Shown piece by piece: positions 1 through 32,451 of a DNA stretch of 32,451 nucleotides; within the stretch, counting starts at the first letter, position 1, and each line of letters opens with the position of its first letter. This DNA comes from an uncultured Gammaproteobacteria bacterium (GTDB lineage Bacteria; Pseudomonadota; Gammaproteobacteria; GCA-002705445; GCA-002716945), in the NCBI GenBank assembly GCA_913045115.1, contig CAJWPJ010000011.1:1-32451 (forward strand), given 5' to 3'. The notes beneath the pieces were generated by a model. The model was not told the DNA's origin. It ran no database searches and saw nothing but the letters and a program-made list of their open reading frames with translations. A program made the position numbers and the translations under genes.

Positions 1-958
1 CAAGCGAACCACCCTTTAAAGCAGAGGCTTTATCTTGTGAGAGTTCTCCTGCATATTTTGAAAAATCTTCTCCGCTCATAACATTTTTTTTAACTTGAAA
101 TAATTTTTCTTTTATTTGTTCTGAGCCCTCCATCGGATTTGTTGTCAATAGTATATGGCTGACTTTATACTCATCGACTAGGATATTGCTATCAATAACT
201 TCTAGCATGGTATAACCTTTACCAGTTTTAAAAACACTACTAAATCTACTCTCATCAAGCATCTGAAGGTTGTTTTGATAAATATCAGGAAGTTTGTATA
301 TCTGAGCATCCTCTAGTAAAGTTGTTTGTATTTCGTACGCTGGATATTTTTTTTTCTGTTCTTCTATGTCCGAAACTTTTAGACCTTCGAGAATTATTTT
401 AGCTTGACTCAAGTTTAATTTGTCAGATTTATTGAGTATGATATGTTCTTTTATTTTCATCCTTCCATCTACTTCGGGTATCTGACTATTCTTCAGAAAA
501 CTTATTATTTCTTCTTCTGATACATATGCTCTATTGGTGAACTGTGTTCTAAATACCTCTTGCCTTTTAATGTTCCTTCTTAATTTATCAAGATATTTTG
601 TATAGCTTAAGTTTTGATTTTCTACTACGTCCTTCAATTGAAGCACAGTAAGCCCTTGGCTACTTGCAATAGCCTTGAGTTGATTTTGGAGATCTATATC
701 CGATACCCTTATTCCCATTCTGGAGCTTGCCTGATCTAAAAGAGATTCCTCAATTAGTTGGTCTAGGACATCATTTTTCAGTTTAGCTAGTTGAATCCTA
801 CTAAGATTATCAGCCTTTATCTCCCTCATTTTCTCATTCAACTCTGATTGCAGGATCACCCTGTCATTTACAATAACTACGACACTATCCTCTAGGGATT
901 GACTTGTATCTATGAACATCATTACTGACATTACAGCTGCAATTTTCAACTTATTCAT
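1..958 (-). CDS. surA: Periplasmic chaperone/prolyl isomerase SurA, partial (C-terminus beyond the window)
   Basis: SurA escorts unfolded outer-membrane proteins, LptD above all, across the periplasm to the BAM complex. The gene starts at 958 (ATG) and runs off the left edge, leaving about 319 of the usual ~430 residues. Visible in order: a signal peptide (MNKLKIAAVMSVMMF, ending near residue 20); the SurA N-domain with the usual VNDRVILQSEL stretch; a degenerate first parvulin domain at about 163-255; and the start of the second parvulin domain at about 262 onwards (VSHILL, then LSQDKAS and KGGSL), which resembles the second, catalytic-type parvulin domain of E. coli SurA. The start overlaps the end of lptD by 8 bases, so the two are translationally coupled in one operon, as in many gammaproteobacteria. 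Identity is firm; only the missing end is uncertain. Confidence 0.93.
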   Translation of the reverse strand, partial: MNKLKIAAVMSVMMFIDTSQSLEDSVVVIVNDRVILQSELNEKMREIKADNLSRIQLAKLKNDVLDQLIEESLLDQASSRMGIRVSDIDLQNQLKAIASSQGLTVLQLKDVVENQNLSYTKYLDKLRRNIKRQEVFRTQFTNRAYVSEEEIISFLKNSQIPEVDGRMKIKEHIILNKSDKLNLSQAKIILEGLKVSDIEEQKKKYPAYEIQTTLLEDAQIYKLPDIYQNNLQMLDESRFSSVFKTGKGYTMLEVIDSNILVDEYKVSHILLTTNPMEGSEQIKEKLFQVKKNVMSGEDFSKYAGELSQDKASALKGGSL

Positions 959-3641
959 AATCTGTCCTATCTTTATATCCAGCAATACCTCTTCTAAGTA
1001 ATGACGCAGTCTTATTGTTTGTAGTTGTTAAGCCTTTTGGCAAGAACTCAAAGAATAGTGCATTGTCTTTTTTTGCTCCCGTCCAGTAATCTCTGGCAAC
1101 AACCTTGAGAGAGTAGCAACAACCATCATACTCTAGTCCAATCATGGTATCGATTAAATCCTCGACATCTCTTCTGTTATTGGAGAAGGAATAATTATAT
1201 TTACCCACCAAAGAAAATTGATTGTTGAAAGAATATACCCCGGATAAATCAATTTCCTCACCATTGCCTCTAAAAAATCTATAATCCGCATTAAATAACC
1301 TATTTCTTGAGCCAGTGTTATCGTTGTATCTGTATCTAATATTATTTCGCATTCCATGGCCTTTGTGTGGATTGAAGACTGATCCTATAGATAACTGAGT
1401 TTTTTCACTCAACTTAGCACTCATTAAACCGATGATGTTTGAAGCATCAGAATGAGATTTTGTATTACTTGTTAGATGAACATCTCGATCATCAAAATAT
1501 ATTATTTGACCAATCGTACCGGTAAATAATTCATCACCTGAATTTTCATCTATGATCCTATGCGTTAAAGCTAGAGAAACTTGTTTTGCATCATTTATTC
1601 TATCTTCTCCATAAAATTTATTTTCAGATAGTAAAGAATATTTGAACTCTTTAAGACCAGTATCAAAAATAGGATTATTATCCTGATTTCCCACAGGAAT
1701 GTATAATAAGTAGGCCTCAGGCTCTAAGGTATAGAGCTTGTCTCCAATATATTTATCAAAATAGAGTTTACCTCGGACACTAGCTATAGCAGTAGTTTTT
1801 GATTCTGAATCAGCTGTATTATTATCTAAATTATAATCAACGTATCTTATTCCAAACTTAGGAGTTAATTCCCAACCATCTGAGATAAATGACATTTGTA
1901 CGCTCGGATAAAGTAAGTATCTTGTACCTTCCACTATCGAAGCATCTTTATGCTCAAACTTATCAATGCTTGCTTTTATGTTGTAGCCAAAAGGAGAGCC
2001 ACTTTTACTAGTGTAACCTACTTTTAATGAGGGAACTGTTTGGTATTGCTCTGTAATTCCAGTTTGAGATGGCTGGTATGTCAATGTCGACAGCTCATAG
2101 TTCATAATATTATTTTCGGTATGCTTCTCACCAAAAAGTCTAATTTCTCTCTTGACACTTGATTGACTAGATGTGCTCAATGAGTTTCCAAAATCGTCAA
2201 AATAGTCAAGATCAGATATGCGGCTGTAGGATATATCGCTATTGAGGATTGATCCAATCATATCTCTACTACCTGAAGTGAGCGTATTATACAAAACTCT
2301 TTTATCGTCAATTTTATAAAGATAACGATCTTTACCAAACTCATCATCATTTTCAAGATATGTGAAATTTAATAAACTTGAGGATTTATCTCTACCCAAA
2401 TATCTAAATTCATTATCAAATAGGATTCCTCTATCACTGAGAGATGTAATCTCAACGGTAGCATCATAATTCTCTGATAGATTAAAATAATATGGAATAG
2501 AGAGTGATGTCCCACTATCACCTTCAGAGCCAAATGATGGGGTCAATATTCCTGATTGTCGTTTGTCTGTTAGAGGATAGCTTATAAATGGCGAGTAAAA
2601 AATTGGGATGTTTTTATACTTTAGTAGCATGTTATATGAGTGCCCTCTCTCGTCTTGATTAAAGAGTTTTGTTGACGTAGTTGTAAGCTCCCAGTCGGGA
2701 TCATTTATATTACATGCTGTATAAGTTGCATCCTCTAGATGAATATCTTTATTTTTTTTAAATGTGATAGTTCTAGATTTTCCTGCTCCAATTTTTTTTG
2801 ACCTATAGTATTCTGCTTCTGTAAATTTAATATCACTATCTAAACCTCGGTACTGTGCTGTTTGTGAATGTACCGTAATTTCATTATTAAAATATTTTAC
2901 GTTTCCGGATGCGGAAACATTTTTAGTATTTGGGTAATACTTTATACTATCTGCTTTTAGCATATCTTGCTGCCTTTCAGCTTCTGCATTGCCTTCTGCT
3001 AGAAATTCATCATCAGTTTGGCTTTGCCTATCGGCTCTAATTTCAAGTGTAGATTCATCTGCAACGGCAAGCGTCTTAACGTCCTCGAAAGTTTCAAAAT
3101 TATTTAATGCACATAGCCCTAAATCTTGATCATCCTGCTCATTGAGGGAAATGGTGATAATTTTTTCTCTGACTTTGTTATTATCTTTCTTCGTGGCTTG
3201 AATAATTGGAGCATCTGAAATATCGAGTTGGGCATTCTCCATCTGCCCAAGTTTCTTGTAAAGCTTATTGTTTACTATGATCTCGAATACTCTCTCATTT
3301 TTAAATATTATATTAATACTTTTAACTTCTTTTCTATCTAAATTATTATAATGATAGTAACTCCAACGATCCTTATTGAAAGGGCTTGATGAGGGTTTTC
3401 CTAGGAGGTATTTTACTTGCTCCCTTGTTAAACCGATTTCTAGACGGTCAAAGTTCTTATCATTAAGAAGGCGACCTTGCTCGAGAGGAATAATATAAGG
3501 CTTAATTTCATAATCTGAAAGACTTTCTCTTACGTCTTTTTGAATCTCACTGAAAATATCCATTACACCAGAATGAGCTGTAGGTGTAATTATTAGAGAG
3601 ATTATTGCAAGCGATTTTTTTATATGATTATTTAGAATCAT
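951..3641 (-). CDS. lptD: LPS-assembly protein LptD with an N-terminal BamE (SmpA/OmlA)-like domain
   Basis: LptD is the outer-membrane barrel that inserts lipopolysaccharide. This 896-residue protein is about 110 residues longer than E. coli LptD. Order: signal peptide without a lipobox cysteine (to about residue 24); a BamE-like domain at about 47-121, with LEQG, then LEIGLTREQVKYLLGKP, then PFNKDRWSYY and a final strand FKNERVF; a linker; a periplasmic OstA/LptA-like domain at about 195-290; then the barrel. All four cysteines expected of LptD are present: C177, C310 and the CC pair C841-C842, so the normal disulfide assembly should be possible. I chose ATG 3641 rather than the TTG just before it (3644). 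A TATAAT box lies 7 bases upstream of the ATG and there is no clear ribosome site. The frame runs unbroken from the BamE part into the LptD part. LptD identity is very firm and the domain assignment firm; the role of the fusion is unknown. Confidence 0.93.
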   Translation of the reverse strand: MILNNHIKKSLAIISLIITPTAHSGVMDIFSEIQKDVRESLSDYEIKPYIIPLEQGRLLNDKNFDRLEIGLTREQVKYLLGKPSSSPFNKDRWSYYHYNNLDRKEVKSINIIFKNERVFEIIVNNKLYKKLGQMENAQLDISDAPIIQATKKDNNKVREKIITISLNEQDDQDLGLCALNNFETFEDVKTLAVADESTLEIRADRQSQTDDEFLAEGNAEAERQQDMLKADSIKYYPNTKNVSASGNVKYFNNEITVHSQTAQYRGLDSDIKFTEAEYYRSKKIGAGKSRTITFKKNKDIHLEDATYTACNINDPDWELTTTSTKLFNQDERGHSYNMLLKYKNIPIFYSPFISYPLTDKRQSGILTPSFGSEGDSGTSLSIPYYFNLSENYDATVEITSLSDRGILFDNEFRYLGRDKSSSLLNFTYLENDDEFGKDRYLYKIDDKRVLYNTLTSGSRDMIGSILNSDISYSRISDLDYFDDFGNSLSTSSQSSVKREIRLFGEKHTENNIMNYELSTLTYQPSQTGITEQYQTVPSLKVGYTSKSGSPFGYNIKASIDKFEHKDASIVEGTRYLLYPSVQMSFISDGWELTPKFGIRYVDYNLDNNTADSESKTTAIASVRGKLYFDKYIGDKLYTLEPEAYLLYIPVGNQDNNPIFDTGLKEFKYSLLSENKFYGEDRINDAKQVSLALTHRIIDENSGDELFTGTIGQIIYFDDRDVHLTSNTKSHSDASNIIGLMSAKLSEKTQLSIGSVFNPHKGHGMRNNIRYRYNDNTGSRNRLFNADYRFFRGNGEEIDLSGVYSFNNQFSLVGKYNYSFSNNRRDVEDLIDTMIGLEYDGCCYSLKVVARDYWTGAKKDNALFFEFLPKGLTTTNNKTASLLRRGIAGYKDRTDYE

Positions 3642-3648
3642 CAAGAGA

Positions 3649-3675
3649 ATTATAGCACTAGTCTGACTTTATCAA
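3649..3675 (-). promoter_or_regulatory. Probable leaderless promoter of lptD-surA
   Basis: Reading the minus strand, TTGATA (3675-3670) is followed after 15 bases by TATAAT (3654-3649), and the lptD ATG begins 7 bases further on. Transcription would then begin at or within a base or two of the start codon. This would let lptD-surA be transcribed separately from hppA-adk upstream. The boxes are seen directly; the function is inferred. Confidence 0.5.
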
Positions 3676-3683
3676 ATAAATTA

Positions 3684-4325
3684 TCAGTTTTTAATAATAG
3701 AAATAATCTCATCAGTCAACCTTTGGGGGCCATCCTCGCCTCCAATGATTCTATGCAAGACACCTTTTTTTTTATAGAAATTAATTATTGGCTCAGTCTG
3801 TTCAGAATAGACTTTTAACCTATTAGAGACAGTTTCCTCGTTATCATCGACTCTCTTTACAAAAACCCCGTCGCCGCACTTATCACCCTCTCTGAAATCT
3901 GAGAAAAACTCATTTTCTATTTTTCCACATGTATCACATGTTATTCTTCCCACACACCTTTTGATTATCAAATCTGTTGGCACATCAATGAGAAAGACAT
4001 ATTCTATCGACAGCTCAAGACTTTTTAATAGTTCATCTAAGCTAGAGGCTTGTGAAAGATTTCTTGGAAAACCATCGAGTATAAAACCATTTTCGCATTC
4101 GCTAGAACTAATTTTTTTTGATACCAATTGCAAAACAATGTCATCGCTAACAAATTGTCCTGAGGACATAATCCTTTTAAGCTCTTGACCCATCTCGGAC
4201 CCTGATGAGGTTTCAGCTCGAAGCAAATCTCCAGTAGATATTTGGGGGATATTGAATTTGTTTTCAATATTTTTTGATTGTGTCCCCTTGCCTGAACCTG
4301 GCGCCCCTAAGAAAAGTATATTCAT
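3684..4325 (-). CDS. adk: Adenylate kinase
   Basis: Catalyses ATP + AMP = 2 ADP in the cytoplasm. The 213 residues are a normal full length. The P-loop GAPGSGKGT lies at 8-16, followed by the AMP-binding STGDLLR (30-36) and DGFPRN (84-89). The LID domain carries C130, C133 and C150 at the spacing of zinc-containing adenylate kinases. The fourth ligand position (153) is Gly, with Asp at 152, so the zinc site looks incomplete or shifted. The gene lies 20 bases downstream of hppA on the same strand and 42 bases before lptD, so hppA-adk probably form one transcript. Start ATG 4325 fits the family N-terminus exactly. Confidence 0.97.
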   Translation of the reverse strand: MNILFLGAPGSGKGTQSKNIENKFNIPQISTGDLLRAETSSGSEMGQELKRIMSSGQFVSDDIVLQLVSKKISSSECENGFILDGFPRNLSQASSLDELLKSLELSIEYVFLIDVPTDLIIKRCVGRITCDTCGKIENEFFSDFREGDKCGDGVFVKRVDDNEETVSNRLKVYSEQTEPIINFYKKKGVLHRIIGGEDGPQRLTDEIISIIKN

Positions 4326-4345
4326 GTCTTATCTCCCAAATAAAA

Positions 4346-6361
4346 TTATAGTAATGGCGCAATCACAAGACTTACAATAGCCATCACATTAATCAATATA
4401 TTCATCGATGGCCCAGAAGTATCTTTGAGCGGATCGCCGACTGTGTCACCTACAACTGCGGCTTTGTGCGTATCTGACCCTTTGCCACCAAAATTACCTT
4501 TTTCTACAAATTTTTTTGCATTATCCCAAGCCCCACCAGAGTTTGACATTGTGAGAGCCAATAATATACAACTTACAAGCCCTCCACCCAAAAGACCTCC
4601 AAGCATTTCTGGGCCAAATAAAAATCCAACCAGTACGGGTGAAAATACTGCAATTGCTCCTGGCATAACCATTTTCTTCAAAGCAGCCCCAGTTGCAATC
4701 TCCACGCACTTTTGATTATCTGGTTTGCCTGTTCCTTCAAGTAAACCAGGTATTTCTCTAAATTGTCTCCTAATTTCGTTTATCATGCTGTACGCAGCGT
4801 CTCCAACAGCTGTGATTGTTAAAGACCCTACAAGAAACGGAATCATACCTCCAATAAATAGTCCAATTAGCACGTTTGTGTCAGTCAAGAGTAATTGAAT
4901 TGGCTCTTGTCTGCTGTGGTTTACCTCTTGAACAAACGCTGTAATAATCGCTAAAGCAGCCAATGCAGCCGCTCCTATAGCAAAGCCTTTACCTATTGCA
5001 GCAGTTGTATTTCCAACTTCATCTAAACTATCAGTAATTTTTCTAGTACTTTCACCAAGGGCGCCCATCTCGGCAATACCGCCCGCATTATCAGCAATTG
5101 GACCATACGCATCAATTGCCATTGTGATCCCAACTGTTGCTAACATACCCACAGCCGCAATACCCACACCATAAAGTCCAGCAAAATGATTTGATAAGAA
5201 GATAATTATAACTAACGTAAGGACAGGAACTACAACAGATTGAAGACCAATAGACAAGCCGGTTGTAATCACAGTAGCAGAACCAGTTTGTCCTTGTTCA
5301 GCAATTTTTCTTACCGGGGCACCACCTGTATAATATTCTGTTACAAGCCCAATGATTATGCCCCCGATGGTTCCCGATAGAACTGCATACCATGCATTTG
5401 CTGTTAAACCCAGTGATACGATTACAAAATATGCTAAGACTATAAATGATATTGCTGAGGCGAACGTTCCTCCTCTGAGAGAATTTGCAATGTTTGTCTC
5501 GTCACTGCCATCCCTTGATGCAAGAACCCTTATAATAACTATTCCTATAATTGAACAGAATAATCCAAGCGATGCAAGAGCGAGCGGAAGAGACATTAGG
5601 GTTTCTCTGGAGCCTAATTGAATTAAATCTGCTTCTACCATAGTAGATGCAATCGCTATAGTTGCTATTATTGCACCGCAGTATGATTCAAATATATCAG
5701 ATCCCATACCTGCGACATCACCTACATTGTCACCAACATTGTCCGCTATAACTCCGGGGTTTCTTGGATCATCTTCAGGGATATCTTTCTCAACTTTACC
5801 AACAAGGTCTGCTCCAACATCAGCAGACTTTGTGAAAATACCACCACCAACTCTTGAGAATAGAGCAACCGTCGATGCCCCCATACCAAATCCATGAATT
5901 GTTGAAGCAGTCTCAGGGTCTGAACCATACAAGATGTATAAGAGACCCAAACCTAATAATCCCATAGCAGCTACAGTAAGACCCATTATTGAACCACCAA
6001 AAAATGCAACTGATAAACTATCACTCACCCCCGAGTTCTGCGCAGCTGTGGCAGTTCTAACATTCGCTTTAGTTGCTGTGTACATGCCAATAAAGCCAGT
6101 TATTGACGAGCTTAGTGCGCCGACTATGAATGCTATAGTGCTACTTAATCCTAATCCTATATATATTCCAAATATTAGTATCAATGAGAACATGAACAGT
6201 ATGGAATACTCTTTCTTCATGAAAGCCATGGCGCCGAGATGTATTTCGTCTGAGATATCTGTTAAGTTTTTATCACCGGCAGGATATTTTTTCACTTGCA
6301 CATAAAGCAAATATGACGCTAAGAGCCCTGTAAATCCAAGTATTATAGGTACAAAATTCAT
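4346..6361 (-). CDS. hppA: Membrane-bound ion-pumping pyrophosphatase, K+-dependent type
   Basis: Hydrolyses pyrophosphate and uses the energy to pump H+ or Na+ across the cytoplasmic membrane. The 671 residues and many hydrophobic segments fit the family. Signature acidic motifs are present: [11 protein letters not shown] at 181-191, DNVGDNVGD at 207-215, and [13 protein letters not shown] at 638-650. The [10 protein letters not shown] motif (450-459) has Ala454 and Gly457 where K+-independent enzymes have Lys and Thr, so this is the K+-dependent class. Glu225 in DIFESY sits where Na+-pumping members carry their key glutamate, so Na+ transport is possible but not proven. It is divergent from mrdA with 61 bases between. 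On its strand a GGTGA ribosome site precedes the ATG, and a TATTAT box overlaps the mrdA -10 box. Confidence 0.96.
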
Positions 6362-6410
6362 ATTAAATCACCGTTTGTCCTTTTTTTGTTTTCCTTTTCA
6401 AATTCTTACT

Positions 6411-6416
6411 TATAAT
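6411..6416 (+). promoter_or_regulatory. TATAAT -10 box of mrdA, probably leaderless
   Basis: A perfect TATAAT stands 6 bases before the ATG at 6423, with no purine-rich ribosome site between. Initiation about 7 bases after the box would put the transcript's first base at the start codon. This also decides the start of mrdA: a reading frame open from 6375 would begin upstream of the promoter. No strong -35 box is seen. The minus-strand -10 candidate for hppA overlaps it (6412-6417). Confidence 0.5.
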
Positions 6417-6422
6417 ACAAAT

Positions 6423-8324
6423 ATGGTAAGTAAGCATCGCAATGAGACTATCAGAAAAAGACATAGGTTTGAAGAAAAAACTGGCTGGGAGGATATAAAT
6501 GACCCTGTCCGTGATAGAGCATCACATAAGCTAAGAGCACTTATTGCCTCAGGTATAGTTTTCGTGATTTCTATATTTTATCTTGATCATATATTCCAGA
6601 TACAGATTAATGATCACGAATTATATACAACCAAAGCTGAAGATAATCGTATACGCGTCAGGCCAATAGAACCGATTAGAGGGAATATATTAGATAGGAA
6701 TGGCATTACGTTAGCAGAGAGTTTTGATACATTTGATATAATTGCAAAAAAAGAGAATATCGTCTCTGAACGAAATTTCTTACTAAATTCACAAAAAGTT
6801 TTTAAATTTGAAAAAAAAGATATTGATAGACTCAAAAGAGAATTTAAAAACGGAAGACTTAAAGAAGTTACTCTTAAAAAAAATACCACAATGGAAGAAT
6901 TTACTAAATTATCTGTAGACCAATACCTTCTTCCTGAGATGGAGCTAATTGTAAAATCGAATAGACGTTATATTTTTCCAGAGGCTACGTCACATGTACT
7001 TGGTTATACAGGAAAACTGTCTGAGAACGATTTTAATTCAACTGTTGAGATTAAAGAGGGCATGACAACTGTTGGTAAGGTAGGTGTCGAGAGATTCTAT
7101 CAAAATCTTTTATCAGGCACACCAGGATTTGAGAAATTAGAAACTAATGCAAATAACGAGATTATAAGAGTCTTAGAGAAAAAATCGGCTACCAGGGGTA
7201 GCGACGTGTATCTGACAATCGATGCCAAACTTCAAAACTACACTTATGAATTACTACAAGGACAGAGAGGTTCTATCATAGTTATGGATCCCCATAACGG
7301 GGATATTTTAAGTTTCGTGAGCCACCCTGGCTACGATATTAACTTATTTGCAAGAGGTATATCCTCTAAAGATTATAATAAATTACTTAAGGATAAAGCA
7401 AAGCCGTTATTCAATAGAGCTCTCGTAGGTCAGTATCCACCAGGTTCTACTGTTAAGCCTTTTTTTGGAATCGTAGCCCTCGAGGACGGTATAATTGATA
7501 AATCGAAAGTTTTTGCATGCACCGGGGCATATAAACTAGAAAATTACAAAAGACCCTTCAAGTGCTGGAAAAAGGATGGACACATGAATGTCAATTTATC
7601 CTCAGCAGTTGCGTCTTCTTGTGATGTATTTTTTTACCGCTTAGCAGAAATCTCAGGGATTGATATGATTCATGATAAATTACAAAAATTTGGATTCGGA
7701 CAAAAAACATATGTTGATCTATATGGAGAAAAACGAGGATTATTGCCATCGAGAGAATGGAAATCCCAGTCTAGGCAATCTGCCTGGTACCCAGGTGAAA
7801 CGTTGAATGTCGGAATTGGGCAAGGTTATTTTTTAGCAACACCTCTTCAGCTCGCAAATGCTACCGCGCTTCTTGCGAGTGGTGGATCATCCGTCACTCC
7901 ACATTTGTTTTTAAGAAGTATTGATAGGATTAAAAATGAAGTATCTAACTTTAGTTATAGTGATAATAAAAATGAAATTGAGATTGATACTGATAGTTTA
8001 CATGTTGTTAATGAAGCAATGTGGCGCGTTGTTTATGACAAGAGCATTGGAACGGCTTCACACATAAAAAAAATTGATAGTCTTGAGTTTGCTGGCAAAA
8101 CTGGAACCGCTCAAGTTTATAATTTAGATAAAGGAAAAACAGGAACTAAATCATTACAAGACCATGCTCTCTTTATAAGCTTTGCACCTTTTGAGAGTCC
8201 TGAAATTGTAGTATCAGTTATAGTTGATAATGGCGGAAGTGGCTCAGCAGTAGCTGCACCGATTGCTAGAAATATTATTAACTACTATTTTGAAAATATT
8301 AAACCCAAGGTTGCAATGCAATGA
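6423..8324 (+). CDS. mrdA: Penicillin-binding protein 2 (elongation transpeptidase)
   Basis: The DD-transpeptidase of the rod complex, which cross-links peptidoglycan during side-wall growth together with the RodA polymerase. From ATG 6423 the protein has 633 residues: a short basic cytoplasmic tail, one membrane anchor at about 37-57, the PBP dimerisation domain opening with RGNILDRNG, and the transpeptidase domain. Catalytic motifs are S342-T-V-K345 (in PPGSTVKPF), SSCD in the second motif, and KTGTAQ in the third. The frame is open 16 codons further upstream, but those residues look unlike a PBP2 N-terminus and precede the -10 box. It overlaps rodA by 4 bases (ATGA), so synthesis of the two partners is coupled. 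Confidence 0.96.
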   Translation: MVSKHRNETIRKRHRFEEKTGWEDINDPVRDRASHKLRALIASGIVFVISIFYLDHIFQIQINDHELYTTKAEDNRIRVRPIEPIRGNILDRNGITLAESFDTFDIIAKKENIVSERNFLLNSQKVFKFEKKDIDRLKREFKNGRLKEVTLKKNTTMEEFTKLSVDQYLLPEMELIVKSNRRYIFPEATSHVLGYTGKLSENDFNSTVEIKEGMTTVGKVGVERFYQNLLSGTPGFEKLETNANNEIIRVLEKKSATRGSDVYLTIDAKLQNYTYELLQGQRGSIIVMDPHNGDILSFVSHPGYDINLFARGISSKDYNKLLKDKAKPLFNRALVGQYPPGSTVKPFFGIVALEDGIIDKSKVFACTGAYKLENYKRPFKCWKKDGHMNVNLSSAVASSCDVFFYRLAEISGIDMIHDKLQKFGFGQKTYVDLYGEKRGLLPSREWKSQSRQSAWYPGETLNVGIGQGYFLATPLQLANATALLASGGSSVTPHLFLRSIDRIKNEVSNFSYSDNKNEIEIDTDSLHVVNEAMWRVVYDKSIGTASHIKKIDSLEFAGKTGTAQVYNLDKGKTGTKSLQDHALFISFAPFESPEIVVSVIVDNGGSGSAVAAPIARNIINYYFENIKPKVAMQ

Positions 8325-9424
8325 GATATGCATCAAACGAATTTGGCGGCATATCTTCACTTTTGAAAATTGATTTAAAACTATTTGTGATTGTAATGAT
8401 GATAGTATTTTTAGGTTTGGCTACACTCTTTAGTGTATCAAATGGAGACAATACTCTCATGTTTAAACAAAGTATAAGAATTATTATTGGCTTAGTTGCT
8501 ATGATTTTACTTGCCCAAATTCATCCAGACAATTTTAGACTATTTTCTCCCGCTTTATACTTTATTGGTTTGCTACTTTTGATATTGACTATATTCTTTG
8601 GCGTTGGTAAGTCTGCTGATCGTTGGCTAGATTTTTACTTTGTAAGATTTCAACCGTCAGAGTTGATGAAAATATTTGTTCCCTTGATGATAGCATCGTT
8701 CTATTCGGATAAATCACTACCACCCAAATTTAAAAACTTAGTAGTTGCAGTTCTCATAATAATTGTACCAGCGTTATTAATTGCTAAACAACCCGATTTA
8801 GGGACAGCAATTTTAATAACTAGTTCAGGTATAATTGCGATCTTTCTATCTGGAATTCGACTAGCACACATTTTTTTGGGCCTGGTTTTTGTCATAGGCG
8901 CCATCCCTCTTTTGTGGTCGCAAATGTATGATTATCAAAAATCTAGAATCTTATCTTTTTTTAGTCCTGACCAAGACGTATTAGGTTCTGGCTATCATCT
9001 TGTCCAATCTAAAATAGCTTTGGGTTCTGGAGGTCTATTTGGTAAAGGGTATATGAATGGCACTCAATCTAAATTAGATTTCCTTCCTGAAAATCACACT
9101 GATTTTATTTTTTCTGCTTATGGAGAAGAGTTTGGTTTTATGGGAGTCTTGATATTAATTTTATTATATGTACTTGCTACTTTTAGGGGCATGAGCATCT
9201 CAATCAAAGCAACTGATAATTTCTCAAGAATCTTGTCTGGAACTTTGATCCTGACCATATTTTTGTATGTGCTTGTGAATGTTGGAATGGTTATCGGCAT
9301 TCTACCCATTGTAGGTGCACCGCTACCATTTATGAGTTATGGAGGAACATCAATGTTGACTGTATTTGCCGCTCTAGGAATTATCATGTCAATTAAATCA
9401 CACCAGAGGCTCATGAGAAAATGA
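8321..9424 (+). CDS. rodA: Rod-shape SEDS glycosyltransferase RodA
   Basis: RodA polymerises lipid II into glycan strands for cell elongation and works as a pair with PBP2. The 367 residues are a normal length, with about ten hydrophobic segments. Family signatures are seen: FQPSELMKI near residue 113, KQPDLGTA in the middle loop, GSGYHLVQSKIALGSGG, LPENHTDFIFS, and the C-terminal MSYGGTSM. The start overlaps the end of mrdA by 4 bases, and the stop overlaps the start of mltB by 4 bases. The three genes are therefore almost certainly translated from one message. Confidence 0.97.
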   Translation: MRYASNEFGGISSLLKIDLKLFVIVMMIVFLGLATLFSVSNGDNTLMFKQSIRIIIGLVAMILLAQIHPDNFRLFSPALYFIGLLLLILTIFFGVGKSADRWLDFYFVRFQPSELMKIFVPLMIASFYSDKSLPPKFKNLVVAVLIIIVPALLIAKQPDLGTAILITSSGIIAIFLSGIRLAHIFLGLVFVIGAIPLLWSQMYDYQKSRILSFFSPDQDVLGSGYHLVQSKIALGSGGLFGKGYMNGTQSKLDFLPENHTDFIFSAYGEEFGFMGVLILILLYVLATFRGMSISIKATDNFSRILSGTLILTIFLYVLVNVGMVIGILPIVGAPLPFMSYGGTSMLTVFAALGIIMSIKSHQRLMRK

Positions 9425-10440
9425 TCAAAAATATCATATTAATTCCATTTCTTACGTTAATAGCTTGTAATTCTGTTGCCAACACTCAATACAATACAAA
9501 AGGAGTGAATGAGTTCATCAAATATATGGAGAATAAACATGATTTTGATAGCAAAGAACTTAGAGCGCTTTTTGATAATATTAAAGAGGAAAAAAAGTTA
9601 AAAAAATTTTTCAAAAAAGCACCAGAGAGAAGACTTACATGGAACGGCTGCAAGCCTAGCGAGAAGCAGTGTATTAATTACAAAGGATTATTTGTAACTG
9701 AACACAATATTAAAAATGGAAAGTCATTTACTAATGATAACTATAAAATATTGAAAAAAGCAGAGGACATATTTGGAGTACCTAAAGAGATTATAGTTGC
9801 AATAATAGGTATTGAAACAAGATATGGTAAAAATTTAGGCTCATTCAAAACATTTGATACTCTTGCATCATTATCTGTTGGACCAAATAAGGGAAGAAGG
9901 GCGAATTTTTATAAGGTAGAGCTAGAAAATTTTTTATTACTCTGCCGTGAAAATAATCTAGATCCGTCGTCTATCAAAGGTTCCTACGCTGGGGCACTTG
10001 GCAAACCCCAGTTTATTTCAAGTTCATACAGAAACTATGCAATTGATTTCGATGGTGATAGTTATGCAGATTTATGGAGTTCAAATTCAGATGTTATTGG
10101 GAGCGTGGCAAATTATCTTAAGCAAAATGGCTGGATGAGAGATGGTCTAATTCTAACAGACATCAAGATTCGGAATAACAGAAAAACATTAGATAAATTA
10201 TCAAAAAAAACATATAAACCACATACAAAATACCAAGAGTACGCAAAAATGAATATTAAAGCTTCATCCTCCATTGATAGTGACGAGATACTTTCAGTTA
10301 TAAAAAGACTTGAAGGACAATCCAATGTTTATAGTTTTGGCCATAAAAATTTCTATACCATCACCAGATACAACAGGAGCCGGTTATATGCACTTGCAGT
10401 GTATACACTGGCACAAGAAATAAAAATGGCATCACAGTAA
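9421..10440 (+). CDS. mltB: Membrane-bound lytic murein transglycosylase B (lipoprotein)
   Basis: Cleaves the glycan backbone of peptidoglycan, leaving 1,6-anhydroMurNAc ends, which feed the anmK/amgK/murU recycling genes elsewhere in this window. The 339 residues begin with a lipoprotein signal whose lipobox is LIAC (C16), so the protein is probably lipid-anchored. The family 3 transglycosylase catalytic glutamate is E132 in GIETRYGKNLG. Further family motifs are GSYAGALGKPQFISSSY and IGSVANYLKQNGW. There is no sign of a C-terminal peptidoglycan-binding domain. It overlaps rodA by 4 bases. The rlpA gene often found between mltB and dacA is absent. Confidence 0.93.
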   Translation: MIKNIILIPFLTLIACNSVANTQYNTKGVNEFIKYMENKHDFDSKELRALFDNIKEEKKLKKFFKKAPERRLTWNGCKPSEKQCINYKGLFVTEHNIKNGKSFTNDNYKILKKAEDIFGVPKEIIVAIIGIETRYGKNLGSFKTFDTLASLSVGPNKGRRANFYKVELENFLLLCRENNLDPSSIKGSYAGALGKPQFISSSYRNYAIDFDGDSYADLWSSNSDVIGSVANYLKQNGWMRDGLILTDIKIRNNRKTLDKLSKKTYKPHTKYQEYAKMNIKASSSIDSDEILSVIKRLEGQSNVYSFGHKNFYTITRYNRSRLYALAVYTLAQEIKMASQ

Positions 10441-10452
10441 CGTTAGTTATGC

Positions 10453-10458
10453 TACTAT
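10453..10458 (+). promoter_or_regulatory. Possible -10 box (TACTAT) of dacA, leaderless spacing
   Basis: In the 24-base gap between mltB and dacA a TACTAT lies 6 bases before the dacA ATG, and no ribosome-binding purine run is present. The arrangement matches the boxes before lptD, mrdA and the mazG-like gene. It could allow dacA-dat expression apart from the upstream operon. No convincing -35 box is seen. Confidence 0.35.
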
Positions 10459-10464
10459 ATACAG

Positions 10465-11592
10465 ATGACTAAACGGTTACTTACAATATTTCTTTGCAGT
10501 GTATTTGTTACAGTAGTTCAAGCGTCACCAATTCCCCCGGCACCAAATCTAAACGTCAAGGCATACGTAATAATGGACTTTGACAGTAAAATGATTTTAG
10601 CTTCATCAAACAAAGATTTAACTCTTCCACCAGCAAGCATAACTAAAATGATGACAGCTTACGTAGCATTTACCGAGTTGAAAGAGAATAACATTTCGTT
10701 AGATGAAGAAATACTTGTAAGTAAAAAAGCTTGGAAAACCGGTGGTTCTAAAATGTTCATCGAGGTCGGAAAAAAAATAAAGGTACGAGACATCCTTCAA
10801 GGAGTTATAACCGTATCGGGAAACGATGCTAGCGTTGCACTTGCAGAGCATATCTCAGGTGATGAAAAAACTTTTGCAACATACATGAATCAAATGGCTT
10901 CAAATCTTGGGTTAAAAAACACGAATTACACTAATGCAACTGGATTACCAAATGATAGTTTATATACGACTGCCGAGGATATTTCTTTACTATCTAGCGC
11001 TTTGATTGAGGAGTTTCCTGATCTCTACAAACTATATTCAACAAAGTCATTTCAATTTAACGACATTAAGCAATATTCAAGAAATAAATTGCTTTTCATT
11101 GATGATAATGTTGATGGAATAAAAACTGGCTTTACTAAAGCCGCGGGTTATTGTCTTGCAAGCTCTGCTAAAAGAGGGAATAGAAGGTTGATAGCTGTTG
11201 TCATGGGAGCGCCCACACCTGAAGTGCGAATTCAAGCAAGTCGTACATTGTTAGAATATGGTTTTAGATTTTTCGAGACCCACACTTTGTTTAAAGGTAA
11301 CACCCCCATATCAACTGCACGCGTTTTCTCAGGAGAGGAAACAGAAATAAAATTCGGTGTCACTGAAGACGCAATGGTAACCATACCTAGAAGGCAGAAG
11401 AAAAATTTGAAATATGAATACATTATCGACAGACAACTTACTGCCCCTGTGAAACAGAATCAAACGATAGGATTTATGCACATAAAACTAAAAGATAAGA
11501 TTATTCATACTTATAAGCTGACTGCCCTTGAGGATGTCAATCAAGGATCGCTATATCGCAGGACAGTTGATTCACTCTTAATGGACCTGTAA
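10465..11592 (+). CDS. dacA: D-alanyl-D-alanine carboxypeptidase (PBP5/6 family)
   Basis: Removes the terminal D-alanine of peptidoglycan pentapeptides in the periplasm. The 375 residues contain a signal peptide ending at VQA (residue 20), then the serine peptidase S11 domain with S58-I-T-K61, S118-G-N120 and K220-T-G222. A PBP5 C-terminal beta domain follows (about 270-355), and an end segment could form the usual amphipathic membrane anchor. It starts 24 bases after mltB. Its stop codon (TAA, 11590-11592) shares one base with the ATG of the aminotransferase gene at 11592. Released D-alanine could be a substrate for that downstream enzyme, which gives the pairing a metabolic logic. Confidence 0.96.
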   Translation: MTKRLLTIFLCSVFVTVVQASPIPPAPNLNVKAYVIMDFDSKMILASSNKDLTLPPASITKMMTAYVAFTELKENNISLDEEILVSKKAWKTGGSKMFIEVGKKIKVRDILQGVITVSGNDASVALAEHISGDEKTFATYMNQMASNLGLKNTNYTNATGLPNDSLYTTAEDISLLSSALIEEFPDLYKLYSTKSFQFNDIKQYSRNKLLFIDDNVDGIKTGFTKAAGYCLASSAKRGNRRLIAVVMGAPTPEVRIQASRTLLEYGFRFFETHTLFKGNTPISTARVFSGEETEIKFGVTEDAMVTIPRRQKKNLKYEYIIDRQLTAPVKQNQTIGFMHIKLKDKIIHTYKLTALEDVNQGSLYRRTVDSLLMDL

Positions 11593-12452
11593 TGTCTACT
11601 TCAGAGTTCGTATATTTGAATGGAGAATACTCTTCGAAAGAAACAACATCTTTATCTATATTAGACAGAGGCTTTTTATTCGGTGATGGCGTATACGAGC
11701 TGATACCTATTTATAACAAAAAAATATTCTACGTAGAGGATCACTTAAAAAGATTAAGGAGCAGTCTAGAACAAATTAACATTTCTCCATTGTTATTGGA
11801 TACTTTGAATTTAATTAAGATTATTAACAAGATTATAAAAATTAATGATTATAACGACCACTATATCTATATCCATATATCACGTGGAGTTCAGCAGAAA
11901 CGAAATCATGTTTACTCAGACGATTGCAAGCCTACTGTGCTTGTGATGGGTGAAAACTACAAACCTTTTAGTAGAAGCGATATTGTAAAAGGTAAAAAGG
12001 CAATATGTGAGGAGGATTATCGTTGGTTGAAATCAAATATTAAATCTACGTCGTTGCTTGCAAATGTTCTTATCAAGAACAAGGCTAATAATAGCAATTC
12101 ATATGAGGCACTATTGTTGAGAGATGGATTATTGACAGAAGGTTCTGCTAGCAATGTCTTTATCGTTAAAGGCGGAGTTATAAAGACTCCAAAGCTTAGT
12201 AATAAACTTTTGCCAGGAATTACTCGAAAATTTTTAGCTGATCTTATTAGTTTACATAATCTAGATTATGCAGAATGTGATATATCCAAGGACGAGCTAT
12301 TTGATGCGGATGAAATTTTCTGCTCAAGTTCTACTAATCCTGTTGTTCCTATTACACAGCTGGATGACAAGACTATATCTGATTCAGCCGGCGTGATCTC
12401 TATGGATCTTTATAATCATACACAAGATTACATCAGAAAGAACTTCAAATAA
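11592..12452 (+). CDS. dat: D-amino acid aminotransferase-like PLP enzyme (class IV)
   Basis: A fold-type IV PLP transaminase. In D-alanine transaminases the reaction is D-Ala + 2-oxoglutarate = pyruvate + D-Glu, which would link D-alanine freed by DacA to D-glutamate for peptidoglycan. The 286 residues carry the family signatures: DRGFLFGDGVYE at 25-36, the PLP lysine K151 within IKSTSLLANV, the glutamate E183 in LTEGSASNVF, and the phosphate-binding SSSTNPVVP near the end. A branched-chain aminotransferase or aminodeoxychorismate lyase is the alternative within this superfamily. The position after dacA favours Dat. In Pseudomonas the same slot is followed by ybeD-lipB-lipA, all missing here. 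Confidence 0.82.
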   Translation: MSTSEFVYLNGEYSSKETTSLSILDRGFLFGDGVYELIPIYNKKIFYVEDHLKRLRSSLEQINISPLLLDTLNLIKIINKIIKINDYNDHYIYIHISRGVQQKRNHVYSDDCKPTVLVMGENYKPFSRSDIVKGKKAICEEDYRWLKSNIKSTSLLANVLIKNKANNSNSYEALLLRDGLLTEGSASNVFIVKGGVIKTPKLSNKLLPGITRKFLADLISLHNLDYAECDISKDELFDADEIFCSSSTNPVVPITQLDDKTISDSAGVISMDLYNHTQDYIRKNFK

Positions 12453-12454
12453 AA

Positions 12455-12483
12455 AAACCGCTGAATCTAGAATTCAGCGGTTT
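12455..12483. terminator. Bidirectional rho-independent terminator
   Basis: A perfect 12-base-pair stem, with arms AAACCGCTGAAT (12455-12466) and ATTCAGCGGTTT (12472-12483), closes a 5-base loop. It stands between the ends of two convergent genes. An A-run on its left gives a T-tract for the minus-strand transcript. On the plus strand the stem ends in TTTAT. It should terminate both the cell-wall operon and the small lipoprotein gene. Confidence 0.85.
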
Positions 12484-12515
12484 ATAATCTTACGTAAAAT
12501 TAAATAACGTAAATT

Positions 12516-12734
12516 TTAGTTAGGCTGGCATTCGTAAGCTGCTGCTTTCATTTCCATAGCCTTAGCTGCACACTCATCACGTGACGATACAGGACCTATT
12601 GTTTCAAAACGATCAAAATCATTTTCAATCGGATACACCTTCACCATGTATTCAGAAGGAGCACTTGTTCCACCACCGCAAGCAGTGATAATTCCTGTCA
12701 AGAGTAGTACAGATAGAAGTTTTAAATGTCTCAT
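12516..12734 (-). CDS. Small predicted lipoprotein of unknown function
   Basis: A 72-residue protein I do not recognise. It begins with a textbook lipoprotein signal: basic MRHLK, a hydrophobic stretch, then the lipobox ITAC with C19. The mature part would be only 54 residues: a Gly/Ser linker, a YMVKVYPIENDFDRFE segment, and a conserved-looking CAAKAMEMKAAAYEC in which two further cysteines could form a disulfide. An AGGGGG ribosome site lies 4 bases before the ATG. It stands alone, converging on the cell-wall operon across a shared terminator. Coding is likely from the signal peptide, lipobox and ribosome site; its function cannot be told. Confidence 0.75.
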   Translation of the reverse strand: MRHLKLLSVLLLTGIITACGGGTSAPSEYMVKVYPIENDFDRFETIGPVSSRDECAAKAMEMKAAAYECQPN

Positions 12735-12913
12735 TTGACCCCCTAGTCGTAATTACATTTATTACTTTATCATAATTAAAATAATCTTGGATATATATTT
12801 AAACAAAATAAGTAAGTTATTTAACAATATCTCTCACTTCAATGTTCATTATCAGATAAATAGTTTTGTAATTATGTTTAAATACGACTAAAATGTTAGG
12901 TGGGGTAAATCAT

Positions 12914-12942
12914 TATTAGCAAATGCTAATATTGAATACTAT
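12914..12942 (+). promoter_or_regulatory. Palindromic operator candidate and promoter of the DUF1326 gene
   Basis: In the 229-base gap before the DUF1326 gene, arms TATTAGCA (12914-12921) and TGCTAATA (12924-12931) form a perfect 8-base inverted repeat with a 2-base centre. A TACTAT -10 candidate follows at 12937-12942. The palindrome covers the expected -35 position, as a repressor or MerR-like activator site would. A GGGA ribosome site (12953-12956) sits 7 bases before the ATG. The remainder of the gap is AT-rich and shows nothing else I can name. Confidence 0.45.
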
Positions 12943-12963
12943 TTAATTAAATGGGAATGAATT

Positions 12964-13743
12964 ATGAAAAAAGATAAAACTCAGGTTTCAGATTCTAAAA
13001 GAGGTTTTTTAAAAGGATTAGGCGCAGTAGCTGCAGCAACACCAATAATCGGATCTATGTTTGGTTCTGATGATGCACAAGCCGCAAAAGCCGATCATGA
13101 GATGTATCTTCGTGGTACGTACTTTGAATCTTGTACATGCGATACTATTTGTCCATGTCTTCTTCTTTTAGACCCAACTCAGGGTTATTGTAAAGCTTTC
13201 TTAACTTGGAACATCGAGCAAGGTCACGTTGGTAATGTTGACGTTAGCGGTTTAAATGTTTCTATGTGGCTAAATGCACCTCAAAACCTTTTGAAAGGAC
13301 AATTTGAGATGGCAGTTTATATTGATGAACGTGCTAACAATGCACAATTCAATGCACTAAGAGAGGCTTATCATGGCGCTCATGGTGGACACTTAGGTGT
13401 AATCGCAAGTCTTGGTAAAGGGGCTGAAGGTGCACCTCGCGAATATCTACCAACTAAAAGAGCTAAAATTACTTATATGGTTAATTCTCCATCAAGACAC
13501 GTGATTGTTGAGGGAATAGCTGAAAATAAAATGGAACAACTTGCAGGAGCTGCTGGTCGTCCTGTAGTAGTACATGACACACCGTTAGCAGTTGCTCCAC
13601 CATATCCTATTACCGTGAGCAAAGCATCAAAGCTTACTTACAATGATCATGGCATAAGCCATTCATGGGAAGGTGGAAATGGCTTGAGCTCTCCATTCGT
13701 ATATCGTGATGGCGCTAACAAGCAACAAGCAATAGAAGTTTAA
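12964..13743 (+). CDS. DUF1326 domain protein, exported, probable metal-binding
   Basis: A 259-residue protein of the DUF1326 family, whose biochemical role is not established. The N-terminus SKRGFLKGLGAVAAA looks like a twin-arginine type signal with Lys in place of the first Arg, ending near AQA (residue 40). The mature part starts with the family's cysteine cluster, FESCTCDTICPCLL (C57, C59, C63, C65), with C76 nearby. Such a CxC...CxC arrangement could bind copper or another soft metal. DUF1326 genes are often found beside DUF2182 membrane proteins, as here. The gene has its own promoter with an overlapping palindrome, and a strong terminator follows 17 bases after the stop. Family assignment is firm; metal binding is inference. 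Confidence 0.87.
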   Translation: MKKDKTQVSDSKRGFLKGLGAVAAATPIIGSMFGSDDAQAAKADHEMYLRGTYFESCTCDTICPCLLLLDPTQGYCKAFLTWNIEQGHVGNVDVSGLNVSMWLNAPQNLLKGQFEMAVYIDERANNAQFNALREAYHGAHGGHLGVIASLGKGAEGAPREYLPTKRAKITYMVNSPSRHVIVEGIAENKMEQLAGAAGRPVVVHDTPLAVAPPYPITVSKASKLTYNDHGISHSWEGGNGLSSPFVYRDGANKQQAIEV

Positions 13744-13760
13744 CTTCAATATTGAACGAT

Positions 13761-13790
13761 GGCCTGCTTCCATGCAGGCCATTTTTTTTT
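13761..13790 (+). terminator. Rho-independent terminator between DUF1326 and DUF2182 genes
   Basis: The arms GGCCTGC (13761-13767) and GCAGGCC (13774-13780) form a GC-rich 7-base-pair stem with a 6-base loop, followed by A and nine T residues. It lies between two genes that appear functionally paired. Read-through past it would give lower expression of the membrane protein than of DUF1326. It also shows that the DUF2182 coding region starts after it, at 13797. Confidence 0.88.
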
Positions 13791-13796
13791 AATCTT

Positions 13797-14699
13797 ATGA
13801 ATGACAGAGTAATACAAGCACCCCTAAAAGATAGAATGATTGTTTATATTGGAGTAGCAATAGTACTTCTATTCTCATGGCTTTATATTCTTGGAATGGG
13901 TTGGCACATGAATACAATTCCATTTATCAACAACACAACTATGAGTATGGACATGCCTTCTGATTCAATGGATATGAAAGATAATGGCATGGATATGAAT
14001 AAACAGGAAATGGAAGGCATGACTATGAATCAGGAGTCAGGTATGATTACGAAGATTTTGACATGGATGCCTCCAATGGGAAATATGTGGGCTTTAACTG
14101 ATTTCTTTTTACTATTCATGATGTGGGCAGTAATGATGATAGCAATGATGACTCCGTCAATACTTCCAATGCTCATGTTGTATACAACTCTAAATGCTAG
14201 AAAAAAAGCACATGGGCAAGAATCGGCATCCACGATGATTCTTCTTGCAGGTTATTTGTCAAGCTGGGTACTTTTTAGTTTATTCATCACTTTCCCCCAA
14301 TATTTTTTACACACTAATGGGTTTTTGAATATGATGATGGAACCCATACATGCCTATCTTGCAGCTTTTGTTCTTGTCCTGGCAGGAATTTACCAATTTA
14401 CACCATACAAAGATGCTTGTTTAAATGTTTGCCAATCACCTTTAAGCTTCTTAACTAATAACTGGCAAGATGGTAATTTTGGCGCATTTATCATTGGTTA
14501 TAAACATGGCTTTTATTGCGTTGGCTGTTGCTGGGCACTAATGCTTACGCTTTTTGCGCTTGGTGTAATGAATATCCTTTGGGTCATAGTGCTAACCATC
14601 TTTGTTTTATTTGAGAAAGTTTCTTATAACTATCCTCTAACCTACAGAAGAGTAGTAGGCGCCTTTTTGATTATTTGGGGTCTTGTTCTAGTTGCCTAA
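13797..14699 (+). CDS. DUF2182 integral membrane protein with a methionine-rich loop
   Basis: A 300-residue DUF2182 membrane protein, a family described as predicted metal-binding. Hydrophobic segments lie at about 14-34, 100-130, 145-165, 184-202, 228-262 and 262-300. The family signature HGFYCVGCCW is at 237-246, and CLNVC lies at 208-212. Between the first and second membrane segments is a loop with 11 Met in residues 49-83, spaced as MxM and MDM, typical of extracytoplasmic Cu(I)-handling sequences; membrane segments 107-127 are also Met-rich. I set the start at ATG 13797 because the frame open from TTG 13752 passes through a terminator hairpin. The 3' end overlaps murU tail-to-tail by 29 bases. 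Copper handling is inference. Confidence 0.87.
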   Translation: MNDRVIQAPLKDRMIVYIGVAIVLLFSWLYILGMGWHMNTIPFINNTTMSMDMPSDSMDMKDNGMDMNKQEMEGMTMNQESGMITKILTWMPPMGNMWALTDFFLLFMMWAVMMIAMMTPSILPMLMLYTTLNARKKAHGQESASTMILLAGYLSSWVLFSLFITFPQYFLHTNGFLNMMMEPIHAYLAAFVLVLAGIYQFTPYKDACLNVCQSPLSFLTNNWQDGNFGAFIIGYKHGFYCVGCCWALMLTLFALGVMNILWVIVLTIFVLFEKVSYNYPLTYRRVVGAFLIIWGLVLVA

Positions 14700-15312
14700 T
14701 TTTTTCAAGTCGATCTGGAGTTCCGATGTCCATCCATTTTCCATCGAAGATACTGAAAGTTATTTTTTTTTCTGATCTAAGGATATCGCCGAGCTCAACA
14801 TTACTATGATTATTGAATAATTCTCTATGATATTTTCCAATACCTGAAAATACATACGCATTTCCGACTAGTAGACTGTCACCATCACAGTCAAAATCTC
14901 CATCTAAGTAATCAGGTGTATCTATTAAAACAATATGAGCTAAACTTTCTTCAAGTTTTAAATCTTTTAGAGCTCCTAAATTGTAATCTGTCCAAATATC
15001 ACTGTTAATGACAATAAATTCCTCATCATCAAAATTTTTGATGATATTTCTTATTCCCTCGGCAGTACCAAGAGGTTCATCTCCTTCGTCAACTAGATGA
15101 ATATCAAAATCTAGTGTCTCGATATAGTTTATGATTACATTTTTTTTATAAGCAACGTTTATAGTAATTTCATCCAATCCAGAATCTCTGCAAAGGTTAA
15201 TTTTATTCTCCAGTAAATATTCACCATTGATTTCTAGCATTGGCTTAGGAATGTCCTTTGTGAGCGGCATCATTCTTGTGCCTTTTCCTGAAGATAATAT
15301 TATAACTTTCAT
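14671..15312 (-). CDS. murU: N-acetylmuramate alpha-1-phosphate uridylyltransferase
   Basis: Makes UDP-MurNAc from MurNAc-1-phosphate and UTP, the last step of the MurNAc salvage route that bypasses MurA/MurB. The 213 residues form a compact nucleotidyltransferase: SSGKGTRMMPLTKDIPKPM at 7-25 is the nucleotide-binding signature, EPLGTAEGI binds the sugar, and NSDIW carries the metal-binding Asp. Generic sugar nucleotidyltransferases share these motifs. The assignment to MurU rests on length and on the partner gene amgK immediately upstream, which it overlaps by 4 bases (ATGA). Its last 29 bases overlap the end of the DUF2182 gene on the other strand. Confidence 0.88.
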   Translation of the reverse strand: MKVIILSSGKGTRMMPLTKDIPKPMLEINGEYLLENKINLCRDSGLDEITINVAYKKNVIINYIETLDFDIHLVDEGDEPLGTAEGIRNIIKNFDDEEFIVINSDIWTDYNLGALKDLKLEESLAHIVLIDTPDYLDGDFDCDGDSLLVGNAYVFSGIGKYHRELFNNHSNVELGDILRSEKKITFSIFDGKWMDIGTPDRLEKIRQLEQDPK

Positions 15313-16286
15313 ACTGAAATCTTCTCTAGTAAATGCAGTTCACTAAAAATTTCATCTAGATTAGTAAGATCTTTATACTTCTTTAATGTTTTTTCTACAT
15401 ATGTATAAGTTCTTGGGATATCTTTTAGATAGTTATCTTTCTTATCTCTATAATTCAAACGTGAAAATATTCCTATAGCCTTAATATGCCTTTGAAGTCC
15501 TGTCATATCAAACCAATATCTAAAATCTGAAATATTATTGTTTTCTTTACATTTAATTCTAGTAAAAAAACTCTCCAGCATATCTTCTATAAGACCATCA
15601 TCCCATGTTATGTAACAGTCTTTAAGTAGAGATACTAAATCATAAGTTATAGGCCCAATAACTGCATCTTGATAATCGATAACTCCAGGATTATTAGTAT
15701 CAGTAACAAGGAGGTTCCTTGAATGAAAATCCCTATGAACAAATGTCTTAGGAATATTTTTAAGAAATTCATTAAGTTTATTAAACTCTGTATTTATCGA
15801 ATCAAGATACCCATCATCTTCATTGATCTTAAGATGATTTCCTAAAAACCAATCTATAAATAAATTATTTTCCTCTTCGTACAAATCATCAAAAGATTCT
15901 AAATCAGAATAGTCAGCATTAGCTTGAATTTTAACAATTGCTTCAAGCGCATCAGTATATAAGCAGTAAACTGTTTCGCTATCAAGTTTTCTAGAATATA
16001 AATCATCTCCAAGATCAGATAGCACTAAGAATCCACTTTCTTTATCACACTCAAAAAGCTCAGGAACATTTACTTTTGCATCACGGAGTTTTTCAGTAAC
16101 AGATATAAATGAATTTAGATTTTCTTTATCAGGAGGGCAATCCATGACAACATAAGAAAGATTATTTTTTTTCACTCGGTAATACTTTCTAAAACTCGCA
16201 TCTCCAGACAGGTCGGCAATAGACGATTTTTCATAACTATTTTCACCCAGCCAATCTCTTAGTTTTTGCTGCCTATCACTACCCAT
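15309..16286 (-). CDS. amgK: N-acetylmuramate/N-acetylglucosamine anomeric kinase AmgK
   Basis: Phosphorylates MurNAc at the anomeric carbon to give MurNAc-1-phosphate for MurU. The 325 residues have the aminoglycoside-phosphotransferase fold: an N-terminal lobe with SGDASFRKYYRV, the catalytic loop VHRDFHSRNLL around residue 184 and the metal-binding VIDYQDAVIGP shortly after. The pairing with murU is the known Pseudomonas arrangement. Start ATG 16286 lies only 28 bases from the divergent MazG-like gene, and no ribosome site is visible. A TAATAT stands 6 bases before the ATG, so the message may lack a leader. Confidence 0.9.
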   Translation of the reverse strand: MGSDRQQKLRDWLGENSYEKSSIADLSGDASFRKYYRVKKNNLSYVVMDCPPDKENLNSFISVTEKLRDAKVNVPELFECDKESGFLVLSDLGDDLYSRKLDSETVYCLYTDALEAIVKIQANADYSDLESFDDLYEEENNLFIDWFLGNHLKINEDDGYLDSINTEFNKLNEFLKNIPKTFVHRDFHSRNLLVTDTNNPGVIDYQDAVIGPITYDLVSLLKDCYITWDDGLIEDMLESFFTRIKCKENNNISDFRYWFDMTGLQRHIKAIGIFSRLNYRDKKDNYLKDIPRTYTYVEKTLKKYKDLTNLDEIFSELHLLEKISV

Positions 16287-16314
16287 TTGGCTATATTACT
16301 ATATAATTTCGCGA
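16287..16314. promoter_or_regulatory. 28-base divergent promoter region between amgK and the MazG-like gene
   Basis: Both promoters must be squeezed into 28 bases or reach into the coding sequences. On the plus strand TATAAT (16302-16307) is followed by 7 bases and the ATG at 16315. On the minus strand TAATAT (16298-16293) is followed by 6 bases and the ATG at 16286. Neither side has room for, or shows, a ribosome site. Both messages are thus probably leaderless, and their -35 regions would fall inside the opposite gene. Confidence 0.45.
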
Positions 16315-16680
16315 ATGAAGTCAAAAAACCTTATAGATGAGTCTATAAAATTACAACTTGAAGCCAAGGCTCTGGGCCTTGATTGGATTGATCTTGATAA
16401 GATTATCAGCAAAATACGTGAAGAGACCAATGAGCTTGATGAAGCGATAGAAAGTAAAGATAGAGAGCATATCATTGAGGAATTTGGGGACCTCTTCTTC
16501 TCTCTCATTTCACTATCTAGACACCTTAAAATTGATATGAGTGATTTAAACGAGTCTGCTAACTTGAAATTTAAAGGGAGACTTAATAAGATTAACGCCG
16601 AAATGAAAAAAAGAGACATTAAATATGCTAAACCTGATGAAATGATTGAAATCTGGAAAAGTATCAAAAATAAACCATAA
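16315..16680 (+). CDS. MazG-like nucleotide pyrophosphohydrolase, single domain
   Basis: Predicted to hydrolyse nucleoside triphosphates to monophosphates plus pyrophosphate, a house-cleaning function. The 121 residues are half the length of E. coli MazG (263) and match its C-terminal domain. The metal-binding EExxE...ExxD motif is present as EETNE (36-40) and EEFGD (55-59). The tail KFKGRLNKINAEM and IEIWKSIKN matches the MazG C-terminal helix. It sits 28 bases from the divergent amgK and 9 bases before the autotransporter gene. A second, diverged copy of its last 33 codons lies beyond that gene (18966-19064), evidence of recombination at this locus. Confidence 0.85.
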   Translation: MKSKNLIDESIKLQLEAKALGLDWIDLDKIISKIREETNELDEAIESKDREHIIEEFGDLFFSLISLSRHLKIDMSDLNESANLKFKGRLNKINAEMKKRDIKYAKPDEMIEIWKSIKNKP

Positions 16681-16689
16681 GATATTCTA

Positions 16690-18894
16690 ATGCTTTCTTA
16701 CTTTCACTTTAAAGTTATCAATATAATTAATTACTTTTCAGCACTTTTTTTGATTATTGTAAGCATCCCTGCTTATGCGGAGCGTCTAGATGATCAAAAT
16801 GTCACCATCAACTCCGGTGTAACACAATCACATACAAGTGACACCATTCTTTTAGACAGCGGTGGACCATACACAATTAATAATTCAGGGAATATTGTAT
16901 CTACTGACGGGCATACAATTAGAATTAAAGTACAAACAACCTTAACGAACTCAGGTTTAATTGATTCCAACGGTTCAACACAAACTAGTCTCTATACAGT
17001 TTTTTACCAAAGCGCTTCTGGAACCAGCTCTCTAAACAACAGCGGAACAATTCTCTCAGATTATTCAGGTAAAAATGCTGCAGGCATCCAAGTGGATGGT
17101 TCAATTTTATCAAGTATTGTCAACACAGCAACGGGTACCATTGAAGCGAAGAATACCACAAATATTGCAAACGGTATTAGAATACAATCTTCTTCGGGCA
17201 GTTATGTTGCTGACATCACAAATGCTGGAACAATATCGGCATCTTCATCTGGAGCAGCATATGGTATCACTTCACTTGGTGCAGGAGATGGGTTCAATAC
17301 TGTGACCAATTCAGGAACAATCTCTGCTATAGGTGGTGCAAATAGGTCTTCAGATACTACCAGTTATGGTATAGCTATGTGGGGTACAACAAACATCTAC
17401 GGATCTGTTATCAATAGCGGGACTATTCAAGCTAGTACCACTGAGGGTAGTGGTAAAGGTAGTGTTGGTATTCGTCAAGTAGGTACCCTTACTACTCTAA
17501 ATAACTCCGGTACAATATCAGGTAATAAATACGGTGTTAGAAACACTGGAACAATCACCGACTTTACAAATACAGGAACAATTACTGGTACGAGTGAATA
17601 TAGTATTGAGAACTCTGATACTGGAGTTATAACAAATCTTTATAACTCACAAAATAACTTAACCTTTAACGGAAACCTTCCAACGAATTATTCAGTTATT
17701 ATAAATAGCGCCTCGGATTATGGGAAAATAACCTTTTCATCACCATCAGGTTCATTAAATTTTGCTATTCATAGTTCTTCATCACTTACAGCAGGATCTT
17801 ACTCAGCTGTTATGTCAGGGATTACTGCATCAAATATTTCTTCTGTTACTACTGGATCTATTGAAAGAGGTGGCGAAATACATCGTTATAGTCTAACTAA
17901 CAGCACCGGGACACAATGGGATTTAGTTATTAATTCTCTTGCTTCTGCAACAGATTGCTCACTGAATTCATCTTTGCCTGGCTGTCAAAAAACTGATGAT
18001 ATTTGTAAAACTTTAGAGGTCACAATGAATCGAATGACCCAAGATCAAGGTTATTTTGCACACATGAATACCTACGACTGTGATGTGTTCGGAGATGACG
18101 GTTACTGTGTATCCATTGGAGCAAGGAGAACAAAAATTACAAATCCTGTGAGTACCAGCTATAGCAGTGTTGTTACTTTTGGTAAAAAAGAAACACCAAC
18201 TTTTAGATGGTCTGTGTTTACTCATTTTAATCACACACTAGATACTCCCTCTAACTTTAGTCTTAAAGATAAAGTGCCATTAGTTGGAGCACTTGCAGTT
18301 TGGAATCAATATTCTGATAACTCAGGGTTACAAATAAAAGTAGGGAATACTTACTCAAAAAAAACATCCCGAATCACAAGAGCACAATCAGGAGTATCTG
18401 AAGAAGCCACGGGTGATACAGTTGTGAGCGCTGAGTCTTATCTTGTTGAAGCAAGATATAACATTACTAAGTCTAACCGTACTAAATATTCTCCTTATAT
18501 TGCATTGAGAAATTCTGTTAAAAAACAAAATGGTTATACTGAAAAATCTGCAGAATATCCTGTCACCTATAATGATATTATAGATAAATCAAATACAATT
18601 ATTGTTGGTCTCAAATATGAAAAAGATATTTCTGATATTATTTTAAAAGGTAGCGCAGGGTTAGAACATGACTTTTATCACACAGTTGATCGACTTGCGC
18701 CCACGGCAGCTGTAAGTATTACCACTGTTAATATAAATGAAAGCTTTGATAAAACGCGACCAGTTTTCTCAATTGGATTGGATAAATTCTTCTCACCAAC
18801 CAGAAGACTGAGCGCAACTTACCAATATCAAAAGCTACCTTATAGAAATATGACAGAAAAAAACTTTTACCTGTATTATACAATTGGATTTTGA
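16690..18894 (+). CDS. Autotransporter (type Va) with beta-helix passenger
   Basis: A 734-residue secreted protein that threads its own passenger through an outer-membrane barrel. A long signal peptide ends at AYA (residue 30). The passenger (about 31-420) is rich in Ser, Thr, Asn and Gly and has at least ten degenerate repeats of the NSGTI type (NNSGNI, TNSGLI, NNSGTI, TNAGTI, INSGTI, TNTGTI), the rungs of a beta-helix. A linker at about 422-474 holds five Cys. The barrel domain spans about 475-734 and ends in the usual aromatic signature (YTIGF). No protease motif is seen, so adhesion or surface coating is more likely than enzymatic activity. The gene is flanked by a whole mazG-like gene and by a fragment of another mazG, which suggests it arrived or was exchanged by recombination. 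Confidence 0.9.
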   Translation: MLSYFHFKVINIINYFSALFLIIVSIPAYAERLDDQNVTINSGVTQSHTSDTILLDSGGPYTINNSGNIVSTDGHTIRIKVQTTLTNSGLIDSNGSTQTSLYTVFYQSASGTSSLNNSGTILSDYSGKNAAGIQVDGSILSSIVNTATGTIEAKNTTNIANGIRIQSSSGSYVADITNAGTISASSSGAAYGITSLGAGDGFNTVTNSGTISAIGGANRSSDTTSYGIAMWGTTNIYGSVINSGTIQASTTEGSGKGSVGIRQVGTLTTLNNSGTISGNKYGVRNTGTITDFTNTGTITGTSEYSIENSDTGVITNLYNSQNNLTFNGNLPTNYSVIINSASDYGKITFSSPSGSLNFAIHSSSSLTAGSYSAVMSGITASNISSVTTGSIERGGEIHRYSLTNSTGTQWDLVINSLASATDCSLNSSLPGCQKTDDICKTLEVTMNRMTQDQGYFAHMNTYDCDVFGDDGYCVSIGARRTKITNPVSTSYSSVVTFGKKETPTFRWSVFTHFNHTLDTPSNFSLKDKVPLVGALAVWNQYSDNSGLQIKVGNTYSKKTSRITRAQSGVSEEATGDTVVSAESYLVEARYNITKSNRTKYSPYIALRNSVKKQNGYTEKSAEYPVTYNDIIDKSNTIIVGLKYEKDISDIILKGSAGLEHDFYHTVDRLAPTAAVSITTVNINESFDKTRPVFSIGLDKFFSPTRRLSATYQYQKLPYRNMTEKNFYLYYTIGF

Positions 18895-18965
18895 CTATTT
18901 TTTTGCTTTCTTAGCTAAATAAGTTAAATTTACTAATTCAATAACAAAATTAATAAGTATAAAAT

Positions 18966-19064
18966 CGGCTAGATAAAATTAAAGAAGAAATGGATAAAAG
19001 AAATATCATGTATGCTGGGCCATCAGAAATGTTTGATATTTGGAAATCTATCAAGAATAAATAA
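18966..19064 (+). pseudogene. 3' remnant of a second, diverged mazG-like gene
   Basis: In one frame these bases read RLDKIKEEM...MYAGPSEMFDIWKSIKNK and stop at 19064. Aligned with the end of the intact MazG-like protein (RLNKINAEM...IEIWKSIKNKP), 22 of 32 residues are identical, and many of the matching codons differ synonymously. Just upstream the frame meets a stop, and no homology to the rest of mazG is seen. It has no plausible start of its own. The 181-base gap that holds it otherwise contains a T-run after the autotransporter stop but no clear hairpin. Confidence 0.85.
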
Positions 19065-19075
19065 GCTTATTTACT

Positions 19076-19729
19076 ATGAATAAATCTGAAAGAGCCATTG
19101 CGGTAAAAAAAATACTTGATAGAACTTATCCTGAAACACCTGTACCACTTGATCATAAAGATAACTTTTCTTTGCTTGTAGCTGTCCTTTTATCTGCACA
19201 ATGTACAGATGAAAGAGTAAATGAAATAACCCCAAAACTATTTTCTGTTGCGGCAGACCCAGCAAGTATGTCTAAAGTTTCTGTAAATAAAATATATCAA
19301 ATTATCAAGCCCTGTGGATTAGGTCCACAAAAATCAAAAGCTATTCATAAATTGTCAAACATATTAGTGAAAAAATTCGATGGGGCCGTTCCAAATAACT
19401 TCAAGGATCTTGAGTCACTCCCGGGAGTTGGACATAAGACAGCTTCTGTCGTTATGAGTCAAGGCTTTGGTATTCCTGCATTTGCAGTTGATACACATAT
19501 TCATAGATTAGCCCAAAGATGGGGTTTAACAAGTGGATCAAATGTTGCAACAACTGAAAGAGATCTTAAAAAAATATTTCCAAAAGATTCTTGGAATAAA
19601 TTACATCTTCAAATAATTTTCTGGGGGAGGGAATTTTGCACAGCTAGGTCTTGCTATAGACTAGAATGTAAGATCTGTAAAACCTGTTACCCAAATAGAA
19701 AGAAGCCTTTTATACATAAAAAACCCTAG
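19076..19729 (+). CDS. nth: Endonuclease III (DNA glycosylase/AP lyase)
   Basis: Removes oxidised pyrimidines from DNA and nicks at the abasic site. The 217 residues include the helix-hairpin-helix LPGVGHKTA with catalytic K121, and D139 in VDTHIHR. The C-terminal iron-sulfur loop is unusual. The standard spacing C-x6-C-x2-C-x5-C would need C188, C195, C198 and C204, but residue 195 is Arg; extra cysteines stand at 193 and 201 instead. A cluster could still form using one of these. The gene converges on rnfB with 6 bases between. In Pseudomonas nth is the gene after the rnf operon, so this is a shortened version of that neighbourhood. Confidence 0.95.
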   Translation: MNKSERAIAVKKILDRTYPETPVPLDHKDNFSLLVAVLLSAQCTDERVNEITPKLFSVAADPASMSKVSVNKIYQIIKPCGLGPQKSKAIHKLSNILVKKFDGAVPNNFKDLESLPGVGHKTASVVMSQGFGIPAFAVDTHIHRLAQRWGLTSGSNVATTERDLKKIFPKDSWNKLHLQIIFWGREFCTARSCYRLECKICKTCYPNRKKPFIHKKP

Positions 19730-19735
19730 AGATCA

Positions 19736-20344
19736 TTACTCGTATTTTTTTATTTTTTGATGCTTTCTCGATTCCGCCTCAAGAGCATATTGAATGTATT
19801 CATCCATGTCTGCACCTTCTAGGATTTTTTGTCTATTAAGCTCTTTTTCTTTTTTTATTCGATCTAAACGATCTATTCTATGATAATAATTTTTTTTAGA
19901 TTGCTCTGATTGCACAGACGGCCATGTCCATAGTATTTGCTCTTTAGTTTGAATCATAGACATACAGTCGACAGGACATTGATCTATGCATAGTTCACAA
20001 CCATTACACTGACTCTCTAATACTCTGTGAATCATATGTCTTGCACCTATTATTGCGTCTACTGGGCAGACCTTAATACAAATAGTACAACCTATGCATT
20101 CTTCACGAACAATATCTGCAATATAATGTTGCTTTGTTTGTTTAGGTAAGTTAAAAGTTTGTTTAGATAGTATTGATTTGATATTTGCTTCAGTCTTTGT
20201 TCCACCAGGTTCGCATTTATTTGTCTTCTCATTTTTTTCTATTAGCGATTCAGCATAACTTTTACAATCAGGATACTCACACTTCTTACACTGAAGTTGT
20301 GGCAGTGCTTCAATTATTTGATCTTGTAAAGATTTACGATTCAT
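19736..20344 (-). CDS. rnfB: Solitary soluble RnfB-type iron-sulfur protein
   Basis: Related to RnfB/RsxB, the ferredoxin-like subunit of the Rnf/Rsx electron-transfer complex. The 202 residues lack the N-terminal membrane helix of typical RnfB. The protein starts directly with the Fe-S domain LPQLQCKKCEYPDC (C19, C22, C27, with C44 further on), followed by two 4Fe-4S ferredoxin motifs: C83, C86, C89, C93 and C113, C116, C119, C123. The last 60 residues are highly charged and probably helical. No other rnf gene is next to it, although in Pseudomonas the full rnf operon lies between metG and nth. It begins immediately after the metG stop and is probably co-transcribed with it. Its electron donor and acceptor are unknown. 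Confidence 0.85.
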   Translation of the reverse strand: MNRKSLQDQIIEALPQLQCKKCEYPDCKSYAESLIEKNEKTNKCEPGGTKTEANIKSILSKQTFNLPKQTKQHYIADIVREECIGCTICIKVCPVDAIIGARHMIHRVLESQCNGCELCIDQCPVDCMSMIQTKEQILWTWPSVQSEQSKKNYYHRIDRLDRIKKEKELNRQKILEGADMDEYIQYALEAESRKHQKIKKYE

Positions 20345-22324
20345 TTATGAGATTTTTGAACCGGGTGAGACATCTTTTTCAGGCTGGATAATGATAATAT
20401 CTCCATCATGCTGAGTAGCTAGAACCATTCCATTAGAAGTTCCGAATTTCATTTTTCTTGGTTTTAGGTTTGCAATTACAACTACTAACTTGCCGATAAG
20501 TTCATTTGGAGAGTAGGATTTTTTAATACCTGCAAAGATAGTTCTAGTTTCATCCCCAAGATCCACCTCAAGCTCTAGAAGCTTTCTAGAATCTTCAAGT
20601 TCTTTTGCATTGATTACTTTGGCAACTCTTAGATCAACTTTAATAAAATCATCGATAGTAATTTTATCTACATCCTCTTCTACGACCGTCTCTTTGTTAT
20701 TCTCTTCTTTCATTTTTTCAATACTCTCTTTATTAATTCTAGTGATTAATGGCTCAAATGCATTAATTTTATGATTTTTAAGTTGGTTATCTATATTGGA
20801 CCAGGTGATTGAATCACAATTAAGTAGATTCTCAACCTTCGTTGCTATCTCAGGAAGTACAGGTTTTAGATACCCTAAAATTGATTTAAATCCATTAATG
20901 CCATCAGAGCAAATTGTTTGTACATGACTTTTTGTTGAATCATCTTTAATTTTGACCCATGGTTTTTCATCATCTAAATATTTATTTACCTCATCACTTA
21001 GGCTTGAGATAATTCTCATGTTCGCTGCATAATTTCTAGCTTCATAATTTTGTATAATATCTTCTTTTCTAGATAGGATTGATTTAATCAATTCTTTGTT
21101 ACCAACTTCAGAAGACAATTGGTTATCAAAGTCTTTATTAATGAATTTTGCACAGCGACTACCTATATTAATTATTTTCCCAACCAAGTCTGAATTAACA
21201 CGAGTCATAAAGTCATCGAAATTCAAATCAATATCTTCGATTTTATTCGTTAGCCTGCTTGAGAAGTAATACCTCAAATAATCGGGCAGTAAATGATTTA
21301 GGTAAGTTCTAGCATTAAAAAATGTCCCTCTAGATTTAGACATTTTCTCTCCATCTATTGTAAGAAATCCGTGACAAAAAACACCGTTTGGTTTTTTCAG
21401 ACCAGCGCCTTCCAACATAGCTGGCCAAAATAGACCATGGAAGTAAGCTATGTCCTTACCAATGAAATGATAAAGTTCGGTCCTAGAGTCTTCTTTCCAG
21501 TCATCTATATAATTTTTTTTATTTTTATCACAATAGTTTTTATGTGACGCTATGTATCCAATGGGTGCATCAAGCCAAACATAAAAGTATTTATCCTTTA
21601 GATTAGGAATTTCAAATCCAAAATAAGGCTTATCACGCGTTATGTCCCAATCTACTAATCCACCTTCAAGCCACTCACTAAGTTTATTTTTAATCTCTTT
21701 TTGAATATCATTATTTTCCATCCAATCTTTTAAAAATGACTCATATGAACTCAACTGAAAGAAGACATGTTCTGTTTTCTTTGTAACGGGTGTGGTATTT
21801 GAGACTGTTGATATAGGATTTTTTACATCGGTGGGCGAATAGGTTGCGCCACACTCCTCACATGAATCACCATACTGTTCTTTAGCGCCACACTTTGGAC
21901 ATTCACCCTTAATGAATCTATCAGGCAAAAACATCTTAGCTTCGTTATCATAAAATTGTTCGATTTCTTTACTTACAATATCGCCTTTTTCTTTCAGAGA
22001 CTGATATATATTTTGAGATATTTCTTTATTCTCATCAGAATGAGTCGTGTAGAAGTTATCAAATTCAATTTGAAAATCTTTAAAATCTTTTACATGCTCA
22101 TCGTATGTTTTTTTTATTAATTCCTCAGGAGTGATTCCGAGTTCTTTGGCTTTGAGCATAATCGGTGTTCCATGAGAATCGTCTGCACATATATACACAC
22201 ACTCATTTTCAGCCATTTTCTGGCTTCTTACCCAAATATCTGTTTGGATGTACTCAACAAGATGGCCTAAATGGATAGATCCATTAGCGTAAGGTAGAGC
22301 ACTTGTTACAACTATTCTTCTCAT
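20345..22324 (-). CDS. metG: Methionyl-tRNA synthetase
   Basis: Charges tRNA-Met. The 659 residues match the dimeric bacterial form. The class I signature HLGH is at 18-21. A four-cysteine zinc knuckle (CPKCG...CEECG) lies in the connective region, and the second signature KMSKS is in GEKMSKSRGTF. The anticodon-binding helical domain follows, and a C-terminal Trbp111-like tRNA-binding domain begins at about IDDFIKVDLRVAKV. It is divergent from apbC, a conserved arrangement in gammaproteobacteria, with 103 bases between. rnfB follows with no gap. Confidence 0.98.
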   Translation of the reverse strand: MRRIVVTSALPYANGSIHLGHLVEYIQTDIWVRSQKMAENECVYICADDSHGTPIMLKAKELGITPEELIKKTYDEHVKDFKDFQIEFDNFYTTHSDENKEISQNIYQSLKEKGDIVSKEIEQFYDNEAKMFLPDRFIKGECPKCGAKEQYGDSCEECGATYSPTDVKNPISTVSNTTPVTKKTEHVFFQLSSYESFLKDWMENNDIQKEIKNKLSEWLEGGLVDWDITRDKPYFGFEIPNLKDKYFYVWLDAPIGYIASHKNYCDKNKKNYIDDWKEDSRTELYHFIGKDIAYFHGLFWPAMLEGAGLKKPNGVFCHGFLTIDGEKMSKSRGTFFNARTYLNHLLPDYLRYYFSSRLTNKIEDIDLNFDDFMTRVNSDLVGKIINIGSRCAKFINKDFDNQLSSEVGNKELIKSILSRKEDIIQNYEARNYAANMRIISSLSDEVNKYLDDEKPWVKIKDDSTKSHVQTICSDGINGFKSILGYLKPVLPEIATKVENLLNCDSITWSNIDNQLKNHKINAFEPLITRINKESIEKMKEENNKETVVEEDVDKITIDDFIKVDLRVAKVINAKELEDSRKLLELEVDLGDETRTIFAGIKKSYSPNELIGKLVVVIANLKPRKMKFGTSNGMVLATQHDGDIIIIQPEKDVSPGSKIS

Positions 22325-22359
22325 TGAAATTTGATAATTAGCCTATAAATTAATTGCAG

Positions 22360-22380
22360 TGAGGTTATAATAAGACCTCA
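22360..22380. promoter_or_regulatory. TATAAT box enclosed by an inverted repeat, upstream of apbC
   Basis: Arms TGAGGT (22360-22365) and ACCTCA (22375-22380) flank a 9-base centre that begins with TATAAT (22366-22371). If this is the -10 box of apbC, a protein binding the repeat would block the polymerase directly. Transcription from it would leave a leader of about 50 bases before the ATG at 22428. The repeat and box are seen directly; the regulatory role is inference, and no matching -35 box is obvious. Confidence 0.35.
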
Positions 22381-22427
22381 ATACATTATGAGTATTGTAT
22401 ATTAAAACCATACAAAGGACTAAGGGA

Positions 22428-23510
22428 ATGAATAAAGAGAACATAGAAGCACTATTGAAGGACTATCAATGTCCATATATGGGAACAGATTTAGTAAGCG
22501 GAAACACAGTCAAAGAAATTAAAGTTGAGGGAAACAACGTATTTGTAAAATGTGTTTTAGGTTGGCCTGCAGAGGGAATCATGCAAGCATTTCACGAAAA
22601 TATGGATAAGAAAATAAAGGAAGCATATCCAGACGCACAAACTAATCTTGATCTTAGTTATGAGATATCTGCTCATGGTATTCAGAAATCAACAGAAAGA
22701 ATAAAAGGAATTAAAAATATAATAGCCGTAGCCTCAGGCAAAGGCGGAGTTGGAAAATCAACAACTGCTGTCAATCTCGCGCTAGCACTAAAAGAAGAAG
22801 GAGCAAATGCAGCTATCCTAGACGCGGATATCTATGGCCCAAGTATTCCTCGAATGTTAGGTGTAAGCGGCCAACCTGATTCGGAAGACGGCAAAACTCT
22901 CATGCCAAAAATAGGACATGGGTTACAATCTATGTCTATAGGTTTACTTGTTGAAGAAGACACTCCAATGATATGGAGAGGTCCTATGGTGACACAAGCT
23001 CTAGAGCAATTATTAACTGATACACAATGGCAAGATGTGGATTACTTAATTATAGATCTACCACCTGGAACAGGCGATGTACAGTTAACGTTATGCCAAA
23101 AGATTCCAGTCAGTGGTGCAGTAATAGTAACTACTCCGCAAGATATATCTCTAATAGACGCCAGAAAAGGGCTCAAGATGTTTGAAAAAGTTGAAGTCCC
23201 AGTCTTAGGTATTGTTGAAAATATGAGTACACATGTATGTAAAAAGTGCGGTCACATAGAAAGTATTTTTGGCGAAGGTGGCGGAGAGCAACTTGCATCC
23301 GAAGCCGGCGTAAAACTTTTAGGCGAACTGCCACTTGAAAAACAAATTAGAGAAGAGATGGATAAAGGAACACCTACTGTTTCCTCTAATCCGATGGATC
23401 CAGCATCTTTAGCTTACAGAGAGATAGCTCGCAAAATGACTGCTACACTTTCAATGCGTAAAAAAGACTATAGTGCAGTATTTCCTAAAATTGTTATTCA
23501 GAACGACTAG
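22428..23510 (+). CDS. apbC: Fe-S cluster carrier ATPase ApbC/Mrp
   Basis: A P-loop ATPase of the Mrp/NBP35 family that binds and delivers iron-sulfur clusters. From ATG 22428 it has 360 residues: an N-terminal MIP18/DUF59-like domain (about 1-85), then the deviant Walker A GKGGVGKST at 104-112, the DADIYGPS motif, the Walker B-like IDLPPGTGD, and the CKKC cluster ligands. I preferred ATG 22428 over a frame-open TTG at 22395 because an AAAGGA ribosome site (22414-22419) stands 8 bases before it, one of the few clear ones in the window. It is divergent from metG as in other gammaproteobacteria. Nearby Fe-S proteins (RnfB, Nth) are plausible clients. Confidence 0.96.
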   Translation: MNKENIEALLKDYQCPYMGTDLVSGNTVKEIKVEGNNVFVKCVLGWPAEGIMQAFHENMDKKIKEAYPDAQTNLDLSYEISAHGIQKSTERIKGIKNIIAVASGKGGVGKSTTAVNLALALKEEGANAAILDADIYGPSIPRMLGVSGQPDSEDGKTLMPKIGHGLQSMSIGLLVEEDTPMIWRGPMVTQALEQLLTDTQWQDVDYLIIDLPPGTGDVQLTLCQKIPVSGAVIVTTPQDISLIDARKGLKMFEKVEVPVLGIVENMSTHVCKKCGHIESIFGEGGGEQLASEAGVKLLGELPLEKQIREEMDKGTPTVSSNPMDPASLAYREIARKMTATLSMRKKDYSAVFPKIVIQND

Positions 23511-23527
23511 AGACGACTTTTATTATT

Positions 23528-23551
23528 ACTCTATGATAATTTTCATAGAGT
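23528..23551. repeat. Perfect inverted repeat between apbC and dcd
   Basis: Arms ACTCTATGA (23528-23536) and TCATAGAGT (23543-23551) form a 9-base stem with a 6-base loop. No T-run follows on either strand, so it is not a standard terminator. Immediately after it comes GATAAT (23552-23557), 8 bases before the dcd ATG, so the repeat occupies the space upstream of a probable -10 box. It may be an operator or a weak terminator for apbC. Confidence 0.4.
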
Positions 23552-23565
23552 GATAATATATCTTG

Positions 23566-24132
23566 ATGGCGATAAAATCAGATAAATGGATTAAAGAAAT
23601 GGCAGAAAGCCATGGAATGATCGAGCCGTTTCAGTATGATCAAGTAAAACAGAACGAGAAAGGTTCGATTGTATCTTTTGGAACATCAAGTTATGGATAT
23701 GATGTTCGCTGTTCTGATGAATTCAAAATATTTACAAATATAAATTCAGCTTTTGTTGACCCTAAAGCTTTTGATGAACAAAGTTTTGTTGATGTGAAAT
23801 CTGATGTGTGTATCATCCCTCCAAATTCATTCGCATTAGCTCGTACAGTAGAATACTTTAGAATACCTAGGCAGGTCCTAACATTGTGCCTTGGGAAATC
23901 AACTTATGCCCGATGCGGTATAATTGTCAATGTAACTCCACTTGAACCTGAGTGGGAAGGTCATGTAACCCTAGAGTTTTCTAATACAACACCGCTTCCT
24001 GCTAAAATATATGCAAATGAGGGAGTCGCACAATTTATCTTTCTTGAATCTGATGATGTATGCGAGACATCTTATAAAGATCGTAAAGGTAAATACCAAG
24101 GACAAAAAGGGGTTACATTACCTAAAACTTAG
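23566..24132 (+). CDS. dcd: dCTP deaminase
   Basis: Converts dCTP to dUTP, the precursor for thymidylate. The 188 residues are close to the E. coli length (193). Characteristic stretches are [12 protein letters not shown] near 45, [11 protein letters not shown] with the catalytic-site residues, and the E-containing [15 protein letters not shown]. The C-terminal [12 protein letters not shown] is the flexible nucleotide-closing tail. I chose ATG 23566; a TTG one codon earlier is also in frame. It follows apbC as in Pseudomonas. tusE starts 14 bases after the stop. Confidence 0.96.
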
Positions 24133-24146
24133 TGTAGTTTAATATT

Positions 24147-24443
24147 ATGGAATTAAATAGAGACGGCGACGGCTTTTTAATAAATACGGGTGACTGGTCT
24201 GAAGAAGTCATGCATCAGATGGCTGACGCTGATGGTTTTGAAATTACTGATGAGATAAAAACCTATATCGACAAAGCGCGAGAAATGTATAATAAATCAG
24301 GAACTGTTCCTGCAGTGCGTATATTTGCTAAAGAATTTGGAATGGACAGGAAGGCATCAAAGCTTTATGAGGTTTTTGAATCTGGACCAATGAAAAAAAT
24401 TGCAAAGTATGGTGGCCTACCTAAGCCTACTGGCTGCGTATAA
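24147..24443 (+). CDS. tusE: TusE/DsrC-family sulfurtransferase protein
   Basis: Belongs to the DsrC/TusE family; TusE passes persulfide sulfur to MnmA for 2-thiolation of tRNA wobble uridine. It has 98 residues. The family C-terminus GLPKPTGCV is intact, with the reactive Cys at position 97, next to last. The second cysteine found ten residues upstream in true dissimilatory DsrC is absent, which favours a TusE-type role. No tusBCD or dsr genes are nearby. The start lies 14 bases after dcd, without a ribosome site I can recognise. Confidence 0.88.
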   Translation: MELNRDGDGFLINTGDWSEEVMHQMADADGFEITDEIKTYIDKAREMYNKSGTVPAVRIFAKEFGMDRKASKLYEVFESGPMKKIAKYGGLPKPTGCV

Positions 24444-24453
24444 AAATTTTTGT

Positions 24454-25041
24454 CTAATATAATTCTATTGACGCTAAATCAATCTGAGCTTTAAACTCTC
24501 TACCAATTGCCACAATGCCAATAGTTTTAATGTCTTGAGAAGACACACTAGAGGGTTGATAGAAATTTGATTTTTTAAATGTTGTAAATGGAAGTTCGAT
24601 AGTTGTCCATTCTTCAGTTGCCTGAAAAGCTGATTCGTAATATTGCCATGGTAAAAACAAGTATTTTGTACGTATGTGGACTGTATACTCATTATTATTT
24701 CCTCTTACTCTGAGGCGCACCCCTTTGAAACTTTTACCTTCCGGGTGATCTTCTATTTTTGTTCTAAATTGTATGAAACCACCGTTGTTCTCAAGAGATA
24801 AATCTCCAGTCATTCGGTAGAAATAGGTATCACTTTCTTTTTTGAATTCTAGGGAGCCCTCGGATATCCCCCCCATGACTTTATCTGTAACAAAACACCA
24901 CTTAGCATTACCGCTCTCACAGAATTCTTCATCTGGTGTTCCAGATTGATTTTTCATATCATCAACAATCATTTTATCAGCCATAGAATAATTACCTATA
25001 AAAAATGTTATCACTAGAAAAGCTATATGTTTAATTTTCAT
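24454..25041 (-). CDS. Secreted CIA30-domain (complex I intermediate-associated 30) protein
   Basis: A 195-residue protein with a signal peptide (MKIKHIAFLVITFFIGNYSMA) followed by a CIA30 domain, a galactose-binding-like beta sandwich. Recognisable stretches are TDKVMGGISEGSLEF, FRTKI, FKGVRLRVRG and the late ELPFTTFKKS. In eukaryotes CIA30 helps complex I assembly; in bacteria the domain's role is not known, and this copy would be periplasmic. I chose ATG 25041 because it forms an ATGA overlap with the HAD gene upstream and begins the signal peptide exactly; a frame-open codon five residues earlier adds only MCEFP. It is probably co-transcribed with the HAD gene. Confidence 0.83.
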   Translation of the reverse strand: MKIKHIAFLVITFFIGNYSMADKMIVDDMKNQSGTPDEEFCESGNAKWCFVTDKVMGGISEGSLEFKKESDTYFYRMTGDLSLENNGGFIQFRTKIEDHPEGKSFKGVRLRVRGNNNEYTVHIRTKYLFLPWQYYESAFQATEEWTTIELPFTTFKKSNFYQPSSVSSQDIKTIGIVAIGREFKAQIDLASIELY

Positions 25042-25691
25042 CGGAAACTCACACACTCCCAGTTTTTGTTTTTACCTAACTCTTTTAGTTTATCATCACC
25101 ATCTACAATTACTGGTTTTCTTACTTTCTCTAAGAGAGGTAGATCATTGAATGAATCACTATAAAAAGATGCTTGAGATAAATCAAAATTATTGTCATTA
25201 ACCCACTTAGTCACTTTATTAAGCTTACCGCCTCGAAAACATGGCGATCCTACAACTCGCCCGGTAAATGCATTATCTTTTATCTCAAATTCTGTCGCAA
25301 TCAAAACTGATACATCGAATATGTCTGCGATCGGTCTCGTAACAAAATCATTAGTGGCAGTTGCAATAATAACTTTTTTCCCCTCTGAGTGAGCTTTCTC
25401 GATAAGCTCTTTACCAGTTTTTGTAACAATAGGTCTAATTTTCTCTTCGATAAACTGCTCTCTAAGTTTTAATAGTTTTGTCATGTCATTAGCTATGAGA
25501 GGTTTCAAACAAAATGAGAGAAATCCATCTATGTCTAAACTGCCTTCGTAATAGTTATTGTAGAAACGCTCACTTTCATTGAGATATGATTCATCAACAA
25601 TTTGTTGTTCAGATAAGAAAATTCCCCAATTTCTATCACTGTCTCCTGCAAGAAGCGTATTGTCTAAATCAAATATTAAAAGTTCATTCAT
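25038..25691 (-). CDS. HAD-superfamily phosphatase, subfamily IB (SerB-like)
   Basis: A 217-residue cytoplasmic hydrolase. Motif I is FDLDNTLL at 8-15 with the nucleophilic Asp, motif II is IATATND near 110, a conserved Lys lies in GGKLNKV, and motif III is YSDSFNDLPLL. The helical cap between motifs I and II resembles that of phosphoserine phosphatase, but the substrate is unknown. A HAD-IB gene next to rppH is also found in Pseudomonas, so this slot is conserved. It is divergent from rppH with a 61-base AT-rich gap, and ATGA-coupled to the CIA30 gene. Confidence 0.85.
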   Translation of the reverse strand: MNELLIFDLDNTLLAGDSDRNWGIFLSEQQIVDESYLNESERFYNNYYEGSLDIDGFLSFCLKPLIANDMTKLLKLREQFIEEKIRPIVTKTGKELIEKAHSEGKKVIIATATNDFVTRPIADIFDVSVLIATEFEIKDNAFTGRVVGSPCFRGGKLNKVTKWVNDNNFDLSQASFYSDSFNDLPLLEKVRKPVIVDGDDKLKELGKNKNWECVSFR

Positions 25692-25752
25692 TTTTAATTA
25701 ATAAGGGATAATTAGTCGTATATACTGTAAATATTATATCGGTTCAGGGGGA

Positions 25753-26277
25753 ATGATTAAAGCTAAGTCTATCAAGCTAGCTTTTAAATCTAAGCAAATC
25801 ATGGATAGGAAAAACTATAGGCGAGGAGTTGGGATGATTATCATTAATAATGATGGTCGTTTTTGGCTGGGTAAAAGAATTGGTACAGAAGCTTGGCAAT
25901 TTCCTCAAGGCGGGATCGATAAAGGTGAGAAAGTTAGAGAGGCTATGTATCGCGAGCTCCAGGAAGAGACTGGTTTAGAAAAAGAAACAGTTGAAATTTT
26001 AAGCATAAGCAAGAGGTGGTTGGTCTATCATATACCTCATGTTTTCCAGAGACATAACAAGAAGTTTGATGGTGCGATGCAAAAGTGGTACCTGTTAAAA
26101 CTTATCGATAGCGACTCTAAAATCAACCTCAACGCTAGTAGTCATGCAGAATTTGATGATTGGAAGTGGGGCGACAAAAAAACGGCGATCAAAAGTGTCG
26201 TACGATTTAAAAGAGATGTCTATAAAAGTATTTTAAAAGAATTCAGTGAAGTATTAGATGGGCTTGTAGACAACTAA
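25753..26277 (+). CDS. rppH: RNA pyrophosphohydrolase
   Basis: Removes pyrophosphate from the 5' end of mRNA, which triggers RNase E decay. The Nudix box (GGIDKGEKVREAMYRELQEETGL) is complete, and YRRGVGMIIIN and the WQFPQGG stretch match RppH. The family normally starts just before YRxxVG, which would place the start at ATG 25801. Starting at 25753 adds a 16-residue basic segment, MIKAKSIKLAFKSKQI. I keep 25753 because an AGGGGGA run stands directly before it, though the spacing is tighter than usual. The 3' end overlaps hemJ by 24 bases on the opposite strand. Confidence 0.9.
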   Translation: MIKAKSIKLAFKSKQIMDRKNYRRGVGMIIINNDGRFWLGKRIGTEAWQFPQGGIDKGEKVREAMYRELQEETGLEKETVEILSISKRWLVYHIPHVFQRHNKKFDGAMQKWYLLKLIDSDSKINLNASSHAEFDDWKWGDKKTAIKSVVRFKRDVYKSILKEFSEVLDGLVDN

Positions 26278-26664
26278 TGCCACAATTAATACTAGGAATA
26301 TAACAGGCACCTCATTGAATACCCTGTACCAAACATGTCCATGGGTATTACTATCTGTTTTAAATTTTTCAAGTAATACGCCACACCAAACATGATAGAT
26401 AACAAGAATGAAGACCAAGAGTATTTTTGTTTTAAGCCAATAAGACATTCCATGATATTCAATTAGAAGCACACCAAAAAGTATTGTGAGTACGGCCCCA
26501 GGAGTCATTATTCCCCAGAAGAGTTTTCTCTCCATTATTTTAAATCTATCTTTTGAAATTTGATCCTCAGATTGTGCGTGATAAACAAATAGGCGTGGAA
26601 GATAAAAAAGCCCAGCAAACCATGTCACCATGAAAATAATATGAAGTGTTTTATACAGCAGCAT
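26254..26664 (-). CDS. hemJ: Protoporphyrinogen IX oxidase HemJ
   Basis: Carries out the penultimate step of heme synthesis in organisms lacking HemG/HemY. The 136 residues form four membrane helices. Recognised stretches are LLYKTLHIIFMVTWFAGLFY at the start, with the conserved His near position 8, then LFVYHAQ, and WLKTKILLVFILV with the conserved Lys. It is short but complete. Its end overlaps that of rppH. It lies next to argC, an association also present in Pseudomonas. Confidence 0.9.
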   Translation of the reverse strand: MLLYKTLHIIFMVTWFAGLFYLPRLFVYHAQSEDQISKDRFKIMERKLFWGIMTPGAVLTILFGVLLIEYHGMSYWLKTKILLVFILVIYHVWCGVLLEKFKTDSNTHGHVWYRVFNEVPVIFLVLIVALVVYKPI

Positions 26665-26732
26665 GTTTATTATTCTACCTTTAAATGTATAATGTGCCTA
26701 AATAATTAGCTAGTAAATATATAGGTGTATGT

Positions 26733-27755
26733 ATGATTTCAGTTGGGATAGTGGGAGCTTCAGGTTATACAGGCGAGGAGCTTGTTAAACTTCTTCTAAA
26801 ACATCCGGATGTCTCGATTGATGTACTAACCTCTAGAACTCATGTCGGTAAAGAAGTAAGTGATTTATATAAGCTTGCTACGAATCTAAATAAGAAATTT
26901 TTAGAGCCTACAATTAATAATTTAGCTGAATGCGATGTTGTTTTTTTTGCATCACCAAATGGTGTCGCTATGAACATGGCAAGAGATTTAGTTGATAATA
27001 ATGTAAAAATAATTGATATTTCAGCAGACTTTAGAATACCTAATATAGAAATTTGGGAGAAATGGTATGGACAAAAACATGCTTGCCCAGAATTAATAAA
27101 AGATTCAGAGTATGGCTTACCAGAAATGAAAAACCAGAGAGAGAAAATCGCTAATGCAAAAATAGTTGCTAATCCCGGTTGTTACCCTACATCATCACTG
27201 CTCAGTCTTCTACCAATTCTAGATTTGATTGGCGAGCAAAGGATTATCATAAATTCAACTTCTGGCATCACAGGAGCGGGTAGAAATCTTAATCCAGAAA
27301 AATTATTTGCCCCCGGAACCGAAAACTACCAAGCGTATGCCGTTGCTAAACATAGACATTATCCTGAGATGTTGAATCAGATACAAAATATTAACAGCGA
27401 TATTGATTTACTATTTGTACCACACCTTAGCTCAATTGAAAGAGGAATATACTCTACCCATTATGTGACCATTGAAGATCTTGACTTAGATCACTTATAT
27501 AAAGTTTATACTGATTATTATAAAGACTCAGAGTTTGTCAAAATTATTAATCAGACCTATCCAAAAGTAGGTGATGTAAATAATTCTAACAATTGTTTGA
27601 TTTCATTATTTTCTTCATCAGACAAAAATGACGGATCCAATCTAGTTATCATGAGTGCAATAGATAACTTAATAAAAGGAGCTTCTGGTCAAGCTATTCA
27701 AAATATGAATATCATGTTTGGACTAAGAGAATCTCTGGGATTAGTGGAGATTTAA
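26733..27755 (+). CDS. argC: N-acetyl-gamma-glutamyl-phosphate reductase
   Basis: Reduces N-acetylglutamyl phosphate with NADPH, the third step of arginine synthesis. The 340 residues show the nucleotide-binding GIVGASGYTGEEL (5-17), the catalytic Cys150 in ANPGCYPTS, and KHRHYPEM with the conserved histidines. The length is normal. It starts the series argC, bactofilin, erpA, a conserved gammaproteobacterial order. A TATATA lies 9 bases before the ATG, and no ribosome site is evident. Confidence 0.97.
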   Translation: MISVGIVGASGYTGEELVKLLLKHPDVSIDVLTSRTHVGKEVSDLYKLATNLNKKFLEPTINNLAECDVVFFASPNGVAMNMARDLVDNNVKIIDISADFRIPNIEIWEKWYGQKHACPELIKDSEYGLPEMKNQREKIANAKIVANPGCYPTSSLLSLLPILDLIGEQRIIINSTSGITGAGRNLNPEKLFAPGTENYQAYAVAKHRHYPEMLNQIQNINSDIDLLFVPHLSSIERGIYSTHYVTIEDLDLDHLYKVYTDYYKDSEFVKIINQTYPKVGDVNNSNNCLISLFSSSDKNDGSNLVIMSAIDNLIKGASGQAIQNMNIMFGLRESLGLVEI

Positions 27756-27816
27756 TCAAATTATCACAAAATTTATGTTGAAATACATTCAATTTGTAGG
27801 GTAGACTGAACGTCCG

Positions 27817-28290
27817 ATGGGAATTTTTGATAAAATACAAGATACTACCGCTGCGGTAACATCTAGTGATAAGCACACAACAATAATTGGTGAAAACTGT
27901 GCTATTGAGGGTGATATCACTTTTGACAAAACAATTGAAATTCACGGAAAGATTACTGGTACTGTAAAAATTGCTGAAAATTGTACTACTGCAATGCTTG
28001 TAGTCAAGAAGAGCGGAATTGTCGAAGGTGACGTATACGGCGATGAGGTAGTCATCGAAGGTGAAGTCATTGGAAATGTGACAGGTAAAAAGAAAATTAC
28101 TATTAAGAGCTCTTCGTTTGTCTCTGGTAATGTTTACTACGATATTCTAGATATGAATGGTGGTGCCACAGTGAACGGCAACCTTATTAGAAACAAGGGA
28201 AAAGAGCCTCAAAAAATTGAAGATAAATCAGCTGTATCTTTAAACATCAAAAGCGCAGACAAAGAAGACTCTAAAGAAAAGCTTCTGTAA
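27817..28290 (+). CDS. Bactofilin (polymer-forming cytoskeletal protein)
   Basis: Bactofilins polymerise into filaments that scaffold cell-wall enzymes or position cell structures. The 157 residues contain a central right-handed beta-helix at about 28-125 built of short turns rich in Gly, Val and Ile (IEGDITF, IEIHGKITGTV, GIVEGDVYGDEVVIEGEVIGNV), with flexible ends that are short and charged. The order argC-bactofilin-erpA is shared with Pseudomonas. The envelope-rich content of the window suits a cell-wall role, but its partner is unknown. Confidence 0.88.
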   Translation: MGIFDKIQDTTAAVTSSDKHTTIIGENCAIEGDITFDKTIEIHGKITGTVKIAENCTTAMLVVKKSGIVEGDVYGDEVVIEGEVIGNVTGKKKITIKSSSFVSGNVYYDILDMNGGATVNGNLIRNKGKEPQKIEDKSAVSLNIKSADKEDSKEKLL

Positions 28291-28296
28291 CATAAA

Positions 28297-28324
28297 TTGT
28301 TATTTGAAACTTTTTTGTTATAAT
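28297..28324 (+). promoter_or_regulatory. Promoter of erpA
   Basis: TTGTTA (28297-28302), a 16-base spacer and a perfect TATAAT (28319-28324) lie just after the bactofilin stop. Transcription would start near 28331 and leave a leader of about 17 bases before the erpA ATG at 28348. This is among the clearest promoters in the window, and unlike several others it allows a leader. Confidence 0.6.
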
Positions 28325-28347
28325 GTATCCACTGTAGAGAACACGAT

Positions 28348-28707
28348 ATGGAAAACGTTACAACGACAATTCAAGACAAAGAACCACTTATCTTCACAGA
28401 TAGTGCTGCAGAAAAAGTAAAAAAATTAATCGAAGAAGAGAAAAACCCCTCCCTTAACTTAAGAGTATTTATTACAGGTGGTGGTTGTTCTGGTTTTCAA
28501 TATGGATTCACATTTGACGAAAAGATTCAGGATGGCGATGCTGAGATTGCAAAATGTGGAGTCAAGCTGCTAGTTGATCCAATGAGCATTCAATATTTAC
28601 GAGGTGCTGAAATTGACTATCAAGAAGGACTCGAGGGAGCACAATTCATAATTAAAAATCCTAACGCAAAAACTACATGTGGATGCGGATCTTCTTTTTC
28701 AACATAG
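28348..28707 (+). CDS. erpA: Iron-sulfur cluster insertion protein ErpA
   Basis: An A-type carrier that delivers Fe-S clusters to target enzymes, including those of isoprenoid synthesis. The 119 residues carry the three conserved cysteines: C47 in [11 protein letters not shown], and C111 and C113 in CGCG near the end. It has its own promoter. Together with ApbC/Mrp this window holds two cluster-delivery proteins. gltA follows 8 bases after the stop, so the two are probably co-transcribed. Confidence 0.96.
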
Positions 28708-28715
28708 AATACTAA

Positions 28716-29891
28716 ATGACAGATTCAAGTACGCACTTATATAGCCCTGGGCTAGTCGGCATTATAGCTACTGAATCATCCGTATCCAACATCAATGGTA
28801 AAAAAGGAATTCTGAGTTATCGTGGTTACTCTATAGAAGAATTAGCTCAAAAAAGCACATTTGAAGAAACATCTTATTTGCTTTTATTTGGGGAGCTACC
28901 GACTTCTGATCAATTAACAGAATTTACTGATCGAGTAACTGAGTATAGGGAGCTCCCTATGGAGTTAGTCTCAATTCTTAAGTCGCTACCAAAACAGACT
29001 AGACCGATGGATGTCCTTCAGATGGCTGTATCATCACTTGGCACTTTTTATGATTTGGAGGTAAGTCCAGAGAAAGTTAAAGGTAAAAAATATGATAGAC
29101 AATATTTTTTAAATACCTCAGCTGCTTTAATAGGAGCATTGGGTTCTATTGTTGCTGCATGGCATAGGATAAGAAATGGAAATGACCCTATCCCCTCTAA
29201 GCCAGATAGCACATATGCAGAAAATTTTTTACATATCCTAGGTGCCGAGGAAATTACACCTCTTATGACTCGTATTATGGACGCTACACTAGTATTACAT
29301 GGGGAACATACAATAAACGCGTCAACATTTACTGCTATGGTAACTTCCTCAACACTTGCTAATGCATCACAGGTTGTTGCATCTGCCATCGGTTCACTTT
29401 CTGGGCCACTTCATGGTGGGGCTAATGAGAAAGTTGTTGCAATGTTGCAAAAGATTGATTCAAAAGATGATATAAGACCATGGTTGGATGAGACTTTAAG
29501 AGCAAAAAACGTGGTATGGGGTATGGGACACAGAGAATATTCAGTGAAAGATCCAAGAGCAAACATCCTTACAGACATGGTTCAACAGCTCTTTGATGAG
29601 AGAGATGGTGGAGTTACAGATATTTTTGAAAAAGCTATTGAGCTAGAAAAAGCTTGCGAGGAAAAATTAGCACACAAAGGGGTATATCCTAATGTAGACT
29701 TCTATTCTGGGATTCTTTATAAAGAAATGGATATTCCCACAGATATCTTTACACCTATATTTGCAATGTCTCGAGTCTCAGGTTGGTTAGCTCACTGGAT
29801 AGAGCAGATACAAGACAATAAAATCTTCAGACCAACACAAAACTACGTAGGCTCCGATGATCGAGCATACATTGATATTAACGATAGATAA
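28716..29891 (+). CDS. gltA: Citrate synthase, short form
   Basis: Condenses acetyl-CoA with oxaloacetate. The 391 residues begin YSPGLVGIIATESS, like the short (dimer-type) citrate and 2-methylcitrate synthases of Gram-positive bacteria and archaea rather than the ~430-residue hexameric enzyme of E. coli. Active-site stretches are LHGEHTINAS (His at about 198), LHGGANEKV, GMGHREY near 270, and Asp near 327 in VDFYSG. Citrate versus methylcitrate synthase cannot be settled by motif reading, and no prp genes are near. It follows erpA by 8 bases. The stop overlaps anmK tail-to-tail by 14 bases. Confidence 0.87.
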   Translation: MTDSSTHLYSPGLVGIIATESSVSNINGKKGILSYRGYSIEELAQKSTFEETSYLLLFGELPTSDQLTEFTDRVTEYRELPMELVSILKSLPKQTRPMDVLQMAVSSLGTFYDLEVSPEKVKGKKYDRQYFLNTSAALIGALGSIVAAWHRIRNGNDPIPSKPDSTYAENFLHILGAEEITPLMTRIMDATLVLHGEHTINASTFTAMVTSSTLANASQVVASAIGSLSGPLHGGANEKVVAMLQKIDSKDDIRPWLDETLRAKNVVWGMGHREYSVKDPRANILTDMVQQLFDERDGGVTDIFEKAIELEKACEEKLAHKGVYPNVDFYSGILYKEMDIPTDIFTPIFAMSRVSGWLAHWIEQIQDNKIFRPTQNYVGSDDRAYIDINDR

Positions 29892-30951
29892 TACCAAGAC
29901 GCCTACTTCTCTCAGCACCAGTTATATGAGCATTAGAAATAGGTTTGCTATTTACTCTTTGCATTGCTAACCATGCAAATGCCGATGATTCTAAGTTTTT
30001 AAAATCGAATCCCCATGGAAGACTTTTGATTTCGTTTAATCCCGTTCTCTTTAATATTTCTCGTTTTATTGTCAAATTTTTGGAGCCTCCTCCACCGAAG
30101 AAAATTTTATTCGAATCAAGATCACTTGAATTAATAGCGTCTGAGACACTAATAGAAGTGAGTTGAGTAAGTGTAGCAATTAACGAATATCTATTCATAC
30201 GGTACTTATCTTTGAATTTTTTTATCCACTTCATGTTAAATCTCTCGAAACCAGTACTTTTAGGAGGATTTTGATAAAAATATTTATCAGACAGCATGGA
30301 AAGAAGCGCCCCCTCGTTAATCTTTCCTTTTCTAGCTAACGAGCCATTTTTATCATAATCCATCTTGAAATATAGTTTAGATACTAAATCAATTAGGTAG
30401 TTTGCGGGTCCAGTATCGAATGCCATTAATCGACCATTTGAAAGGCATGTCAAATTAGCAAAGCCCCCAAGATTAATAAAATTAATAAAGCAATTTTCTC
30501 CTTTTGAAATAAATTCGTGAAAATATGGAGCCAAAGGCGCACCTTGCCCACCATAATTCATATCGGTTAGCCTAAAATCTGCTACGACTTTTAATTTGCA
30601 AGCATTAGCAATACTTTTGGGATTACCTAAAGTCACTGAGACTCTTTTATCAGGTTTATGAACAATTGTTATACCAGGAAATCCAATGGCCTCAATATTC
30701 TGTGAACCTGATAATTCAATAAACTTACTTAAGGATCTAGTTATAAATTCAGTCACTATTTCATCTGTGTCATTGAATATCCTCTTATTTGTGCGGTGAT
30801 TTTTACACTCATTGATTTTATCTTTAAGTGGCTGTTTTATTTTGTAGGATTTAAAAAACTTTACTTTCTTTGGCTTATCAAAACTACATAAAGAAATATC
30901 TAGTGAATCTAGGCTGGTACCACACATCAATCCTATATAATTTTCTGGCAT
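29878..30951 (-). CDS. anmK: Anhydro-N-acetylmuramic acid kinase
   Basis: Opens and phosphorylates 1,6-anhydroMurNAc released by lytic transglycosylases such as MltB, giving MurNAc-6-phosphate. The 357 residues carry GLMCGTSLDSLDIS at 7-20 (ATP-binding region), the substrate region FINLGGFANLT, AFDTGPANYLIDL, and the late FFGGGGSKN. It lies next to tyrS and near erpA as in Pseudomonas. With amgK and murU in the same window it supports MurNAc recycling. It is divergent from tyrS across 47 AT-rich bases. Confidence 0.95.
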   Translation of the reverse strand: MPENYIGLMCGTSLDSLDISLCSFDKPKKVKFFKSYKIKQPLKDKINECKNHRTNKRIFNDTDEIVTEFITRSLSKFIELSGSQNIEAIGFPGITIVHKPDKRVSVTLGNPKSIANACKLKVVADFRLTDMNYGGQGAPLAPYFHEFISKGENCFINFINLGGFANLTCLSNGRLMAFDTGPANYLIDLVSKLYFKMDYDKNGSLARKGKINEGALLSMLSDKYFYQNPPKSTGFERFNMKWIKKFKDKYRMNRYSLIATLTQLTSISVSDAINSSDLDSNKIFFGGGGSKNLTIKREILKRTGLNEIKSLPWGFDFKNLESSAFAWLAMQRVNSKPISNAHITGAERSRRLGIIYR

Positions 30952-30998
30952 TTCAATATTAAAGTATATTCATATATTATATAGTTTAGCTACAGATA

Positions 30999-32204
30999 AT
31001 GAAAAATATTGATACTCAATTAAAAGTTATAAAACAGGGTGCTGCAGAAATTATTCAAGAAGAAGAGCTTGTTGAAAAACTTAAATCTGGAAAGCCCCTA
31101 ACAGTCAAAGTAGGACTAGACCCTACTATGCCGGATATGCACCTTGGTCATACTGTTGTGATCAATAAGCTTAGACAATTTCAAGAGTTGGGTCATCATG
31201 TTGTTTTCCTTATCGGCGACTATACGGCATGCATAGGTGATCCATCTGGAAGGGATGCAACACGACCAGCAGTACAACCTGAGGCTATTAGAGAAAATGC
31301 AAAAAAATTTCAAAAAGAGATTTTTAAAATTCTTGATAAAGAAAAAACTAAAGTTGTTTTTAACAGTGAGTGGCTTGGGAAATTAAAAGGTCTTGATCTT
31401 ATTGAGTTAGCCTCACATTACACTGTAGCAAGAATGCTTGAGAGAGATGATTTCGATAAAAGGTTCAAAATAGAAAAAAAACCAATCGCGATTCATGAAT
31501 TCCTATATCCTCTTTTACAAGCCAGAGACTCTGTAGAACTAAAGTGTGATGTTGAGTTAGGTGGCACAGACCAAAAATTTAATTTACTTCTTGGGAGGAA
31601 ATTACAGGAGGATCATAAAATCAAGCCCCAAGTTTGCATAATGATGCCAATCCTTGAAGGGCTTGATGGCGTTAAAAAAATGTCTAAATCACTCGGTAAC
31701 TATATTTCCATCAGTGATGAGCCCAATGACATGTTTGGTAAAGTGATGTCGATAAGCGATGACTTGATGTGGAGATATTACAATTTGTTGAGCTTTAAAC
31801 ATAGTGATGATATTGAGACAATGAAAGAGATGTGCACACAAGATAAGCTTAATCCGAGGGACGTAAAAATTGATCTAGCACACGAACTCATCAGTAGATT
31901 TCATGGACAAGATAACGCTGATAAAGCAAAAAACAATTTTATCTCTAGGTTTCAAAATAAAAATATCACTGATGACATTCCTTGCGTCAATATTGAAGCA
32001 TCAGGAGAACTAAAGATCATCGATTTAATAACAAATAACCTCAAAGCAATACAAAGCACATCAGAGGTTAGACGACTAATTACTCAAAATGCCATTAAGA
32101 TTGACTCAGAGCCCGTAAAGACAATTGACTATGACTGCAGCGCACACAAGGAATTTCTACTTCAAATAGGCAAGAAAAAGGCCTTTATGGTATCTCTGAA
32201 GTAA
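30999..32204 (+). CDS. tyrS: Tyrosyl-tRNA synthetase
   Basis: Charges tRNA-Tyr. The 401 residues are of the TyrZ-like form. The class I signature is MHLGHT near 47-52, followed by [16 protein letters not shown]; the tyrosine and ATP site includes [16 protein letters not shown]; the second signature is [10 protein letters not shown]; and the C-terminus has an S4 RNA-binding domain ([15 protein letters not shown]). A TATAGT at 30980-30985 could be the -10 box. It directly precedes the rRNA operon, an order found in other gammaproteobacteria. Confidence 0.97.
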
Positions 32205-32224
32205 GATAAAACACACAAAACACT

Positions 32225-32252
32225 AGGCTTAATCAGCAATTCTATGTATAAT
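32225..32252 (+). promoter_or_regulatory. Probable rRNA operon promoter
   Basis: A perfect TATAAT (32247-32252) is followed by CACTCCACTG, which resembles the sequence after the -10 box of E. coli rrn P1 promoters. The -35 position holds AGGCTT (32225-32230), a poor match. AT-rich sequence upstream could act as an UP element. Downstream, arms TGCTC and GAGCA flank a 5-base loop (32263-32277), and the TGCTC resembles the start of boxA. The 32205-32401 leader also holds hairpins at 32349-32365 (GCAGC/GCTGC) and 32377-32390 (AGTCT/AGACT), which are probably processing structures. Confidence 0.5.
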
Positions 32253-32401
32253 CACTCCACTGTGCTCATAGCGAGCATAACCTAAAAGATCTATAAAAAT
32301 TTGGAATGATTTGTGCGTAGTGCCTGTATTTTACTCACTAAATATATTGCAGCACTTAAAGCTGCTAAAAAAAATTAGTCTAATAAGACTTAAAAGTATA
32401 T

Positions 32402-32451
32402 AAAGTGAAGAGTTTGATACTGGCTCAGATTGAACGCTGGCGGAATGCTTA
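32402..32451 (+). rRNA. rrs: 16S ribosomal RNA, first ~50 bases
   Basis: The last 50 bases match the 5' end of bacterial 16S rRNA: GAAGAGTTTGAT, then TGGCTCAG, then ATTGAACGCTGGCGG and AATGCTTA, and the gene continues past the window. The mature end is placed at 32402 by comparison with E. coli. GATAC stands where most bacteria have GATCM, a mismatch to the standard forward primer. Too little is present to assign the organism. Confidence 0.95.

Follow-up and report, generated by a model that had tools for sequence, protein, structure and literature searches.

We found that the outer-membrane components BamE and LptD, two known protein families, are encoded as one single protein, and that this fusion is real is near certain. 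BamE usually exists on its own, as a lipid-anchored helper of the outer-membrane-protein insertion machine, and LptD inserts lipopolysaccharide into the same membrane. The fusion gene lies in the window, i.e. the whole analysed DNA stretch of 32,451 nucleotides, which constitutes contig C11 in a genome of 1.05 Mb and 49 contigs with an estimated completeness of 96.65%. A single open frame on the minus strand (954–3641), beginning with an ATG at 3641 and terminated by a stop codon at 951–953, encodes 896 residues in the order signal peptide, BamE domain, linker and complete LptD. The architecture is genuine, fixed in its lineage and apparently undescribed. Our literature search, with preprints and most subscription journals outside its scope, yielded no paper describing a BamE–LptD fusion, a negative that is not proof of novelty. 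The fusion gene, its parts and its neighbours are located as follows:

954–3641, minus strand: bamE-lptD fusion gene, 896 aa, stop codon at 951–953
3567–3641, minus strand: signal peptide region, residues 1–25, no lipobox (hydrophobic N-terminus by inspection; cysteine-free upstream of C177)
3273–3503, minus strand: BamE domain, residues 47–123 (Pfam PF04355, PDB sequence matches, model and Foldseek)
3114–3272, minus strand: linker, residues 124–176 (alignment of 15 fusions, model pLDDT)
2607–3113, minus strand: LptD periplasmic β-taco/jellyroll part with C177 and C310, residues 177–345
954–2606, minus strand: LptD barrel with C841–C842, residues 346–896 (PF04453; Foldseek match to solved LptD)
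2–952, minus strand: surA, next gene downstream, cut by the contig end (Pfam SurA_N and Rotamase; conserved order)
3684–4325, minus strand: adk, next gene upstream, same strand (inspection; conserved order)
4346–6361, minus strand: hppA, membrane pyrophosphatase, upstream of adk (inspection; conserved order)

Elsewhere in the window, the plus strand encodes an autotransporter-type protein of 734 aa with a PF03797 barrel and a repetitive passenger (16690–18891), within what is a very small genome, as well as a likely pair (12964–14696) made up of a DUF1326 protein and, after it, a PpoB2-type membrane protein designated a copper chaperone. On the minus strand, a CIA30-domain protein with weaker carbohydrate-binding domain matches (24454–25056) adjoins a HAD-like hydrolase identified by inspection.

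The LptD part was matched by Pfam PF04453 at residues 463–816 (E=7.6e-53; 180.6 bits versus a cut-off of 22.4), and the alignment of the family profile to full-length LptD proteins of solved structure starts at about position 198. The N-terminal OstA-type domain PF03968 scored 14.9 bits, just under its cut-off of 20.4. The cysteines C177, C310, C841 and C842, the last two being adjacent, are all canonical and invariant across the 15 aligned fusions. The closest solved structures to the full-length model in a Foldseek search were LptD; this model has a mean pLDDT of 60.9, too weak for positioning the BamE domain relative to LptD.

For the BamE domain, PF04355 matched residues 57–121 (E=1.4e-10; 41.2 bits versus a cut-off of 23.2). 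Compared with PDB sequences, the window segment matched BamE/OmlA 2pxg over residues of about 49–119 (E=7.5e-10), E. coli BamE 5d0o at E=5.6e-5 as well as a large number of BamE chains at about 3e-5, and the family profile reached 3.1e-18 for 2pxg and 2.7e-11 for E. coli BamE. The model of the domain shows helices and strands as in BamE with a pLDDT of about 90–95 across most of the core. The top 19 Foldseek matches of this domain model in the PDB were all BamE, with moderate query-normalised TM-scores of 0.43–0.56, partly because the modelled piece has low-confidence ends.

The positions conserved in standalone BamEs are mostly retained (Q34, G35, G49, G60, P62, F68, W73, Y75 and F95 in E. 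coli numbering), the clear exceptions being N36 and M50. The latter is replaced by leucine in all fusions. Within the QGN motif, Q and G are present in 15/15 fusions and N in 1/15; N36 is thus lost from nearly all fusions, whereas 20 of the 21 standalone BamEs have it. The window protein also deviates at the D and Y that most BamEs share at E. coli positions 74 and 77, and these changes together with the loss of N36 suggest that one surface of the domain may have changed. The domain score is lower in the window's own genus than in other genera. Judged by membership, the fusion belongs with LptD, to which a domain has been added. Strictly speaking it does not qualify as a BamE, as it lacks the lipoprotein nature and reaches 22.7 bits with the NCBIfam BamE equivalog NF008585, below the cut-off of 93.

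None of the 15 fusions contains a lipobox, compared to all 21 standalone BamEs (19 recognised by pattern and two, L003 and L025, by eye), and nearly all BamB, BamC, BamD and LptE proteins examined from the same order carry one. The window protein has no lipobox because no cysteine precedes C177. In four sister fusions a cysteine is found within the signal peptide, unconserved and outside any lipobox. The preliminary description had read this protein as a BamE domain without lipobox at residues 47–121, followed by a complete LptD with all four disulfide cysteines. The missing lipobox (first cysteine C177) and the complete LptD (PF04453 match and C177, C310, C841 and C842) are borne out, and the profile search that it proposed gave the significant PF04355 match reported above. 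The domain itself stands by Pfam, PDB and fold searches, with an extent of rather about 47–123 and a QGN motif devoid of its N.

Between the two parts, the linker comprises about 53 residues in the window protein and 53–56 aa across the 15 fusions, with pLDDT values mostly below 50. Mean pairwise identity among these fusions was 55% for the BamE part, 60% for the LptD parts and 34% for the linker. The dN/dS of the BamE part was 0.035–0.17 in pairs with usable dS, close to that of the barrel and lower than that of the linker in most pairs; the closest pair gave 0.26, with few changes counted. Judged by these ratios, the BamE part is under purifying selection, as is the barrel.

We compared the window with the other members of its order, uncultured marine gammaproteobacteria represented by 25 genomes from six genera and one family in the set. 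BamE and LptD matches were found in the same 24 of the 25 genomes, and in 22 of these both lie within one frame of 860–937 codons. The remaining genome, G008, has neither match, which fits a gap. In G007 the fusion is split by a frameshift, and in G011 by a single in-frame stop. At the G007 locus (L076), hppA, adk, the fusion and surA contain numerous frameshifts, which suggests an assembly of low sequence quality, and the broken adk, surA and hppA neighbours make a sequencing error likely. A second BamE match in G021 is cut at a contig end; this locus encodes query residues 47–235, spanning the junction, and by its sequence is a partial second copy of the fusion. The gene order hppA-adk-[bamE-lptD]-surA is identical wherever the contigs reach, and the genome records comprise metagenome bins and, judged by their AG-/AH- names, single-cell assemblies. 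We therefore reject the explanation that two genes were joined through misassembly or an overlooked stop as having a practically negligible chance: the split frames of G007 and G011 speak for it, but independent assemblies from six genera share the frame and the gene order, and in G007 the neighbouring genes are frameshifted too. Thus, the same architecture, for which a search of related genomes had been suggested, recurs in 24/25 genomes of six genera, and close relatives with separate bamE and lptD genes, named beforehand as the case against the fusion, were not found in the order. The simplest history is one fusion event in the ancestor of the order.

Outside the order, no further fusion appeared among the matches listed in two genome samples. 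In a class sample of 369 genomes, the listed matches that cover the fusion profile from its start all come from four genomes belonging to this order, and all others listed begin at or beyond profile position 161, the start of LptD proper. These matches extend to E=7.0e-115, so that a close fusion would appear among them and a very diverged one might not; most genomes of the sample gave a second, separate match. In a phylum sample of 398 genomes, all matches listed except the window begin at a position of at least 179. A second fusion considered in genome G376 was rejected, since the BamE there is an ordinary lipoprotein that has a start and a lipobox of its own. The locus in question (L109, 1331–4069) is a 912-codon chance open frame in GC-rich DNA that runs into the standalone bamE.

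A separate bamE was not detected by profile in the 25 genomes of the order, where, the G021 fragment aside, all BamE matches come from the fusion. The best of these genomes are 97–100% complete, making it unlikely that a bamE was missed in every one of them, although a very diverged BamE could evade the profile. Separate genes were found for BamA in 23, BamD in 24, BamC in 24 and LptE in 22 of the 25 genomes, and a BamB-like protein, under the curated cut-off, in 21. With BamA, BamB-like, BamC and BamD proteins present, BAM is otherwise ordinary. The earlier suggestion that the fused domain replaces LptE-type help is unsupported, since a separate lptE is retained in 22/25 genomes including the window's own, where its lipobox reads LISC. 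The adjoining surA had also been taken to strengthen an assembly theme; surA does adjoin the fusion, but lptD-surA is the ordinary gammaproteobacterial gene order and the fusion occupies the place of lptD, so this link adds little.

We tentatively favour, with slightly more doubt than confidence, a reading in cis, in which the tethered BamE domain docks on BAM while its own LptD folds. The signal peptide would export the BamE domain, the flexible linker would keep it tethered to the periplasmic part of LptD, and during assembly of this same LptD the domain would dock on BamA POTRA-5 and BamD, at the site that BamE occupies in E. coli. Each LptD would bring a BamAD-stabilising subunit along for its own slow folding, and other clients would be folded mostly by a BamABCD complex. 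BamE is non-essential in E. coli and aids outer-membrane proteins in general, so a role for LptD only would be a narrowing. In E. coli, BamE is in contact with both BamA POTRA-5 and BamD and has a stabilising effect on the two, and LptD assembly takes about 20 minutes (PMC13067283). In an lptM mutant, LptDE lingering on BAM co-purifies with BamD and BamE (PMC10567701), and BamE is also present in the structure solved for BAM together with LptD at a late stage (PDB 9p1u).

Both of these latter observations support the reading in cis, as do the confinement of BamE to the LptD frame in 24/25 genomes with the other BAM parts present, the mostly kept conserved positions and the low dN/dS of the BamE part. 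The loss of N36 and the departures at positions 74 and 77 may count against it, as does the narrowing of the general role that BamE has in E. coli; for the E. coli BamE contact residues, our literature search found no published paper. Conservation of the BamE domain fits other functions equally, and the recruitment of BamA/BamD or a BAM–Lpt contact site, as proposed from the sequence, would both be plausible.

Coupling in trans seems unlikely to us. Here the domain of mature, inserted LptD would reach BAM and act as BamE for all clients, keeping the sites of LPS and OMP insertion close to each other. No BamE other than the fusion was detected in the genome, and the linker of 53–56 aa, whose low model confidence is what a flexible stretch would show, could span a distance; such coupling would require lasting proximity of BAM and LptD, and an LptD copy number similar to that of BAM. 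Also rather unlikely is a reading in which the only BamE of the cell is a permanent part of every LPS translocon in the order and is used on BAM in trans, with OMP insertion physically and numerically tied to the LPS insertion sites. We regard as distinctly unlikely a new structural role, in which the domain no longer works with BAM and instead serves to stabilise the periplasmic part of LptD, or to anchor the translocon to SurA, lipid or some other component of the envelope. Other BamE core positions are retained and no standalone BamE was found that could serve BAM, although the lost N36 and lipid anchor would agree with such a role, as would the proposed contact of BamE with SurA PPIase-2 (PMC13067283). 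Improbable, finally, is a polyprotein whose linker undergoes periplasmic cleavage, so that BamE is released without a lipid and joins BAM as a normal subunit: the linker is long, weakly conserved and modelled with low confidence, but the alignment reveals no conserved cleavage site, a domain released in this way would be missing the lipid anchor found in 21/21 standalone BamEs, and the amount of BamE would be set by lptD.

Compared with known systems, the fusion shares with LptD (PF04453) the periplasmic β-taco and barrel, the four cysteines, the lptD-surA order and a separate lptE, but adds the BamE domain and linker ahead of the first cysteine. It resembles BamE/SmpA/OmlA (PF04355) in sequence, fold and most conserved positions and differs in being fused to LptD rather than a separate lipoprotein, in lacking a lipobox and in the reduction of QGN to QG. 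In the E. coli assembly intermediate 9p1u, BamE and LptD likewise meet in one complex during assembly, there as separate chains and here as a single one. LptM (YifL) is also a small accessory aiding LptD assembly at BAM (PMC10567701), but is a separate lipoprotein and not a BamE domain.

The exact job of BamE is unsettled. Its retention in this lineage only within LptD suggests that helping or meeting LptD is the role that selection could not drop. The fusion, a natural single-chain link between BAM and Lpt, makes the purpose of BamE a testable question and raises that of why an assembly helper was joined to one slow-folding client.
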